In this document: piece after piece, positions 1 through 64,000 of the stretch
Numbering within the stretch: the stretch's first letter is position 1
Layout of the letters: every line of letters begins with the position of its first letter
Assembly: GCF_014643535.1 (NCBI RefSeq)
Contig: NZ_BMJQ01000028.1
Coordinates: 1-64,000 of the forward strand
Source: Aliidongia dinghuensis
Lineage (GTDB): Bacteria > Pseudomonadota > Alphaproteobacteria > ATCC43930 > CGMCC-115725
DNA: 64,000 bases
Direction of reading: 5' to 3'
Made by a program: the position numbers and the translations under genes
Notes under the pieces: model-generated
What the model was told of the DNA's origin: nothing
Seen by the model: only the letters and a program-made list of their open reading frames with translations
Database searches by the model: none

Positions 1-11
1 CCGCGCCCGCC

Positions 12-527
12 GTGCCGCCGGCGGGCGCGCCGGCCGGCCCGGTCGCGAACCTGACGGCGGGCGGCGACGCCGGGAACGGCGGCATCCTGCGGCTCGCCTG
101 GTCGCCGGTTGTCGGCGCCAACCGCTACCACGTGCAATATCGCATGCATGACAGCGACGAATCCTGGCACAGCGACCGCGATGCCTATGGCGCGGCCCAG
201 GTCATCCGCGGCGTGGCGCCCAACACGCTCTACGACGTGCGGGTGGCGCCGGCGAACGGCCAGGGCGCCGGCGTCTGGTCGGCCTTCGTCAGCGCCACGA
301 CCGGCCCACGCACGCCGCTCTGGTCGGACCTGGTGGTGACGAGCGACAACGGCAACACGGTCGATACCGCCCGGGTGCAGATGCTGTTCTTCACCGTGAT
401 CGGCGCGTTGTTCGTGGCGCTCAAGGTCATCACGAACAACCAGATCCCGGAGATTCCCGCCGGCTTCCTCCTGCTGATGGGCATCAGCAACGGCGTCTAT
501 CTGGCGGCGAAGTTCGTGCCGGGATAA
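12..527 (+). CDS. fibronectin type III domain membrane protein (5' end outside window)
   Basis: The reading frame is open to the left edge of the window, so the true start is probably upstream; GTG at 12 is only the first in-window start. Residues about 11-97 look like one fibronectin type III domain: LRLAWSPV, then a YHVQYR strand, then GVAPNTLYDVRVAP, all typical of the fold. Two hydrophobic segments follow at about 123-139 and 149-167, and the protein ends six residues later. The FN3 domain would thus be N-terminal to a C-terminal membrane anchor or hairpin. FN3 domains usually mediate protein or carbohydrate contacts. The exact family is not recognised and no function is assigned. Confidence 0.6.
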   Translation: MPPAGAPAGPVANLTAGGDAGNGGILRLAWSPVVGANRYHVQYRMHDSDESWHSDRDAYGAAQVIRGVAPNTLYDVRVAPANGQGAGVWSAFVSATTGPRTPLWSDLVVTSDNGNTVDTARVQMLFFTVIGALFVALKVITNNQIPEIPAGFLLLMGISNGVYLAAKFVPG

Positions 528-530
528 GTC

Positions 531-1646
531 TCAGGCGATCGAGATCCTGGGCGCAGGGCGCGGCGCCGTGCCGGAGAGCTTCTCCCAGACGCGGGCGGCG
601 ATCTGCATATAGGCCTGGGCAAGCGGCGAGGACGGGTCTTCGACCACGATCGGCGTGCCGGCGTCCGACGTCTCGCGGATGCGGATGTCGAGCGGGATCT
701 CGCCCAGGAACTCGGCACCCAGCTTCTCCGCCTCCTGGCGCGCGCCGCCGTGGCTGAAGATGTCGGTGCGATGGCCACAGTTCGGGCAGCAGAAATAGCT
801 CATGTTCTCGATGAAGCCGAGGACAGGCACCTCGACCTTGTGGAACATGTTCAAGCCCTTGCGCGCGTCAAGCAGGGCGATGTCCTGCGGCGTCGACACG
901 ATGATGGCGCCGGCGAGCGGCACCTGCTGCGCCATGGTCAGCTGCGCGTCACCGGTGCCGGGCGGCATGTCGACCAGCAGGATGTCGAGTTCGCCCCAGG
1001 CGACGTCGCGCAGCATCTGCTGGAGCGCGCCCATGACCATCGGCCCGCGCCAGATCGTCGCGGTGTCCTCGGGCACGAGGAAGCCGATCGACATGGTGAC
1101 GATGCCGTGCTTCTGCATCGGCTCCAGGATCTTGCCGTCGGGCGAGCGCGGCCGGCCCGAGATGCCGAGCATGCGCGGCTGCGAGGGGCCATAGACGTCG
1201 GCATCGAGCAGCCCGACCTTGAGGCCCTGGGCTGCGAGTGCCACCGCGAGGTTGGTCGTGGTCGTCGACTTGCCGACACCGCCCTTGCCGGACGCGACCG
1301 CGACGATGGCGCGGGCACCCGGCACCAGCGCCGGGCGAGGCGCCGCATGGGCGGGGGCATGGTCGTGGCCGTGACCGGACGAGCGGATGACCGGCGGGCG
1401 CGTGCCGGTCAGCACTGCGCTCACCGACAGGACGCCCGGGATCGCCTCGACGGCGCGCTCGGCCGCCTTGCGCACGGCTTCGAATTGAGATGCACGCGCC
1501 GGCTCGATCTCGATCGAAAACACGACATTGCCATCGCGGATGGCGATGCCGGAGACCATGCCGAGGCTGACGAGATCGCGGCCGCGCGCCGGGTCCATCA
1601 CCCCCTTGAGCGCCGTCAAAACCTGCTGTTCGCCGAAACTCGCCAT
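531..1646 (-). CDS. apbC: Mrp/ApbC (NBP35-type) iron-sulfur cluster carrier ATPase
   Basis: A 371-residue P-loop protein of the Mrp/ApbC family, which carries and transfers Fe-S clusters in the cytosol. The N-terminal about 80 residues form a DUF59/MIP18 domain. Next come the deviant Walker A ASGKGGVGKST, the VDMPPGTGD switch region and the CxxC-bearing stretch YFCCPNCGHRTDIF that binds a bridging cluster. I chose ATG at 1646 because GGGAAAGG lies about 8 bases upstream; an in-frame ATG at 1670 would add eight residues without a good ribosome site. It is convergent with the FN3 gene and divergent from hflK. Family assignment is firm; the symbol mrp is used equally. Confidence 0.93.
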   Translation of the reverse strand: MASFGEQQVLTALKGVMDPARGRDLVSLGMVSGIAIRDGNVVFSIEIEPARASQFEAVRKAAERAVEAIPGVLSVSAVLTGTRPPVIRSSGHGHDHAPAHAAPRPALVPGARAIVAVASGKGGVGKSTTTTNLAVALAAQGLKVGLLDADVYGPSQPRMLGISGRPRSPDGKILEPMQKHGIVTMSIGFLVPEDTATIWRGPMVMGALQQMLRDVAWGELDILLVDMPPGTGDAQLTMAQQVPLAGAIIVSTPQDIALLDARKGLNMFHKVEVPVLGFIENMSYFCCPNCGHRTDIFSHGGARQEAEKLGAEFLGEIPLDIRIRETSDAGTPIVVEDPSSPLAQAYMQIAARVWEKLSGTAPRPAPRISIA

Positions 1647-1786
1647 CGAAACAACCTTTCCCATCGTCACTTACTGGACACGCCCGCGTCGTCACCCTGA
1701 TATAAGGGCCGGATCGCCGACCGCACAATCGGGTGCTGTCTTCTTAAGTGCCCCTTGGGGCCGGGTTTATCGAGGTTCTTTCGGAC

Positions 1787-2956
1787 ATGCCGTGGAACGG
1801 GCAGGGGGGCGGCGGTGGCGGCCCCTGGGGCGGTAACGGGGGACCGGGTCCCTGGGGCAAGGCACCTTCGGGCGGCGGCAAGGGCAAAGGACCGCAGCCG
1901 CCCAATCTCGACGAGCTCTTGCGGCGCGGGCAGGATCGGCTGCGCGGCCTCGTGCCCGGTACCGACAACGGCGGCGGCCGGCTGGCGGCCATCGTGGCCG
2001 CGGTCCTGGTCGGCCTGTGGCTGATCACCGGCTTCTACCGCGTCAACCCGGACGAAGAGGGCGTCGTCCTTCGCTTCGGCGCCTATGCCGATACGACCGG
2101 TCCTGGCCTGCATTACCATCTGCCGGCGCCGATCGAATCGGTCGAGAAGCCGAAGGTGACGCGCGTCAACCGGACCGAGGTCGGCGTCTCGACCGAGCCG
2201 CTCGGCCGCGGCGTCGGCCGGCAGGCGCTGCCGGAAGAATCGCTGATGCTGACCGGCGACGAGAACATCGTCGACATCAATTTCTCGGTCTTCTGGGTCA
2301 TCAAGGACGCGAAGGCGTACCTGTTCAACGTGCGCAACCCGGAGGCGACCGTGAAGTCGGCCGCAGAGGCCGCGATCCGCGAGGTCGTCGGCCATACGCC
2401 GATCGCGAGCGTGCTCGCCGAGGGCCGCCGCCAGGTCGAGACCGATACCGAGGCGCTGCTGCAGAACATCCTCGACGGCTACGCCGCCGGCCTGCAGGTG
2501 ACGCAGGTGCAGCTGCAGAAGGTCGATCCGCCGCAGCCGGTCATCGAGGCTTACCGCGACGTGCAGAAGGCGCGCGCCGACCAGGAGCGGCTCAAGAACG
2601 AGGCCGAGGCCTATCAGAACAGCATCGTGCCGCTGGCGCGCGGCGATGCCGAGCAGAAGATCCAGAACGCCCAGGCCTATAAGCAGGAGGTCGTGGCGCG
2701 CGCCCAGGGCGATGCGCAGCGCTTCCTGTCGGTGCTGTCGGCCTACCAGGTGAGCAAGGAAGTGACCGCCGAACGGCTCTATCTCGAGACGATGGAAGAC
2801 GTGCTGAAGAACGCGCACAAGGTGGTGATCGACCGGCAGGCCCAGGGCATCGTGCCCTATCTGCCGCTGCCGGGGCTCACCGACAAGCAGCCAACCCCGC
2901 TCCCTGCGCCCCCGGGCCAGCCGTCCGCTTCCCAATCCAAGGCAGGCAAGCCATGA
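1787..2956 (+). CDS. hflK: FtsH protease modulator HflK
   Basis: HflK, a stomatin/prohibitin/flotillin family membrane protein that forms a cage with HflC around the FtsH protease and modulates its degradation of membrane substrates. The protein (389 residues from ATG 1787) has the typical Gly/Trp/Pro-rich cytoplasmic N-terminus (PWNGQGGGGGGPWGG), one transmembrane segment near residues 66-84, then the SPFH band-7 domain (VNPDEEGVVLRFG onward) and a long helical region. An in-frame upstream start at 1748 is less likely because family members begin near MPWN. It overlaps hflC by 4 bases (ATGA), indicating coupled translation. Confidence 0.96.
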   Translation: MPWNGQGGGGGGPWGGNGGPGPWGKAPSGGGKGKGPQPPNLDELLRRGQDRLRGLVPGTDNGGGRLAAIVAAVLVGLWLITGFYRVNPDEEGVVLRFGAYADTTGPGLHYHLPAPIESVEKPKVTRVNRTEVGVSTEPLGRGVGRQALPEESLMLTGDENIVDINFSVFWVIKDAKAYLFNVRNPEATVKSAAEAAIREVVGHTPIASVLAEGRRQVETDTEALLQNILDGYAAGLQVTQVQLQKVDPPQPVIEAYRDVQKARADQERLKNEAEAYQNSIVPLARGDAEQKIQNAQAYKQEVVARAQGDAQRFLSVLSAYQVSKEVTAERLYLETMEDVLKNAHKVVIDRQAQGIVPYLPLPGLTDKQPTPLPAPPGQPSASQSKAGKP

Positions 2957-3825
2957 ACCGCGCCCTTTTCGTCGGCGGGATCGTCGCGGCCGCGGTCTTG
3001 CTTCTCCTCGCTTTCAATGCCCTCTTCATCGTCGACCAGACGTCGCAGGCGCTCGTCATCCAGTTCGGCCGGCCGGTGCGCGAGATCCGGCAGCCGGGCC
3101 TCTACGCCAAGGTGCCGCTGCTGCAGAACGTCGTGTTCTATGATCGACGGCTGCTGGACTATGAGCCGCCGGCCGAGGAGGTGATTGCGGCCGACCAGAA
3201 GCGGCTCGTGGTCGACAGCTACGCGCGCTACCGCATCATCAACCCGCTGCAGTTCTACCAGTCGGTCGGTAGCGAGTCGGTCATGCAATTGCGCCTGGGC
3301 GCCACCATCTCCGGCACGCTCCGCCGGGTGCTGGGCAACGTGCTGCTGAACGCGTTGCTCTCGCCGGAGCGGTCCCAGATCATGGCCAACATCCGTGACC
3401 AGGTCGCGGACCAGGCAAGGTCCTTCGGCATCGAGGTCGTCGACGTACGCATCCGCCGCGCTGACCTGCCGCAGGAAAACAGCCAGGCGATCTATGCCCG
3501 GATGCAGTCGGAGCGGCAGCGCGAGGCGAACGAATATCGCGCCCAGGGCGCCGAGCAGGCCCAGGGCATCCGCGCGCGCGCCGAGCGCGACCGGACCGTC
3601 ATCCTGGCCGAGGCCGACAAGCAGTCGCAGATCCTGCGCGGCCAGGGCGATGCCGAGAGCATCAAGATCTATGCCGACGCGTTCGGCAAGGACCCGGAGT
3701 TCTTCACCTTCTACCGCAGCCTCGAGGCCTATCGCACCGCGATCGGCCCCGACACGACCATGGTGCTCTCGCCGACCAGCGAGTTCTTCCAGTATTTCGG
3801 TCAGCACAAGGCGGCAAAGCCTTGA
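2953..3825 (+). CDS. hflC: FtsH protease modulator HflC
   Basis: HflC, partner of HflK in the membrane complex regulating FtsH. It has an N-terminal transmembrane anchor at about residues 5-25 (FVGGIVAAAVLLLLAFNALF). The SPFH/band-7 domain follows, with IVDQTSQALVIQFGRPVR and RRADLPQENSQAIYARMQSERQREANEYRAQG, the classic HflC coiled-coil entry. Its 290 residues are normal for the family. The start overlaps the hflK stop (ATGA at 2953-2956). It is followed by a DUF2065 protein and a Do-type protease, the usual alphaproteobacterial arrangement of this quality-control operon. Confidence 0.96.
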   Translation: MNRALFVGGIVAAAVLLLLAFNALFIVDQTSQALVIQFGRPVREIRQPGLYAKVPLLQNVVFYDRRLLDYEPPAEEVIAADQKRLVVDSYARYRIINPLQFYQSVGSESVMQLRLGATISGTLRRVLGNVLLNALLSPERSQIMANIRDQVADQARSFGIEVVDVRIRRADLPQENSQAIYARMQSERQREANEYRAQGAEQAQGIRARAERDRTVILAEADKQSQILRGQGDAESIKIYADAFGKDPEFFTFYRSLEAYRTAIGPDTTMVLSPTSEFFQYFGQHKAAKP

Positions 3826-3841
3826 TGGGTGGGTTGGCCTA

Positions 3842-4060
3842 ATGGGCGGGCTCGGCGGACTGAGCGAGGGGCTGCGCGATCTCTGGACCGCGCTCGCCCT
3901 GGTGCTGGTGATCGAGGGCGCGCTCTATGCCCTGTTCCCGCAGCCGATGAAGCGCGCGTTGCTCTCGGTCGTGAGCCAACCGGAAGGCCTGCTCCGGGTC
4001 GCGGGGCTGGTCGCGGCCTGCCTGGGCGTCGCCTGGGTCTGGTTCCTGCGGCATCATTGA
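3842..4060 (+). CDS. DUF2065 family small membrane protein
   Basis: A 72-residue protein with two predicted membrane segments (about 15-33, LWTALALVLVIEGALYALF, and 52-68, VAGLVAACLGVAWVWF) separated by the motif FPQPMKRAL. This matches DUF2065 (YjeT-like) proteins, which almost always sit directly after hflC. It starts 16 bases after the hflC stop and precedes the degP-like gene. Molecular function is unknown; context suggests a part in HflKC/FtsH-linked membrane protein homeostasis. Start chosen as ATG at 3842 from family length. Confidence 0.85.
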   Translation: MGGLGGLSEGLRDLWTALALVLVIEGALYALFPQPMKRALLSVVSQPEGLLRVAGLVAACLGVAWVWFLRHH

Positions 4061-4157
4061 ACCCAGGCCCCTCGGGAACGAACTGGCTCCCGTCCGCTGT
4101 TGGCTCTAGAGTCGCAAGTATTATGTCTGTTGTGTTGGTGGTCGCAGGAGTGATCCG

Positions 4158-5735
4158 GTGAGTGGACTTTTCCCCCGTTCAGAGCGCGCCGCGGGTCGTC
4201 GGCGTGGCCGGACGGTCGCGCGGGTCGCGGTGCTTGGGTTGGTTTTGACGTTCGGTATGGTCGGGACCTTCGGTTTTGGGACGTTCGGGATGGCGAGCGC
4301 CAAGGCCGATGATCGATCGCCGACCTTGGCAGCGCCGCTCGTCATCCCGGGGCTCGGGCCGCTCGCCAACCGGCTGCTGCCGGCCGTGGTCAACGTGTCG
4401 ACCAGCCAGACCATCAAGCCCGACGCCAAGCGGCGGCCGGACGATGACCAGCCGCAGGTGCCGCCGGGCTCGCCGTTCGAGGAATTCTTCAAGGACTTCA
4501 TGGACCGCCAGGGCGGCGGTAGCGGCGATGGCGAGGCCAAGCCGCAGAAGGCGCAGTCGCTGGGCTCGGGCTTCGTGATCGATCCAGCGGGATATGTCGT
4601 GACCAACAACCACGTCATCGACGGGGCCGACGAGATCACGGTCATCCTGCAGGACAACACGAACCTCAAGGCCGAGCTGGTCGGCCGGGATGCGACGACC
4701 GACCTCGCGCTCCTCAGGGTCAAGCCCGATCATCCGCTGCCGGCCGTGCCCTGGGGCGATAGCGACACGGCCAAGGTCGGCGACTGGGTGATGGCGATCG
4801 GCAACCCGTTCGGGCTCGGCGGCACGGTCACCTCGGGCATCATCTCGGCCCGTGCCCGCGCGATCAACGACAACGGCCCGTACGACGAGTTCCTGCAGAC
4901 CGATGCCTCGATCAACCGCGGCAATTCCGGCGGCCCGCTGTTCAACACCTCGGGCGAGGTCATCGGCATCAATTCGGCGATCTTCTCGCCGTCAGGCGGC
5001 TCGATCGGCATCGGCTTCGCCATCCCGTCCGATCTCGCCAAGAACGTGATCGCGCAGCTCAAGGCAACCGGCAAGGCGCGGCGCGGCTGGATCGGCGCGC
5101 GCATCCAGACGGTGAATGACGATGTCGCAACCGCCCTCGGCCTCGACTCGACCAAGGGTGCGCTCGTCGGCGGCTTCATCGACAAGAGTCCGGCCAAGGA
5201 GGCGGGTATCCAGCCGGGCGACGTGCTGCTGCAGTTCGATGGCCGCGACGTCACCAACTCGCGCCGGCTCTCGCGTCTCGTCGCCGACGCCCCGGTCGAC
5301 AAGGCGGTGCCGGTGAAGCTGTGGCGCAAGGGCGAGATCAAGACCATCACGGTCAAGGTCGGGCAGGCCGAGGAGGCGGCCGAGCAGACCGCCTCGCTCG
5401 GCGAGGGCGGCAGCGGCATCAGCCCGTCGACGCCGCTCGTCAAGGCGCTGGGCCTGTCGATCACCGAGGCGACGCCGGACCTCAAGGACAAGTTCAAGCT
5501 CGACGATTCGGCCAATGTCGTGGTCGTCGACGTGGCGAAGGGCAGCCCGGCGGCCGACAAGGACCTGCACGCCGGCGACGTGATCCTCGAGGTTGCCCAG
5601 GAAGAGGTGAAGAGCGCGCAGGACGTCGTGCACAAGATCGACGAGGCGAAGAAAGCCGGCCGCAAGTCGATCCTGCTGCTGGTCGACCACGGCGGCGACC
5701 TGCGCTTCGTGGCGCTGCGCATCGATCAGGGCTGA
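4158..5735 (+). CDS. degP: Do-family periplasmic serine protease/chaperone (DegP/HtrA)
   Basis: A 525-residue HtrA-type serine endoprotease that degrades or refolds damaged periplasmic proteins. It has a basic N-terminus followed by a hydrophobic signal segment (about 20-50). The trypsin-like domain carries the triad His in NNHVIDGADE, Asp in TTDLALLRV and Ser in NRGNSGGPLF. Two PDZ domains follow, at about 300-385 and 425-515 (GWIGARIQTV...GIQPGDVLLQFDG; VVVDVAKGSPAADKDLHAGDVILEV). The start is GTG at 4158, preceded by AGGAG at 4146-4150. It lies about 100 bases after the DUF2065 gene, probably in the hflKC operon or with its own promoter. DegP versus DegQ cannot be settled from sequence alone. 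Confidence 0.95.
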   Translation: MSGLFPRSERAAGRRRGRTVARVAVLGLVLTFGMVGTFGFGTFGMASAKADDRSPTLAAPLVIPGLGPLANRLLPAVVNVSTSQTIKPDAKRRPDDDQPQVPPGSPFEEFFKDFMDRQGGGSGDGEAKPQKAQSLGSGFVIDPAGYVVTNNHVIDGADEITVILQDNTNLKAELVGRDATTDLALLRVKPDHPLPAVPWGDSDTAKVGDWVMAIGNPFGLGGTVTSGIISARARAINDNGPYDEFLQTDASINRGNSGGPLFNTSGEVIGINSAIFSPSGGSIGIGFAIPSDLAKNVIAQLKATGKARRGWIGARIQTVNDDVATALGLDSTKGALVGGFIDKSPAKEAGIQPGDVLLQFDGRDVTNSRRLSRLVADAPVDKAVPVKLWRKGEIKTITVKVGQAEEAAEQTASLGEGGSGISPSTPLVKALGLSITEATPDLKDKFKLDDSANVVVVDVAKGSPAADKDLHAGDVILEVAQEEVKSAQDVVHKIDEAKKAGRKSILLLVDHGGDLRFVALRIDQG

Positions 5736-5769
5736 CCCGCGTCGGTTCGGCCCGAGGGCTCAACAGTCC

Positions 5770-6618
5770 TCAGTGGTCGTAGAGCACCCGGAGGACGATC
5801 GACCAGGGATAGCGCGGGTCGATGGCCGGGCCGCCGGGCGCTGCGAGCATTCCCGCCGCCGTGACGGGCACGTGGGTGAGCGCCACCTCGTCCGCGACAT
5901 TGCCGCCCACGACCGAGAGCATGCCGGGTGCTGCGTCTACGACGATGGCGCAATGGCCGGCGAACGGCCCGTCCGGCAAGGTCTCGAGGCGGATGTCGCC
6001 GGCCATTGCGCTATTGTCGTGGCCGCGGCCGAAGCAGATGAGATCGCCCGGCTCAGGGGCGACGCGATCGGCCGCCTCCGCCCGGAGCGCCACGTCGGGG
6101 CGGCGTCCGAGCGACGCCGCGCGCGCCGCGTCGATATAGATCCAGTGGGACGCGGCATAGGGGAAGCGGGGCCCGGCACCCGCGATGCGCATGACATAGG
6201 AGATGAAGGCGGCGGACCAGGCGTATTCGCCGTCCTCGCTCGCCGGGAACACGCGGCCGGTACCGTCGTGCTTGCCGGTCCAGCGGCCGTCCGGGTCGTT
6301 CGCGTCGAGGCCCAGCCACCAATATTCGCCGACGCGCTGCCAGAGGCCGGGCAGGCGCTCGGGCTTCGCTTCGGGATCGACCGGCGGGCGTTCGTCCGGT
6401 GCGGCATCGACGACGGGGCTGCCGAACAGGCGCCATTCCCGGAGCGCGATTGCGACGGCGGCGGTCCGGTTGAACGGTTCATAAGGCCGGCGCGCGAAGT
6501 CCGGGACATGGGCATCGCGCGGCGGGGGTGCCACGCAGCCGGCGAGAAATGCCACCAGCGCCGGCAGAACGGTGAGGCGAAGCGGCCTTAAGCGGGGGCG
6601 GTCGAGGGGGCGCGGCAT
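5770..6618 (-). CDS. DUF2272 domain lipoprotein
   Basis: A 282-residue exported protein with a lipoprotein signal (LTVLPALVAFLAGC, lipobox Cys near residue 28). The rest matches the DUF2272 pattern: WSAAFISYVMRIAGAG, then SHWIYID, then a GDLICFGRG stretch and FAGHCAIVVDA with conserved Cys and His. That Cys/His arrangement resembles NlpC/P60-CHAP folds, so a hydrolase-like role in the envelope is possible, but this is inference. It is convergent with degP (34-base gap) and lies upstream of no obvious partner. Confidence 0.8.
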   Translation of the reverse strand: MPRPLDRPRLRPLRLTVLPALVAFLAGCVAPPPRDAHVPDFARRPYEPFNRTAAVAIALREWRLFGSPVVDAAPDERPPVDPEAKPERLPGLWQRVGEYWWLGLDANDPDGRWTGKHDGTGRVFPASEDGEYAWSAAFISYVMRIAGAGPRFPYAASHWIYIDAARAASLGRRPDVALRAEAADRVAPEPGDLICFGRGHDNSAMAGDIRLETLPDGPFAGHCAIVVDAAPGMLSVVGGNVADEVALTHVPVTAAGMLAAPGGPAIDPRYPWSIVLRVLYDH

Positions 6619-6660
6619 GGCGCCCCAACCCTAACCATATCGAAGCGTCTTAGCGCGATC

Positions 6661-6846
6661 TCAATGATGAACGTGCGGCGCTGCGCCGCCACGCGGCACG
6701 ACGCGGACGCCGTTCTTGAGCTCGATCAGGGCGCGCTGCAGCAGCTTCATTTCAGCGCGGTCTTCACGATCGGTGATGTCCAGGTAGCTGAGCTTGTTCT
6801 CGACCAGATCGACCAGGGTCTCGATGGTGCGCGGGGAGAAGGACAT
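6661..6846 (-). CDS. short conserved hypothetical protein (helical)
   Basis: A 61-residue protein beginning MSFSPRTIETLVDLVENKLSY and ending in a His-rich tail (APHVHH). It is predicted all-helical with alternating charged and hydrophobic residues (LDITDREDRAEMKLLQRALIELKNG), like a small dimeric coiled coil. I recall similar 55-65 residue proteins as widespread in Rhodospirillales, without known function. ATG at 6846 has GAGG a few bases upstream; the frame stays open to 6918 but the added residues do not look conserved. It lies between the DUF2272 lipoprotein and the response regulator, all on the minus strand. Confidence 0.65.
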   Translation of the reverse strand: MSFSPRTIETLVDLVENKLSYLDITDREDRAEMKLLQRALIELKNGVRVVPRGGAAPHVHH

Positions 6847-7102
6847 GACGACCTCGCAACGGGATGGGGTTGGGCGAAGGCTCGTGAAACACTCGCGATT
6901 CAGTAGAGCAAGCGACATGCCATCGGTCCCGGCAGGCGGCCGATCCGCTGTAACCTATTGGATTCCCTGACTGGTAGTGCGGACGATCGAGTGCCTCGCC
7001 AAGGTTGCATCACCTGCGGCGATGACGAGGCTCGCCCGTGCTCGGCACGCCGCTTTGCATTTTGCCAGGCAAGTTGCCGAAGGCTGATACGCCCCGGAGG
7101 GC

Positions 7103-7558
7103 CTATTCCCACCAGCCGCGGCGCAGCCCTTCGATCCGGGCGCGTTCCGCCGCCCGTTTCGCCAGGCAGTTTTCGATCAGCTGGGCGGCCTCCGACGGGC
7201 GGAACGGCTTCGGCAAGCGGTGACCGTAGACCATGGGACCGGCCACGGCCTCGGCCTGCTGGAAGTAGCCGGAGGTCAGGATCAGGATGGTTTCCGGCCG
7301 GAAGCGATAGAGCCAGACGGCGAGATCGGTGCCGTCAGCGCCGCCCGGCATGCGCACGTCGGAAATGACGATGTCGATCCAGCCGCGGTCGCGCAGGACC
7401 TTCTGCGCCGTCTCGACACTATCGGCCTCGAGCACGGCATAGCCATGCTCGCCAAGACCCCTCGCCAACATGCTGCGCAGGTCTGGTTCATCGTCGACCA
7501 CCAGGACGGTCGCCTGCCGTCCGCTTTCGTCCGCGGTTCTTCGCGTCGCCTCGCTCAT
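7103..7558 (-). CDS. single-domain response regulator receiver protein
   Basis: A 151-residue protein that is almost entirely a CheY-like receiver domain: acidic pocket VVDDEPDL (about 21-26), phosphoacceptor Asp in ISDVRMPGG (D67), Thr in LTSGY and the conserved Lys in PKPFRPS. It has no output domain, so it probably acts by protein contact or as a phosphate shuttle. It follows the hybrid kinase on the same strand after 173 bases and is probably co-transcribed with it. ATG 7558 has AAGGG close upstream; the frame runs open to 7900 but that part overlaps the kinase gene and lacks domain character. Confidence 0.85.
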   Translation of the reverse strand: MSEATRRTADESGRQATVLVVDDEPDLRSMLARGLGEHGYAVLEADSVETAQKVLRDRGWIDIVISDVRMPGGADGTDLAVWLYRFRPETILILTSGYFQQAEAVAGPMVYGHRLPKPFRPSEAAQLIENCLAKRAAERARIEGLRRGWWE

Positions 7559-7731
7559 ATCCCTTGCCCCATGCGCCGCGTGTGCGGGCGCTTTCCCGCT
7601 TGTGTCGGCTTGGCCGCGCGGCTCCGTTTCGAAAACAAACGGCTGGGCCGCGATTTGGTTGCCAGACGCACAGCCCCCGCGAGTGGTGGGTTTGCGTGTT
7701 CGTGCCTTGGGCATTGCGGCACCGGGCGCCG

Positions 7732-10700
7732 TTATCGCTGCGCCCGTTTCGCCGGATTGCCGGACGCGCGGCGATCCGGCGTTTCGTGGCCGCCGGCCCC
7801 CGCCGGGCGCTCCATGCGCAGCCACTGGGCCACCTTGCCGAGGAAGGGCGTCATCTCGAACGGCTTCGAGACATAGTCGTCCATGCCGGCCGCCAGGCAT
7901 TCCTCCTGGTCACCGCGCATGGCGTTCGCGGTCATGGCGATGATCGGGACATGGTCGAGGTCGCCCTCGGCGCGCCGGATCTCGCGCGTCGCCTGCAGCC
8001 CGTCGACCACGGGCATCTGGATGTCCATCAGCACGAGGTCGTAGCGGGCGCGGCGCCAGGCTTCGATCGCTTCCCCGCCATCCGACGCCAGGTCGACGGC
8101 GTGGCCGGCGCCGGTCAGGAGGCTGAGGGCGATCTGCTGGTTGATCGCATTGTCCTCGACCAGCAGGATCCGGCCGCCCGTCACCGGCCCGGCGGCCGCT
8201 TGATCCTCAGGCACCTCGCTCTCGATCGACGGCGCTCCCAGCAGTTGGGCCAGGCAGTCGATCAAGGCGGTGTGGCGAACCGGCTTGACGAGGCGGGCGT
8301 CGAACAGGCTCGCGTCGAATCCGTCGCCCGAGCGCAACGGCATCGGCGCGGACGAGGCAAGGACGAGCTTCGGCGGGGGCCGATCGTGGTCCAGGTGGGC
8401 GCGGATCTGCCGGGCGAGCTCATCGCCGTCGATCTCCGGCATCATCCAGTCGATCAGCACGATGTCGAACGGCGTGCCGGCCCGGCCCGCGGCGGCGAGC
8501 GCTGCGAGGGCGGCGTGAGCGTCGGGCGCCTCTTCGACCACCATGCCGAGCTCGCCGAGCTGGCGGCTGAAGATCATGCGGTTGATCGGCAGGTCGTCGA
8601 CGATGAGGACCCGCTTTCCGGCGAGCTCCGCCGATGCCGCTTCGATCTTTGGGCGCCGGACGTCGTTCGCCAGCGGTAGCGGCAGCTCGAGCCAGAAGAC
8701 GGTGCCGCCGCCGGCGCGGTCCCGGGCGCCGATCTGCCCGCCCATCATGTCGACCAATTGGCGGCAGATCGCGAGGCCGAGGCCGGTGCCGCCGAACCGG
8801 CGGGTGATCGAGCCGTCGGCCTGTTCGAATTTCCGGAACAGCTTCGCCTTCGCGGCATCGTCGATGCCGATGCCGGTGTCTTCGACCTCGATGCGCACGC
8901 GCATCGTCCCGGCCGCCGCGGACTCCGCCCGAACCTCGACCGCGACGAAGCCCTGCTGCGTGAACTTGATGGCGTTCGAGACCAGATTGAGCACGATCTG
9001 GCGTATGCGGGTCGGATCGCCCCGCACCGGCAGGCGCGCCGGCTCGCCGATCCAGACGGCAAGCTCCAGTCCCTTCTCCGCAGCCTTGGGCGCCATGAGC
9101 TCGAGCGCGTCGTCGACTACGGTCTCCAGGCTGAAATCGATCTCTTCGAGCTCGATCTTGCCGGCTTCGAGCTTCGAGATATCGAGAATGTCGTTGATGA
9201 CCGCGAGCAGCGCCTCGGCGGATGTCGCGACCGCCTCGGCGAACTTGCGCTGCTCCGATGCCAGCGGCGTGCGCAGCAGCAAGCCGTTCATGCCGATGAT
9301 CCCGTTCATCGGCGTCCGGATCTCGTGGCTCATGTTGGCGAGGAATTCTGTCTTCGCCCGGTTCGCCCGGACCGCCTCCTCCTTGGCGAGCGCCAGCGCG
9401 TCTTCCGCCTGCTTGCGGGCCGTGACGTCTCGGAGTGCGCCGATGATCTCCGTGGGCCTGCCGGTCTCCCCGTCGCGCACGAGCCGCAGCTCCGCCTCGA
9501 CCCAGACCCAGCTCCCTTCCCGGTGCTGGATTCGGAAAGTGACGCTGCCGCGTTCGAGCCCCTCGATCATGCGCTGATGCAGTGCCGAGATTGCTCCCGC
9601 ATCCTCGGGATGGACCCGCTCGAACGCTTGCTCGCCGACCAGCTCGTGCGGTTCGTAGCCCAGCACCTCGGTCGATGCCGGCGAGAGGTAGCGGCGCGTC
9701 AGGTCCATGCCGAGCCGGACGATGATGTCGGTCGAATGATCCGCGAGCAGCCGGTAGCCGGCGGCGGCCTCGGCCTGGGCATGCTCGGCGCGCCGCCGGC
9801 GCTCGTTCTGCCGCGCAAGCCAAAAGCCGAGCGCGCTGATGACGGCGGCCAGCCCGAGGGCCAACATCAGCTGGCTTTCGGCGCGGTCCCGCCAGAGCGC
9901 CAGGACTTCTTCCTTCGAGAGCGCGACGCCGACGACCAGCGGGTAGGTCGATGAGCGGGCGTAGTAGTTGAACCGGATGGCGCCATCGAGCGGCGACGTC
10001 AGTTCCACATAGCCGGTCGGGGCCACCGGCAGCAGGTCTCGGAAGATTACCGTCCCCAGCACGCTCTGGCCGACGTACTGCTCCAAAAACGGCCGTCGCA
10101 CGAGCAGGGTGCCATCGGTGTTCGCGAGGAAGATCGCGCCGTTGTGGCCGATATCGAAGGTTTCGTAGAACTTCTGGAATGACGACTCGTCGACCGAGAT
10201 GAGCACCACACCGGCGAAACTGCCGTCCGGATGGTTGTATCGGCGCGTCGCCGTGACGATCCATTCGCCGCCGGAGCGGCTCTTGACCGGGGCGCCGATG
10301 TGGAGCGCCAGGCTCGGGTTGTGCCGGTGGAACTGGAAATATTCCCGGTCCGAATTGTTGACCCCCGAGGGCGTCGCGGGCAGCGAGTTCGTGAGCCAGT
10401 TGCCGTGCTCGTCATAGACGAAGATGCCGCGGAACCGCGGCTGGACCGCGACATGGGCCATGAGGAAGCGATGCAGGCGTTCCATGGCCGCGGGTCCGGT
10501 GCCGTCGACTTCCAGCCGTTCCGCCACGTCTTCGAGCACGAGGTCCGCCGCGTCGAATGTTTCCTCGGCGTCGTGCATGATCGAGCGGGCAACGTTGGTC
10601 GTGTCCTTCTGGGCCTCGTCCAAGGCCTCGATCCGGCCTACATAGGTGCGCCAGGCGTCGACGCCGAGGAGCGACAGGCAGACGAGAAGGACGAAGCCAA

Positions 10701-10821
10701 TCGAGGCCGTCTGCAAGGACAGCCGGTGTTGCGCGAGGCGCGCCCGCAGGCGCGAAAGTCCGGCGCCGAACTTCACGAGAGGTGCTTCTCCCTGTTCCTT
10801 CGCCACGGAGGCCCCTTGCAA
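7732..10821 (-). CDS. hybrid sensor histidine kinase, Cache-like/PAS/HisKA/HATPase/two receiver domains
   Basis: A large (up to 1029 residue) membrane hybrid kinase. Transmembrane segments lie at about 40-56 and 318-337 and flank a periplasmic Cache-like sensor (RGIFVYDEHGNWL, then a DREYFQFH motif). A PAS domain spans about 350-470. The HisKA domain has its phospho-His in MSHEIRTP (H499). The HATPase domain includes NLVSNAIKF and GTGLGLAI. Two receivers follow, one with LIDWMMPEIDG and one with LMDIQMPVVDG, both retaining Asp and Lys. The first in-frame start is TTG 10821; GTG 10806 (AAGGGG 5 bases upstream) and GTG 10776 (AGGGAGAA upstream) are better candidates, so the N-terminus is uncertain by 15 residues. 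The Cache-like sensor implies a small extracellular ligand, not identifiable here. Confidence 0.93.
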   Translation of the reverse strand: MQGASVAKEQGEAPLVKFGAGLSRLRARLAQHRLSLQTASIGFVLLVCLSLLGVDAWRTYVGRIEALDEAQKDTTNVARSIMHDAEETFDAADLVLEDVAERLEVDGTGPAAMERLHRFLMAHVAVQPRFRGIFVYDEHGNWLTNSLPATPSGVNNSDREYFQFHRHNPSLALHIGAPVKSRSGGEWIVTATRRYNHPDGSFAGVVLISVDESSFQKFYETFDIGHNGAIFLANTDGTLLVRRPFLEQYVGQSVLGTVIFRDLLPVAPTGYVELTSPLDGAIRFNYYARSSTYPLVVGVALSKEEVLALWRDRAESQLMLALGLAAVISALGFWLARQNERRRRAEHAQAEAAAGYRLLADHSTDIIVRLGMDLTRRYLSPASTEVLGYEPHELVGEQAFERVHPEDAGAISALHQRMIEGLERGSVTFRIQHREGSWVWVEAELRLVRDGETGRPTEIIGALRDVTARKQAEDALALAKEEAVRANRAKTEFLANMSHEIRTPMNGIIGMNGLLLRTPLASEQRKFAEAVATSAEALLAVINDILDISKLEAGKIELEEIDFSLETVVDDALELMAPKAAEKGLELAVWIGEPARLPVRGDPTRIRQIVLNLVSNAIKFTQQGFVAVEVRAESAAAGTMRVRIEVEDTGIGIDDAAKAKLFRKFEQADGSITRRFGGTGLGLAICRQLVDMMGGQIGARDRAGGGTVFWLELPLPLANDVRRPKIEAASAELAGKRVLIVDDLPINRMIFSRQLGELGMVVEEAPDAHAALAALAAAGRAGTPFDIVLIDWMMPEIDGDELARQIRAHLDHDRPPPKLVLASSAPMPLRSGDGFDASLFDARLVKPVRHTALIDCLAQLLGAPSIESEVPEDQAAAGPVTGGRILLVEDNAINQQIALSLLTGAGHAVDLASDGGEAIEAWRRARYDLVLMDIQMPVVDGLQATREIRRAEGDLDHVPIIAMTANAMRGDQEECLAAGMDDYVSKPFEMTPFLGKVAQWLRMERPAGAGGHETPDRRASGNPAKRAQR

Positions 10822-10908
10822 CGGGCCGTAGGTCGTGTCTGCAACCCTGCCTAGATTTAACCCCGCGCGGAGAAAATACGCCAGCGGTCGGGCAGGCAGG
10901 ACCCGGTA

Positions 10909-11964
10909 TTATCGTGGCGGCGCGGTCGAGGCGCGGACGATGAGATCCGGCCGCAGCACCAGGTCGAATCCCTCCGCGGCACCGGCGATCTGCCGGAGCA
11001 GCAGGCGTGCCGCCTCCGTGCCCATCTCATGGTGGCGGATGCGGACGGTGGTGAGCGGCGGGTCGACCATGTCGACGAGCGGCATGTCGTTGTGCCCGAC
11101 GACCGACATGTCCCCGGGACAATCGAGGCCGGCGGCGGCGAGCGCGTCATAGCAGCCGAGCGCCAGCAGGTCGTTTGCTGCGACGATCGCAGTCAGGCCG
11201 GGGGCTTGGGTCAGCAGGCGGTTCGTTGCTTCACGGCCGGCGTCCCGGCTATAGGCCGCGGCCGTCGTCACCGCGTCCGCCGGCACGGCCAGCCCCTGCT
11301 GTGCCATCGCCTGCCGGAAACCTTGCAGGCGGCCATGGCCGGTCGAGAGTTCTAGCGGCCCGCTGATATGGCCGATCGACCGGTGGCCGAGGGCCGCCAG
11401 ATGGTCGACCGCGAGCTTCATGCCGCGCTGATCGTCGCTGACCACGCCGGAAAAGCCGGAATCCTCGGTCACGCGATTGACCAGCACGACCGGGATCTGC
11501 CGGGCGCGGCACAGCGTCAGCACCGGGTCGTGCCGGAGCGAGGTCGCGAGGATGAGCCCGTCGACCTGCCGGGCGATCAGTCGTTCCACGACCGTCTCGC
11601 GCCGTCCTGCTTCGGGCCGTCCTGCCTCGGGCCGTCCCGCCTCAGGTCCGGCATCGGCCACGATCGGCACGTAGCCTTCGGCCTCCAGCACCTCCTGGAT
11701 GCCGCGCAGGATCGGCGGAAAGACCGGGTTGGTGATGTCCGGCAGCACGACGCCGATCGTGAACGACCGGCGAGTACGGAGCCCGGCTGCGAGCGAGTTC
11801 GGCGCGTAGCCGAGGGACGCCGCGGCGGCGAGCACGCGCTGGGCGACGTCGCCGGCGACGAGGCCGCGGGTCTGCGGGTTCATCGCGCGGGATACGGTCG
11901 AGACATGCACGCCCACCAGCTTCGCGACGTCGCTCGCCGTCACCCGGGACCGCTCCGAAGCCAT
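10909..11964 (-). CDS. LacI-family transcriptional regulator
   Basis: A 351-residue LacI/GalR repressor. The N-terminal helix-turn-helix is classical (VTASDVAKLVGVHVSTVSRAMN), followed by a hinge (AASLGYAPNSLAAGLRT) and a periplasmic-binding-protein-like effector domain. ATG 11964 is preceded by AAAGGA; a TTG at 11985 in frame is rejected. It is divergent from the intradiol dioxygenase gene, and a LacI-type operator lies between them, so it most likely represses that operon and perhaps itself. The effector domain carries an unusual PEAGR x3 insertion (11601-11645) between a strand and the next helix. The inducer is unknown; an aromatic or its metabolite is expected from context. Confidence 0.92.
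   Translation of the reverse strand: MASERSRVTASDVAKLVGVHVSTVSRAMNPQTRGLVAGDVAQRVLAAAASLGYAPNSLAAGLRTRRSFTIGVVLPDITNPVFPPILRGIQEVLEAEGYVPIVADAGPEAGRPEAGRPEAGRRETVVERLIARQVDGLILATSLRHDPVLTLCRARQIPVVLVNRVTEDSGFSGVVSDDQRGMKLAVDHLAALGHRSIGHISGPLELSTGHGRLQGFRQAMAQQGLAVPADAVTTAAAYSRDAGREATNRLLTQAPGLTAIVAANDLLALGCYDALAAAGLDCPGDMSVVGHNDMPLVDMVDPPLTTVRIRHHEMGTEAARLLLRQIAGAAEGFDLVLRPDLIVRASTAPPR
11601..11645. repeat. 15-bp x3 tandem repeat inside the LacI gene
   Basis: Three consecutive 15-base units (11601-11615, 11616-11630, 11631-11645) differ by only one to three bases. The first reads gccgtcctgcttcgg. Being 15 bases long, each unit adds five residues in frame, giving PEAGR PEAGR PEAGR in the repressor. 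This looks like a recent slippage expansion. Confidence 0.9.
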
Positions 11965-11970
11965 AGGTTT

Positions 11971-11984
11971 TACAATCCTTTGCA
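11971..11984. promoter_or_regulatory. weak second LacI-type half-operator near the repressor start
   Basis: The plus strand reads tacaatcctttgca, which resembles the strong operator at 12071-12084 in its TTTGCA/CAAT half-sites but has several mismatches. It lies 7 bases upstream of the repressor ATG (11964) and overlaps its ribosome-binding region. It is suggestive of autoregulation only. Confidence 0.35.
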
Positions 11985-12039
11985 AAGTTCATGGGACGAC
12001 AGCGCACCTTCTCCGGCGGGTACCCCGGAAAATTACCGG

Positions 12040-12067
12040 TTGACTTGGCGGCAAACAAGCCTAAGTC
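12040..12067 (+). promoter_or_regulatory. candidate sigma-70 promoter for the dioxygenase operon
   Basis: TTGACT at 12040-12045 and TAAGTC at 12062-12067 are separated by 16 bases. The -35 box is good and the -10 box only fair. The LacI-type operator begins 3 bases after the -10 box, over the expected transcription start, a standard repression geometry. Confidence 0.45.
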
Positions 12068-12070
12068 TTT

Positions 12071-12084
12071 TGCAAACGATTGCA
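12071..12084. promoter_or_regulatory. LacI-family operator
   Basis: The sequence TGCAAACGATTGCA is a near-perfect 14-bp palindrome (six of seven pairs match) with the central CG typical of LacI/GalR operators. It lies between the divergent LacI-family gene and the dioxygenase operon, just downstream of a candidate promoter. Confidence 0.75.
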
Positions 12085-12114
12085 GAGGATGGCATGATCA
12101 TCGAAGGAGAGGAG

Positions 12115-12984
12115 ATGGTGACGGCGGCCGTGCTTGCCGCCATGGACTCGACGCCCGATCCGCGCCTCCGCGACGTCATGGCCTCGCTCGTCCGGCACCT
12201 GCACGCCTTCGTGCGCGACATCCGGCCGAGCGAGGCCGAGTTCGAGCGGGCGATCGAGTTCCTGAACCGGATCGGCCGGGCGACCCATGACCTGCATAAC
12301 GAAGGCATTCTGATCGCGGATGTGCTGGGTGTTTCGACGCTGGTCGGGCTCTTGAACAACCCGACCTGGGGCGGCGAGACGGAAGCAGCACTGCTTGGGC
12401 CGTTCTGGCGCGCGGCGGCCCCGGATTGCGCGCTCGGCGACGATATCGCACGCTCGGCGACGCCGGGGCCGGCGCTGTTCGCCCGCGGCCGCGTGCTGGA
12501 CGGGACCGGACGGCCGATCGCCGGCGCGCTCGTCGACGTGTGGCAGGCCTCGCCGGTCGGGCTCTACGAGAACCAGGATCCGGACCAGGCCGACATGAAC
12601 CTGCGCGGCCGATTCCTGACCGACGCGGAAGGCCGCTGGCATTTCCGCTCGGTCAAGCCGGCGGGATATCCGGTGCCGGTCAACGGGCCGGTCGGCGACC
12701 TGCTGCGCGCCCAGCACCGGCCGCATTATCGCCCGGCCCATGTGCATTTCATGGTCTCGGCCGAGGGCTATGAGACGCTGGTGACGCAAGTCTTCCTGGC
12801 CGATTGCGAGCATCTCCGCCGCGACGTGACGTTCAGCGTCATCCCGTCGCTGATCGGCGACTTCGTGCGCCACGAGGATCCGGCCGAGGCGCCGGGGCCG
12901 GTTGACGGTCCCTGGTACTCGCTCGACTACGACTTCACGCTCAGGCCGGGCGAGCGGCGCTTCCCGACGCCGCCGATCCGCTGA
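12115..12984 (+). CDS. intradiol ring-cleavage dioxygenase (catechol/hydroxyquinol 1,2-dioxygenase type)
   Basis: A non-haem Fe(III) intradiol dioxygenase that opens catecholic rings between the two hydroxyl-bearing carbons. The N-terminal Dioxygenase_N domain (about 20-95, FERAIEFLNRIGRATHDLHNEG) and the catalytic beta-sandwich are both present. Iron ligands are visible as Tyr151 (GLYENQ), Tyr205, His209 and His211 (HYRPAHVHF). Length 289 residues fits hydroxyquinol or catechol 1,2-dioxygenases. ATG 12115 has AAGGAG 5 bases upstream; ATG 12094 would add seven residues. It is first in an operon with an SDR and an MDR enzyme, behind a LacI operator. The exact substrate cannot be read from sequence. 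Confidence 0.9.
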   Translation: MVTAAVLAAMDSTPDPRLRDVMASLVRHLHAFVRDIRPSEAEFERAIEFLNRIGRATHDLHNEGILIADVLGVSTLVGLLNNPTWGGETEAALLGPFWRAAAPDCALGDDIARSATPGPALFARGRVLDGTGRPIAGALVDVWQASPVGLYENQDPDQADMNLRGRFLTDAEGRWHFRSVKPAGYPVPVNGPVGDLLRAQHRPHYRPAHVHFMVSAEGYETLVTQVFLADCEHLRRDVTFSVIPSLIGDFVRHEDPAEAPGPVDGPWYSLDYDFTLRPGERRFPTPPIR

Positions 12985-13006
12985 TCTGCCTTCCGGGAAG
13001 AGACTG

Positions 13007-13768
13007 ATGAACCCTTCTTCATACCCGCTCTTGGGCCGCGTCGCCGTCATCCTGGGCGGCACCGGCGGCATCGGTGCCGCCACCGCCCGGCTCTATGCCG
13101 CAGCCGGCGCGCGCGTCGCCGTAGTCGCGAGCCGTGATGCCGCCAGGGCGCAGGATCTTGCCGCAGCCCTGCCTGCGGTCGACGGCGGCCATGCCGGCTT
13201 CGCTGCGGCGATCGACCAGACCCAGGAACTCGTGGCGCTCGCCGCCGCCGTGCGCGGGAGCCTGGGTCCCGCGTCGATCCTGGTGAATTCGGCCGGCACG
13301 ACCCGGGCGATCCCCCATGGCGACCTGGACGCGCTCGACGACGCGACGTTCGACCGCATCCTGACCGTGAACACGCGCGGCGCCTTCGCCGCGATCCGCA
13401 GCTTCGCGCCGGATCTGCGGGCGCGCGGCGACGGGCTCGTCGTCAATGTCTCGTCGATCGCGGCGACGACCGCCGTCGGCTCCTCCATCGCCTACTGCGC
13501 CTCCAAGGCCGGCCTCGACGTTCTGGGCGCCTGCCTCGCCCGTGCGCTGGCGCCGGCGATCCGGGTCATGACCGTCTCGCCCGGCGTGGTCGACACGGAT
13601 TTCGTGCCGGGTCGCGACAAGGCGGCGAGCGACAAGCTCGCGGCCACGACACCGCTGAAGCGCATCGCCACGCCCGACGACGTGGCGCAAGCAATCCTCG
13701 CCTGCGCTACCAGCCTGCCCTTCTCGACCGGCAGCATCATCCAGGTCGATGGCGGGCGGCACCTCTGA
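13007..13768 (+). CDS. SDR family NAD(P)-dependent oxidoreductase
   Basis: A 253-residue classical short-chain dehydrogenase/reductase. It has the cofactor motif GGTGGIGAATARLYA (about 12-25), NSAGT (NNAG position), catalytic Ser in VNVSSIAA, and the YxxxK motif in YCASKAGL, plus the C-terminal VDGGRHL typical of FabG-like members. It starts 22 bases after the dioxygenase stop and shares its operon, so it probably acts on an alcohol or ketone in the same aromatic catabolic route. FabG-like sequence does not define the substrate. Confidence 0.88.
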   Translation: MNPSSYPLLGRVAVILGGTGGIGAATARLYAAAGARVAVVASRDAARAQDLAAALPAVDGGHAGFAAAIDQTQELVALAAAVRGSLGPASILVNSAGTTRAIPHGDLDALDDATFDRILTVNTRGAFAAIRSFAPDLRARGDGLVVNVSSIAATTAVGSSIAYCASKAGLDVLGACLARALAPAIRVMTVSPGVVDTDFVPGRDKAASDKLAATTPLKRIATPDDVAQAILACATSLPFSTGSIIQVDGGRHL

Positions 13769-13841
13769 GGGTTGGACGCGATGAAGAGCAAGGCCGTCAT
13801 CATCCTGTCGCCCTCCCTGTCCCTGTCCAAAAGAGCGTTTC

Positions 13842-14816
13842 ATGCAGCAGCTGCGCATCCATCAGAAGGCGGCGGACGTCGACCGCCTGGAGCTCGACCT
13901 GGCGGAGGTCGTGCTCGAGCCCGGGCCGGGCGAGGTCCTGGTCGAAGTCCGCTACGCCGGCGTCAATCCGAGTGATGTCAAGGCGGCACTGGGCTTGATG
14001 CCGCATGCGGTCTGGCCGCGCACGCCCGGCCGCGACTGGGCGGGCGTCGTGGTCGAAGGCCCGTCCGATCTCCTGGGCCGCGAGGTCTGGGGCTCGGGCG
14101 GCGAGCTCGGCATCCGGCGCGACGGCAGCCACGCGAACCATCTGGTGCTGCCACGCGCCGCCGTCCGGGTGAAACCCTCGACGATGAGCCTGGCCGAGGC
14201 CGGTGCGGTCGGTGTGCCTTTCGTGACCGCCTGGGCCGGGCTCTGCCGTGCCGGCCTGCCCAAGGCCGGCGACAATGTCCTCGTCATGGGTGGCAACGGC
14301 AAGGTCGGCCAGGCGGTGTCGCAGATCGCGACCATGCTGGGTGCCAACGTGTTCGGCGTCGACCGCGCCGCCCGACCTTATCGCGGCCATGCCTCGGCGC
14401 CGGTCCGCATGATCGACGCCTCGGCCGGCGACATCGCGGAGGTCGTGCGTGCGGAGACCGGCGGTCACGGCGCCGACATCGTCTACAACACGGTCGGCAG
14501 CCCCTATTTCGAGGATGCGAACCAGGCGCTCGCCATCCGCGGCCGGCAGATCTTTATCTCGACGATCGAACGCAGCGTGCCGTTCGACATCTTCGCCTTC
14601 TACCGCGGCCAGCACGCGTTCTTCGGCATCGACAGCCTCGATCTCGACAGCGTGGCCTGTGCGGAGATCCTGGAACGACTCACGCCCGATTTCGAGCGCG
14701 GCGCCTTGAAGCCCTTCCCGATCGAGAATGCCAACACCTATCCGCTCGGCGATGCAAAGCGCGCCTACAAGGCGGTGCTGAGCGGGGCGCGCGAGCGCGT
14801 GGTGCTGGCACCATGA
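13842..14816 (+). CDS. MDR/quinone-oxidoreductase-like zinc-independent alcohol dehydrogenase
   Basis: A 324-residue medium-chain dehydrogenase/reductase. The GroES-like N-terminal domain (GEVLVEVRYAGVNPSDVK) is followed by a Rossmann domain with MGGNGKVGQAVSQIA and GADIVYNTVGS. The catalytic-zinc Cys and structural-zinc cysteines of true alcohol dehydrogenases are absent, so it fits the NADPH:quinone reductase branch. It is third in the LacI-controlled operon, 73 bases after the SDR gene. Its stop overlaps an ATG (ATGA at 14813-14816) that begins a very short frame. Confidence 0.85.
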   Translation: MQQLRIHQKAADVDRLELDLAEVVLEPGPGEVLVEVRYAGVNPSDVKAALGLMPHAVWPRTPGRDWAGVVVEGPSDLLGREVWGSGGELGIRRDGSHANHLVLPRAAVRVKPSTMSLAEAGAVGVPFVTAWAGLCRAGLPKAGDNVLVMGGNGKVGQAVSQIATMLGANVFGVDRAARPYRGHASAPVRMIDASAGDIAEVVRAETGGHGADIVYNTVGSPYFEDANQALAIRGRQIFISTIERSVPFDIFAFYRGQHAFFGIDSLDLDSVACAEILERLTPDFERGALKPFPIENANTYPLGDAKRAYKAVLSGARERVVLAP

Positions 14817-14866
14817 ACGTCACGCGCTTCAAGGCGGCGCCCGACTGGGACACCGAGAGCCTCTGA
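14813..14866 (+). pseudogene. possible truncated gene start (17 codons) at the end of the catabolic operon
   Basis: An ATG overlapping the MDR stop begins a 17-residue frame, MNVTRFKAAPDWDTESL, then TGA. The ATGA coupling is the usual arrangement for a next operon gene. The opening MNVTRFKAAP resembles the first residues of some small cupin-type proteins, from memory. It could be the remnant of a fourth gene lost by deletion, or chance. No domain can be assigned. Confidence 0.3.
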
Positions 14867-14871
14867 GCCCT

Positions 14872-15894
14872 TCAGGAGGGGCTGGCGCCAACGACGAGGA
14901 TGCGGAACGTGCCGGGCTTTTGCACGAAGCCGGTCGGACCGACGTCGTAATCCGCGGCCGGCAAATAGATCGCGCCCGTCCGCGGATCGACGGCACCGGT
15001 ACGGGCCCCGATCGCCGTCGGAATCTTGCGAACGACCGACGGCTTCCCGCCGTTCGTCGCGATGGCGATCATTGTGGCGTCCAGGGCGCAGGGCACGAAG
15101 AACAGCTTGCGAGCCGCGTCGAAAATGACGGCGTCCGGTATTCGATCGATCGGGAGCACGGCGGCGACGCGGCCGTCTTGGGCATGGAGCGCAATCGCCT
15201 TCTGGTTCTTGCACACGGCGAGGAGGACGCGGCTTTCGGGGTCGAAGCCGAGCCCCGACGGCTTGCTGCAGCCGGGCAGCGAATAATGCGCGACGATCCT
15301 CCGCTTGATCGTATCGAGCACGGCGACTTTCGCACTGTCTGTGAGGTTGATGTAAAGGCGGCCGTTGCCGTCCGCGACCGCGGCCTCCAGCTTCCCGCCG
15401 ATCGGAATGCGGCCCCCGACCGTGCCGGTTTTCGGATCGATCACGGTGACGTCGCCTTCCGCCGCATCCATCACGAAGACGAGGCCGGTCTTGCGATCAT
15501 AGGCAGCCATGTCCGGCTCCCTCCCGGTCGGGATTTCGGCGATGCGCATGCCGGTCCTGCCGTCGGACAAGGTGGCGGTATTGCTGGCCTCGTTCGTGCT
15601 CAGCAGGCGGCCGTCCGGCAGCGGCAGGACGGTGGCGACCTTGCTGCCGGGCACGCGGATGGGCGTCACCTTCATGTTGATCAGGTCGACGGTCATCACG
15701 CCGTCGCCGCGGGCGACATAGAGGAGCCGGGCCACCGGGTCGATCGCGGCATAGTCGAAGCTCGCGTCACTGCCGGGGATTTCGGCCACGACCTGGAGAT
15801 CGTCGGCCGGCGTTGCCGCATGGGCCACCGTCTCCGGTGGAAGAAAGAGGGAAAACGTGATCGAAACGGCGAGTATGCGCGGGCGAAGGGGCAT
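14872..15894 (-). CDS. exported YncE/YVTN-type beta-propeller protein
   Basis: A 340-residue protein with a Sec signal peptide (about 1-26, ending VAHA). The rest is a run of beta-propeller blades with repeating strand pairs: LLYVARGDGVMTVDLINMKV, TNEASNTATLSDGRTGMRIAEI, VFVMDAAEGDVTVIDPKTGTVGGRIPIGG and YINLTDSAKVAVLDTIKRRIVAHYSL. Such proteins are periplasmic binding scaffolds of unclear ligand. It lies downstream of the mipA-like and mlaA genes on the same strand but 65 bases away, so co-transcription is possible. Confidence 0.8.
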   Translation of the reverse strand: MPLRPRILAVSITFSLFLPPETVAHAATPADDLQVVAEIPGSDASFDYAAIDPVARLLYVARGDGVMTVDLINMKVTPIRVPGSKVATVLPLPDGRLLSTNEASNTATLSDGRTGMRIAEIPTGREPDMAAYDRKTGLVFVMDAAEGDVTVIDPKTGTVGGRIPIGGKLEAAVADGNGRLYINLTDSAKVAVLDTIKRRIVAHYSLPGCSKPSGLGFDPESRVLLAVCKNQKAIALHAQDGRVAAVLPIDRIPDAVIFDAARKLFFVPCALDATMIAIATNGGKPSVVRKIPTAIGARTGAVDPRTGAIYLPAADYDVGPTGFVQKPGTFRILVVGASPS

Positions 15895-15959
15895 TGTCGG
15901 TTCCTGCGGTGTCGGTACGAAAGATCGGGGTGCCGCCGGGATGGCTCAGACGGGGTGGC

Positions 15960-16826
15960 TCAGAATTTGTAGAGGACGCCGAGGCCGACCTCGGGCTGCA
16001 GGCGATGCTGGGTCAACGGACTCTGAGCGTCCTTGCCGAGCAGCTCCTTGAGGCTCGCCACGCCGGCCAGGCTCCAATGATCGCTGAGCTCGTAGAAGGC
16101 GGTCATGGACAGGCCGGCATCCTTGGCGCCGGCATTCGCCTTATAAGCGCGGAGCGGATTGCCCAGCGCCGTTGCCCGCGTGGCTTCGGCTTCGGTGACG
16201 CCGAAGAAGGTCTGATTGTACTGCCGATCGGCGAAGGTGACCGACGGCCCGACCGAAAGGCGCAGCTTGGGGATCGGATTGAAGGTATAGCGCGCACCCA
16301 GCGTCGCCTCCGCACCTTTGTCGTTGCCGAGACGGTCCTTGACGTCAAGGTCGAAGCTGAAGGAATGGAACCGGTAGCCGATGAAGGCGCCGGGCGCTAT
16401 GGCCGTGCTGATGTCGGACAGGCCGCGCAGCCGCGGATCATCGCTTGCGGCCCGCGCGCCATCATAACCGAGCGAAATGCCCGCCTCGAGCGGGCCGCGC
16501 GGCAGCAGGTTCACCGCGATGCCGCGGGTGGTCGTGATCGAGACGTGGTCATAGAGCAGGCCTTCGACCTTGATGAAGGGATACGGCGTAACCTTGTCCT
16601 TCTTGGCGCCGTCATAGGCCGGGCCGACGAGGGCCCCGGCGCCGAGTTCGATCGACGTGCCGCGGCCGAGAAACGTCGAGCCGGTCGGGGCCTCGGCATC
16701 GTCGTCATCCGTCTCGGCCCGAACGTCGCTCGCCGTCGCGATGCCGACCAGGCCGATCGCGGTCAGCACGGCAAGATCGATCAGAATCCGTCGGTATCGA
16801 TGTTTTCTCTGGGCATGGCTCTTCAT
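15960..16826 (-). CDS. MipA/OmpV family outer-membrane protein
   Basis: A 288-residue outer-membrane beta-barrel of the MipA/OmpV family. A signal region (about 14-37, ending DVRAE) precedes the family features GTSIELGAGALVGPAYDGAKKDKVTPYPFIKVE and NLLPRGPLEAGISLGYDGAR. The chain ends in an aromatic strand, GLGVLYKF, with the terminal Phe expected by the BAM machinery. Family members have been linked to murein enzyme scaffolding and to antibiotic or metal response. Next to mlaA and opposite a two-component pair, it is probably part of an envelope-stress regulon. Confidence 0.88.
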   Translation of the reverse strand: MKSHAQRKHRYRRILIDLAVLTAIGLVGIATASDVRAETDDDDAEAPTGSTFLGRGTSIELGAGALVGPAYDGAKKDKVTPYPFIKVEGLLYDHVSITTTRGIAVNLLPRGPLEAGISLGYDGARAASDDPRLRGLSDISTAIAPGAFIGYRFHSFSFDLDVKDRLGNDKGAEATLGARYTFNPIPKLRLSVGPSVTFADRQYNQTFFGVTEAEATRATALGNPLRAYKANAGAKDAGLSMTAFYELSDHWSLAGVASLKELLGKDAQSPLTQHRLQPEVGLGVLYKF

Positions 16827-16877
16827 TCGAAACTCTCGCTGGACAGGGGAGATAAGGGAGGGGGTGGTTACGGGCGG

Positions 16878-17720
16878 CTACGGCTGCTGCTCGGGCAGCG
16901 CGGGTGGTTCGGTCGCAGGCGTCGCCGGATGATCGGCGACCTTGCCCTCGCGGCCCTCTTCGACGAATGCCGCCCGGTGCTGGGCCATCAGGCTGCGGAG
17001 GGTTGCGTAATAGTCGAGGGAACTGCGCTCAAGGGAATCGGTCTCCGGCAGCAGCTCGGCCCTGCCGTCGACGACGCCGAGCGCACCGCCCGCGAGGTTG
17101 ATGTCGGACACGGTGCTGCTCGAAATCTGGCTGAGCGGGCTCGCGACGATGCTGGCGACCTGGCCGACCGTGTCACGCACGTTCGACGGGCCGAGCAGCG
17201 GCAATTGCACGGCGGGGCCCGGCCCGATGCCCCAGACGCCGAAGGTCTGGCCGAAATCCGCTGCGTGGCCGGGCAGGCCCCAGTCGGTCGCGACGTCGAA
17301 CAGGCCGGCGCCGCCGAGCGTCGTGTCGAGGACGAAGCGTTGGCCCGTGACCGAGGCGCGGCTGAGATTGCCCTGGAGCAGGTCATTCACCAGCACTTCC
17401 GGCTCATGCAGGTTGGCGACGAAATTGTGCAGGCCGCGGCGGGCGCGCTCGGGCACGTCGTCGAGGTAAGCCTGGGCCGTCGGCTTCAGCACGTGACGGT
17501 CGAGGAACTGGTTGCCGGCGAAGATCGCGCGGTTGACGGATTCGGCCGGATCGTTCGGTTCGTCCGCCAAAGCAGTGTCGCTTGGCGACGGCCTATCGGC
17601 GCAAGCGGCGAGAGTGAGCAAGCCGGCAACGCTCCAGGCGCGGAGAACACCGAGCCTGATGCTGCGCCGTTGCTGCCATTGCGGCGGGTATTGGCTGACA
17701 GATAAGGCAATCAATTTCAT
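16878..17720 (-). CDS. mlaA: MlaA-family outer-membrane lipid asymmetry lipoprotein
   Basis: A 280-residue lipoprotein with a lipobox (LLTLAACADRP, Cys about 40) and the MlaA/VacJ core: NDPAESVNRAIFAGNQFLD, HNFVANLHEPEVLVNDLLQGN, TTLGGAGLFDVATDWGLPGH, DFGQTFGVWGIGPGPAVQLPLLGPSNVRDTVGQ. MlaA removes mislocalised phospholipids from the outer leaflet and passes them to MlaC. No mlaFEDB genes are nearby; an MlaC-like protein is 28 kb away. It is divergent from an OmpR/EnvZ-like pair with repeated motifs in between. No Shine-Dalgarno sequence is evident before ATG 17720, which is preceded by a 31-bp inverted repeat. Confidence 0.93.
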   Translation of the reverse strand: MKLIALSVSQYPPQWQQRRSIRLGVLRAWSVAGLLTLAACADRPSPSDTALADEPNDPAESVNRAIFAGNQFLDRHVLKPTAQAYLDDVPERARRGLHNFVANLHEPEVLVNDLLQGNLSRASVTGQRFVLDTTLGGAGLFDVATDWGLPGHAADFGQTFGVWGIGPGPAVQLPLLGPSNVRDTVGQVASIVASPLSQISSSTVSDINLAGGALGVVDGRAELLPETDSLERSSLDYYATLRSLMAQHRAAFVEEGREGKVADHPATPATEPPALPEQQP

Positions 17721-17724
17721 GGCG

Positions 17725-17755
17725 GTTGCCCATTCCGGTCTCGGGAATTGGCAAC
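17725..17755. repeat. imperfect inverted repeat directly upstream of mlaA
   Basis: GTTGCC at 17725-17730 pairs with GGCAAC at 17750-17755, and ATTCC pairs with GGAAT just inside, with one mismatch between the blocks. It lies 4 bases before the mlaA start codon, in its 5' untranslated region. It could be an operator or an RNA hairpin masking the start; either is inference. Confidence 0.55.
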
Positions 17756-17763
17756 TTAGGTCG

Positions 17764-17793
17764 CGATTCTATCGAGCAGATGTCCGATTCTAT
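17764..17793. promoter_or_regulatory. direct repeat, candidate response-regulator site
   Basis: CGATTCTAT occurs at 17764-17772 and again at 17785-17793, a 21-bp period equal to two helical turns. It lies in the 160-bp space between divergent mlaA and the OmpR-type regulator gene. OmpR-family dimers bind tandem direct repeats, so this is a plausible site for the adjacent regulator. Confidence 0.4.
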
Positions 17794-17880
17794 TCAGCGC
17801 CGACCACATGTGTCAGCCTCGACACAAGACAACGAAATTCAGACATCAAAGTCGCCGAGGTGGTGCGGTATGCTCTGATC

Positions 17881-18606
17881 ATGACCTCAAGCACGCGACT
17901 TCTCATCGTCGACGACGATCCGGACATCCTGTCTTTGTTGACGAAATTCTTCCGCAAACATTCGTTTCTCGTCACGGTCGCCGCCAGTGGCGTGGAAATG
18001 ACCGCGGCGCTCGAACGGAACACGTTCGATCTGGTGATCCTCGATCTCATGCTGCCGGGCGAAGATGGGCTCACCCTGTGCCGGCGGCTGCAGCAGAGCC
18101 ACCGCGTGCCGGTCATCATGCTGACGGCGATGAGCGAGCTTACCGACCGTATCGTCGGGCTCGAAGTCGGTGCCGATGATTATGTGGCGAAGCCGTTCGA
18201 CGCCCGCGAGCTGCTGGCTCGCGTCAAGGCGGTCCTGCGACGAGCCGCAGCACCGGTGCCCCCGGCGGAGAGCATGGCGACCCGCCCGGTGTGGCGCTTC
18301 GCCGGCTGGCGACTGGATCTGGCGCGCCGCGAGCTTCGCTCGGAGCAAAACGACATTCTCATTCCGCTGACCAGCGGAGAGTTCGAGCTGCTGCTGGCGT
18401 TCGTCGAGCATGCCCAGCGCGTGCTGACGCGCGATCAATTGCTGGATCTCGCGCATGGTTCGTCCCACGAAGCCTATGATCGCAGCATCGACCTGCAGGT
18501 GAGCCGCCTTCGCCGCAAACTTGAATCGGATGCCCGCAGTCCCTCGCTCATTCGGACGGTCCGCAACGGCGGCTACATGTTCACGCCGGAGGTCGAACGG
18601 GGATGA
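17881..18606 (+). CDS. OmpR/PhoB-family response regulator
   Basis: A 241-residue two-domain regulator. The receiver domain has the acidic pair in IVDDDPDI, phosphoacceptor Asp55 in LVILDLMLPGEDG and Lys in VAKPFDARELLARVKAVLRR. The C-terminal winged-helix trans_reg_C domain includes LTSGEFELLLAFVEHAQRVLTRDQLLDL and DLQVSRLRRKLE...IRTVRNGGYMF. It overlaps the histidine kinase gene by 4 bases (ATGA). Position opposite mlaA and the mipA-like gene suggests these envelope genes are its targets. Confidence 0.93.
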   Translation: MTSSTRLLIVDDDPDILSLLTKFFRKHSFLVTVAASGVEMTAALERNTFDLVILDLMLPGEDGLTLCRRLQQSHRVPVIMLTAMSELTDRIVGLEVGADDYVAKPFDARELLARVKAVLRRAAAPVPPAESMATRPVWRFAGWRLDLARRELRSEQNDILIPLTSGEFELLLAFVEHAQRVLTRDQLLDLAHGSSHEAYDRSIDLQVSRLRRKLESDARSPSLIRTVRNGGYMFTPEVERG

Positions 18607-19976
18607 CGTTGCCGTTCGGCATCCGCGACACGCTCGCGCGGCGGCTCTCTCTCACCATCATGCTGGCCGTCGCAGGCACGCTGGCGCTCAACCTGCTGCT
18701 GAACCTGCTGCTCGGCAACCTTGGCCGGCCGCCGCTCGACCGGAGCGGCCTGCTCGAACAGGCCGCCAGCATCTTTCGGATGATCCAGGCAGCACCGGTA
18801 TCGCTCCGGCCGGCGCTCACCACGGCCGCGGCGACATCGGCGTACCAGGTCGACTGGTACGAAAGCGCGTCGCCGGTATCGGCGATGCTGCGCACTGGAG
18901 CGAGCGCGCCTGAATCCGAGTGGGCGGAGGTAGCAGCCAACCTGATCGGCGTCCCCGATCGTCGGATCGTGATCTTCAGGGCCGACGATCCGGAAGCCGT
19001 CACGCCTGGCTTGCACTACGGCCGGGCCAGCGATCCGGGTGCCTATTTCCTGGGGATCGTGCTCGACGACCAGAGTTCGCTCGTCTTCACCGCCCTGCAC
19101 AGGAGTTGGGGCATGAGGCGAAAGGACCGGATCATCATCATTTGCGCCATCCTGGCGGCGTCGACGATCGCCGTCTCGGCGATCGTTGGGCGACAGCTCG
19201 CTGCGCCGATGAAGCGCTTCGCCGCTGCGGCGCGGCGCTTCGGCACGGATCCCAAGGCGCCGCCACTCGCCGAGGCGGGGCCGGCCGAGTTTCGCACGGC
19301 GATTGGCGCGTTCAACGCCATGCAGGCCCAGATCGCGCGCTTCGTCAGCGACCGGACGGAGATGCTGGCGGCGATTTCCCATGATCTGCGTACGCCGCTG
19401 ACCCGGATGCGGTTGCGCGGGGAATTCATCGAAGACGAGGAGCAGCAGCGGCGTCTGTTCCAGGACGTCGACGAAATGCAGACCATGATCGACGAAGTGC
19501 TGGCGTTCTTCAGGGACAATGCATCCGAGGAGCGGTCGACGAATTTCGATCTGGCCGAGCTGCTACGGACCATCATCGACGACTTCGCCGATCAGGGGCT
19601 GGAGGTTCCTTATGACGGACCGGGCCATGTCGTCTATTTCGGCCGGCCTTTCGCGTTGAAACGCGCCTTTACGAACCTGATCGACAATGCGGTGCGCTAC
19701 GCAACCGCCCCGTCGGTCGAACTTCACCAGGCCGCCCAATCCCTCGTCGTCAGCGTGATCGACCAAGGGTGCGGCATTCCGCCGGATCAGCTGACCAAGG
19801 TCTTCGCCCCCTTCTATCGCCTGGAGCCCTCCCGCAACCGCTCGACCGGCGGCTACGGCCTGGGGTTGAGCGCGGCGCGTACGATCATCCGCGGCCATGG
19901 CGGCGATCTTGAGCTGCGCAACCGAGCAACCGGCGGGTTGGCTGCGATCTCGACCCTGCCGCAGCATGCCGCCTAG
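18603..19976 (+). CDS. EnvZ-like membrane sensor histidine kinase
   Basis: A 457-residue kinase. It has transmembrane segments at about 15-37 and 176-196 around a periplasmic sensor of about 135 residues. A HAMP segment and a HisKA domain follow, with His260 in AAISHDLRTPLTRMRLR. The HATPase domain (NLIDNAVRYA, DQGCGIPP, GYGLGLSAARTIIRGHGG) completes it. Translationally coupled to the preceding regulator and almost certainly its cognate kinase. The sensed signal is not evident. Confidence 0.93.
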   Translation: MTLPFGIRDTLARRLSLTIMLAVAGTLALNLLLNLLLGNLGRPPLDRSGLLEQAASIFRMIQAAPVSLRPALTTAAATSAYQVDWYESASPVSAMLRTGASAPESEWAEVAANLIGVPDRRIVIFRADDPEAVTPGLHYGRASDPGAYFLGIVLDDQSSLVFTALHRSWGMRRKDRIIIICAILAASTIAVSAIVGRQLAAPMKRFAAAARRFGTDPKAPPLAEAGPAEFRTAIGAFNAMQAQIARFVSDRTEMLAAISHDLRTPLTRMRLRGEFIEDEEQQRRLFQDVDEMQTMIDEVLAFFRDNASEERSTNFDLAELLRTIIDDFADQGLEVPYDGPGHVVYFGRPFALKRAFTNLIDNAVRYATAPSVELHQAAQSLVVSVIDQGCGIPPDQLTKVFAPFYRLEPSRNRSTGGYGLGLSAARTIIRGHGGDLELRNRATGGLAAISTLPQHAA

Positions 19977-20117
19977 CGACCTTTTGCCGCCACCCCGCGC
20001 ACGGGAGCCATGCACGGACCACTTGAACGGAACGTGCGGGGCAGGGGTTCGCCTCGGGTATCGTCGTGCAGCCTTCGTTTCGGCGGGCGGTTCTGGCCGC
20101 CCGGACGGACATCCTTG

Positions 20118-20169
20118 TGGCGACTTCGGATGGCGACTTCGGATGGCGACTTCGGATGGCGACTTCGGA
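20118..20169. repeat. 13-bp x4 perfect tandem repeat
   Basis: The unit tggcgacttcgga occurs four times without any mismatch (20118-20130, 20131-20143, 20144-20156, 20157-20169). It ends 28 bases before the start of the COG4705-like membrane protein gene. As 13 is not a multiple of three, gain or loss of units would shift any frame read across it and change promoter or leader spacing. Confidence 0.95.
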
Positions 20170-20197
20170 CCGGGCATCGATGAGGGAACAGAGGCCG

Positions 20198-20983
20198 ATG
20201 GACGATTTTCACAAGCACACCGCCTTCAGCAAGGTGCCGGAGGTGACGCTCGCCTTCTGGATCATCAAGATCGCGGCGACGACGCTCGGCGAGACCGGCG
20301 GCGACACCGTCACCATGACGCTCGACTGGGGCTATCTCGTCGGCACGCTGCTGTTCCTGGCCCTGCTGGTGGCTCTCGTCGCAGCCCAGATCCTGGCTAC
20401 GCGTTTCCAGCCGTTCCTCTATTGGGCGACCATCGTCGCGTCCACGACGTTCGGCACCACGATGGCCGATTTCGCCGATCGCTCGCTCGGCATCGGCTAT
20501 ACCGGCGGCTCGTCGTTGCTGCTCGTCTCCCTGCTCATCGTGCTCGGGCTCTGGTACCGCGCGGAGGGCACGATCTCCGTAAACACGGTATCGACGCCCC
20601 GGGTCGAGGCCTTCTACTGGGCCGCCATCACCTTCTCGCAGACGCTCGGCACCGCGCTTGGCGACTGGGCGGCCGACACGGACAAGCTGGGCTATGGCGG
20701 CGGCGCGCTGGCGTTTTCCGGCGCAATCGCGGTCATCGCGGCGCTCTATTACTGGACGCAGGTCTCGCGCGTGCTGCTGTTCTGGGCCGCCTTCATCCTG
20801 ACGCGGCCGCTCGGCGCCACGGTCGGCGACCTGCTCGACAAGCCGGTGAGCGACGGCGGCATGGCGCTCAGCCGGCCGCTCGCCTCGGCCGTGATCGCGG
20901 CCTTCATCCTGCTCTGCCTCATGGTGCTGCCGCAGCGCGCCGGCCAGCATCCCGGCCGCCCGGTCTCGACGTTCGGCGACTGA
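20198..20983 (+). CDS. COG4705-like polytopic membrane protein
   Basis: A 261-residue integral membrane protein with about seven hydrophobic helices. It contains three copies of a related motif pairing small residues with Asp/Thr: KIAATTLGETGGDTVTMTL, STTFGTTMADFADRSLGIGY and SQTLGTALGDWAADTDKLGYGGG, with a shorter fourth, TRPLGATVGDLLDKP. This internal repetition is typical of COG4705-type uncharacterised membrane proteins. Function unknown. ATG 20198 has GAGG 3 bases upstream; ATG 20180 is an alternative six codons earlier. A tandem repeat lies immediately upstream. Confidence 0.75.
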   Translation: MDDFHKHTAFSKVPEVTLAFWIIKIAATTLGETGGDTVTMTLDWGYLVGTLLFLALLVALVAAQILATRFQPFLYWATIVASTTFGTTMADFADRSLGIGYTGGSSLLLVSLLIVLGLWYRAEGTISVNTVSTPRVEAFYWAAITFSQTLGTALGDWAADTDKLGYGGGALAFSGAIAVIAALYYWTQVSRVLLFWAAFILTRPLGATVGDLLDKPVSDGGMALSRPLASAVIAAFILLCLMVLPQRAGQHPGRPVSTFGD

Positions 20984-21158
20984 GCCGGACGGGCGGCCGA
21001 CGCTTCGGCCTCGACGAAGCGCATCCTGGACGAAAGCCAATTTTTGTACCTTGACTTCTGGTTGAGTTGAGGAAGAGCTTTCGTGGCGTCAACCAGAGAG
21101 GGCGTGCCGCCCCTCTGGGACACTTCGGTTGAAACTCATCAACACGAGGGACGCCATC

Positions 21159-21722
21159 ATGCGTGGATGCTTAGTGCGAATTGGCACCGCGATAGGAGCC
21201 TTTGTCCTGATTATCCTATCGATGCCGGCAGCAGCGCAGACCAACGTCACGACGCTGACACTCAGTGACCTGAAAAGCCTGTTCGTGACCCAGAAGCAGT
21301 ATTTCGTGCTCGACGACGAGCAGTCCGCTACGTCGCCTTCGTACAATCACCTGCACATCACGCAACTTGATACCACGACCGGCGCCTTTGAGGGCGCGAT
21401 CTACGTGCCGCTCGTGCCGACCTATGACGTGCCGAACACAGTGGTGCCGGTGACCGGCAAGATCACGCTGACCCAGGAGGGGCTCAGCAACGTCTCGCCG
21501 TTCGGCTATTACTACACGATCAGCTTCTCGTGGCAGTATTCGCCGAACGCATGCGAGCTTCAGACCGCTAACTATTCCGGCGCCATCATGTTCCTGGGCT
21601 ATGACGGCAGCGGGAAGATGCGCGGGACGATCGGCGGCATGGTCAGCAACAACTATGGCGCCTGTACCCTTGGCAGCTGGACCCTGGGGCCGGTGCCGTT
21701 CTCGGGCCAGTTGACGAAATAG
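21159..21722 (+). CDS. exported hypothetical protein
   Basis: A 187-residue protein with a clear Sec signal peptide (MRGCLVRIGTAIGAFVLIIL...AAAQ, cleavage near residue 27). The mature part is rich in Thr, Ser, Tyr and Gly and looks mainly beta-stranded (YYYTISFSWQYSPNACELQTANYSGAIMFLGYDGSGKMRGTIGG), with two cysteines (CELQ and GACTLG) that could form a disulfide. I do not recognise the family. ATG 21159 is preceded by GAGGG at 21146-21150; a TTG at 21129 in frame is less likely. Confidence 0.6.
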   Translation: MRGCLVRIGTAIGAFVLIILSMPAAAQTNVTTLTLSDLKSLFVTQKQYFVLDDEQSATSPSYNHLHITQLDTTTGAFEGAIYVPLVPTYDVPNTVVPVTGKITLTQEGLSNVSPFGYYYTISFSWQYSPNACELQTANYSGAIMFLGYDGSGKMRGTIGGMVSNNYGACTLGSWTLGPVPFSGQLTK

Positions 21723-21737
21723 CGGAAGCGCCTTCCG
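21723..21737 (+). terminator. short hairpin directly after the exported protein gene
   Basis: CGGAAG-CGC-CTTCCG forms a 6-bp stem with a 3-base loop, starting the base after the stop codon. No T-tract follows, so termination is uncertain. Confidence 0.35.
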
Positions 21738-21761
21738 GCGACGCGCGGTCTCGCCGACAAG

Positions 21762-21782
21762 GGCGCTGTCTCGGACAGCGCC
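21762..21782. terminator. strong 9-bp hairpin, terminator-like without T-tract
   Basis: GGCGCTGTC-TCG-GACAGCGCC is a perfect 9-bp stem with a 3-base loop, 40 bases after the exported-protein stop. It lacks a T-run on either side. It may block a 3' exonuclease or assist termination. Confidence 0.4.
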
Positions 21783-21944
21783 GCCCAGCGCGCCCATCCC
21801 GCCGGCCAAAATCGTTTCGGGCGGTGCTATGATACCAAAAATGCCACAGCTGCGACGCGGCATGAAATTGCAGGCTGCGCCGTTAACATCTTGAAACGGG
21901 CGGGCGTTCTGCAACGGCCCGGGCACAGGTAAGGATCTCGTCTT

Positions 21945-22256
21945 ATGTCGCGCTTCTATGGTCGAGCCGCTCTTTCCGTGGCAATGACGATCGTCTTCTT
22001 GTTCGGTGCGTCCGCAACCGCGCGGGCCGATCACGGTGATCATGATGACTGGGATCATGACGGCCGGCACGAGCACCATGACCACGGCGAACACCGTGGC
22101 TGGTACAAGCACCACGATCACGACGGGCCGGACGTCTATTACGCCCCGCCGCCGGTCTACGTGGCGCCCGCACCGCCGCCGCCCGTCGTCGTTGCACCGG
22201 CGCCGGTCTATGTCCCGCCGTCGGTCAATATCGTCGTCCCGCTGCACATTCACTAA
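21945..22256 (+). CDS. small exported His/Asp-rich, Pro-rich protein
   Basis: A 103-residue protein with a signal peptide (about 1-29, ending ATARA). The mature N-terminus is packed with His and Asp (DHGDHDDWDHDGRHEHHDHGE), a composition suited to binding Zn, Ni or Cu. A Pro/Val/Tyr-rich tail follows (YYAPPPVYVAPAPPPPVVVAP). It is probably a periplasmic or surface metal-binding or intrinsically disordered protein; no enzyme motif is present. AAGGAT lies upstream of the ATG. It is the second of four small exported proteins in a row. Confidence 0.65.
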   Translation: MSRFYGRAALSVAMTIVFLFGASATARADHGDHDDWDHDGRHEHHDHGEHRGWYKHHDHDGPDVYYAPPPVYVAPAPPPPVVVAPAPVYVPPSVNIVVPLHIH

Positions 22257-22358
22257 TCGGTCAGCCCGCTGATGCGGGTGGGCCACCGACAAGCTGTGCG
22301 CGCATCAGGTCCGGTTAGACCGCGGCGCGATAAATCAGCGGCTTTGAAGGGTGCTGCC

Positions 22359-23063
22359 ATGTCCAGAATGTCCCGGTATGTGGTAATCGGCGTTCTGACC
22401 GCGGTCGCGGCGGCCGCCTCGACCCATCGCCCCAACATCCTCTTCGGAACGGCGCCTGCCTTTGCGCATGGTGGTGGCGGCGACGGTGGTGGCGGAGGGG
22501 GCGGAGGCGGAGGTGGTGGCGCCGGCGGCGGTGGAAATGGCGGCGGTGGAAACGGTGGCGACCACGGTGGCGGTGATGGCCATGGTGGCGGCGACGGACA
22601 TGGTGGTGGCGAGGGGCATGGTGGCGAGGGCCGTGGCGGCGGGATTGGCATAGACGCCGACGGGGGCCATGGTCGCGGCATCGGCGAAGCCGATCATGCC
22701 GATGGGCATGGTCTCGGCGGCCACGGTCCCAATGGCCATGGTTTAGGCGCGACCGCCTCGTCGCTCGGTGCGCTCAATGCGGCTCATGCCTCGCATACGG
22801 CGATGGCGCACGCGGCACCAGGGTCCGAGGTCGGCAAGATCGCGGCCTACGCGAACGCCATCAATGCCGTCAACACAGCGAGAACGGTGGCCGAGCGTGA
22901 TCAGGCGATCACGAATGCGGCGGCGGCATTGGCAGCGGCTTCGAACAAGGGCATCTCGACCACGACCGTGAACGCGGTCAACGATCGGCTCGGCATCAGT
23001 GTTGCCCCCGCGGCGGCAATCGCTATCGCCGGCCAGGCATCGGCGATACAGACAGGACGATGA
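22359..23063 (+). CDS. exported Gly/His-rich repeat protein
   Basis: A 234-residue protein with a signal peptide (about 1-36, ending APAFA). The mature part starts with a poly-Gly run and imperfect repeats of the type GGGDGHGGGDGHGGGEGHGGEG, then GHG-containing spacers, then a helical Ala-rich domain (YANAINAVNTARTVAERDQAITNAAAALAAASNKG). The Gly/His region is low complexity and could bind metal or form an extended coat. GAAGGG at 22346-22351 precedes ATG 22359. Function is unknown. Confidence 0.6.
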   Translation: MSRMSRYVVIGVLTAVAAAASTHRPNILFGTAPAFAHGGGGDGGGGGGGGGGGGAGGGGNGGGGNGGDHGGGDGHGGGDGHGGGEGHGGEGRGGGIGIDADGGHGRGIGEADHADGHGLGGHGPNGHGLGATASSLGALNAAHASHTAMAHAAPGSEVGKIAAYANAINAVNTARTVAERDQAITNAAAALAAASNKGISTTTVNAVNDRLGISVAPAAAIAIAGQASAIQTGR

Positions 23064-23139
23064 GCGTGGGCAGGCCAGTCCGGCGGCTGTCTTCCGATGG
23101 CTGTCTTCGGTCGCCGGATTCGAGCCGGGACTGCGGGGC

Positions 23140-23562
23140 ATGATCAAGGGCGCGCTCGTGTTGCCGCTCGCGCTCGCCTTCCTGAACGGATGCTCCAGCC
23201 TTCCGGACTGGATCGCCCCGGCCTCGACCCAGGCCCCGGCGGCGAGCAAGTCAGCGGCACCACCGCGTCAGGTCGCGAGCGTCGCGAACAGCGTCGACAA
23301 TCCGACTCAGAACCAGTTGATGAGCCTGCCGAAACGCCAGCAAGCGGCGATCCTGGCGGAGGCGGTCGGGCATGGCTGCCAGGGCGTCTCGCCCTACTTC
23401 ATGGGCATCGGGGATGACGGCAGCGCCATCTGGAGCATTCGCTGCGCGCGCGGCCATGCCTGGGCCGTCTCGATCAGCCCTGGTCCTGCGGGCGACACCA
23501 CGGTGAAGCGCTGCACGAGCTTTGCGGCCGAGACGCATCTTTCCTGCTTCAGCAAGTTCTAG
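23140..23562 (+). CDS. small lipoprotein, hypothetical
   Basis: A 140-residue protein with a lipoprotein signal (MIKGALVLPLALAFLNGCSS, lipobox Cys 18). A Pro/Ala linker leads to a compact C-terminal domain containing four cysteines (HGCQGV, IRCARGH, KRCTSF, LSCFSKF), probably two disulfides. It has the look of small periplasmic domains such as GDDGSAIWSIRCARGHAWAVSI. It ends the four-gene run of exported proteins and is convergent with the TetR gene. The frame stays open upstream to 22999, but the ATG at 23140 fits the signal peptide. Confidence 0.6.
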   Translation: MIKGALVLPLALAFLNGCSSLPDWIAPASTQAPAASKSAAPPRQVASVANSVDNPTQNQLMSLPKRQQAAILAEAVGHGCQGVSPYFMGIGDDGSAIWSIRCARGHAWAVSISPGPAGDTTVKRCTSFAAETHLSCFSKF

Positions 23563-23587
23563 CCTGCCATGAAGCGCCGCGGCCGCA

Positions 23588-24187
23588 TCAGCCGCGGGGC
23601 GGCGCCTCGCCGCGGGCTTGCAGCCCGTCGACGAACACGTCGACCATGCGCAGCACGCCCGATTGCCAGCCGGGCCGGTCGTGCATGTAGCAGATGCCGA
23701 CGAATGTCCGGAGCAGGTCCTCGGGGCTGATGTCGGCCCGGATCTCGCCGGCGGCGATCGCCCGGTCCAACAGCATGCCGACGGCCTTGGTCAGACGGTC
23801 GAAGGAATAGGCGGTAAGTTCCGAGGGCTTGTGCGCAGCCAGCGCTAATGCCGCGGACATGCCCTTCTTCGTGGCGATGAACTCGACGTTCGATCTCAGC
23901 CAGCGGCGCAGGGCGTCCGTCGGCCCGGCTTCCGCTTTCAGTTGCTCGGCGAGCTCGGCCAGATGGTCGACCTCGCGCCGGTAGACGGCTTCAAAGAGCG
24001 CCTCGCGGGTCGGGAAATGCCGGTAGAGCGTACCGATGCCGACGCCGGCGTGACGGGCGACGGCCTCGAGGCTCGCTTCCGGGCCGCCGGTGCTGAAGAC
24101 GGCCTTCGCGGCTTCCAGCACGCGTTCGCGATTACGCACGGCATCGGCCCGCGGTTTCCGGGCGCTTTCTGCGGATGGGGTGCCCAT
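23588..24187 (-). CDS. TetR/AcrR-family transcriptional regulator
   Basis: A 199-residue TetR-type repressor. The N-terminal DNA-binding domain is clear (ADAVRNRERVLEAAKAVFSTGG, then VARHAGVGIGTLYRHFPTREALFEAVYRREV). The ligand domain includes LDRAIAAGEIRADISPEDLLRTFVGICY, seen in regulators of the TetR_C group. It is divergent from the aldehyde oxidoreductase operon, with a perfect 17-bp palindrome in the shared intergenic region, so it most likely represses that operon, with an aldehyde or related compound as inducer. Confidence 0.9.
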   Translation of the reverse strand: MGTPSAESARKPRADAVRNRERVLEAAKAVFSTGGPEASLEAVARHAGVGIGTLYRHFPTREALFEAVYRREVDHLAELAEQLKAEAGPTDALRRWLRSNVEFIATKKGMSAALALAAHKPSELTAYSFDRLTKAVGMLLDRAIAAGEIRADISPEDLLRTFVGICYMHDRPGWQSGVLRMVDVFVDGLQARGEAPPRG

Positions 24188-24212
24188 GGGCGCTCTTCGG
24201 TCGTCCTGCCTC

Positions 24213-24241
24213 TTGAAAAACGGAGGGATCCTCCGTATAAA
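24213..24241 (+). promoter_or_regulatory. sigma-70-type promoter for the molybdo-oxidoreductase operon
   Basis: TTGAAA (24213-24218) and TATAAA (24236-24241) are separated by exactly 17 bases, a near-consensus housekeeping promoter. The TetR-type palindrome fills the spacer, so repressor binding would exclude RNA polymerase. Confidence 0.7.
24220..24236. promoter_or_regulatory. TetR-type operator palindrome
   Basis: ACGGAGG-GAT-CCTCCGT is a perfect 7-bp inverted repeat with a 3-base centre, of the ACGGA...TCCGT kind used by many TetR-family repressors. It is 33 bases from the TetR start codon and lies within the promoter of the divergent operon. Confidence 0.8.
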
Positions 24242-24410
24242 TAATGCGATGGCGCACCCCGCGCCAGTGCCGGTCCACCCGGACGGTACCGTCGCGTTCA
24301 GCGCCCGACTTTCGACCTTTCATCGCCGCGGCCTCGGCCGCAAGGGCTTAGCATCCGTCGTGCCCGACGGTCGCGAGCCGTTTTGACCATAGCACTGATC
24401 GGAGCATCCG

Positions 24411-24908
24411 ATGACACTCCCCATCAGTCTCACCATCAATGGGGTGAGGCGGACCATCGCGCTCGACGACCCGCGCGTGACGCTGCTCGATCTCCTGCGC
24501 GAGCGCCTCGACTTGACCGGCACCAAGAAGGGCTGCGACCGCGGCCAATGCGGCGCCTGCACGGTGCTGGTCGACGGCCGGCGGATCAATTCCTGCCTGG
24601 CGCTGGCGGTGAGCCACGATGGTGCCGACATTCTCACGATCGAAGGCCTCGCCCGGGGCGACGAGCTTCATCCGGTGCAGGCGGCCTTCATTGCCCATGA
24701 CGGCTTCCAATGCGGCTTCTGTACGCCCGGGCAGATCATGAGCGCGGTCGGCCTGATCCGCGAAGGACAAGCCGGTGCCGACCCCGAGCGCGTGCGCGAA
24801 GGCATGAGCGGCAATCTCTGTCGCTGCGGCGCCTATGCCGGCATCACCGAAGCCGTGCTGGAGGCTGAGGAGCAGTTGACGCTAGCCGAACGGAGGGCCG
24901 CGGAATGA
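24411..24908 (+). CDS. paoA: aldehyde oxidoreductase [2Fe-2S] subunit (PaoA/YagT-like)
   Basis: A 165-residue iron-sulfur subunit of a xanthine-oxidase-family molybdenum enzyme. Both 2Fe-2S sites are intact: plant-ferredoxin type GCDRGQCGACTVLVDGRRINSC and the C-terminal QCGFCTPGQ...NLCRCGAY. It passes electrons from the molybdenum centre to the FAD subunit. Unlike E. coli PaoA it begins directly at the ferredoxin fold (MTLPISLTINGVRR) with no twin-arginine signal, so the complex is predicted to be cytoplasmic. It overlaps paoB by 4 bases (ATGA). Confidence 0.9.
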   Translation: MTLPISLTINGVRRTIALDDPRVTLLDLLRERLDLTGTKKGCDRGQCGACTVLVDGRRINSCLALAVSHDGADILTIEGLARGDELHPVQAAFIAHDGFQCGFCTPGQIMSAVGLIREGQAGADPERVREGMSGNLCRCGAYAGITEAVLEAEEQLTLAERRAAE

Positions 24909-25963
24909 ACCGCTTCGACTATGTGAGGCCCGCGACGGTCGCCGAAGCGGTCGTGGCGGCTGCCGAGCCGGGTGCGGCCTATCTCGCAGCCGGCACCAAT
25001 CTCCTCGACCTGATGAAGGGCGGGATCAGCCGGCCGGGCCGCCTCGTCGACATCACGCGTCTGCCGGGCCTCAACCAGGTCGAGCGCTTGCCCGACGGGG
25101 CCTTGCGCATCGGCGCCCTCGTGCGCAATGCCGATCTCGCCCACGACCCGGACTTCGCGCGCGCCTATCCGGCCGTTGCGGAGGCGCTGCTGGCCGGCGC
25201 CTCGGCGCAGCTCCGGAACGCCGCCACGGTCGGCGGAAATCTGCTGCAGCGGACGCGCTGTGCCTATTTCTACGATCCCGCCAGCGCCTGCAACAAGCGG
25301 CAGCCGGGCAGCGGCTGCGACGCGCGGGACGGCGAAAACCGGCTGAGTGCCGTGCTCGGCTGGAGCGACGCCTGCATCGCGACCCACCCGTCCGATTTCT
25401 GCGTGCCGCTGGTCGCACTCGACGCCACCGTGGAAATCGAGGGCCGTGCGGGCCGCCGCGAGATCGCACTCGACGCGCTTCACCGCCTGCCCGGTGATGC
25501 GCCGGAGCGGGACAATGTGCTCGAGCCGGGCGATCTCATCACCGCCGTCCGCTTGCCGGCCGCGGCGGCCGCCTTCGCCGCCCATGCGCGGTATCTCAAG
25601 CTCCGCGAACGCACCTCCTATGCCTTCGCCGTCGTGTCGGCCGCTGCGGCGCTCAAGATCGAGGACGGCACGATCCGGGAGGCACGCCTGGCACTCGGCG
25701 GCGTTGCCGCGAAGCCGTGGCGCGCCCGCGCGGCAGAACAGGTCCTGGCCGGCGGCACACCGACGCCGGAAGCGTTCCGCCAGGCCGCCGAGGCGGCGCT
25801 CGCCGATGCGCGGCCATCCGGCGACAACGCCGCCAAGATCGAGCTTGCGCGGCGGATCGCCGTCCGGGCGCTCGCCCTCGCCGCGGCGGGCACGCCGGAC
25901 CGTATCCCGGCCCTGCCGGGTTCTTGCTTCTCTTCCGTCCCTGGAGCGCTCCATGCCGTCTGA
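24905..25963 (+). CDS. paoB: aldehyde oxidoreductase FAD subunit with extra Fe-S segment (PaoB/YagS-like)
   Basis: A 352-residue FAD subunit of the xanthine-oxidase family. The FAD-binding region includes YLAAGTNLLDLMKGG and ASAQLRNAATVGGNLLQRTRC. It also has the Cys-rich insertion (CAYFYDPASACNKRQPGSGC ... CIATHPSDFC) that in E. coli PaoB binds an additional [4Fe-4S] cluster, placing this enzyme in the PaoABC group and not with plain xanthine dehydrogenases. The stop overlaps the start of the large subunit by 11 bases, indicating tight translational coupling. Confidence 0.9.
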   Translation: MNRFDYVRPATVAEAVVAAAEPGAAYLAAGTNLLDLMKGGISRPGRLVDITRLPGLNQVERLPDGALRIGALVRNADLAHDPDFARAYPAVAEALLAGASAQLRNAATVGGNLLQRTRCAYFYDPASACNKRQPGSGCDARDGENRLSAVLGWSDACIATHPSDFCVPLVALDATVEIEGRAGRREIALDALHRLPGDAPERDNVLEPGDLITAVRLPAAAAAFAAHARYLKLRERTSYAFAVVSAAAALKIEDGTIREARLALGGVAAKPWRARAAEQVLAGGTPTPEAFRQAAEAALADARPSGDNAAKIELARRIAVRALALAAAGTPDRIPALPGSCFSSVPGALHAV

Positions 25964-28223
25964 CATCAGCCTCACCCCGGCATCGCCCCACGTGCGGCAC
26001 GGCTCGAACATCGGGCAGCCGCTGACCCGCCGCGACGGGATCCTGAAGGTCACCGGCCAGGCCCGATACGCCGCGGACAATCACCCCGCCGGCATGCTGC
26101 ACGCCGTGCTGGCGGTGAGCCACATCGCGCGCGGCCGCGTCGTTTCGCTGGACGTCGTGGCGGCCAAGGCCCATCCGGGCGTCGTCGAGGTCATGACGCC
26201 GGCCAACCGGCCGCCGCTTGCGGAGGATCCGGACGCCAAGACGAACCCATTCATGTTCCGGCTCGATCTGCTGCAGAACGACCGCGTGCGCTACGTCAGT
26301 CAGCCGATCGCCGTCGTCATCGCGGAAACGCTGGAGGCCGCGACGGAGGGCGCGGCGCTGCTGGCGCCGCAATACGAAGCCGAGCCGGCCCGGATCGGCC
26401 TCGATGCGGACGAAAGCTTCGTGCCGCCGGCGGTCGGCGTCGGCCATCCGGCGGAGGTGCGGCATGGCGATGTCGAGCAAGGGCTCGACGCGGCCGTGCA
26501 TCGGATCGAGGTGACCTACGAGACGCCCGCCCAATACCACAACGCCATGGAGCCGCATGCGATCGTGGCGGCGTGGGACGGCGATGCGCTCACGATCGAC
26601 ACGCCGACCCAGGGGCTTGCCATGGCGCAGGCGCGGATCGCCGGGCTCCTCGGCATCGCGCCCGGCAAGATCCATATCCGCAGCCCGTTCCTCGGCGGCG
26701 GCTTTGGTGCCAAGGGCCTGATCGCCGGGCCGCAGATCCTCGGCATCCTGGCGGCCCAGCTGGTCGGCCGGCCGGTCAAGCTGGTGATGCGGCGTGAGCA
26801 GCTCTCAGGGCCCGTCGGGCATCGCTCGCCGAGCCGGCAGACGATGCGGCTCGGCACCGACGCCGAGGGCGCGCTGACCGCGCTCAGCCACCAGGCCAAG
26901 ATCGCGACCAGCAGCTTCGACGATTTCTTCGAGCCCGCGGCCGGCGCCTCGCATGCGCTTTATGCGAGCCCGGCGATCGTCACCCAGCACGAGGCAGTCC
27001 GGCTCGACACCGGCACGCCGCTGTTCATGCGCGCGCCCGGCGAGGCGACGGGATCGATCGCGCTCGAAAGCGCCATCGACGAAGCGGCTTGGGCCTGCGG
27101 CATGGACCCGCTGGCCTTCCGCTTGAAGAACTATGCCGAGGTCGAACCGATCTCGGGCAAGCCCTTCTCCTCCAAGGCGCTCCGCGAGTGCTACACTGAA
27201 GGGGCCGTGCGTTTCGGCTGGTGGGAACGCCGGCTCGAGCCCCGGCAGATGCGCGACGCGGCCGGACTGCTGGTCGGCTGGGGCGTCGGCACCGCCACCT
27301 TCCCGGCGCTCATGTTCCAGGGCGAGGCCCGCGCCGTGATCCGCCGCGACGGGACGGGTGTCATGGAGACGGGCGCGCACGACATGGGCCAGGGTGCCTG
27401 GACGGCGCTCGCCCAGATCGCGGCCGATGCGCTCGGGCTCGAGCTCGACCAGGTCGCGTTCCGGGCGGGCACCTCGGACCTGCCGGATGCCGGCATTGCC
27501 GGCGGCTCGGCCCATACCGCGACCGCCGGCATGGCGCTCCACAATGCCGGGGCTGCGGTCATCGCCAAGCTGGCGGACCTTGCCACGGGCGACGAGCGCT
27601 CGCCGCTGTTCGGTGCCGGCAATGCCGGCGTCATGGCACGCGGCGGTCGGCTCCACCGCCGCGACGACGAAAGCCGCAGCGAGAGCTATGCCGAGGTCCT
27701 GGACCGCGCCGGGCTCGCTGAGATCGAGGCGCGCGGCCAGGGTACCGCGGACCCGGTCCTGCAACAGCACTATGCGATGCACGCCCACGGTGCGGTCTTC
27801 GCCGAGGTCAAGGTCGATCCGGAGCTGGGCCAGATCCGCGCCACGCGCCTCATCGGCGCTTTCGCGGCCGGCCGGATCATCAATCCCCGCATGGTGCAGA
27901 GCCAGTATCTGGGCGGCATGATCTGGGGCGTGTCCTTCGCGCTGCACGAGGAGGCCATTGCCGACCGGCGCTCCGGCCGGATCCTGAACGCGAACCTGGC
28001 CGAGTATCACATTCCGGTAAATGCCGATGTGCCGTCGCTCGAGGCTGTGCTCGTCGACGAGCACGACCCCCATGTGAATGCGCTCGGCATCAAGGGTGTC
28101 GGCGAGATCGGCATCACCGGCTCGGCCGGTGCCATCGCCAATGCGGTCTGGCACGCGACCGGCATCCGGCCGCGCCGCTTCCCGATCCGGATCGACGACC
28201 TCTTGGCGCAAGAGACCCCGTAG
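25953..28223 (+). CDS. paoC: aldehyde oxidoreductase molybdopterin-binding subunit (PaoC/YagR-like)
   Basis: A 756-residue molybdenum-cofactor subunit. It has the N-terminal a/b hammerhead (LTRRDGILKVTGQARYAADN), the cofactor loops (PFLGGGFGAKG, MRAPGEATGSIALESAIDE, AHDMGQGAWTALAQIAAD, GGSAHTATAG) and the active-site Glu in GIKGVGEIGITG. Such enzymes hydroxylate aldehydes, often aromatic, to carboxylic acids. ATG 25953 is supported by GGAG upstream and by overlap with paoB. The dedicated cofactor-insertion chaperone (PaoD/XdhC) is not in the window, so it must be supplied from elsewhere. Confidence 0.92.
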   Translation: MPSDISLTPASPHVRHGSNIGQPLTRRDGILKVTGQARYAADNHPAGMLHAVLAVSHIARGRVVSLDVVAAKAHPGVVEVMTPANRPPLAEDPDAKTNPFMFRLDLLQNDRVRYVSQPIAVVIAETLEAATEGAALLAPQYEAEPARIGLDADESFVPPAVGVGHPAEVRHGDVEQGLDAAVHRIEVTYETPAQYHNAMEPHAIVAAWDGDALTIDTPTQGLAMAQARIAGLLGIAPGKIHIRSPFLGGGFGAKGLIAGPQILGILAAQLVGRPVKLVMRREQLSGPVGHRSPSRQTMRLGTDAEGALTALSHQAKIATSSFDDFFEPAAGASHALYASPAIVTQHEAVRLDTGTPLFMRAPGEATGSIALESAIDEAAWACGMDPLAFRLKNYAEVEPISGKPFSSKALRECYTEGAVRFGWWERRLEPRQMRDAAGLLVGWGVGTATFPALMFQGEARAVIRRDGTGVMETGAHDMGQGAWTALAQIAADALGLELDQVAFRAGTSDLPDAGIAGGSAHTATAGMALHNAGAAVIAKLADLATGDERSPLFGAGNAGVMARGGRLHRRDDESRSESYAEVLDRAGLAEIEARGQGTADPVLQQHYAMHAHGAVFAEVKVDPELGQIRATRLIGAFAAGRIINPRMVQSQYLGGMIWGVSFALHEEAIADRRSGRILNANLAEYHIPVNADVPSLEAVLVDEHDPHVNALGIKGVGEIGITGSAGAIANAVWHATGIRPRRFPIRIDDLLAQETP

Positions 28224-28516
28224 GGGCGGCAGGGGAGGTGCGGTGCCGTACGAGGGTGCCGCACCGTCCCGAAGTCACAACCATAATCGCACATATCTAT
28301 AGACTCGGCCGACGGTCGGAAATGCGCCGCCGGGCTCAAATTCTCTTTAGCCGGGCAGGATAATGGGGCAATATGCCGGCGGTTGAACGGCAAGACGCCG
28401 CCTGCCCGGAGGGAGCCGGAGGGGCGAGCTGTTGCAACGATGCGGTTGTACCTTGAGGTCGCATCTTGCTTGCGCCGGCGACGGTCTTCGACCCGCCCGA
28501 ACATCGGAGGTCGAGG
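28224..28516. other. intergenic region after paoC
   Basis: No gene is supported here. Just after the paoC stop, GGTGCGG (28237-28243) and CCGCACC (28259-28265) can form a 7-bp stem with a 15-base loop, a possible weak terminator without a T-run. The rest holds the leader of the following exported protein. Confidence 0.4.
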
Positions 28517-29791
28517 ATGGCTGTCAGAGTCATGCTGGCCCTTGTGCTGGCTCTTGCTCTATCGATTGGTGTGGCGTCGGCGGCAACGGACGCCGACCAG
28601 CCCGCGTCCCTGCAATTCCGCTTCGTGAACGAGCCGCAAACGACCGTTGCGGCCGAGGCCGCCACGGCGGTGCCGCAAGCCGCCGCGGCCCAGCAATCGG
28701 CGGCCGGGACGATCATTCCGCTCTGGACGGGATCAGCCACCGGCTTCGGGAAGCCGTACACCTATACGATGGTCGGCCAGTCACCGCTCGTGCACCTCGC
28801 CAACCCCACGTCGCAGATTCCGACGGTCGTCGTGCCGGTCCGCTTCGTGTTCGAGACGAGCAGCGGGAACGTCGTGCTCGACCCGACCACCCCCGATCCG
28901 GGCAGTTGCCTGCCGGCCGGCCAGACGGCGCTCGCGATGACGTTGAAGTCGCCGGTGTTCCAGACGGTCAGCGCGCTCCAGCTGGTCACGACCGCGAACA
29001 AGTCCGTGGCCCTCCCCGAACTCGGCAGCGGTCAGTACGCCGATTTGTTCCAACGCGCGAATTTCTACAGCTATACACGGGCGGGCGCGCTCAACGCCGG
29101 GTACCATGTCACGCTGGTGCCGACCGTGGCGCCGACCGTGACGATCACGGTGCCGAATGCCAACAGCCTGGTCTCGAGGGGGCGGCAATGCGCGACCTCC
29201 GCCGGCTATACGCTGCCCACGGGATTGATCAACGCCTATGCGCTCGACAGCTTCCTCCGGACTCACGTGATCCCCGCCCTGTCGAGCCATGTCAGCCCCA
29301 AGACCTTTCCGATATTTCTGCTCTACGACGTCGCCCAAGTTTGGGTGAACGGCAGCACGACCGAATGCTGCGTGCTTGGCGATCACAACGCGTACAGCAA
29401 CAACGGGCTGCTGCAGACCTACGCCGTCGCGGATTATGAGACCTCCGGGAACTATGCCCTGGCGAGCGATGTCTCGATCCTGAGCCGGGAGGTCATGGCC
29501 TGGATGGACGACCCGACGGTGACGAACCACGTGCCGGCCTATTGGATCGATGCCGCGGGCACGAGCAACGGCTGCGTCGCCGGTCTCGAAACAAACCTGC
29601 CGTTCAGCTCCTGGATATTCGGCCCGCCCTTGGGCCAGGTGGCGTTCCGAGGCTATGCGTTCAGCGTGGAAGAAGGCGTCTTCCACAACTGGTACTTCGG
29701 CGCATCGCCGTCCGGCGCCGTGAACGGCTGGTATTCCCTGTTCGGCAGCCTGACGGCACCGGATATTAACTGGACGATTTGCCAGAATTAG
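28517..29791 (+). CDS. exported hypothetical protein, unrecognised family
   Basis: A 424-residue protein with a Sec signal peptide (MAVRVMLALVLALALSIGVASAA). The mature protein is rich in Thr, Ser, Asn, Val and Tyr and appears mostly beta (PTVVVPVRFVFETSSGNVVLDP, YHVTLVPTVAPTVTITVPNANS). It contains five cysteines, including the vicinal ECCVLGDHNAYS, and a late segment EVMAWMDDPTVTNHVPAYWI. Similar large secreted proteins of unknown role occur in soil bacteria, from memory. GGAGG at 28506-28510 supports ATG 28517. It ends at a strong hairpin. No function is assigned. Confidence 0.65.
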   Translation: MAVRVMLALVLALALSIGVASAATDADQPASLQFRFVNEPQTTVAAEAATAVPQAAAAQQSAAGTIIPLWTGSATGFGKPYTYTMVGQSPLVHLANPTSQIPTVVVPVRFVFETSSGNVVLDPTTPDPGSCLPAGQTALAMTLKSPVFQTVSALQLVTTANKSVALPELGSGQYADLFQRANFYSYTRAGALNAGYHVTLVPTVAPTVTITVPNANSLVSRGRQCATSAGYTLPTGLINAYALDSFLRTHVIPALSSHVSPKTFPIFLLYDVAQVWVNGSTTECCVLGDHNAYSNNGLLQTYAVADYETSGNYALASDVSILSREVMAWMDDPTVTNHVPAYWIDAAGTSNGCVAGLETNLPFSSWIFGPPLGQVAFRGYAFSVEEGVFHNWYFGASPSGAVNGWYSLFGSLTAPDINWTICQN

Positions 29792-29796
29792 GACGC

Positions 29797-29816
29797 AACG
29801 GCGCCTTCGCGCCGTT
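29797..29816 (+). terminator. 8-bp hairpin after the exported protein gene
   Basis: AACGGCGC-CTTC-GCGCCGTT is a perfect 8-bp stem with a tetraloop, 5 bases after the stop codon. Only a short CGTG follows, with no T-tract. It lies between convergent genes and probably terminates transcription. Confidence 0.55.
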
Positions 29817-29824
29817 CGTGCGAC

Positions 29825-30217
29825 CTACGCCTCGAAGCGCCCCGTGGCGTCACGATCGCGGTCGTATCGTCTCGTGAGCGGAAACGGCGGCAACCAGGAC
29901 TCGCGGCGGATGATCCAGCTTTCGTAGGTTGGCATCAGCTGGTCAGGGGCATCGAGCGATCCCAGGTTCACTTCGATTTCGTCTGCGGTGCGCGCGAAAA
30001 CGGATGAGCCGCAGCGGGGACAGAAAAATCGCCCGGCGTAGTCGCGCGTTTCGCCATCGATCGTCACCGCATCCTGCGGGAACACTGCGGAAGCGTGAAA
30101 AAGGGCCCCATGATGCTTGCGGCAGTCGAGACAGTGACAAAGGCCGACCCGGTATGGGAGCCCGGACGCCACAATTCGAACGTTGCCGCACAGGCAACCG
30201 CCGGTGAAGCGATCCAT
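29825..30217 (-). CDS. GFA family protein (CENP-V/Gfa zinc fold)
   Basis: A 130-residue protein of the Gfa/CENP-V fold. The zinc-binding cysteines are all present: GGCLCGNVRI, CHCLDCRKHHGALFHASAVF and FFCPRCGSSVFART. Family founder Gfa was proposed to help glutathione react with formaldehyde; many members are annotated only as GFA family. It is monocistronic and convergent with the exported protein gene. Substrate unknown. Confidence 0.88.
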   Translation of the reverse strand: MDRFTGGCLCGNVRIVASGLPYRVGLCHCLDCRKHHGALFHASAVFPQDAVTIDGETRDYAGRFFCPRCGSSVFARTADEIEVNLGSLDAPDQLMPTYESWIIRRESWLPPFPLTRRYDRDRDATGRFEA

Positions 30218-30353
30218 GCTGCGCCTCCTCTAAAATGACGCGGTCGGAATGGTTAGAACGAGCAGCACCGTCATTGCACTAGCCTCTCTCCGATCCTGCC
30301 GATTTACTCGAGACTTGGCTTCGGCCGTCCGGCTCCGCACGCTCAGCCGGTTC

Positions 30354-31037
30354 TCACATCCATCGCCATATGCCGGCGGCCCAACCGGCGAGCGGAAGAT
30401 GCGCCCAGGTCGTCCCGAGCCAGAGCAACGTGCCGGCGATCGTGGCGAATGGGCCAAGGCTTCCGATCTGCGCCCGGCCTGCGATCACCGCCGCGAAGGG
30501 AATGAAGCTGGTGCGGCGCTCCCAGGCCGGCCAGACGTCCGGCTGAGCGCGCTCCTTCTTCGCGTCCTGCAGCCTCGAACCGACCAGGGCCAGCACGACG
30601 ATGGCGATAGCCACGGCGATGTTCTTGTCAACAGGATAGACCGCGATGTGGGCGAGGCCCCATATCGCAAACGACCACATCATCGGATGGCGCGTGATCG
30701 CGTAGACGCCACGCGCGGGACCTGGCTCTGACAACGGCGCGCCGAGGGTCGGAAAAGCGGGATTTTTGACCAGCGACCCGGCGAGAAGGATGGACGCCAG
30801 CAGCATGACCGCGGTGGCGATCGCCCATGTTAAGTCGCCCGCTACCCAATGCGGCTCGGTCGTCGGAGCAGCAAGATAGGCAGCGACCATCCATCCGAGC
30901 GTTGCGAACGCAACGACCGAATACAGGGCGGTGAAGCCCTGCTCGCCGATGGCGTGGACGACCCCCGCCCGAAGCGGATGGGAAAGCAGGAAATGCGTTC
31001 CGACGAATGCGACGGCCGCGATGATCAGCATGGCCAT
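30354..31037 (-). CDS. NnrU family membrane protein
   Basis: A 227-residue membrane protein with about six hydrophobic helices, matching the NnrU/isoprenylcysteine-methyltransferase-like pattern: THFLLSHPLRAGVVHAIGEQGFTALYSVVAFATLGWMV at the start and GVYAITRHPMMWSFAIWGLAHI in the middle. NnrU was named from denitrification clusters, but many homologues lie elsewhere, and no nitrate or nitrite genes are here. ATG 31037 fits the family start; the frame is open to 31160 but crosses the TetR operator. Divergent from a TetR gene that probably controls it. Confidence 0.82.
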   Translation of the reverse strand: MAMLIIAAVAFVGTHFLLSHPLRAGVVHAIGEQGFTALYSVVAFATLGWMVAAYLAAPTTEPHWVAGDLTWAIATAVMLLASILLAGSLVKNPAFPTLGAPLSEPGPARGVYAITRHPMMWSFAIWGLAHIAVYPVDKNIAVAIAIVVLALVGSRLQDAKKERAQPDVWPAWERRTSFIPFAAVIAGRAQIGSLGPFATIAGTLLWLGTTWAHLPLAGWAAGIWRWM

Positions 31038-31079
31038 GGTCGATCGGTTCCCACCTATTTGAAGATGTGATACTACGTT

Positions 31080-31094
31080 GTTTACAGTGTAAAC
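31080..31094. promoter_or_regulatory. perfect TetR-type palindrome between nnrU-like gene and tetR
   Basis: GTTTACA-G-TGTAAAC is a perfect 7-bp inverted repeat around one central base. It lies 13 bases before the TetR GTG start and 42 bases before the divergent NnrU-like start, a natural autoregulatory operator. TTTACA...TGTAAA sites are common for TetR-family repressors. Confidence 0.8.
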
Positions 31095-31107
31095 GGAGCG
31101 TTGCCAA

Positions 31108-31653
31108 GTGACTTCAGAAGCCGGCCTTCGAGAGACGTTGATTGCTGCCGCCCTTGGCATCCTGGAAGCGGGTGGGGAGGAGCCCAGCCTCCGGGCAGTG
31201 GCGCGGGCGGCCGGTGTGTCGGCGATGGCGCCCTACCGACACTTCTCGAACAAGGTCGCTCTGATGGCGGCTGTTGCGAACCATGGGTTCGAGGCTCTGC
31301 GAGACGCCCTGGTGGCTGCCGACGACAAGCCCGATCCCCGGGAGGCCCTTGTCGCGCAGGGACTGGCCTTCATCGATTTCGCGACGAACCATCCGGCTCT
31401 GTTCCGGCTGATGTACAGCCATCAATACGGCAGCGCGGGCGCGGATGCGGTGCTGGGAACCTACCAGGTGCTCGCCGACCGGATGGTCGACGTCATGCCG
31501 ACCCAGGCTTCCGCCGGTGCGCTTGCCTGCAGAGCACTCGTCCAGGGTATCGCCACGATTGTACTGAATGACAGGCTCGCGCCGTCGAAGGCGGACGACA
31601 TAGCTACCGCATTGCGGCTCTTCGTCTACGGGGTGGCGCACGCCGCCCGATGA
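31108..31653 (+). CDS. TetR/AcrR-family regulator, WHG-domain type
   Basis: A 181-residue TetR-family protein. DNA-binding domain: TLIAAALGILEAGGEEPSLRAVARAAGVSAMAPYRHFSNKVALMAAVANHGF. The C-terminal domain (GLAFIDFATNHPALFRLMYSHQYG) carries the features of the WHG-type (TetR_C_13) ligand domain. The start is GTG 31108 with GGAG at 31095-31098. A perfect palindrome just upstream is its likely own operator and also faces the NnrU-like gene. Confidence 0.9.
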   Translation: MTSEAGLRETLIAAALGILEAGGEEPSLRAVARAAGVSAMAPYRHFSNKVALMAAVANHGFEALRDALVAADDKPDPREALVAQGLAFIDFATNHPALFRLMYSHQYGSAGADAVLGTYQVLADRMVDVMPTQASAGALACRALVQGIATIVLNDRLAPSKADDIATALRLFVYGVAHAAR

Positions 31654-31797
31654 GGCTGCTTGGTTGGCGATTATGTGAATCAGCCGGATCGATGCGCTGG
31701 CAGATAAATTGGCATGACGACTTGCGCGTCCTTCCGCTACGCCGCGGTGACAATCTCTATCGCAAGTACCTGGGCGGCAGCTATACGGCAAAAATCG

Positions 31798-31815
31798 CCC
31801 GAAAAGTCGGGTTTT
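31798..31815. terminator. small hairpin with T-run
   Basis: CCCGA-AAAG-TCGGG followed by TTTT (31812-31815) resembles a short intrinsic terminator on the plus strand; an AAAA run lies just before it on the other side. It is in the otherwise empty 261-base space between tetR and accA, about 145 bases after the tetR stop. Confidence 0.45.
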
Positions 31816-31914
31816 CGACCTAAGCCAATGACATCTTATGAGGTGCGGGCGCCATAAGCTCTTGAAATATCAAGATTCCCTTCGACAACTTATGGGGTCC
31901 CGTACAAAACCGCG

Positions 31915-32868
31915 TCAGAGGCCGTGGGCGCCCATGGCGAGGAATTTCTGCCGGCGCTGGGTCTTGAGGTCGCCTGGGTTCATCTCCAGCAGGGGCTTCA
32001 GGGCTTCCTGCAGCGCATCGCCCAGCACGGCGATGGCGGCGGCCCGTTCGCGGTGGGCGCCGCCGATCGGCTCCGGCACGATCTGGTCGATGACGCCGAG
32101 CTTCAGGAGATCCTGTGCCGTGAGCCGGAGCGCCTCGGCCGCGAGCGCCGCCTGCTCGCCGCTGCGCCACAGGATCGAGGCGCAGCCCTCGGGCGAGATC
32201 ACCGAATAGATCGAGTGCTCAAGCATCAGGACCGTGTTGCCGGACGCAAGCGCCACGGCACCGCCCGAGCCGCCCTCGCCGATGATGGTCGCGACCAGCG
32301 GCACGGTCAGCTTCAGCGACACCTCGATCGAACGGGCGATCGCCTCGGCCTGGCCGCGCGCCTCGGCATCGATGCCGGGCCAGGCGCCGGCCGTGTCGAC
32401 CAGCGTGATGACCGGCAGGCGGAAACGCTCGGCCATCTCGAACAGCCGGATCGCCTTGCGATAGCCTTCGGGCCGCGCCATGCCGAAATTGTGTTTCACG
32501 CGGCTTTCGACCTCGTGGCCCTTCTCCGTGCCCATGACCACGACCGAGCGGCCGCGGAAGCGCGCCAGGCCGCCGACGATCGCCCGGTCCTCGGCAAAGG
32601 CGCGGTCGCCGGCCAGGGGCGTGAACTCGGTGAACAGCGCCTGGGCGTAATCGAGGAAATGCGGCCGGTCCGGATGGCGGGCGACCTGCACCTTCTGCCA
32701 GGCCGTAAGCTTGGCATAGGTCTGCTTCAACAGCCGCGACGCCTTCGCCTCAAGCACGGCGACCTCGTCGGTGATGTTGATGTCGGCTGCGGTCGGAAGG
32801 TGGCGCAGCTCTTCAATTTTGCTTTCGAGCTCCGCGATCGGCCGCTCGAATTCGAGGAAGTTTTGCAT
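31915..32868 (-). CDS. accA: acetyl-CoA carboxylase carboxyltransferase subunit alpha
   Basis: AccA, the alpha subunit of the carboxyltransferase that makes malonyl-CoA for fatty acid synthesis. The 317 residues match the family throughout: [106 protein letters not shown] and [12 protein letters not shown]. Start ATG 32868 corresponds to the family's usual first residue. It is separated by 118 bases from the upstream malyl-CoA lyase gene on the same strand. Confidence 0.97.
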
Positions 32869-32986
32869 GGGGCGTGTCGTTACCACGACTGAGCCCCCGC
32901 GCCAATCGCGATGCAGCATGGCGGCCCCATCTCATGCGGATGGGGCCGCCGCCGAAGCCCGTTCTGGGGCGTCAGTTTCCGGCGAA

Positions 32987-33964
32987 TCAGGCCCCGGCGA
33001 TCTGTGCTGCCTTCTTGACCAGCACCTCGGCCTGGCGGATCGAGGCGATGTCGATCAGGCGGCCGTCGAGGGCCACCGCACCTCGGCCCTCGCGCTGCGC
33101 CTCGGCCATCGCGGCGAGGATGCGCTTCGCCTTCGCGACCTCCGCTTCCGACGGGCTGAACACCTCGTTCGCGAGCGCCAGCTGCGACGGATGGATCGCC
33201 CATTTGCCCTCGCAGCCGAGCACTGCCGCACGATAGGCCGCCGCCTTGTACCCGTCCACGTCCGAGAAATCGCCGAACGGGCCGTCGACCGGCCGGAGCC
33301 CGTTGGCGCGGGCGGCCACGACCATGCGGGCGATGGCATAGTGCCACATGTCGCCCCAATGGACAGCGCGGTTGCCCGCCTCGTCCTTATCGGTCAGCAC
33401 CGAATAGGCCGGGTTGGCGCCGCCGATGTTGGTCGTGCGCGCGCGCGTCGAGGCGGCGTAGTCGGCGACGCCGAAATGCAGCGACTCGTTGCGCTTGGAC
33501 GCGGCCGAGATCGCCTCGACATTCTGCATGCCGAGCGCCGTCTCGATGATGAGCTCGAGCCCGATCTTCTTGGTATAGCCCTTGGCCTGCTCGATCTGGG
33601 TCAGCAGCATGTCGACGGCATAAACGTCGGACGCGGTGCCGACCTTGGGGATCATGATCAGGTCGAGCCTTTTCCCCGCCTGTTCGACCACGTCGACCAC
33701 GTCGCGGTACATGTAGTGCGTGTCGAGCCCGTTGATGCGGACCGACATGATCTTATTGCCCCAGTCGATGTCGTTCAGCGCCTGGATGATGTTCTTGCGC
33801 GCCTGCGGCTTGTCGTCGGGGGCGACCGCGTCCTCGAGGTCAAGGAAGATGACGTCGGCGGCGCTCTTCGCCGCCTTCTCGAACAGCTGCGGCGAGCTGC
33901 CCGGCACGGCGAGTTCGCTGCGGTTGAGCCGGGCGGGCGCTTGTTCGATCAGGGTGAAGCTCAT
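32987..33964 (-). CDS. mcl1: HpcH/HpaI-family CoA ester lyase (malyl-CoA lyase type)
   Basis: A 325-residue CitE-like TIM-barrel lyase. Features include RSELAVPGSSPQLFEKAAKSAADVIFLDLEDAVAPDDK, a KIMSVRINGLDT strand, MIPKVG, LELIIETALGMQNVE (metal-binding Glu) and FGVADYAASTRARTTNIGG, plus the C-terminal GCEGKWAIHPSQ. These fit L-malyl-CoA/beta-methylmalyl-CoA lyases of alphaproteobacteria, which split malyl-CoA to glyoxylate and acetyl-CoA in the ethylmalonyl-CoA pathway. A malyl-CoA thioesterase (Mcl2) role cannot be excluded. AAGGAG lies 9 bases before ATG 33964. Confidence 0.88.
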   Translation of the reverse strand: MSFTLIEQAPARLNRSELAVPGSSPQLFEKAAKSAADVIFLDLEDAVAPDDKPQARKNIIQALNDIDWGNKIMSVRINGLDTHYMYRDVVDVVEQAGKRLDLIMIPKVGTASDVYAVDMLLTQIEQAKGYTKKIGLELIIETALGMQNVEAISAASKRNESLHFGVADYAASTRARTTNIGGANPAYSVLTDKDEAGNRAVHWGDMWHYAIARMVVAARANGLRPVDGPFGDFSDVDGYKAAAYRAAVLGCEGKWAIHPSQLALANEVFSPSEAEVAKAKRILAAMAEAQREGRGAVALDGRLIDIASIRQAEVLVKKAAQIAGA

Positions 33965-34176
33965 GGCGGAGGCTCCTTCGAGGCGGATGCGGGAAATGGA
34001 AATATTATCGCAATTTGGAAAAGTCGATATCGCCGCTGGCTGGCAGTTTGTCAACCGTGCCGAACCGTGGCCTATGGTCTCGCATCATGACACGGCCTTG
34101 CATCATCGCGCCGACCTGCCTAATCAGGAAGGAGCGATCGGCCCCGATCGGCGTTCTCCGGATGCAGCGGGACAGA

Positions 34177-34377
34177 ATGAAGAACGGCATGACGATTTCG
34201 GCGCGCCTTTTCCTGGCCGTGCTTCTCGCCGGCCTCGGCGGATGCGGTCTTTACAAATGGCAGAAGCCCGGCGCCGACGATGCGGCGTTCAAGACGGACT
34301 CGGCGGCGTGCCAGCAGGTGCAGAACCCTGACGGCTATTCCGCCTGCATGCAGTCCCGCGGCTGGACCCTGCAATAG
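34177..34377 (+). CDS. small lipoprotein
   Basis: A 66-residue protein with a lipoprotein signal (RLFLAVLLAGLGGCGLYKW, Cys about 22). The mature part is short and contains two further cysteines (ACQQVQ, SACMQSRGW) that may pair. I recall similar small lipoproteins with a CxxY/CM.SRGW ending in Rhodospirillales. ATG 34177 is preferred; ATG 34189 is possible. Its stop codon lies inside a 14-bp tandem duplication. Confidence 0.6.
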   Translation: MKNGMTISARLFLAVLLAGLGGCGLYKWQKPGADDAAFKTDSAACQQVQNPDGYSACMQSRGWTLQ

Positions 34378-34393
34378 CGACCCTGCAATAGCG
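34366..34393. repeat. 14-bp tandem duplication over a stop codon
   Basis: ACCCTGCAATAGCG occurs twice in a row (34366-34379 and 34380-34393). The first copy contains the TAG of the small lipoprotein gene. The second copy lies in the 33-base gap to the xerD stop. Confidence 0.9.
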
Positions 34394-34410
34394 TTTGGGC
34401 GACCGCGCCC

Positions 34411-35361
34411 TCAGCTGCCGCGCTTGGCGAGCGGGTGGTGCGTCTTGACCAGCGTCGTCAGGCGCTCGACGTCGACGTGGGTATAGATCTGCGTCGTCGA
34501 AATGTCGGCGTGACCCAGCATCTGCTGCACGCTGCGAAGGTCGGCGCCGTGGCTCAGGAGATGGGTCGCGAACGCGTGGCGCAGCACATGCGGTGATAGC
34601 TTCGCCGGATCGAGCCCCGCCTTGACCGCGAGGTCCTTCAAGAGCTGGCCGAAGCGCATGCGCGTCAGATGCCCGCTCGCGGCGCGCGACGGGAACAGCC
34701 AGCGCGATACCTGGCCCTCAGCGAGGAACAGCGGCCGGATTGCGAGATAGTCCTGGATCGCCTTGCGCGCCTCGGCGCCGAGCGGCACCAGCCGCTCCTT
34801 GTCGCCCTTGCCGCGCACCAGGATCGCCCGCTCGCCGCGTGCGACCGTGCCGAGCGGCAGCGCCACCAGCTCGGACACGCGCAGGCCACTCGCGTACATC
34901 AGCTCCAGCATGGCCGAGAGCCGGATGCCCTCCGGGCTTTCGTCGCGCCGCGCGGTCTCGATGAGCGCGGTCACCTCCGCCTCGCTCAGGATCTTCGGCA
35001 GCGGCCGGCCCTGGCGCGGCGCATCCACGACCGCGGTCGGGTCGTCGGCCCGCAGGCCCTCGGTCAAGAGGAACTTGAAGAATTGCCGGAGCGCCGACAG
35101 GCGGCGGGCGGCCGTGCGCGGCGCCATGCCGGTCGCATCGAGCCGCGCCAGATAGCGCCGCACCTCGTCCGCCCCAGCCGAGGCCGCGGGTGCACCCCTG
35201 AGAAACGCTTCGAAGTCGGCAAGGTCGCGCCGATAGGCGTCGAGCGTGAGCGCAGCCGCACCGCGCTCAGCAGCGAGCATCTCCAGAAAGGCCTCGGCCT
35301 GCGGCGCCAGGATCGGCGGCGCCGTCTTGGGACGGCCGGGGGGACGGCCGGGCCCGGCCAC
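34411..35361 (-). CDS. xerD: site-specific tyrosine recombinase XerD
   Basis: A 316-residue tyrosine recombinase of the XerD type that resolves chromosome dimers at dif. The N-terminal SAM-like core-binding domain (FLEMLAAERGAAALTLDAYRRDLADFEAFL) is followed by the catalytic domain. Catalytic residues are the Arg in SGLRVSEL, Lys in GKGDKERLVP, HxxR in SPHVLRHAFATHLLSHGADL, His in LGHADI and Tyr in TQIYTHV. I chose GTG 35361, with GAGGGG upstream, 4 bases after the stop of the preceding gene. The frame continues far upstream but only as antiphase of that gene. Housekeeping context argues against a mobile integrase. Confidence 0.93.
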   Translation of the reverse strand: MAGPGRPPGRPKTAPPILAPQAEAFLEMLAAERGAAALTLDAYRRDLADFEAFLRGAPAASAGADEVRRYLARLDATGMAPRTAARRLSALRQFFKFLLTEGLRADDPTAVVDAPRQGRPLPKILSEAEVTALIETARRDESPEGIRLSAMLELMYASGLRVSELVALPLGTVARGERAILVRGKGDKERLVPLGAEARKAIQDYLAIRPLFLAEGQVSRWLFPSRAASGHLTRMRFGQLLKDLAVKAGLDPAKLSPHVLRHAFATHLLSHGADLRSVQQMLGHADISTTQIYTHVDVERLTTLVKTHHPLAKRGS

Positions 35362-35365
35362 GGGT

Positions 35366-37165
35366 CTAGAGCCCCTCGGCGAGCGCCGCGTCGATCGCGA
35401 GCCGGCGGGCGTCGTCGGCGAGACCGGCCTGGCGCAGCGTGGCGACGATCTGGGCGGCCGTGACCGGCTGCGCGCCGATGCCCTGGTCGCCGAGCGTCGC
35501 GAACAGAGCCAGGAGCGTGCCGCCGAGCCGTTGGCCGGCGGCGGCGGTCGCAAGCAAGGCAGCCGGGCCGGTCGCCGGCGCCCCGAGGTTGGCGACGTTC
35601 GCGTCCGCGAGCGGCAGCAGCATGCGGTCAGGCACGGGGAAGCCTTCGGCGGCGAGCAGCAAGGCGGCCGAGGCGGCGCGGCGCGGCGCCGCCGTGTCCT
35701 TCTTGCCGCCGGCGAGGTCGACGAGCGTCTGGCCCGACCAGGCCGGCGCCGCGTCGCCGGCGACGGCATGGGCGAGCGGCAGCAGGGCCGTCTGGCCCTC
35801 GGGCGACGCGAGCTCGAGCCAGGCGCCGGCCGCCTTCGGCTGGTCGAGCGCATAGAGCGCGCGGGCGAAGTCGGGGGCGACGGACTTGAGATCCGCGCTG
35901 GGCGGCACTTCGGTGATGAGGCCGGCCGCGGCGCGGACCAGCGCCGGGTAGAGCTCGCCGCGCGCGTCGCCCAGGAAGGCCATGAGCAGATTGGCCTTGG
36001 CCGCGGGCTGGCTCGCATCGTGGGCCGAGCGGAACAGGATCGCCCGGCCGCGGGCACCGCCCGCCGCCTTGGCCCGGTTGAGCGGGCTCTCCCGGTCCTC
36101 GTCGCTGATCTCGGTCGCAAGATAGGCCTCGGTCAGCCGTTCGGCTGGGATCGCCCCATAGGCCGCCGCCTTCTCGGCCGCGACCAGCCGCTGGTCGGCC
36201 GGAAAGCCGGAGCCCAGCGCCACGGCGCGCAGGATCGCGAGCGGCGCCGCGTCGAGCGCCTTCTTCGGCAGCGGCAGCTGTGCCTTCTCGAGCAGCGCCA
36301 GGCTCAAGGTCTCGGGCGACGGCAGGTTCTCCGGCGGCTTGCCGTCGATGCCGAGCGCCTTCAGCACCAGGGCCGAGAAGCCGTCGTCCTTGACCTTGGC
36401 CTCGCGCAGCAGGTCGAGGCCGAGCTGTGCCTGGTCCGCCTGGCCGGCGAGCGCCTGGCAGGTGACGGTCGCCTGGTCCCAATACGGCGCCTGCCAGGAC
36501 CGATCGCGGCCTTGAACCGTGGCGCAGGCCGCGTCGGTATTGCCTGCGAGGAAGGCGAGATCGGCGATGACGCGGGCGGCATCCTGGCCGCCGCCGGCCG
36601 GCGGCGCCTGCTGCAGCAGGGCGAGCGCGCTGTCGGGCCGGCCGATGGCCGTCAAGCGTTCGGCACGAAGGGCCAGGAGTGCCCCGGTATCGGCCGGGCC
36701 GGAGGGATTGCCTGCCTTGTCATCGGTGGGCGGCGTGGCCGAGCTCGCGAGCAGGCGGAACGCCAGGTCCTGCAGGGTCGGCGAATTGCTGGGCTTGATC
36801 CGCGGGATCAGCGCCTCGGCGGCCGCGCGGGACGTGCCCTGCCACAGGGTCGGCGGCAGCGGGCGGTCATTGGGCCCGAGCACGCCCAGCGCATCGGTGC
36901 TGGGCGCCGACAATTGATTGACCGTGATGTCCGGCGACGGTGCCCAGGGTCGCGGCTGCGCGGGAGCGGTCGCCGGCGAATTGGTGACCGATGGCGGTGT
37001 CGCGGGTGCCGGCGGTGTCGCGGCGGCGCTCGACGGTGGAGCCAGCCGTACCGGCGGCCCGACCTGGGCGTGCGCGGCGCCGAGCGGCAAAAGGGCGAGG
37101 GCGAGTGCCGCGGCGAGCCGGGCGCTCGGGCGGCAACGTGCTGATCTAGCGGGGGAAGCGAGCAT
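35366..37165 (-). CDS. exported Ala/Pro-rich helical-repeat protein (so-called antifreeze glycopeptide polyprotein family)
   Basis: A 599-residue exported protein: signal peptide about 1-34 (RLAAALALALLPLGAAHAQ), a Pro/Ala-rich linker to about residue 85, then about 500 residues of Ala/Leu-rich helical hairpins reminiscent of TPR/SEL1 repeats (AERLTAIGRPDSALALLQQAP, VIADLAFLAGNTDAACATVQGRDR). Homologues next to xerD in Rhodospirillales carry the misleading name antifreeze glycopeptide polyprotein; real function unknown. ATG 37165 overlaps the end of the small membrane protein gene by 20 bases, suggesting coupled translation. It is followed 4 bases later by xerD. Confidence 0.75.
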   Translation of the reverse strand: MLASPARSARCRPSARLAAALALALLPLGAAHAQVGPPVRLAPPSSAAATPPAPATPPSVTNSPATAPAQPRPWAPSPDITVNQLSAPSTDALGVLGPNDRPLPPTLWQGTSRAAAEALIPRIKPSNSPTLQDLAFRLLASSATPPTDDKAGNPSGPADTGALLALRAERLTAIGRPDSALALLQQAPPAGGGQDAARVIADLAFLAGNTDAACATVQGRDRSWQAPYWDQATVTCQALAGQADQAQLGLDLLREAKVKDDGFSALVLKALGIDGKPPENLPSPETLSLALLEKAQLPLPKKALDAAPLAILRAVALGSGFPADQRLVAAEKAAAYGAIPAERLTEAYLATEISDEDRESPLNRAKAAGGARGRAILFRSAHDASQPAAKANLLMAFLGDARGELYPALVRAAAGLITEVPPSADLKSVAPDFARALYALDQPKAAGAWLELASPEGQTALLPLAHAVAGDAAPAWSGQTLVDLAGGKKDTAAPRRAASAALLLAAEGFPVPDRMLLPLADANVANLGAPATGPAALLATAAAGQRLGGTLLALFATLGDQGIGAQPVTAAQIVATLRQAGLADDARRLAIDAALAEGL

Positions 37166-37295
37166 CCGGGAGGACTTTTTCGACCTTTTGCGATGACGCC
37201 GGCGGCGGTGCATAGGCCAGGAACAGCCCTCCACCGACGATGACGAGAATGATCAGCACGGCCAGAGCCAGAAGAACCTTACCCATTACACCCAT
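37146..37295 (-). CDS. 49-residue single-span membrane protein
   Basis: A very short gene: MGVMGKVLLALAVLIILVIV, then GGGLFLAYAPPPASSQKVEKVLPDARFPR. One transmembrane helix (about 6-27) and a Pro-rich, charged tail ending PDARFPR. I recall similar small proteins with a KVLPDxRFPR-like end before the exported repeat protein in related genomes. It overlaps that gene by 20 bases in another frame, which supports a coupled operon with the repeat protein and xerD. ATG 37295 or 37286 could start it. Confidence 0.65.
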   Translation of the reverse strand: MGVMGKVLLALAVLIILVIVGGGLFLAYAPPPASSQKVEKVLPDARFPR

Positions 37296-37416
37296 CTTGC
37301 GCGCAGTCGGTAACAGACTTGCCGCAACGCGACAGACCCGTCATACCGAGCCATGTTACGCTGCGTCATGAACCCACTTCATGGCATTTTTTCGGTCGGT
37401 TGGGGAGAGGAGGACG

Positions 37417-38034
37417 ATGCTTAATCCGCAGCCGCCGTTTCGGCTCGGTCGGACGCTGGTGCTGGTCGGGCTAATGGGGGCCGGCAAGACCTCGATCGGT
37501 AAGCGCATCGCCCAGCGTCTGGGCGTGCCCTTCACCGATGCCGACGCCGAGATCGAGGCGGCCGCGAACATGACCATCGCCGAGATCTTCGCCCGCGACG
37601 GCGAGGCGGTGTTCAGGGCCGGCGAGCGCCGGGTGATAGCGCGCCTGCTCGACGGGCCGATCCACGTGCTCGCGACCGGCGGCGGCGCCTTCATGGACCC
37701 GGCGACCCGGGCGCGGATCCACGAGCGTGCGTTGTCGATCTGGCTGCGTGCCGACATCGAGGTGCTGATGGGCCGCGTCGCCCGGCGCCGTCACCGGCCG
37801 CTGCTCAATCAGGGCGACCCGCGCGAAATCCTGGAGCGGCTGATTGCGGTGCGCCATCCGGTCTATGCCGAGGCGGACCTGACCGTCGACAGCCTGGCGG
37901 CCCCGGCCGAGAACATGGTCGAGCGCGTGCTGGCGGGCTTGGCCTGCTGGGCGGACGAGAACGGTGTCGTCGACCATCCGCCGCACGCTCAGAAACCCCC
38001 TGTCCCCAAACCAACCGTCTCCGAGGTCGCTTAA
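37417..38034 (+). CDS. aroK: shikimate kinase
   Basis: AroK phosphorylates shikimate with ATP in the chorismate pathway. The 205-residue protein has the Walker [20 protein letters not shown], the shikimate-binding Asp region [22 protein letters not shown], the GGGAFMDP loop and the lid RRRHRPLL. Start ATG 37417 sits after GGAGAGGAGG; an upstream ATG at 37381 is less likely. The C-terminal tail is slightly longer than usual. It abuts aroB with no intervening base. Confidence 0.95.
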
Positions 38035-39141
38035 ATGAGCCTGGTCCCGGTCGCCCTTGCCGGCCGCAGCTACGACATCCTGATCGAGCGCGGGCTGATC
38101 GCGCGCGCGGGCGCGCTCATCCGTCCGGTGCTGGGCGCGCGTCGCCTGGTCGTGCTGACCGATGAGAACGTGGCGCGACATCATCTGGCAGCGCTTGAGG
38201 CGAGCCTCGCTGCGGCCGACTATCGCTTCGACACGGTCGTAGTGCCGCCGGGCGAACAGGCCAAGGACCTGCACCGCTTTCCGGAACTGGCCGAGCGGCT
38301 CTTGGGCCTCGGGCTCGAGCGCGGCACGGCCTTCGTGGCCCTCGGCGGCGGCGTCATTGGCGACCTGGCCGGCTTTGCCGCGGCGACGCTGCTGCGCGGC
38401 CTCGATTTCGTGCAGGTGCCGACCACGCTGCTCGCCCAGATCGACAGTTCCGTCGGCGGCAAGACCGGCGTCAACGCCCGGCGCGGCAAGAACCTGGTCG
38501 GTGCCTTCCATCAGCCGCGCCTGGTGCTGGCCGATCTCGCCGCCCTCGACACGCTGCCGCGCCGCGAATGGCTCGCGGGCTATGCCGAGATGGTGAAATA
38601 CGGCCTTCTGGGCGACGCGGACTTCTTCGCCCGGCTCGAGCGCGATGGCGAGGTGATCCTCGCCGGCGCGCCGGGTCCGCTCGGCGAGGCGGTCGCCCAT
38701 TGCTGTCGGATGAAGGCCGAGATCGTCGCCGAGGACGAGCGTGAGGCCGGCCGGCGTGCGCTGCTCAATCTCGGCCATACCTTCGGCCACGCGCTCGAGG
38801 CGGAGACAGGCTACGGTCCCGACCTGCTGCATGGCGAGGCGGTCGCGATCGGCATGATGCTGGCGGCTGACCTGTCGCGGCGGCTGGGTCTCCTGGGCGA
38901 GGCCGACTTCGCCCGCATTGGCCGGCATCTGACGGCAACCGGGCTCATGACCCGGGTCGACCAGGTGCCGGGCGGCCCGTTCACAGCCGACCGACTCATC
39001 CAGCACATGGCGCACGACAAGAAGGTGGCGGAGGGCCGCATCGCCTTCGTGCTGATGCGCGGCCTTGGTGATTCATTCCAGCGGCGCGACGTGCCGCCGG
39101 AGCTCGTCCGCGATTGCTTCACCACGGCCGGCGCCGTCTGA
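38035..39141 (+). CDS. aroB: 3-dehydroquinate synthase
   Basis: AroB converts DAHP to 3-dehydroquinate, using NAD and a divalent metal. The 368 residues show GEQAKDLHRFPELAERLL, the NAD-binding ALGGGVIGDLAGFAAATLLRGLDFVQVPTTLLAQIDSSVGGKTGVN, the substrate/metal region KAEIVAEDERE and the metal ligands in NLGHTFGHALE and LLHGEAVAIGM. Directly after aroK, the common aroKB operon. Confidence 0.97.
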   Translation: MSLVPVALAGRSYDILIERGLIARAGALIRPVLGARRLVVLTDENVARHHLAALEASLAAADYRFDTVVVPPGEQAKDLHRFPELAERLLGLGLERGTAFVALGGGVIGDLAGFAAATLLRGLDFVQVPTTLLAQIDSSVGGKTGVNARRGKNLVGAFHQPRLVLADLAALDTLPRREWLAGYAEMVKYGLLGDADFFARLERDGEVILAGAPGPLGEAVAHCCRMKAEIVAEDEREAGRRALLNLGHTFGHALEAETGYGPDLLHGEAVAIGMMLAADLSRRLGLLGEADFARIGRHLTATGLMTRVDQVPGGPFTADRLIQHMAHDKKVAEGRIAFVLMRGLGDSFQRRDVPPELVRDCFTTAGAV

Positions 39142-39337
39142 CCCCGCCTGCTGCGCCGCGAGATGCGGCGATTGACCGCACCCAAATCCCCTGTCACGCT
39201 TTACGCATCCACGCCCTGTAGGTGCGGGCAAAAGCACGTTTCGCTTGTGGCGTGAATAGAGGCGCTTGGCCGCCGGGACGAGGTCGCGCGCGAGGTGCGG
39301 TCCTCCCCCGTCGCACGGCGGGCGCGGGAGGATGCCG

Positions 39338-39784
39338 ATGGGCCGAAAAATCGTTCCCGATCTCGTCCAGAATCAGGTTCTGACCATTCTCGCGCCGGGC
39401 TTGAGCGTGCGCGAAGCGGCGAAGGCGATGGCCGACCGCAACATCGGCGCGGTGCTGGTCGCCGAGGCCGGCCGGCTCAAGGGCATCTGCACCGAGCGGG
39501 ACGTGGCCCATCGCGTGGTCGCCAAAGGGCGCGACCCCGATCGCACCACGATCGCCGAGATCATGACCGCCGACCCGGCCGTGGTGTCGCCCGACGAGAC
39601 ACCGGCCACGGCGCTCGACATGATGCGCCGCATCGGCTGCCGCCACCTGCCGGTCATGGATGGCGACCGCATCGCCGGCATGCTGTCGATCCGCGACCTC
39701 TATGCCGCGATCCAGGCCGAACTCGAGGAAGACCTGCGCCTGCGCGACGACTTCATCATGGGCAGCGGCTACAGCGTCGCCTGA
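39338..39784 (+). CDS. CBS-domain pair protein
   Basis: A 148-residue protein made of two CBS motifs: LAPGLSVREAAKAMADRNIGAVLVAEAGRLKGICTERDVAHRVVAKG and MTADPAVVSPDETPATALDMMRRIGCRHLPVMDGDRIAGMLSIRDLY. Such Bateman modules sense adenine nucleotides and regulate partners. ATG 39338 has GGGAGG 7 bases upstream. It lies between aroB and convergent hisC, with no identifiable partner. Confidence 0.9.
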   Translation: MGRKIVPDLVQNQVLTILAPGLSVREAAKAMADRNIGAVLVAEAGRLKGICTERDVAHRVVAKGRDPDRTTIAEIMTADPAVVSPDETPATALDMMRRIGCRHLPVMDGDRIAGMLSIRDLYAAIQAELEEDLRLRDDFIMGSGYSVA

Positions 39785-39805
39785 TGAAACGCCCCGGATA
39801 GCGGG

Positions 39806-40930
39806 TTACAGACAGGCGACGACGCGGCGGAAGGCGGCGGCGAACACGGTGCGATCCTCGGCGCGGCCGACCGTGACGCGGATGCAGCGGTCGAGCGGGG
39901 CCGCACCCGGCATGCGGATGAACACGCCCTCGCGTTCCAGCAGGGATGCCAGCAGCGTCTTGGCGCAGGCATTGGTCGCAACGTCGATCGCGACGAAATT
40001 GGTCGCCGACGGCAGGGCGGCGAAGCCCAGTTCGCGGGCGAGCTCGGCATATTCCGCACGGCCCTGGGCGACCGCAGCGACGACGCTCGCGACGTGATCC
40101 TGGTCCGCAAGCGCGGCAAGTGCCGCCGCCTGGGCCATCCGGCCGACGCCGAACTGGTTGCGGATCCGGTCGAGCGGCCGGATCGTCTCCGCCGCGCCGA
40201 AGGCGTAGCCGACGCGCATGCCGGCGAGCCCATGCGCCTTGGAAAAGGTCCGGAGCCTGACGACGCGCGGATCGTCGGCCGAAACCTCCGGGATCGCATC
40301 GGCCGGCGCGAACTCGGCATAGGCCTCGTCGAGCACGAGCAGGCAATTGGGCGGCAGGCGTTCGATCAGTTCGAGCTGGCTCGCGGCCGTCAGATGGCTG
40401 CCGCTCGGATTATCCGGGTTCGAAAGATAGAGCAGTCGCGCGCCGACCCGGCGGGCCGCCTCGACCAAGCCCTCGGCATCATTCCGGTCGTCGCGATACG
40501 GCACGGTCTCGATCCGGCCGCCGTGGCCTGCCACTTGATAGGCGAAGGTCGGATAGCCGCCCAGCGACATGACGGCGATCTCGCCCGGCGCCAGATAGGC
40601 GCGGACGAACAGGCCCAGAAGCTCGTCGATGCCGGAGCCCAGCACGACATGGTCGAGCGTCAGGCCGTGGTGGCGGGCGAGCGCCGTGCGGAGCTCGAAG
40701 GCCTCAGGATCGCCGTAGAGATGGGTCTCGAGCGCGGCCTGGCGCATGGCCTCGATCACGCGTTCGGACGGGCCGAACAGACTCTCGTTGGCGCCGAGGC
40801 GGACGTGAAGCGGCCGGCCGAACCGGCGCTCTAGCGCCTCGGGGCCGACGAACGGGGTCGAGGCCGGCAGGGCGTCGACGATAGAGACGAGCGCCGGGCG
40901 AGCGGGCGCCGAATCCAACGGAGCGGCCAT
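39806..40930 (-). CDS. hisC: histidinol-phosphate aminotransferase
   Basis: A 374-residue PLP-dependent class I/II aminotransferase of the HisC group, which transaminates imidazole acetol-phosphate in histidine biosynthesis. Signatures: VRLGANESLFGPSERVIEAM, GSGIDELLGLFVRAYLAPGE, YLSNPDNPSGSHL, LLVLDEAYAEFA and the PLP lysine in LRTFSKAHGLAGMRVGYAFG. The sequence GANESLFGPSP-like start could also suit the HisC2/aromatic aminotransferase branch. Next gene upstream is tatA on the same strand. Confidence 0.9.
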   Translation of the reverse strand: MAAPLDSAPARPALVSIVDALPASTPFVGPEALERRFGRPLHVRLGANESLFGPSERVIEAMRQAALETHLYGDPEAFELRTALARHHGLTLDHVVLGSGIDELLGLFVRAYLAPGEIAVMSLGGYPTFAYQVAGHGGRIETVPYRDDRNDAEGLVEAARRVGARLLYLSNPDNPSGSHLTAASQLELIERLPPNCLLVLDEAYAEFAPADAIPEVSADDPRVVRLRTFSKAHGLAGMRVGYAFGAAETIRPLDRIRNQFGVGRMAQAAALAALADQDHVASVVAAVAQGRAEYAELARELGFAALPSATNFVAIDVATNACAKTLLASLLEREGVFIRMPGAAPLDRCIRVTVGRAEDRTVFAAAFRRVVACL

Positions 40931-40993
40931 GATCGGGCGCGCGTCTTTCTACTGTCTCGCGGGAGGAACGTGGAACGGGCGGCGGCCAAGCCG

Positions 40994-41221
40994 TCAGCCG
41001 ACCTTGTGTTCCTGGTTCTGCTGGCTCGGGATCGGCTGCGCCGGCTGGCCCTGACCGATCGTGGTCGGCTCGGCCGGCTTTTCGTCGTCCTTCAGACCCT
41101 GCTTGAACGCCTTCATGCCCTTCGCGAGTTCTCCCATCATCGGCGAGATCCGGCCGGCGCCGAACAGCAGCACGATGACGAAGAGAATGATGATCCAGTG
41201 GACGAGGCTCAAACCACCCAT
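40994..41221 (-). CDS. tatA: twin-arginine translocase subunit TatA
   Basis: A 75-residue TatA/E-type protein: N-terminal transmembrane helix ([21 protein letters not shown]), amphipathic helix ([20 protein letters not shown]) and a polar tail. It forms the protein-conducting assembly for folded Tat substrates. The conserved FGxGRIxxxMGELAKGxKAFK region separates it from TatB. No tatB or tatC gene is next to it, so the other subunits must be elsewhere or this is an extra TatA/TatE-like copy. Confidence 0.93.
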
Positions 41222-41381
41222 GTTGCACTTCCCGTACTGCGGTGACCGATCCTAGCACATCCGGACCGGGCCGACCTTATCTCACGATGCAAACCCAATA
41301 CGTCGGACGTTCCGGGTTCGGATACAAGCTTCTTGTGCACGCTGCCCGGTGCATTTCATCCGACGGCGCGGGCCGGCGCGC

Positions 41382-41918
41382 TCAGCGTTTCTTGCGCAAA
41401 GCCTTGTCGAGGCGCTTGGCGTTCGCGGTCGCGGTGCTGTGCACGGGCGCCAGCACCTGGGCCGAGACGGTCGAGCTCAGGGCTGCGAGCTTGAAGGCGT
41501 GGGCCGAGCCGCGCGCCCAGCTCTCCATCAGGAAGCGCTGGTGCGCGGCGAAGATCGCGGCGGGCGTCGTGGCGGCGCCAAGCTCGAACGCGGCCTGGGC
41601 GGCGCCGACGGTCTGCTGGGCCAGGAACGTCATGACTTCGCGATTGATGTCGCGCAGCTCGTCCAGCATGGCGTTCGATGCGTCGGAAAAGGCCGTCACC
41701 TTCTCGGTCGTCATCCGTGAGAATTCGGCATGGTGATCGGCGTTGAGCGGGTCGCCCACGGCCTGCGCGCCCAAGGTGACCCGGTGGCCGATGACCGTCC
41801 CCGCGGCCGTCACGGTCTCGGTCACGGTCCGCGCCGTCTGGGCGAGGCCGGCGCTGGTCTCAGTCATGGCACGCGCCAGCGTCTGCGGCATCGTTGCCAT
41901 CGAATTGGCCTTTGGCAT
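41382..41918 (-). CDS. phasin family protein
   Basis: A 178-residue, strongly helical, Ala-rich protein matching the phasin pattern (MTTEKVTAFSDASNAMLDELRDINREVMTFLAQQTVGAAQAAFELGAATTPAAIFAAHQRFLMESWARG). Phasins coat polyhydroxyalkanoate granules and influence their number and size. The basic C-terminus KRLDKALRKKR is notable. No PHA synthase is nearby. Confidence 0.85.
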   Translation of the reverse strand: MPKANSMATMPQTLARAMTETSAGLAQTARTVTETVTAAGTVIGHRVTLGAQAVGDPLNADHHAEFSRMTTEKVTAFSDASNAMLDELRDINREVMTFLAQQTVGAAQAAFELGAATTPAAIFAAHQRFLMESWARGSAHAFKLAALSSTVSAQVLAPVHSTATANAKRLDKALRKKR

Positions 41919-42099
41919 CCTTGTTCGATCTCCCCCGGCGCGTCCCCATCGATCCCGATGTGCCGGACGGGCGCCGGCGGGATCACTTGCCGCCGTCCTT
42001 AGTTAACACATCGCGTACGCCGGCGGCTCTCCGATTCTCACTGGGCTGAGACGCTTCGCGCGTGCCGTCCCGCCTGAGCTTCGTGTAGAGTGCGCGCCC

Positions 42100-42933
42100 A
42101 TGACCAAAATCGTTCCTCCTCCTGCGGCCGGCCGGTTCCGGCGCCGGATCCTTGTCGCGTCGATCGGGGTCCTGCTGGTGATCGGCGCCGGCTGGGGCCT
42201 GCTCGGGCGCCATGCGGCGCCGCCGGAGCCGGCGAGCGCGCCGATTCCGGCCGCGACGCCGCCCCAGACCGCCTCCGAAACCCCGCCACAAACCCCGCCT
42301 GAGACGCCTTCCGAGGCATCGGCACAGGCGACGGCGCCGGCAGCCGCTCCAGCGCCCGCCGCCGAAGCGGCGCCTGCAGCACCGGAGCCGCCGCCGCTCA
42401 CGGCGGTTCAGGTCGCCGAGCGGCCGGTCCACGAGGTGCCGCCCGACAAGGATCCGCCGAAGCCCGATTCCGTGGCACTCGATCTGTCCCGCCCGCCGCC
42501 GGGTGTGGCCGGCCGTCACCCGTCGGAAGGCTCGACCACCTCGGCACCGAAGCAGTTCGCCGGGGCCGCGCGCGTGACCGGCGCCACGTCGCTGATGGTG
42601 GGCGCGGTGCCGGTGCAGCTGTTCGGCGTCAAGCCGCCGCTGCCGGGCGACCGCTGCGAGCAGGGCGGCGTGTCCACCAGCTGCGTCGATCTCGCGAAGA
42701 AGCGCCTGCTCGAGCGGCTCGCCGCCTCCGACCAAGTCAATTGCCGGACGCCCAATCCGCAGCCGGGCCTGGTCGTCGCCTTCGCGATCTGCCTCGATCC
42801 GCGTGGCATCGACCTCGGCAGCTATCTCCTGAACGAGGGGTTGGCGCTCGCCGACACCGGCCAGAGCTACGACTATGTCGGCGCCGAGGGCGTCGCCAAG
42901 ACGCTGAAGCACGGGCTCTGGAAGTTCCGCTGA
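42100..42933 (+). CDS. membrane-anchored protein with a degenerate nuclease-like C-terminal domain
   Basis: A 277-residue protein with a basic N-terminus, a transmembrane segment (about 17-36), and a long Pro/Ala linker (about 40-140). The C-terminal domain is compact, about 150-277. It reads like a staphylococcal-nuclease (TNase) fold: VGAVPVQLFGVKPPLPGDRC, AKKRLLERLAASDQVNC, VVAFAICLDPRGIDLGSYLLNEGLALAD, YVGAEGVAKTLKHGLW. The usual catalytic Arg/Glu residues do not appear in place, so it may be a non-catalytic binding domain. Several cysteines suggest disulfides outside the cytoplasm. Start ATG 42100. Confidence 0.55.
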   Translation: MTKIVPPPAAGRFRRRILVASIGVLLVIGAGWGLLGRHAAPPEPASAPIPAATPPQTASETPPQTPPETPSEASAQATAPAAAPAPAAEAAPAAPEPPPLTAVQVAERPVHEVPPDKDPPKPDSVALDLSRPPPGVAGRHPSEGSTTSAPKQFAGAARVTGATSLMVGAVPVQLFGVKPPLPGDRCEQGGVSTSCVDLAKKRLLERLAASDQVNCRTPNPQPGLVVAFAICLDPRGIDLGSYLLNEGLALADTGQSYDYVGAEGVAKTLKHGLWKFR

Positions 42934-43135
42934 CCGGTTCGGTGCCGGCGCTGTGAGGGCCGCGTGAGGAATCGGGTGCGAGCCGGGGTTGCGTTGCCGC
43001 CGATTTGCCGGTAAGCCGGTCCATCATGCCGTGTTCCGCGTTCCCGCTCCCCTGTCTTCGGCCGTCTCGCGCCGAAGCGTGTTGCGGCTTCGTGGGGCCG
43101 GCCGCAACCCGAAGCATCATGGGGCCGCCCCGTCA

Positions 43136-43876
43136 ATGAGCGCCGATCTCGTCCACGGCGGCATGTTCACCGTCATGGTGGTGCGCGTCGACGATCCGAA
43201 CGACCCCGAATTCGAAAGCCGGCTTGCCGAGCAGATCGCCCGCAGCCCGGCTTTCTTCGCCAACGCGCCGGTCGTAATCGACCTGCAGAATTGCACAGGC
43301 GCCGCGTCCGCCGACGCGTTCCACGCGCTGCGCCGCTTACTCAAGCGCCAGCACCTGATCGCGGTTGGCGTGCAGAACGCCAACGCGACCCAGGTTCGGG
43401 CGGCGATGAACGCCGATCTCGCGGCCTTCGCCCCGGCGAATGCCGCGCGCCGGACCGAGGGCGCGGCGCCGGCCCAGGCGCCCGCACCCGAACCGGCCCG
43501 CCCTGCGCCGATGCAGGTGCCGCAGCCGGCCGCGGCCCCGACGGGCGGCACGCGCACCAAGGTCGTGAGCCAGCCGGTCCGTTCCGGCACGCAGATCTAT
43601 GCCCGCGGCAGCGACCTCATCGTCCTGAATTCGGTCAGCCCCGGCGCCGAGGTCATCGCCGACGGCCATGTCCACATCTATGGCGCGCTCCGCGGCCGGG
43701 CGATCGCCGGCGCCAACGGCGATACCGAAGCGCGCATCTTTGTCGAGCGACTCGAAGCGGAACTGCTCTGCGTCGCCGGTCATTATCTCGTCAGCGAGGC
43801 GATCGACCCGGCCTACATCGGCCGTTCGGTCCAGGTGGCGCTCGTCGACGACCGATTGACCATCCTCGGCAGCTGA
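43136..43876 (+). CDS. minC: septum site-determining protein MinC
   Basis: MinC, the FtsZ inhibitor that prevents division at the cell poles. The 246 residues have an N-terminal MinC_N domain (FTVMVVRVDDPNDPEFESRLAEQIARSP), a Pro/Ala linker and the C-terminal beta-helix domain: GTQIYARGSDLIVLNSVSPGAEVIADGHVHIYGALRGRAIAGANGDTEARIFVERLEAELLCVAGHY. Start ATG 43136 is set by alignment with family length. It precedes minD by 172 bases, which may carry a separate minDE promoter. Confidence 0.95.
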   Translation: MSADLVHGGMFTVMVVRVDDPNDPEFESRLAEQIARSPAFFANAPVVIDLQNCTGAASADAFHALRRLLKRQHLIAVGVQNANATQVRAAMNADLAAFAPANAARRTEGAAPAQAPAPEPARPAPMQVPQPAAAPTGGTRTKVVSQPVRSGTQIYARGSDLIVLNSVSPGAEVIADGHVHIYGALRGRAIAGANGDTEARIFVERLEAELLCVAGHYLVSEAIDPAYIGRSVQVALVDDRLTILGS

Positions 43877-44048
43877 TTCGGCCCGGTATCCCAGGGCCAT
43901 TTCTGTGGCAATGATAAGATTTGATGACAGCGGCCTATACTAATTGTGGTCGGGCGGGGCTCGACCATCTATACTTTGATTTTACCGCCCCGGAGCGCCC
44001 GGCGATATAGGTCGCCGACCCCGTTACCGCCTACCAAGGAGGATCTTG

Positions 44049-44861
44049 TTGTCCAAGGTCATCACCATCACGTCCGGTAAGGGCGGCGTCGGCAAGACCA
44101 CCACTTCCGCCGCCTTCGCAACCGGCCTCGCCCAGCGCGGCAACAAGACCGTCGTCATCGATTTCGACGTGGGGCTGCGCAATCTCGACCTGATCATGGG
44201 CGTCGAGCGCCGCGTGGTGTTCGATTTCATCAACGTGATCAACGGCGACGCAAACCTCAACCAGGCGTTGATCAAGGATAAGCGCGTCGACAATCTTTAT
44301 ATTTTCCCGACTTCGCAGACGCGCGACAAGGAGGCGCTCAGCAAGGAGGGCGTCGCTCGTGTGGTGGACGAGCTCAAGGACAATTTCGACTATATCGTCT
44401 GCGACAGCCCGGCCGGCATCGAGCATGGCGCGCTCTCGGCGCTCTATCATGCGGATGCGGCGGTCATCGTGACCAACCCCGAGGTCTCCTCCGTGCGCGA
44501 CAGCGACCGTATCCTCGGCATGCTGGCGTCGAAATCGCGCCGCGCCGAACGGAACGAGGCGCCGGTCGACGAATATCTGCTTTTGACCCGCTATTCGCCG
44601 GAGCGTGTCGAGCGCGGCGAGATGCTGTCGATCGAGGACGTGCAGGAGATCCTGTCGGTGCCGCTCATCGGCGTCATTCCGGAATCGGAGGCAGTGCTGA
44701 AGGCGTCGAACACCGGCATGCCGGTCATCCTCGACACGGACAGCAACGCCGGCGCCGCCTATGGCGACGCGGTTGCGCGCTTCCTGGGCGAACAGCGCGA
44801 GATGCGCTTCCTCAAGGCCCAGAAGAAAAGCCTGCTTCGCACCCTGTTCGGGAAAGCCTGA
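44049..44861 (+). CDS. minD: septum site-determining ATPase MinD
   Basis: MinD, the membrane-cycling ATPase that recruits MinC and is released by MinE. Deviant Walker A TSGKGGVGKTTTSA, then FDVGLRNLDLIMGVERRVVFD, DSPAGIEHGALSALYHAD and a C-terminal amphipathic membrane-targeting helix (KAQKKSLLRTLFGKA). The start appears to be TTG: AAGGAGG at 44037-44043 is 5 bases from TTG 44049, giving MSKVITITSGKGG; TTG 44046 is also in frame. No ATG is available upstream in the frame. The stop shares a base with the minE start. Confidence 0.96.
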   Translation: MSKVITITSGKGGVGKTTTSAAFATGLAQRGNKTVVIDFDVGLRNLDLIMGVERRVVFDFINVINGDANLNQALIKDKRVDNLYIFPTSQTRDKEALSKEGVARVVDELKDNFDYIVCDSPAGIEHGALSALYHADAAVIVTNPEVSSVRDSDRILGMLASKSRRAERNEAPVDEYLLLTRYSPERVERGEMLSIEDVQEILSVPLIGVIPESEAVLKASNTGMPVILDTDSNAGAAYGDAVARFLGEQREMRFLKAQKKSLLRTLFGKA

Positions 44862-45190
44862 TGAGCATCCTCGAGCGCCTGTTCCGCAAGCGGAACGATT
44901 CCGCCTCCGTCGCCAAGGAACGGCTGCAGATCGTGCTCGCGCACGAGCGGGCCAGCCGGACGGCCCCCGACTTCCTGCCGCTGCTGCAGAAGGAGTTGCT
45001 GTCCGTCATCGCCAAGTATCTCGAGGTCGATGACGAGATGATCAAGATCGCGCTGGAAAAGGCCGGCGAGGTCTCGGTGCTCGAAATCAACGTCGAGCTG
45101 GACAAGGCGCGCGTGAAGAAGACGCTGCCGGTCGTCGGCGGCGAGGCGAAGTCCACGGACACGACGAAGCCGGCGACCGTCGGCGCCTGA
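44861..45190 (+). CDS. minE: cell division topological specificity factor MinE
   Basis: MinE (109 residues) stimulates MinD ATPase and drives pole-to-pole oscillation. The N-terminus has the membrane and MinD-binding region (MSILERLFRKRNDSASVAKERLQIVLAHERA), followed by the dimer domain LPLLQKELLSVIAKYLEVDDEMIKIALEK. The C-terminal tail is extended compared with E. coli MinE. Its ATG overlaps the minD stop by one base. Confidence 0.96.
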   Translation: MSILERLFRKRNDSASVAKERLQIVLAHERASRTAPDFLPLLQKELLSVIAKYLEVDDEMIKIALEKAGEVSVLEINVELDKARVKKTLPVVGGEAKSTDTTKPATVGA

Positions 45191-45203
45191 ACCCGCACCG
45201 GCT

Positions 45204-45225
45204 AACCGCGCCGGCCGGCGCGGTT
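45204..45225. terminator. perfect 11-bp inverted repeat between convergent minE and mlaC-like gene
   Basis: A 22-bp self-complementary sequence (left arm AACCGCGCCGG, right arm its complement) lies in the 54-base gap between the two convergent genes. It lacks a clear T-run but, being symmetric, could serve as a bidirectional terminator. Confidence 0.5.
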
Positions 45226-45244
45226 CAGGATACCCGGGTGCCGG

Positions 45245-45895
45245 TCAGGAGACGCGGGAGTCGGTCTCGATCTGGCTGACCTTCTGGCGCAATGCTTCCA
45301 GCAGGCCGTCATAGCCGGAGCGGCGGAACACGGCGGCGAATTCGGAGCGACGCGTCGCAAGCTCGCTGATCGTGCCGGTCAGGTAGATATCGACCACCTG
45401 CCAGCGGCCGTCCTGGCTTGCGTCCTCGCGCGTCAGGTAATTGAGCACGACCGGCTCGCCGTCGGACTTGATGAGGCGAGTCGCAACCAGGGTCGAGTCG
45501 CCGACGGACTTCGCCCCGTCCGTCACGAACTTCTCACCGGAATAGCCGTCGAAGCGGCGGGCGTAGGTCGCGGTGATGAAGCGCCGGAACGCGTCGACGA
45601 GCTGCGCCTGCTGGTCGTCACTCAGGGTCGACCAGCCGCTGCCGACCGCAATCCGCGTCATATAGGCGACGTCGAACACCTGGCGCACGACCGGCTCGAG
45701 TGCTGCATAGCGTCCCTTGTAGCCGAGCTTCTGGGCGTTCTGCATGACCGCGAGCAGGCTGCTGTTCAGGCTGCTCACGACCGCGCTCGGGTCGCCCGCC
45801 GGCAACGCCGGTGCCGCCAAAGCGGGTGCCGCGCTCGAAAACGCGACCAAACCGGCCAGCATCATGCCTCGCGCTGCCGCGTACCAGGCCCTCAT
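45245..45895 (-). CDS. MlaC/Ttg2D-family phospholipid-binding protein
   Basis: A 216-residue exported protein with a signal peptide (MRAWYAAARGMMLAGLVAF, ending ALAAP) and the MlaC/Ttg2 fold: YAALEPVVRQVFDVAYMTRIAVGSGWSTLSDDQQAQLVDAFRRFITATYARRF and RWQVVDIYLTGTISELATRRSEFAAVFRRSGYDGLLEALRQK. Such proteins ferry phospholipids across the periplasm; HpnM of hopanoid clusters is the same fold. Standing alone, it cannot be assigned to either. The frame runs open to 45958, but the signal peptide starts at ATG 45895. Confidence 0.88.
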   Translation of the reverse strand: MRAWYAAARGMMLAGLVAFSSAAPALAAPALPAGDPSAVVSSLNSSLLAVMQNAQKLGYKGRYAALEPVVRQVFDVAYMTRIAVGSGWSTLSDDQQAQLVDAFRRFITATYARRFDGYSGEKFVTDGAKSVGDSTLVATRLIKSDGEPVVLNYLTREDASQDGRWQVVDIYLTGTISELATRRSEFAAVFRRSGYDGLLEALRQKVSQIETDSRVS

Positions 45896-46212
45896 CACTC
45901 GTCTCCGTCTCGGTCCGCGAACTGCCGAGGATGGCCCCCCATGGCGCTCGCATTGCATCTGTCTGTTCGCCCGGACACTCGCGGAGGCGAGCCCGGCATT
46001 GAATGACGGTTATATATGGATGCGCCTAAGTGATATTGCGCTGCAATAATAATGCAGCTTTCGTATGGCTGCGTCCTGCGCGATGCACGTCACGCGCGAA
46101 GCGGCCGCGCGTTCACCGCGGCAACGCGTGCGAAACTCGGTTTTGCCTTGCCGGGGCCGATCCCCCTACACTGGCGCCGACCTTTTTCCCTGCCGCAAGG
46201 AAATTCCACGAC
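45896..46212. other. intergenic region between divergent mlaC-like gene and pip
   Basis: No gene is supported here. The centre, about 46000-46060, is much richer in A and T than its surroundings and contains a palindrome at 46040-46058 and TATATA near 46012. It probably holds divergent promoters. Confidence 0.5.
46040..46058. promoter_or_regulatory. palindrome GCTGCA-N7-TGCAGC, candidate operator
   Basis: GCTGCA (46040-46045) and TGCAGC (46053-46058) form a perfect 6-bp inverted repeat around an all-A/T 7-base centre. It lies in the AT-rich island between divergent genes. The binding protein is unknown. Confidence 0.4.
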
Positions 46213-47166
46213 ATGAGCCGCAGCGACCTTCACCCGCCGGTCGAGCCTTATGAGTCTGGCCTGCTCGCGGTCGATCGCCTGCACCGGATCTATTGGGAGC
46301 AGTGCGGCAATCCTGCCGGCATTCCGGTCGTGTTCCTGCATGGCGGTCCCGGCTCCGGCTCGACGCCGACCCATCGGCGTTTCTTCGACCCGGCGGCCTA
46401 TCGCGCCGTGCTGTTCGATCAGCGCGGCGCCGGCCGGTCGACGCCGGTCGGCGCGCTCGAGGACAACACCACGCCTCACCTCGTCGCCGATCTCGAGCGG
46501 CTGCGCGAAAGCCTGGGCATCGAGCGCTGGCTCGTGTTCGGCGGCTCCTGGGGCTCGACGCTGGCGCTTGCCTATGGCCAGGCGCATCCGGAGCGCTGCC
46601 TCGGATTCGTGCTGCGCGGCATCTTCCTGTGCCGGCCGAGCGAGATCGACTGGTTCTTGAACGGCATGTGCACGATCTTTCCGGAGGCCTCGCGTGCCTT
46701 CGCCGAGTTCCTGCCGCTGGACGAGCGGGGCGACCTGCTTGGCAACTACTACCGCCGCCTCGTCGATCCGGAGCCGCGGGTCCATATGCCGGCGGCGCGG
46801 GCCTGGAGCACCTATGAGGGCAGCTGCTCGACCCTGCTGCCGTCGCCGGACACGATCGCCGCCTTCGGCGAGGACCGCATGGCGCTGGGCCTCGCCCGGC
46901 TCGAGGCGCACTACATGATCAATGGCGGCTTCCTGCCGCCGGGCGGTCTCTTGGGCGGCATCGACCGTATCCGCCATTTGCCGGCGGTCATCGTCCAGGG
47001 CCGTTACGACGTGGTCTGCCCCGCCGTCACCGCCGATGCGCTTGCGCGCGCCTGGCCCGAGGCCGAATACCAGGTCGTGCCCGATGCCGGGCATTCGGCG
47101 ATGGAACCGGGTACGCGCCAGCGCCTGCTGGCCGCCCTCGACCGCATGCGCCGGCGCTTCAGCTGA
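46213..47166 (+). CDS. pip: proline iminopeptidase
   Basis: A 317-residue alpha/beta-hydrolase of peptidase family S33 that removes N-terminal proline. Signatures: LHGGPGSGSTPTHRRFFDPAAYRAVLFDQRGAGRSTP, NTTPHLVADLERLRESLGIERWLVFGGSWGSTLALAYGQAHPE (nucleophile Ser in GGSWGS), VIVQGRYDVVCP (Asp) and PDAGHSA (His). AAGGAA lies upstream of ATG 46213. The tripeptide-binding cap includes GIFLCRPSEIDWF, typical of Pip. Confidence 0.95.
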   Translation: MSRSDLHPPVEPYESGLLAVDRLHRIYWEQCGNPAGIPVVFLHGGPGSGSTPTHRRFFDPAAYRAVLFDQRGAGRSTPVGALEDNTTPHLVADLERLRESLGIERWLVFGGSWGSTLALAYGQAHPERCLGFVLRGIFLCRPSEIDWFLNGMCTIFPEASRAFAEFLPLDERGDLLGNYYRRLVDPEPRVHMPAARAWSTYEGSCSTLLPSPDTIAAFGEDRMALGLARLEAHYMINGGFLPPGGLLGGIDRIRHLPAVIVQGRYDVVCPAVTADALARAWPEAEYQVVPDAGHSAMEPGTRQRLLAALDRMRRRFS

Positions 47167-47249
47167 CCCCGCCTCGATCTTAAAAGCTTCTAGGCTTGGG
47201 CGTAGCGCTCGCCTATGGTGGCGCGCGCAAGCTGTTGGGGAGAAAGCTC

Positions 47250-47780
47250 TTGTCGAAACGTCGCCTTATTCCGGCCCTGGCCGCCGCGGCTGTCGCCCTG
47301 TGCGCGGGCCTTGTCAGCGCCCCGGCCAAGGCCGACTCAGTGCCTTATGACCCGGCTCTGCTCGTGGTGGGCGTCGGCGACTACAACGTCCTCCACAACA
47401 TCCAGAACGAGGCGGTGTTCCGCGGCGAATATCGCTTCGGCACGCGCATCTTCTACATCCGGCCGATCGTCGGCGTCGAAACCAATACCGGCGGCGGCGT
47501 CTATGCCTATGGCGGCTTCGGCGTCAACCTGCCGATCACCGACCATATCGTGCTGTTCCCGTCGGGCGCCTTCGGCTATTGGGACCGCGGCAGCAGCAAG
47601 AACCTGGGCGCGCACGAGGAGTTCCGCACCGGCGCCGAGATCGCCTGGCGCTTCGACGATGCCTCGCGCATCGGCGTGTCGTTCCACCACATCTCGAACG
47701 CCGGCATCACCCAGCGCAACCCGGGCGTCGAGGAGGCGTTGGTCGAATACGCGATCCCGCTCGGCGGCATGTTCCCCTGA
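47250..47780 (+). CDS. PagL-type lipid A 3-O-deacylase (acyloxyacyl hydrolase)
   Basis: A 176-residue outer-membrane beta-barrel with signal peptide (LIPALAAAAVALCAGLVSAPAKA). The PagL active site is visible in SFHHISNAGITQRNPGVEE: the His-x-Ser pair and the downstream Glu. Removing the 3-O acyl chain from lipid A alters outer-membrane properties and immune recognition in pathogens. The likely start is TTG 47250 after GGGGAGAAAG; TTG 47196 is also in frame. The gene follows pip by 83 bases. Confidence 0.85.
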   Translation: MSKRRLIPALAAAAVALCAGLVSAPAKADSVPYDPALLVVGVGDYNVLHNIQNEAVFRGEYRFGTRIFYIRPIVGVETNTGGGVYAYGGFGVNLPITDHIVLFPSGAFGYWDRGSSKNLGAHEEFRTGAEIAWRFDDASRIGVSFHHISNAGITQRNPGVEEALVEYAIPLGGMFP

Positions 47781-47825
47781 GATTTCGAGGCCCCGGTTGA
47801 CGGCCGAGGCCTGATTGCCCGCAGG

Positions 47826-48218
47826 TCAGTAGCCAAGGGCGTGGGTCAGGTTCACGACGACGCCAATCGATAAGGCGGTGAATGTCAGGACGACGCCGAG
47901 CGAGCGGCCGGCGGAGGCGCCTCGGCTGCGGCTGAGGCCCACCGCATGGGCCGCTCGTCCGACGATCAGCAGGATGCCGATGGCATGCAGCGTGCCCGGC
48001 GCAGCACCCGCAAGCTCGGCCGAGCCGAGCAGGATCAGGCCGATCGGCGCATATTCCGTGAAGTTGCCGTGTGCGCGCACGGCCTGCTCGAGCGCGCTGT
48101 CGCCGCCGGTGCCGAGACCGATCGCCAGGCTGCGGCGCAGGCGGATCACGCGAAACGACAGCGCCATGAGGATGATGGCCGCGAGCGCCGCATAGAGCGG
48201 TGTGATGGCGAAATGCAT
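47826..48218 (-). CDS. MAPEG family membrane protein
   Basis: A 130-residue four-helix membrane protein of the MAPEG superfamily. Landmarks: FRVIRLRRSLAIGLGTGGDSALEQAVRAHGNFTEYAPIGLILL, with the conserved RAHGNFxEYxP motif, and GRAAHAVGLSRS. Family members include glutathione transferases; bacterial YecN-like members are uncharacterised. ATG 48218 fits the family's first helix. Convergent with the pagL-like gene. Confidence 0.88.
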   Translation of the reverse strand: MHFAITPLYAALAAIILMALSFRVIRLRRSLAIGLGTGGDSALEQAVRAHGNFTEYAPIGLILLGSAELAGAAPGTLHAIGILLIVGRAAHAVGLSRSRGASAGRSLGVVLTFTALSIGVVVNLTHALGY

Positions 48219-48421
48219 CGAGGTGCTTCTCCGAGACGTTCCCTGAAGCCGGCCGTTCTCGAGAATCGGGCAGCCGGACTCGGGCGATTCTTGGGGACGG
48301 ACGGCCGTCGAAGCAAGCGCGGCATCTGGCGCCGGGCCGGTTTCGTCAATTGGCTGGCCTCCGCCACGCGCATCATGGATCATGACAGCGACGAGGTTCG
48401 ACCGGTCGAGGGCTGAAGCGG

Positions 48422-50092
48422 ATGGTGACAGGTGCCACCGGTGGAAATGACGCGGATGTGGTCGTCGTCGGGGCGGGGCCGTCCGGGCTGACGGTCGCAG
48501 CGGAATTGGCGCGCCATCGCATCCGGGTGCGGGTGGTCGACCAGGCCCAGGGCCCGACGCTGCATTCCCGCGCCTCGGTCGTCCATGTCCGCACCCAGGA
48601 GATGCTGGCGGCCATGGGGCTCGCCGACCGCTTTGTCGCGCGTGCCTTTCCGCTCGAGGCGATCTCGCTGCACGCGTTCGGCAAGTTCATGGGCGGCATC
48701 CGCCTGTCCGGTGCCGACAGCGCTTTTCCGGCGCCGCGCATCATCGGCCAGGATGTGACGGAGCGGCTGCTGCTCGAACGGCTCGACGAATGCGGCGTCC
48801 CGGTCGAGCGCGGCGTCGAGGCGGTGGCCGCGGTCGACGCGGGCGACCACATCACGCTCGAGCTCAAGCGGGCCGACGGCGGCACTGATCGGCTCCAGGC
48901 GCAATATGTAGTGGCGGCCGACGGGGTCGGAAGCCGGCTACGCACAGCGGCGGAGATCCCGTTCGACGGTGAGCACGGCGAGCGAGGCGACGGCTTCGAA
49001 TTCCTGCAGACCGACTGCGAGGTGCGCTGGTCCTACCCGTCGGGCCGCGGCTATCTGTTCGTCACCAAGGATAGGTTCCTGGGTCTGTTCCCGTTCGACG
49101 CCGACGGCGCCTTCCGCATCGTCTGCGCCCGCGCCGACCAGGATCCGAAGCGGACCGAGCCACCGGACCTGGACGAGATCGAGGCGATCCTGCGCGAGAT
49201 CGCCGATCCCGACGCGACGCTGCTCGAGCCGCGCTGGCTCAACCGGCTGCGCGGCACGCCAAAGCTCGCCAAGCAATTCCGCGCGGGCCGCCTGTTCCTG
49301 ATCGGCGACGCGGCGCACGCCCATCTGCCGATCGGCGGCCAGGGCATGAACACGGGCATGCAGGACGGCTTCAATCTCGGCTGGAAGCTGGCAGCGGTCA
49401 TCAAGGGCGAGGCCCGGCCGGAGCTGCTCGATACCTATCATGCCGAGCGCCATCCGATCGCCGACGATCTGTTGAAATTCACCGATCGCGGCTTCCACAG
49501 CATGGTGAGGCCGGGCGACCTCGCCCAGCGCGCCATGAAGCTGTTCGGCGCCAGCGTCATGGGGCTCGAGGCCGTGCAGGAGCGGCTGAGGCGCACGGTT
49601 GGCGAAGTGCCGGTTGCCTATCTCATGAGCGCGCTCAGCGAGGACCATGGCGGCACGATCGGGCCGATCGCGGGCGAGCGGGCGCCTGACGGCGTCGCGG
49701 TCCGCGCCGTCGACCGGCGCACCTTGCGCCTGCTGCAGGAAATCGAGGGCGAGGGTTGGAACCTGTTGATCTTCGCCGGACTCGATCAGTCGGACGTCGG
49801 CGGCAAACTGGCGGAGATCGCAGAAGCCGCGGTCGCGGGCTTCGGGCGCCGAGTCCGCCCGGTGCTCGTCACCCCCGATCGGCCGCCGGCCGCCTGGCCC
49901 GGCGACGTGCTGATCGACCGCGATCAGCTGCTGCACGACCGCTATGGCGTGCGCCATGCCGCACTTTATCTGCTCCGGCCCGACCGCTACGTGGGCTTCC
50001 GGGCGCCCGCGACCCAGGCGGAGCTCCTGGAGAAATATCTCGCTCGCTGGCTCGTGCCCGCGGCGGAACTGGTCGACGGCGCGGCAGAGTAG
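48422..50092 (+). CDS. FAD-dependent aromatic-ring monooxygenase (PheA/TfdB type)
   Basis: A 556-residue flavoprotein of the class A hydroxylases that use NAD(P)H and O2 to hydroxylate aromatic or polyketide rings. Signatures: N-terminal FAD motif VVVVGAGPSGLTVAAELARHRIRVRVVD, YVVAADGVGSRLR (DG motif), and GRLFLIGDAAHAHLPIGGQGMNTGMQDGFNLGWKLA (GD motif). A C-terminal thioredoxin-like domain (about 480-556) as in phenol hydroxylases follows. Substrate is not evident. It stands alone, convergent with rpmB. Confidence 0.88.
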   Translation: MVTGATGGNDADVVVVGAGPSGLTVAAELARHRIRVRVVDQAQGPTLHSRASVVHVRTQEMLAAMGLADRFVARAFPLEAISLHAFGKFMGGIRLSGADSAFPAPRIIGQDVTERLLLERLDECGVPVERGVEAVAAVDAGDHITLELKRADGGTDRLQAQYVVAADGVGSRLRTAAEIPFDGEHGERGDGFEFLQTDCEVRWSYPSGRGYLFVTKDRFLGLFPFDADGAFRIVCARADQDPKRTEPPDLDEIEAILREIADPDATLLEPRWLNRLRGTPKLAKQFRAGRLFLIGDAAHAHLPIGGQGMNTGMQDGFNLGWKLAAVIKGEARPELLDTYHAERHPIADDLLKFTDRGFHSMVRPGDLAQRAMKLFGASVMGLEAVQERLRRTVGEVPVAYLMSALSEDHGGTIGPIAGERAPDGVAVRAVDRRTLRLLQEIEGEGWNLLIFAGLDQSDVGGKLAEIAEAAVAGFGRRVRPVLVTPDRPPAAWPGDVLIDRDQLLHDRYGVRHAALYLLRPDRYVGFRAPATQAELLEKYLARWLVPAAELVDGAAE

Positions 50093-50130
50093 CGCTGCGG
50101 ACGGGCCCAAGGGACGCGCATGAAACAAAA

Positions 50131-50155
50131 CCGCCGGGAAACGGAATCCCGGCGG
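50131..50155 (-). terminator. intrinsic terminator of rpmB
   Basis: CCGCCGGG (50131-50138) and CCCGGCGG (50148-50155) form a perfect 8-bp stem with a 9-base loop. Read on the minus strand, it is followed by TTTTGTTTC, a good T-tract. It lies 61 bases beyond the rpmB stop and suits that gene. Confidence 0.8.
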
Positions 50156-50215
50156 TCTCATGATCTCATGCGAAGAAGCGGCACCCCTCGGCGAGCGGGG
50201 CGCTGGCAGGCCTCT

Positions 50216-50518
50216 TTAGGCGGCCTTCGCGGCCTTGGCGGCGGCGGCCTTCTCGATCTGCTTCTTCAGACGGCGTGCCTCGGCCGGCAGCTTGGACGCC
50301 GCGGTCGACAGCAGGAAGGCATCGATGCCGCCATTGTGCTCGATCGTGCGGATCGCGTTGGTCGACAGGCGCAGACGCACGGCGAAGCCCAGCGTGTCCG
50401 ACAACAACGAGGTCACCTGCAGGTTCGGCATGAACCGGCGGCGGGTCTTGTTGTTGGCGTGGCTGACGTTGTTACCCGTCTGCACACCCTTGCCGGTGAT
50501 ATCGCACTTTCTGGCCAT
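50216..50518 (-). CDS. rpmB: 50S ribosomal protein L28
   Basis: L28 of the large ribosomal subunit, 100 residues. [34 protein letters not shown] is the invariant family start, and the region [26 protein letters not shown] follows. The C-terminal Ala/Lys-rich tail ([11 protein letters not shown]) is a normal extension in alphaproteobacteria. The frame remains open to 50617, but ATG 50518 is clear. Ends at an intrinsic terminator. Confidence 0.97.
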
Positions 50519-50665
50519 GACGTGTCTCTTCGCAAAAACTGGTGTCGGCCGCTCTTCTCTTGCGAGGGCAGCCGGAACAAGGCTGCGGTATCTACGCGAG
50601 GTCGGGCGGCGCGTCAACAGGAGTCCGGATTTTTCCTGTTCGTTACGCCGAAAGGCTGGCTTGCG

Positions 50666-51664
50666 CTATTCGCCGAGGAAGAGCGCAAGGAGCCGGCGCG
50701 CGCCCGCCATCGCAGTCATGGTGCCGGCCGCGACCGCCGCCTCGATCTCGGGAATGCGCCCGGCGATCGCCGGCCGGCGGCGCAGCGCCTCGATCATGCC
50801 GTCGCCCAAGTCGGCCCAAAGGGCGGCCTGCGCCTGGGCCGCCCGCCGGCGCGCCTTCTCGCCCGCAGCCTCAAACGCGGCTTCGTGCCGCTCGATCGCG
50901 GCCCAGGCCGCATCCAGCCCCTGGCCGGTCACGGCCGAGACGGCCAGCACCTCGGGCTGCCACAGCGGCGAGAGCGGGCGGAGCAGCCGGAGGGCCGCGC
51001 GATAGTCGCCGACCGCGACCCGGGCCTTGGCTTCGAGCTCGCCGTCCGCCTTGTTGACAAGCAGCAGCTCGGCCAGCTCGACGATGCCCTTCTTGATGCC
51101 CTGCAGCTCGTCGCCAGCCGACGGCAGCAGCAGCAGGCAGAAGAGATCGACCATGTCGGCGACCGCGGTCTCCGACTGACCGACGCCGACCGTCTCGACC
51201 AGGATCACGTCGAAGCCCGCGGCCTCGCATAGCACGATCGACTCGCGCGTGCGCCGGGCGACGCCGCCCAGGGTGCCGCCGCTTGGGCTGGGGCGGATGA
51301 AAGCTGCCTCGGCGCGGGCGAGCTCGGTCATGCGCGTCTTGTCGCCCAGGATCGAGCCGCCGGTCCGGCGCGACGACGGATCGACCGCCAGCACCGCGAC
51401 GCGATGCCCCTGCCGGATCAGCATGAGGCCGAACGCCTCGATGAAGGTCGACTTGCCGACGCCGGGCACGCCCGAGAGCCCGATGCGGATCGAATTGCCG
51501 GCGTGCGGCAGCACGCGTTCGATCAGCGCTTCGGCCTCGGCCCGGTGATCGGGCCGGGTCGATTCGACGAGCGTGATGGCGCGGGCGAGCGCCCGCCGGT
51601 CGCCGGCGGCGATGGCGGCGGCGCGCGCCTCGAGTGGCGCGGGATGGGCAGCGGCCTCGTTCAT
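50666..51664 (-). CDS. meaB: methylmalonyl-CoA mutase-associated GTPase MeaB
   Basis: A 332-residue G3E-family GTPase (ArgK/MeaB). It protects adenosylcobalamin-dependent methylmalonyl-CoA or ethylmalonyl-CoA mutase from inactivation and gates cofactor loading. G1: [19 protein letters not shown]; Walker B-type region [42 protein letters not shown] as LLVNKADGE. With the malyl-CoA lyase about 17 kb away it supports an ethylmalonyl-CoA/methylmalonyl-CoA route in this organism. Confidence 0.95.
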
Positions 51665-51692
51665 GGCCGAGGCATCATAAGGGAAGCAGGGG

Positions 51693-52766
51693 TCAGAGAT
51701 AGCCCTTGATGTCGATGCTCGTCTGCTTGCCGATCTTGTCGTAGGTCTCCCCCAGCCACCTGTCGGCCTGGGCGCGGCCCAGCTCCTTGAGATAATGGAG
51801 GAATTCCGGGTCGGCGTTCATCTTGCTCGAAGCGCCGAACTCCTTCATGTGCTCTTCGGCGCTGATCAGGTGGATGTGCATCACTTTCAGGCGCGAGACA
51901 TGGTCGCCGTGCAGCATGTCCTGGTGGATCAGGCGCTGGACAAAGGCGATCGCGCGCAGTTCGCGCATCAGCGTCGAATTGAATGTGATCTCGTTGAGGC
52001 GGTTCAGGATCTCCGACGTGGTCTGCGGCGTGCCCTCGCGCTCGACCGGGTTGATCTGCACGATCACCACGTCCTGGCTCTCGCAGCCGTAGATCAGCGG
52101 GAAGATCGCCGGGTTGCCCATGTAGCCGCCGTCCCAGTAGGGATCGCCGTCGATCTCGATCGCCTGGAACACGGTCGGCAGGCAGGCGGACGCCAGGAGC
52201 GCGTCAATCGACAGGTCCTTGCGGTCGAACACGCGGATCTTGCCGGTCCGCACGTTGGTTGCCGACACGAACAGGTTGAGGTTCTTGCAGCGGCGGATGC
52301 GCGCGATGTCGATCTCCTCTTCCAGCACCGTGCGGATCGGGTGCCAGTTGAGCGGATTGGTCTGGTAGGGCGAAAACGCCCGGCCGATCGTGTCGAGCAG
52401 CAGGTAGCCGGGCGACGTGTCGAGGTTCCAGTTGCCCATCAGCCGGTCCATCAGGCTGCGCTGGACGGGGCTGTAGCGCGAGAAGTCGCTGATCCGGCCC
52501 CAGAACTGATTAAGCGAGGCGCGGGCGCCCTCGCGCCCGCCGTCGACATAGCCTTGCGCCAGGGCCGCGGCGTTCATGGCGCCGGCGCTGGTGCCGCTGA
52601 TGCCGTCGATCTCGAGCCGATCGTCCTCGAGCAGCCGGTCGAGCACGCCCCAGGTGAAGGCGCCGTGCGAGCCGCCGCCTTGGAGTGCCAGGTTGATGCG
52701 TTTCGGTCCGTTCTGTTTGGTGCGCGTCTTCTTCGGTGGGATGGGCGCGTCGAGCATGTCGGTCAT
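51693..52766 (-). CDS. patatin-like phospholipase
   Basis: A 357-residue patatin-family serine hydrolase with a Ser-Asp dyad: oxyanion loop [15 protein letters not shown], nucleophile elbow [11 protein letters not shown] and catalytic Asp in [11 protein letters not shown]. Residues 1-26 are basic and Pro-rich. Such enzymes hydrolyse membrane phospholipids or, in some cases, intracellular PHB-related esters. In alphaproteobacteria close relatives lie near hydroxybutyrate genes; here it lies between meaB and a LysR regulator. Confidence 0.88.
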
Positions 52767-52829
52767 GGGCGGAAAGACCTCAATCGATGAAGCGGCGGCG
52801 CAAAAGATGGGTGCAGTGGTGCTGAAAAG

Positions 52830-53738
52830 CTAGCCGTCGCTCGGCGATGCAGCCATCGCGAGGCGGGAGGCCTCGCGCCGGAACAGTTGTTCGATGAACT
52901 GGGCCACCACGTCGACGCGCCGGTCCGGCTGCGGCAGCGCCTGGGCCACCAGATAGATGTCGTGATGGAACACGGCCGCGTCGGGCAGGACGCGCGTAAG
53001 CCCGTTCTCCGCCGCCGCCTGAGGCAGCAGGGCGGCAATGCCGAGACCGGCACGGGCCGCCAGCAGGTGGCCCGCCATGGTGTTGATGCGGATCGGCTGG
53101 CGCGCGGCCGGCGCCAGTTCGGCGAGCCAGCGCGGAATCGGGAAATCGGCATAGGCCGGATCCCAGCCGATGATTTCGTGCTGGGCCAGATCGCCCGCCG
53201 TCGCGGGCGTGCCGCGCCGGGCGAGATAATCGGGCGCGGCATAGAGGCAGATGGCGAGGCCGGCGAGGCGGCGGATTGTAAGACCGCCGGCCTCGCGCGG
53301 CGGATAGAGCCGGACCGCGAGATCGGCCTCGCGCCGGGCGAGCTTGATCGTCTCGACGCTGGCGACGATCTCGAGTTCGAGCTCGGGATGGGCGGCCCTG
53401 AGCTCGCCCAGCGCCGGCAGCAGGAACCATTGGCCCAGCATCTCGGCCACCGCGATGCGCACGGTGCCGGCGATCACGCCCGGCGCATCGAAGCGGCGGC
53501 GGCTCACGGCGGCGAGCGCCTCTTCCGCCCGCTCGGCCGCCGGCAGCAGTTCGGAGCCGGCCTCGCTCAGCACATAGCCCTCGCGCCGGCGCAGGAACAG
53601 CGGCGCCTTCAACGCCGCCTCGAGCGCCTCGATCCGGCGGGTCACCGTCGACTGGCTGACATGGAGCCGGCGCGCCGCCCCGGTCAGGCTGCCGTCGCGC
53701 GCCACGGCGAGGAAATATCTGAGGTCGTTCCAATCCAT
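52830..53738 (-). CDS. LysR-family transcriptional regulator
   Basis: A 302-residue LysR-type regulator. DNA-binding domain: MDWNDLRYFLAVARDGSLTGAARRLHVSQSTVTRRIEALEAALKAPLFLRRREGYVLSEAGSELLPAAE. The effector domain follows. The pattern MDWNDLRYFLAVAR places it in the subgroup of LysR regulators often linked to oxidoreductases. It is divergent from the quinone oxidoreductase gene across a REP-like element and may control it. ATG 53738 is used; ATG 53747 is three codons upstream. Confidence 0.92.
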   Translation of the reverse strand: MDWNDLRYFLAVARDGSLTGAARRLHVSQSTVTRRIEALEAALKAPLFLRRREGYVLSEAGSELLPAAERAEEALAAVSRRRFDAPGVIAGTVRIAVAEMLGQWFLLPALGELRAAHPELELEIVASVETIKLARREADLAVRLYPPREAGGLTIRRLAGLAICLYAAPDYLARRGTPATAGDLAQHEIIGWDPAYADFPIPRWLAELAPAARQPIRINTMAGHLLAARAGLGIAALLPQAAAENGLTRVLPDAAVFHHDIYLVAQALPQPDRRVDVVAQFIEQLFRREASRLAMAASPSDG

Positions 53739-53769
53739 GGCCGGCACGATGCCCCAAAAGCTCCTTATT

Positions 53770-53876
53770 CGTCATCCCCGCGAAGGCGGGGATCCAGGGC
53801 TGCGGTAAAGACTACCGCGCCTCGTTGTCGCCCAGCGAGCCCGCGGCTCTGGATTCCCGCCTGCGCGGGAACGACG
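53770..53876. repeat. REP-like palindromic pair
   Basis: Two inverted-repeat hairpins face each other. The first is CCCCGC-GAAG-GCGGGG (53776-53791), flanked by cgtcat and atccag. The second is CCCGC-CTGC-GCGGG (53856-53869), flanked by ctggatt and aacgac, the complement of the first flank. About 60 bases separate them. This is the common alphaproteobacterial extragenic palindrome arrangement. It occupies the divergent space between the LysR gene and the oxidoreductase gene. Confidence 0.85.
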
Positions 53877-53995
53877 GAAGGAGTGAGACTTCACCGCAAA
53901 AACGGCAAATGACTTGGCGCTCTTCGCTGTCGGCTTCCGGCAGATCCGGGCGCAGATGTCATGACGGTTTCGCCATTCGATGGAGGAAGAACCTC

Positions 53996-54979
53996 ATGAC
54001 CACCGTCACCAAGGCCATCCAGATGAGCGAGGTCGGCCCGGCCGACCGGCTCCGTCTCGTCGATCTGCCGGTTGCAGCACCCGGCCCCGGCGAGCTCTTG
54101 ATCCGCCAGACTGCGATCGGCATCAACTATGTCGACGTCTATCATCGCCAGGGCAGGTACCCGCTGCCGCTGCCGGCGGTGCCGGGCGTCGAGGCGGCGG
54201 GTGTGGTCGAGGCGGTCGGCTCGTCCGACACCGGCTTCGCGGTCGGCCAGCGCGTCGCCTATGCGACCTTCCCGGCCGGTGCCTATGCGGGCCATCGCGT
54301 CATGCCGGCCAACCGGGTCGTGGCAGTGCCTGACGGGGTCGACGACCGCACGGCGGCTGCTGCCCTCTTCGCCGGCCTCACGGCCCATTACCTGATCCAC
54401 CGGGCCTATCCGGTGCGCGCTGGTGACTGCGTGCTGTTCCATGCCGCGGCCGGCGGCGTCGGCCTCATCGCCGGGCAATGGCTGAAGGCGCTCGGCGCAC
54501 GCGCGATCGGCACGGTCGGCTCAGCCGCCAAGCGGGCGGTCGCGCGCGATCATGGCTATGACGAAGTGCTGGTGTTGGGCGAGGACGACGTGCCGGCCCG
54601 GGTGCGTGCCGCGACGGGAGGCCGCGGCGTGCCGGTCGTGTTCGATTCGGTCGGCCGCGACACGATCGATCTGTCGCTCGACAGCCTGGCACCGCACGGC
54701 ATGCTCGTCAGCTTCGGCACCGCGTCCGGTTTCGTGCCGCCTATTGAGATCGAGACCCTGCGCGCCAAGGGGTCGCTCCAGGTCTCGGCGCCGACCTACG
54801 GCACCTATCTCGCGACGCGCGCCGATCTCGAGGCTGGTTCGGCAGCACTCTTCGCCATGCTCGCGCGCGGCGCCATCCGCGTCGAGATCGGCGGGATCTA
54901 TCCGCTCGCCGAGGCGGCGCGGGCGCATGCCGATCTTGAAGGGCGGCGCACGACTGGCTCGCTGCTGCTGATCCCCTAA
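53996..54979 (+). CDS. qor: NADPH:quinone oxidoreductase (QorA-type MDR)
   Basis: A 327-residue zinc-free medium-chain reductase that reduces quinones with NADPH. GroES-like part: TAIGINYVDVYHRQGRYPLPLPAVPGVEAAGVVEAVG; NADPH motif AAAGGVGLIAGQWLKALGARAIGTVGSAAK; FDSVGRDTIDLSL; and SAPTYGTYLATRADLE, typical of Qor. GGAGGAAG lies 6 bases before ATG 53996. The stop codon overlaps the convergent transglutaminase-like gene by 4 bases. Confidence 0.93.
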   Translation: MTTVTKAIQMSEVGPADRLRLVDLPVAAPGPGELLIRQTAIGINYVDVYHRQGRYPLPLPAVPGVEAAGVVEAVGSSDTGFAVGQRVAYATFPAGAYAGHRVMPANRVVAVPDGVDDRTAAAALFAGLTAHYLIHRAYPVRAGDCVLFHAAAGGVGLIAGQWLKALGARAIGTVGSAAKRAVARDHGYDEVLVLGEDDVPARVRAATGGRGVPVVFDSVGRDTIDLSLDSLAPHGMLVSFGTASGFVPPIEIETLRAKGSLQVSAPTYGTYLATRADLEAGSAALFAMLARGAIRVEIGGIYPLAEAARAHADLEGRRTTGSLLLIP

Positions 54980-55860
54980 CCGGCAGTGACCTCGACTTCG
55001 ACCTCCATGCCGTAGAAGTCCTCGGCGTTGCCGGTATAGCTGCCGCTCAAGGGCACGGCCTGGGACGCGTCGCGGGCGACCGCGACGCGGATCAGGTTGC
55101 ACCCGCCGGCGAGCGCGTTGGTCGGGTCGAATTCGACCCAGCCGGCGCCGGGCAGATAGACTTGCACCCAGGCATGGGTGGCACCGCCGCCAACCAGGCC
55201 GCCGGAGGCGCCGACGAGCGCCTCGTCATAGAGATAGCCGGATACGAAGCGCGCGGCGAAGCCCAGGCTGCGCACAGCCTCCATCATGAACAGCGCGAAG
55301 TCCCGGCAGCTGCCGCTGCCGAGGTCGAGCGTCTCGGTCGGCGTCTGGGTACCCATCTCCTCGCGCCGGCAATAGCTGAACTCGTTCCGGATCGCGCGGG
55401 TGATGGCGAGCAGCACGTCCATGGTCCGGGGAGCGGCGCCGCCCTGGCCGGTGACGAAGCGGCGTGCCCAGGCGTCGACCTGGTGCTCGGGGTCGGGGTA
55501 GTGCCGCTCGTCGGTCCGGCCGAGATCCGGCACCTCGTCGGCGGCATAGCTGAACGGATAGAGCTCGGCATAGGGCTCAAGCACGAAATCCTGCGCGCCG
55601 ATCGGGAAATGTTCGGCAGTGAAGCTCGACTCGATGACAAGCTCGGTCGTGGGCGTGGTGAAGCTCGCGATCACGATCGAGTTGCCGAACACGTCATGGA
55701 TCCAGCGGACCTGCGCTGGCGGCGAGATCGTGAGGCCGGTCTCGACGAGGCGCAGATCGTGGCTGTCGCGCGGGCGGCACATCAGGCGATGCTCGCCCAG
55801 GGTCACCGGATTGGCGTAGCGATAGACCGTCCGATGCCGGACCGTCAGCTGTGTCGACAT
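54976..55860 (-). CDS. transglutaminase-like cysteine peptidase family protein
   Basis: A 294-residue protein: N-terminal Bact_transglu_N domain (LTVRHRTVYRYANPVTLGEHRLMCRPRDSHDLRL) followed by a transglutaminase core. The catalytic Cys is in GSGSCRDFALFMMEAVR, His in THAWVQVYLPGAGWVEFDPTN, and the Asp follows. Members act as peptidases or transamidating enzymes; natural substrates are mostly unknown. ATG 55860 follows a GGGGG ribosome site. It overlaps the qor stop by 4 bases. Confidence 0.92.
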   Translation of the reverse strand: MSTQLTVRHRTVYRYANPVTLGEHRLMCRPRDSHDLRLVETGLTISPPAQVRWIHDVFGNSIVIASFTTPTTELVIESSFTAEHFPIGAQDFVLEPYAELYPFSYAADEVPDLGRTDERHYPDPEHQVDAWARRFVTGQGGAAPRTMDVLLAITRAIRNEFSYCRREEMGTQTPTETLDLGSGSCRDFALFMMEAVRSLGFAARFVSGYLYDEALVGASGGLVGGGATHAWVQVYLPGAGWVEFDPTNALAGGCNLIRVAVARDASQAVPLSGSYTGNAEDFYGMEVEVEVTAG

Positions 55861-55969
55861 GAATCCCCCGCGCACGATGCGGGGCGGCCCCGCAGCTCGT
55901 CGATCGATGGCCTATATAAATAAGTGCGATCCTGGCGACTAGTTTCCGACTGCCCGGCCGATCACGGCA

Positions 55970-56209
55970 TCAGGCGCGGCGGCGGATGCCCAGATAGAGT
56001 GTGAGCACGAGGCTCGCGCCGATCACGACGGCGATGATCCCCGGGCCGGTTAGGCCCAAGCCGCCGAACAGCGCGAACAGGAAGCCGCCCGCGAGCGCGC
56101 CGATCGCGCCCAGGGTGAGGTAGGTCGGGCGGCTGGCACCATTGCCGGCGACGAGGCTCGCGAGCCACCCCAGGCCCAAGCCCAGGGCCAGCCAGACGAC
56201 AACCGACAT
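55970..56209 (-). CDS. GlsB/YeaQ/YmgE-family stress-response membrane protein
   Basis: A 79-residue membrane protein with three hydrophobic helices rich in Gly: [35 protein letters not shown] and [22 protein letters not shown]. It matches the transglycosylase-associated/GlsB family, which is induced by stress in several bacteria. Function unknown. Lies between the transglutaminase-like gene and the ABC exporter, same strand. Confidence 0.85.
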
Positions 56210-56256
56210 CCGCGCGAACCTCCTGTTCCGAGAGGTGGCCGATCAGGGCCGATCGC

Positions 56257-58119
56257 TCAATCCTGGATTTCGGCGGCGATTTCGGCAAGTGCCGCCTCGC
56301 GTTCGGCGGCCCGCCGCTGCCGCGCCCACATGGCGGCATAGGCGCCGCCGAGCCGCAGCAGCTCGCCGTGCCGGCCGCGCTCGATGATCCGGCCGTGGTC
56401 GAGCACCAGGATCTCGTCGGCATCGACGACGGTCGAGAGGCGATGGGCGATGACGACGGTCGTGTGATCGGTCGAGACCTGGCGCAGGCTCGCCTGAATC
56501 TCCTGTTCGGTGGCGCTGTCGAGCGCACTCGTCGCCTCGTCGAAGATCAGGATCGCCGGCGCCTTCAGGATGACGCGCGCGATCGCGACGCGCTGCTTCT
56601 CGCCGCCCGAGAGCTTGAGGCCCCGTTCGCCGACCCGCGTCTCGTAGCCATCCGGCAGGCGGGCGACGAAATCATGGATCCGGGCGAGCCGGGCCGCCTC
56701 GATGATCTCGGCCTCGCTCGCGTCCGGGCGGCCATAGGCGATGTTGTAGCGGATCGTGTCGTTGAACAGCACCGTGTCCTGCGGCACGACGCCGATCGCC
56801 CGGCGCAGCGAGCCCTGGGTGACGTCGCGCAGGTCCTGGCCGTCGATCTCGATCGACCCGCCGGTCACGTCGTAGAAGCGGAACAGGAGACGCGCGATGG
56901 TCGACTTGCCGCCGCCGGACGGGCCGACGATCGCGACGGTCTGGCCGGCCGGCACCTCGAACGAGACCTCGTCCAGGATCGGCCGGCGCGGATCATAGGC
57001 GAAGCTCACCCGCTCGAACCGGACGCGGCCGCCGCGGGCGACGACGAGCTCCGGCGCGCCCGCTCGGTCCTCGACCTCGGCCGGCTCATGGAGCAGCCGG
57101 TACATGGCCTCGACGTCGATCAGCGACTGTTTGATGTTGCGGTAGACCATGCCCAGGATATTGAGCGGCTGGTAGAGCTGCAGCAGGTAGCTGTTGACCA
57201 GTACGAAGTCGCCGACCGTCAGCCGATGCTGGGCGACGCCCGCACCGGCCAGGATCATCATCAGCACGAGCCCGCTCGAGATGATCAGGCCCTGGCCGAG
57301 ATTGAGCAGCGACAGCGAGGTCTGGCTGCGCACGGCCGCGCGCTCGAACGCCTGCTTTGCCAGGTCGAAGCGCCGGGCCTCGTGCGCCTCGTTCGAGAAA
57401 TACTTGACCGTCTCATAGTTCAGGAGACTGTCGATCGCGCGCGCGTTGGCCTCGCCGTCGCGCTCGTTCATCTCGCGGCGGAAGCGCACGCGCCACTGGG
57501 TGATGCCGATGGTCCAGGCGACATAGGCGACGATGGTCGCAAGCGTGGCCAGCATGAAGCGCGCGTCGTAGCGGCGCCACAGGATGGCCGAGACCAGCAG
57601 GATCTCGAGCAGCGTCGGCCCGATGTTGAAGAGCGTGAAGGACAGGAGATATTCGATGCCCGTGGTGCCGCGCTCGATCGAGCGGCTGAGGCCGCCTGTT
57701 TGCCGCTCCAGGTGGAAGCGCAGCGACAGCGCGTGGAGATGGCGGAACACTTCGAGGGCGATCCGCCGGATCGCCCTCTGTGCCACCTTGGCGAACACCA
57801 GCTCGCGCAGCTCGCCCGCCGCCTGGGCCGCGACACGGGCGAGGCCGTAGAAGATAATGAGTGCCACCGGCACCAGGACCAGCGGCTGCGCGGCGAGGGA
57901 GAGCGCGTCGACCGCCTGCTTGTAGATGAGCGGGATCGCGACGGTGGCGAGCTTGCCCGCGACGATGAGGGCGAGTGCCGCCAGGACCCGCAGCCTAAGC
58001 TCGGGTTCGTGCCTCGGCCAGAGATGGGGCGAGAGGTGGCGCAGCACCGCGAACTGCGCGCTGAACGAGGCGGCCGGCGCGCGGGGTTCCGTGGAAATGG
58101 TTCGAATTCGGTCTCGCAT
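56257..58119 (-). CDS. Atm1/HMT1-type ABC exporter (fused permease-ATPase)
   Basis: A 620-residue half-transporter. The N-terminal six-helix permease includes the Atm1-type start [31 protein letters not shown] and [25 protein letters not shown]. The ATPase domain has Walker [21 protein letters not shown], signature [18 protein letters not shown], Walker [13 protein letters not shown] and an H-loop in VIAHRLST. Bacterial Atm1 exports glutathione-linked metal or sulfur species and is tied to heavy-metal tolerance and Fe-S balance. Homodimer expected in the inner membrane. Confidence 0.94.
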
Positions 58120-58166
58120 GCGCCGGACGGTACCGCCGTGTTCTCCGCTGCGCCAGCGTCAGGCTG

Positions 58167-59372
58167 TCAGAGTGCCAACGCGGCGTGCTCCGTCGCGCGA
58201 TGCCGGCGCAGCACCCGGGTCGCGAGCCAGGACGAGACCAGCATCAGGGCAGCACCCAGTATATAAGGTGCCGACGGACCGCCGAGCGAAAAGGCCGAGC
58301 CGGCGACGGCGGGGCCCAGCAGCCGGGCGAGCGAGCCCACGGACTGGTTGACGCCGAGGATGCCGCCCTGCTCGGTCGCGCGTGCCTCGCGCGAGATCAG
58401 GCTGGTCGTGGACGGCTGCGCCATGCCCATGCCGAGGGCCAGCAGCGACGAGGCGCCGATGCCGACGATCGGCGTCATGGCGGCGGCGAGCAGCGCCAGG
58501 CCGATCGCAATCGTGATGGTGCCGGCGAGCAGCATGCGCGGCTCGCCGAAGCGCTTGGTCAGTCGGCCGATGAGGCCGCCCTGGATCAGCACGAGCACGA
58601 TGCCGACCATGGCGAAGAGTTCGCCGACCTGGCGCGGTCCCCAGCCGAAGCGGGCGAGCGCCCAGAGCGCGAAGGTCGTCTCCATGCCGGCGAAGGCGAA
58701 GGTCGTGGTGAAGAACAGGGTCATGAGCCGGCGCAGGTTCGGCCGGGCGAAGGCGCTACGGATCTGGGCGATCCGGCCGATCCGATGCCGGGCCGCCTCG
58801 GCCCGCCGTTCCGGCGGCAGCGATTCCTTGAGCAGCAAGGTGGCCAGCACCAGCGCCAGCGCCGAAAAGCCGGCGGCGGCATAGGCCGGCAGCGCCACGG
58901 TGATGGCGTTCGGATCTCCGCCTGCAAGCGCGCCGCCGATCGCCGGGCCGACGATGAAGCCCAGGCCCAGCGCCGCCCCCATCAGGCCCATGCCTTTGGC
59001 CCGGTTCTCCGGCGCCGTCACGTCGGCGATATAGGCTTGTGCCACCGAGATGTTGCCGGCGCTGATGCCCTGCAGCGCGCGGGCGGCGAACAGCATCCAG
59101 AGCGCATCGGCATGCGCCAGCCACAAATAGGCGGCGACCGAGGTCGCCGTGCTGACCAGCACGATCGGCCGCCGGCCGATCCGGTCGCTCAAGCGGCCCC
59201 ATAGCGGCGCCGCGACGAGCTGCAGCCCGGAATAGGTTGCGAGCAGCATCGTCACCGCCAGGGGCGCCGCGCCGAAATGTTCGCCGTAGAACGGCAGCAG
59301 GGGGATGATGACGCCAAATCCGACGAGGTCGGTAAAGACGACCAGAAGCATGATCAGCATGACGGCCTTCAT
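58167..59372 (-). CDS. MFS efflux transporter, TetA-like
   Basis: A 401-residue major-facilitator protein with 12 predicted helices. The drug:H+ antiporter motif A appears as [20 protein letters not shown], and motif C-like [15 protein letters not shown] is present. This matches the TetA/TCR-type exporters (DHA1). The sequence [22 protein letters not shown] is a typical start. Substrate is not known. The gene is close behind the ABC exporter start (47 bases) but in series on the same strand. Confidence 0.9.
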
Positions 59373-59790
59373 ACCGCGCGACCGCGCCCAGCGACAGGGG
59401 CCAGATGGCAGTCCCGCATGCGGCGCGAGCGCGCGCGTGTTGGGCGCCGCCGTGGGATGGCGCCGGGCCGGACGAGGGTGTGAACTGGTTCACAGCTATC
59501 CCGCGAGGTTGTCGTTGAGAATTCGCGCGATCTTGCGATGAATCGGAAACGGCCTCAGTAATGGATCGAGCGAGAAAGACGGCTCGCTAGCCGCAAAAAA
59601 TTCATGTCTTCTTATTTTCTGCTCGATATAATTTTCCCGCTTCCGCCATCCGATGCCGTGGCCTTGTAAAAGCGATGTAAAGATCCGGTAAAATCCGGGG
59701 GGATGAGCAAGTGTCGAGCATATTCCAAAGCGCATTCCTTGGGGGGCATCGTCCGCCGAGCGGTTGCAAAACGCGCTCGAGGCACGGGCA
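59373..59790. other. intergenic region between divergent MFS and PAS-like genes
   Basis: No gene is supported in these 418 bases. The part from about 59520 to 59700 is AT-richer than the surroundings and contains TTGTAA (59664-59669) and TAAAAT (59689-59694) at a long 19-base spacing, plus a 10-bp-spaced direct repeat ATCCGG (59683 and 59693). These suggest a weak or activated promoter for the plus-strand gene. Confidence 0.4.
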
Positions 59791-60696
59791 ATGACTGGTT
59801 TCGGGGGGCAGATGGACCTGCTGATCGACCAAACGGGCCAGCCGTGGCCTAACGGTTCGACCGCCCTGCGCCGATATCTCGGCCAGCCGAGCTCGACCGC
59901 CGATCTCGCCGGTTTCGTCGTCTGCAACCTGGGTTTCGCCCGGTTGCGCATCCGGCAGGGGACGATCCTGCTCTCCGTCCGCGCCGGCCAGCTGGAATTC
60001 CGCGCGCTCGAGGCGGTCGTGCGCTTCCTGGTGACCGAAACCTGGCAGCGGCTGGTGATCGAGCACATGGATCGGCGGCCGGACTATGAGATCTTCGGCC
60101 GGGTCGAAGACGCGGTCGCCCGGCTCAAGGATCTGAGCGCGCCCTCGGTGGCCCTGGCACCACGCGATCCGTTCTTCAGCCAGGAACTCTCGCTCGACCG
60201 GCTCGCTCAATCCGGCCAGCAATCCCTGCAGTCCCTGCTGGCACTCTGGCGGGCACGCCGCGGCCAGCTGGCACCGAACCAGATCATCGCGATGATGCCG
60301 GGCCCGTTGAAGTCGCGCATGGTGCTGACCCGCATGCATCGTCCCGACAGCCTGGCGCCGAGCCGGGCGCTGGTCGAGCATATCGGCTCGGGCTTCCGCG
60401 TGTTCGATGCCTGCTGGGCGCTGGGCGCCGTCGGGCGCGACCTCGAGCAGCTGCCGGATCCAGGCTATGGTGAGAGGTCTGCCCGAGCGTACCACGAGGT
60501 GGCGGCGCTCGGGCAGCCGAGGTTCGAGCATGTCGATGCGGTGATCGACGTGCCGGGACGCCCGGTGACGCGCAGCCGCTACGAACGCCTGATGCTGCCC
60601 TGGCGGTCGCGCGGCGAGCTCTTCGTCTGCGGCGCCTCGGTGCTCCGCTCCTCATACCCGCTCGAACCGGCCGCGGCCCAGGCGGTCAGGTCCTGA
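59791..60696 (+). CDS. PAS-like domain protein, function unknown
   Basis: A 301-residue cytoplasmic protein. The C-terminal half (about 160-290) resembles the PAS_5 type sensor domain found in many Rhodospirillales: LVEHIGSGFRVFDACWALGAVGRDLEQLPDPGYGE, then PVTRSRYERLMLPWRSRGELFVCGASVLR. The N-terminal half has no recognised domain. ATG 59791 is preferred over TTG 59764 and has GAGG upstream. Its last 118 bases overlap the 3' end of the convergent GNAT-like gene. Confidence 0.6.
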   Translation: MTGFGGQMDLLIDQTGQPWPNGSTALRRYLGQPSSTADLAGFVVCNLGFARLRIRQGTILLSVRAGQLEFRALEAVVRFLVTETWQRLVIEHMDRRPDYEIFGRVEDAVARLKDLSAPSVALAPRDPFFSQELSLDRLAQSGQQSLQSLLALWRARRGQLAPNQIIAMMPGPLKSRMVLTRMHRPDSLAPSRALVEHIGSGFRVFDACWALGAVGRDLEQLPDPGYGERSARAYHEVAALGQPRFEHVDAVIDVPGRPVTRSRYERLMLPWRSRGELFVCGASVLRSSYPLEPAAAQAVRS

Positions 60697-61397
60697 AGCA
60701 TCTCCTCGGTCGCCATCCGGATCAGATGGAGGTCGAGGTCGCCGCGGAACGAGCCCGTGAAGCGGATCATGGGCTCGACCTTGGTATAACCGTATGAGCG
60801 GACGACGCCCTTCTCCACCAGCGCCGGCTCGACCATGCTGACTGTGTAGTCGGTCTCCCACCGGGCATGGGCATAGGCGCGCGAGATCCGGGGCAGGATG
60901 CTCGACAGCCCGATGCCGCGGCAGCGCGGGTGATACCAGCCGCCGCCGGAAAAGACGACCCGACCGCCGATCTGCGCGGCCGATGGCGCCAGCACCTCGC
61001 AACGCTCGCCCGCGGCGAGGTGCGGTGCCGGATCCCGATAGAACAGGCGGAGCGAGGCGAGCTCGGCCGCGAGCGAGCTCTGCTGCAGCGGCAGGAAACG
61101 CGCTGCCTGCGTTGCGACGATCTCGTCGTCGGCGTCGCAGCCGGCGATCCAGAAGGCATTTGCCGGGTCGAGATCGCTGTGCACCGGGTTGAAGATCGGC
61201 ACCAGCCTGCCCCAGCTGGCGCGCGATTGCTCGTTCACCTGCCGCAGCAGATCGAAATCCTGCTGCAGCGACAGGCGGATGCCTCGGTCGAAGGCGGCGC
61301 GGTCGGCCTGCAGCATGAACCGGGCCAGCAGCCGGATCGGCCCCTTGTCGAGCTGGATCTGATCCGGCAGCCGTTCGGACACGGATATCTTGGTCAT
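60579..61397 (-). CDS. GNAT-like acyltransferase candidate
   Basis: A 272-residue protein that may belong to the GNAT superfamily. Its acetyl-CoA loop could be RCRGIGLS (R-x-x-G-x-G), followed by the helix SILPRISRAYAHARWETDYT and the late strand SYGYTKVEPMIRF. FWIAGCDADDEIVATQAARFL is a GNAT-like early strand pair. The last roughly 39 residues (after LQDLTAWAA) are low-complexity and read opposite to the conserved end of the PAS-like gene. Substrate unknown. A palindrome lies 13 bases upstream of ATG 61397. Confidence 0.5.
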   Translation of the reverse strand: MTKISVSERLPDQIQLDKGPIRLLARFMLQADRAAFDRGIRLSLQQDFDLLRQVNEQSRASWGRLVPIFNPVHSDLDPANAFWIAGCDADDEIVATQAARFLPLQQSSLAAELASLRLFYRDPAPHLAAGERCEVLAPSAAQIGGRVVFSGGGWYHPRCRGIGLSSILPRISRAYAHARWETDYTVSMVEPALVEKGVVRSYGYTKVEPMIRFTGSFRGDLDLHLIRMATEEMLQDLTAWAAAGSSGYEERSTEAPQTKSSPRDRQGSIRRS

Positions 61398-61409
61398 TTT
61401 GGCTCACCG

Positions 61410-61427
61410 ATAGTTGAGACGAACTAT
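61410..61427. promoter_or_regulatory. palindrome upstream of the GNAT-like gene
   Basis: ATAGTT-GAGACG-AACTAT is a perfect 6-bp inverted repeat around a 6-base centre, 13 bases upstream of the GNAT-like start, between it and the sulfatase-like gene stop. A regulator site is possible; no cognate is obvious. Confidence 0.4.
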
Positions 61428-61493
61428 TGGCGACGCCATTTGAGCGAGGCGACAACGCCCCGAGCGTCAATCTTGAGTACAGATTGTTCGGGC

Positions 61494-63152
61494 TTACTCG
61501 GTCGATGAGGCTGCCGCCGGCGATGCCGTCTCGGCCGGGCCGGCGGCGACGGCGAGGAAGCGACCCATCAATTCCGCCATGGTGCCAGCGGAGCCGGTCG
61601 GCACGGCGCCGTCGACGAAGCCCCGATCGGCCAGACGCCGGAGGAACGCCGCGTCGCGGGACAGGATATGGATCGGCACGTCGTGCGAGGCGCTCGCGTG
61701 GCCGATCAGCGCCGGCGGCTGGTGGTCGCCCAGGATGATGGCGACGGCGCCGGCGTCGAGTGCCTGCGGCAGCCATTGGGCGAGCACGGTCAGGTCGTAC
61801 TCGACCGACTGCAGGTACGGCCCGGCCAGGTTGTTCCAGTCGGGCGGCGTCGCGATGCGGCGGGCCGTCTCGGGATCCTGGGTCAGGCGCTCGGCGTCCG
61901 CCGGCTCCGCCACGACCGGCGGCACCGGATGAAACGGAATATGGCTCGACACCAGCACGATCTGGGCGAACAGCGGCCGGGCCGGGTCGCGCGGCAGGGC
62001 AAGGGCGCGGTCGAGCGCATATTGGTCCGGAATGGCGAACCAGCCGAAGTTCGGGCCGGTATATTGGAAATCGTCAGTGCCGACGATCCGCTCGAAGCCC
62101 CAGAAGGCGGCGTTGGCAAGCGGCGTCTTCAGGCCTGGCTGGATGTCGAAGGTCTGCCAGCCGGCCTTGGCCATGACGCCGGGCCAGGTCGGCCGATCGG
62201 TCGTCGTCTCCAGCGTGTAGAGTCGCTGATTGGGAAGCCAGGTCCCGGCATCGACCGTGCCGTGGGCGAACCAGGAACCGCCGCCGTAGGTCGGCGAAGC
62301 GATGCGCGCGCTGCGCAGGCTGACGCCCGCCGCCGTGAGCCGCTCCTGGAACTGGGTCAGCGCCGGCAGTGCCCGGGTGCGGAGCTCCGGATCGTCGAGC
62401 AGCACGGCGCCGTAGGATTCGAAGAAGATCAGCCAGACGTCGCGCCGGCCGAGGCCGCCGAGGGCCGTCGGCGTGGCGGGCGGCGGACCGAGCCGCGCCA
62501 GGAAAGCGCTTTGGTCGCCGTGGGCGAGCCTCCAGGCATCGACCACGGTTCCGGCCTGACGGTCGAGCGACGTCACGGTGCCGAGCGCCACGAAGCGGGC
62601 GCCCTCGGGCGTGCGCGCGACAATGAAGGCGAGGGTCGCGAGGCCGAGCGGCAGCAGCCTGAGCGCCTGCGGCCATTGGCCGAGCCCGCGCTCGACGGCG
62701 CCGAGACTGAGGGCGATCGCGGCGACGAGGCCGATCGGCACGATGAGTGCCGCGACGGCGGCGCCGAGCAATTGCCAGGGGCTGGCGGCGCCGGCGAAGA
62801 GCGAGACAAGCGACGGCACATGGCCGAGGTCGGCGGCAAGATCGAGATCGCGACCCATCAGCGCCGGCCCCTCGACGTCGGCGAGATGGACGAGCGCCAG
62901 CGGCAACAGCACGGCGGCCAGGAACCAGCGCAGCGGCCAGGGCCAGCGCCGGCCGACGAGCGGCGCCAGCGAGACGACGGCGAGGAGCGCCAGGAATTCG
63001 GCCGGCACGCGCGGGTCAAGCGAGGGCAAACGGCCGACCCGGCTTGCGGTCAGCGCGAACAGGCCGAACAGCAGGATCAGCCCCACGAGCATGGCCAGGC
63101 TCGGGTATTTGACGCTCTCGCGCCGCCGCCGGATCCGGTTCGTTGACTGCAT
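61494..63152 (-). CDS. membrane sulfatase/LTA-synthase-like hydrolase
   Basis: A 552-residue protein with about five transmembrane helices in the first 200 residues and a C-terminal sulfatase-type (alkaline phosphatase superfamily) domain. Metal/catalytic motifs: DVWLIFFESYGA (metal Glu), the nucleophile region RIASPTYGGGSWFAHG, and ILGDHQPPALIGHASASHD near the end. LtaS and phosphoethanolamine-transferase relatives share this arrangement with the domain outside the membrane; it probably modifies or transfers phospho-groups on an envelope glycan or lipid. AAGGGA precedes ATG 63152. Confidence 0.8.
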   Translation of the reverse strand: MQSTNRIRRRRESVKYPSLAMLVGLILLFGLFALTASRVGRLPSLDPRVPAEFLALLAVVSLAPLVGRRWPWPLRWFLAAVLLPLALVHLADVEGPALMGRDLDLAADLGHVPSLVSLFAGAASPWQLLGAAVAALIVPIGLVAAIALSLGAVERGLGQWPQALRLLPLGLATLAFIVARTPEGARFVALGTVTSLDRQAGTVVDAWRLAHGDQSAFLARLGPPPATPTALGGLGRRDVWLIFFESYGAVLLDDPELRTRALPALTQFQERLTAAGVSLRSARIASPTYGGGSWFAHGTVDAGTWLPNQRLYTLETTTDRPTWPGVMAKAGWQTFDIQPGLKTPLANAAFWGFERIVGTDDFQYTGPNFGWFAIPDQYALDRALALPRDPARPLFAQIVLVSSHIPFHPVPPVVAEPADAERLTQDPETARRIATPPDWNNLAGPYLQSVEYDLTVLAQWLPQALDAGAVAIILGDHQPPALIGHASASHDVPIHILSRDAAFLRRLADRGFVDGAVPTGSAGTMAELMGRFLAVAAGPAETASPAAASSTE

Positions 63153-63273
63153 GTGCCGTTCCCTTGCGCGTCATCCGTTCGATGCCGCGGCTCTGTGGGG
63201 GGAGCTCCAAGGGCTTGAGATAGCGCAAAGCGCCACAGGGCGTAACCGTGTTCGATCGTCTCAAGGCGGTCGC

Positions 63274-63304
63274 CTTGCGGCACTTGGGCGCGGCGCCCAT
63301 ATCT
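63274..63304 (+). promoter_or_regulatory. heat-shock (RpoH, sigma-32-type) promoter of clpB
   Basis: CTTG (63274-63277) and CCCATATCT (63296-63304) are separated by 18 bases. This matches the alphaproteobacterial RpoH pattern CTTG-N17/18-CYTATNT except for one C/T change. It is 74 bases upstream of the clpB start, as expected. Confidence 0.6.
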
Positions 63305-63377
63305 CCCCTTGGGTCGGGCCGCGCATCAGCCGATGGCGGCCCGAAATGGTGTGCTTCGGGCACCGAAAGGAGACAGT

Positions 63378-64000
63378 ATGAATATCGAAAAGTTCACGGA
63401 GCGATCCCAGGGCTTCCTTCAGGCCGCCCAGGGCCTGGCGCAGCGGCGCAATCATCAGCGCCTGATGCCTGAACATCTCATGAAGATCCTGCTCGACGAC
63501 AAGGAAGGTCTTGCTGCCAACCTGATCCGCAGCGCCGGCGGCGACCCGGCGGTGGCGCTCAACGGCGTCGAGACGGCGCTCGAGAAGCTGCCGCGCGTCG
63601 AGGGTGCTGGCGCCGGCCAGGTCTATCTGGGGCCAGAGCTCGCGCGCGTGCTCGACAATGCGGAGGAGCAGGCGAAGAAGGCGAACGATAGCTTCGTTAC
63701 CGCCGAACGGATGCTTTTGGCCCTGGCGATCGCGAGCGGCCCGGCGGCCGATGCGCTGAAGAGCGCCGGCGTCACGCCGCAGAAACTCAATCACGCGATC
63801 GAGCAGATCCGCCAGGGTCGCACGGCCGACAGCACCAATGCCGAGGCCGGCTATGATGCACTCAAGAAATACGGCCGCGACCTGACCCAGGCGGCGCGCG
63901 ACGGCAAGCTCGACCCGGTCATCGGCCGCGACGAGGAGATCCGCCGCACGATCCAGGTGCTGGCGCGCCGGACCAAGAACAACCCGGTGCTGATCGGCGA
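63378..64000 (+). CDS. clpB: ATP-dependent chaperone ClpB (3' end outside window)
   Basis: First 207 codons of ClpB, the Hsp100 disaggregase that rescues aggregated proteins with DnaK. The Clp N-domain repeats are complete ([41 protein letters not shown] and [13 protein letters not shown]). The first AAA module starts with [42 protein letters not shown], just before Walker A, where the window ends. ATG 63378 has AAAGGAGA upstream. A heat-shock promoter lies upstream. It is divergent from the sulfatase-like gene. Confidence 0.97.

Follow-up and report, generated by a model that had tools for sequence, protein, structure and literature searches.

The stretch of DNA analyzed here, referred to below as the window (64,000 nt), carries a gene for a TetR-family repressor of 199 aa on the minus strand (positions 23588-24187) and, facing away from it on the plus strand, a three-gene operon for an aldehyde-oxidase-like enzyme, with the tetR and paoA start codons separated by 223 nt. 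A putative promoter for the operon lies in this intergenic region. Its -35 hexamer, TTGAAA (24213-24218, plus strand), and its -10 hexamer, TATAAA (24236-24241, plus strand), each have five of six consensus bases and enclose a spacer of 17 nt (24219-24235, plus strand), which bears out the initial annotation's description of TTGAAA-N17-TATAAA as a near-consensus promoter. A promoter scan that requires the -10 hexamer to end in T made no call at 24213-24241. The leader region between the -10 hexamer and paoA (24242-24410, plus strand) includes the inferred start site. At 24220-24236, at a distance of 32 nt from the start of tetR, lies the palindrome ACGGAGG-GAT-CCTCCGT, a candidate operator that is conserved beside TetR homologues. 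It had been proposed that this palindrome fills the promoter spacer. The 7-3-7 symmetry is indeed perfect, but the fit to the spacer is not exact: the palindrome is shifted one base to the right, and its last base is the first T of the -10 hexamer.

Inspection by eye of the remainder of the window revealed, on the same side as the TetR gene, a frame containing long low-complexity runs rich in Gly and His (22272-23063), as well as tandem response-regulator-like and sensor-kinase-like frames (17512-19976), and a second TetR-like frame (31108-31653) that faces away from, and overlaps, a membrane-protein-like frame (30354-31160). Across the 64,000 nt, no RNA element matched Rfam at gathering scores.

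The operon consists of a paoA-like gene for an iron-sulfur subunit with Fer2 and Fer2_2 domains and no leader peptide (24411-24908, plus strand), a paoB-like gene for an FAD subunit with a Cys-rich insertion (24905-25963, plus strand), which overlaps paoA by 4 nt, and a paoC-like gene for a molybdopterin subunit (25953-28223, plus strand), whose start was placed at the MPSDIS codon within an open reading frame listed as 25347-28223. The [2Fe-2S], FAD, and molybdopterin domains of the three-subunit xanthine oxidase family are thus all present, and among solved structures the large subunit best matches the bacterial aldehyde oxidase 5y6q (chain C, E = 4.8e-129), followed by E. coli PaoABC (5g5h_C, E = 1.3e-117). 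The three-subunit organization and the domains are shared with both Escherichia coli PaoABC and 5y6q, and the Cys-rich insertion of the medium subunit aligns with 5y6q_B. E. coli PaoABC is periplasmic, its PaoA carries a Tat leader, and it prefers aromatic aldehydes (PMC3958847). The window operon differs from it in several respects. The NCBIfam scores are far below the cut-offs (221.3 bits against 322 for PaoA and 542.5 bits against 1180 for PaoC), and the window PaoA has no Tat leader, its residue 3 lining up with position 51 in the PaoA model. Among seven aligned relatives, five PaoA starts, as chosen by a script, are level with that of the window and two lie four residues earlier. In addition, no PaoD/XdhC-type gene lies beside the operon, and the genome's two XdhC_CoxI matches map to contigs C1 and C2, whereas C28 holds the window. 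Because of the scores below cut-off, the missing PaoA leader, and the missing XdhC/PaoD-type neighbor, the label "paoABC" given by the initial annotation holds for the PaoABC and bacterial aldehyde oxidase group but not for an equivalog of the E. coli enzyme. Judged by its sequence, the enzyme is aldehyde-oxidase-like rather than E. coli PaoABC proper, we use "paoABC" as a group name only, and the predicted location of the window enzyme is likely the cytoplasm.

The repressor contains TetR_N (E = 2.7e-14) and TetR_C_43 (E = 3.7e-18) domains, both above cut-off, and its AlphaFold model is all-helical (mean pLDDT of 87.9), with 2q24 as the closest solved fold. Two of its residues, D15 and F58, are invariant across 84 TetR sequences and correspond, judging from the ends of the alignment, to D14 and F57 of MAB_4384 (5ovy), whose D14N and F57L mutants are severely impaired in DNA binding (PMC5895659).

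A scan for ACGGAGGNATCCTCCGT using one genome per species returned at least 116 stretches. A TetR homologue (phmmer, E = 7.2e-24 or better, within 250 nt of the site) was present near the site in 56 of the 116 matches listed, and in all 56 the site was upstream of the TetR gene. We found that the flanks of these 56 listed sites resemble a promoter mainly on the divergent strand, where the -35 and -10 hexamers occupy fixed positions and average 8.07 of 12 promoter-consensus bases, compared with 5.11 of 12 when the same sites are scored on the TetR strand and 3.83 of 12 for the 60 listed sites without TetR, each scored on its better strand. A score of at least 7 of 12 was reached by 45 of the 56 TetR-linked sites versus 2 of the 60 TetR-free sites among the matches listed; the other 11 TetR-linked sites score only 3 to 6. 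The dinucleotide AT directly follows the operator on its 3' side in 54 of the 56 (all but L034 and L122). The two high-scoring TetR-free sites (9 and 10 of 12), which we identified by hand as L079 and L128, both precede paoABC, the latter in a locus that ends 64 nt beyond the site. In L079, from Acidisphaera sp. L21, the operator-in-spacer promoter (operator at 800-816) and paoABC are both present, and no TetR was found in the roughly 800 nt of the locus upstream of the site. There, at about 2-760, the gene that takes the place of TetR resembles, by eye, a glutathione S-transferase.

The converse comparison used 69 loci, the window's own included, that were retrieved by the TetR protein rather than by the motif, and searched 360 nt around and upstream of each TetR start. 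The site was present with at most two mismatches in 43 of the 69 loci, as opposed to 1 of 69 control segments. Two sister operators were recognized among the same loci, namely ACGGAAC-N3-GTTCCGT (14 loci) and ACGGAGG-N2-CCTCCGT (9 loci). Any one of the three operators occurs with at most three mismatches in 67 of the 69 loci versus 2 of 67 controls, a count that is descriptive given that the two extra forms were recognized in these very loci; the remaining two are L013, which has no upstream sequence, and L170, a miss. A TTG positioned for a 17-nt spacer occurs in 50 of the 67 loci with an operator, which divide into 37 of 44 for the window type, 13 of 14 for the ACGGAAC type, and none of 9 for the N2 type, where seven loci have no TTG and two have one at a spacing of 16. 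Going by these loci, the operator-in-spacer layout is common in the group but not universal.

The repressor has a patchy distribution. Of 39 genomes from the family, 8 have a relative at E = 1e-20; the phylum yields 31 of 398 at E = 1e-30, and the class 5 of 385 at E = 1e-40 or better. Within the window's genus, the sole other genome has a TetR relative that is only 45% identical and lies beside an SDR gene. L012, from the same family as the window, has a variant site, ACGTAGG-N3-CCTACGT, beside a gene that is 38% identical to the MFS reference.

The operator variants are also distributed along the TetR tree, which comprises 123 rows with 119 different sequences; some TetRs are identical in both locus sets, such that the counts overstate independence. 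One clade (support 100/99) unites 53 PaoA-linked rows, the window's protein included, with two TetR rows from truncated loci. The operators with a 2-nt spacer correspond to a separate clade (100/98), in which seven of eight rows are PaoA-linked and the PaoA proteins are 63-81% identical to that of the window. All TetRs from the 14 loci of the ACGGAAC type fall in a single clade of 15 rows (100/100), within which four PaoA-linked rows form a clade of their own (100/99), with PaoA proteins 55-57% identical to the window's. At TetR positions 20, 41, 62, and 76, no residue is common to the 14 ACGGAAC loci and 98 loci of the window type. The predicted DNA-reading stretch, GxGTLYRHFP, is near-invariant whether the TetR is linked to PaoA, an SDR, or an MFS transporter, and GTLYRHFP varies little except in the ACGGAAC branch, where some rows change L54 and H57. 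We read this pattern as a correlation along the tree, in which operator variants track TetR branches, rather than as proof of contact. Cys166 is present in 64% of the PaoA-linked, 37% of the MFS-linked, and 6% of the SDR-linked TetRs, and we therefore dismiss it as a general thiol sensor.

The number of operators differs with the divergent gene. Among the 56 TetR-linked loci listed, this gene is paoA in 31, an SDR gene in 13, and an MFS transporter gene in 7, and in the other five it is ambiguous or past the end of the locus. The SDR and MFS labels denote similarity to one SDR reference (L108) and two MFS references (L030 and L046), of which L108 and L030 fall short of the NCBIfam cut-off for the model that each matches best. 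Downstream of paoA, the listed loci carry paoB and paoC wherever the locus is long enough. When a second operator is defined as a match with at most three mismatches within 70 nt (shuffled sequences average 6.2-6.3 mismatches), it is present in 12 of the 13 listed SDR-linked loci, always starting 6-9 nt after the first, and in 6 of the 7 MFS-linked ones (five at 6-7 nt and one at 38 nt); two of the five loci with an ambiguous or missing divergent gene have one as well. In L019, L044, L108, L036, L046, and other SDR or MFS loci, the second operator is less perfect and lies just beyond the -10 box. By the same definition, a second operator was found in only one of the 31 listed PaoA-linked loci, at 49 nt, and none was found in the window, where the 70 nt following the operator at 24220-24236 offer nothing closer than a match with 5 mismatches in 14. 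The single-operator design proposed in the initial annotation is therefore upheld for the window and for 30 of the 31 listed PaoA-linked loci. Judging from these loci, one operator is usual at PaoA promoters and two are usual at SDR and MFS promoters. The distance from the operator to the PaoA start is 62-160 nt in the 31 listed loci and, by the same measure, 175 nt in the window. Inspection by eye of the three longest frames after paoC in 13 named loci showed no generally conserved gene and gave no clue to a pathway; shared frames were limited to close Bradyrhizobium loci (L065/L095 and L065/L093), and one locus had 209 nt left.

Altogether, these comparisons point to the palindrome as the operator of the TetR encoded at 23588-24187, through which this protein would repress the paoABC-like operon, and we assign this reading a probability of roughly 0.9. 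The suggestion that the site belongs to the divergent TetR has gained good support from its conservation and from its fixed position and orientation. In the proposed mechanism, the TetR would bind the palindrome at 24220-24236 as a dimer; since the operator fills the space between the -35 and -10 hexamers, the bound dimer would bar RNA polymerase and the operon would be silenced. Given that just 32 nt separate the operator from the tetR start codon, TetR probably also limits its own synthesis. A small ligand would then free TetR from the operator. That this ligand is an aldehyde or another of the enzyme's substrates, in line with the induction by substrate or toxic aldehyde suggested in the initial annotation, is no more than a reasonable guess, and TetR relatives also adjoin SDR and MFS genes.

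If the palindrome were judged from the window alone, it would barely count as evidence, and weak evidence at that. The window contains 17 perfect 7-3-7 palindromes versus 9.2 expected from simple base composition, and when the 223-nt intergenic region is shuffled with its dinucleotides preserved, 44 of 2000 sequences contain one, a number that rises to 364 of 2000 when 7-nt arms with any gap of 0-8 nt are allowed. These numbers are what one would cite for a chance inverted repeat in GC-rich DNA. What makes the operator more than chance is that the same site recurs beside TetR homologues in other genomes, with the same sequence, position, and orientation in the 56 of 116 listed matches and with the enrichment over controls seen in the TetR-retrieved loci, and we consider a fortuitous repeat the most improbable of the explanations weighed here. 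It is also very improbable, though a little less so, that TetR activates the operon instead of repressing it. A few TetR-family members do activate, among them AtrA, whose activated neighbor is separated from it by an intergenic distance of more than 200 bp (PMC3511530). Yet a dimer situated between the -35 and -10 hexamers should obstruct polymerase, and hexamers that are this close to consensus should need no help.

Another explanation, which we regard as unlikely but as the least unlikely of these, is that the site mainly serves another regulator, or a TetR whose gene lies at some other locus, and that the neighboring TetR acts on a different target. The Acidisphaera locus is compatible with this, as it retains operator, promoter, and paoABC with no TetR nearby, and a distant regulator may act there. 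Elsewhere the site and TetR co-occur in a fixed orientation, which argues against this explanation, as do the tracking of TetR branches by operator variants and the single occurrence of the exact ACGGAGGNNNCCTCCGT in the 7.37-Mb genome. At up to two mismatches, the genome contains 36 forward sites, versus 17 for a reversed control pattern, the closest being one perfect site and one with a single mismatch; with such a background among the near matches, we do not claim a regulon beyond paoABC. For the repression reading itself, a mild warning comes by analogy from Streptomyces, where three of four tested TetR-family regulators with a spacing above 200 bp had no action on the divergent gene and the fourth activated it (PMC3511530), the spacing in the window being 223 nt.

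We think it somewhat probable that the site belongs to a widespread, undescribed repressor group marked by an operator that serves as the promoter spacer. The predicted outputs of this group would be aldehyde-oxidase-like operons, SDR oxidoreductases, and MFS exporters, the first under one operator and the other two mostly under a pair. The group would have joined paoABC-like operons in three separate TetR branches, each with a different operator (ACGGAGG-N3-CCTCCGT, ACGGAGG-N2-CCTCCGT, and ACGGAAC-N3-GTTCCGT). We found no description of an operator of this type in the literature searched, which mostly leaves out subscription journals; an ACGGAGG string in a CprB paper was part of a mutagenesis primer, and another form of the operator string matched a LAMP-assay paper. 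The comparisons firmly assign an operator to a group of repressors that occurs in Alphaproteobacteria, Actinomycetota, Chloroflexota, and Myxococcota, and they predict how molybdenum-dependent aldehyde-oxidase-like operons are regulated in Bradyrhizobium, Mesorhizobium, and Paracoccaceae. In addition, the three natural operator variants and their repressors offer a test of how the protein reads DNA and, once the ligand is identified, could serve as sensors.

A TetR-family dimer that represses by sitting over a promoter is an already known kind of switch, and several characterized regulators can be set beside the one predicted here. The C-terminal Pfam family of the window TetR is described as SbtR-like, after SbtR of Thermus thermophilus. 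The SbtR consensus TGACTGGCCAGTCA (PMC4948773) is unlike the operators of the window and its relatives, which resemble ACGGAGGNNNCCTCCGT, and this speaks against an SbtR orthologue. The best solved match, both by sequence (E = 8.1e-40) and by fold, is SCO0520 of Streptomyces coelicolor (PDB 2q24), from a different phylum. MAB_4384 of Mycobacterium abscessus (PDB 5ovy, E = 1.4e-23) is likewise a divergent repressor acting on a palindrome and has the matching Asp and Phe. Its operator is 27 bp long with 13-nt arms and a 1-nt spacer, and its target is the MmpS5/MmpL5 efflux pump (PMC5895659). The general arrangement is that of TetR/TetA-type pairs, in which a helix-turn-helix repressor and its target are divergent and a palindromic operator lies over the target promoter. 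The tetR-tetA pair uses two 15-bp operators (PMC3511530), whereas the window has a single 17-bp operator that would itself form the promoter spacer.
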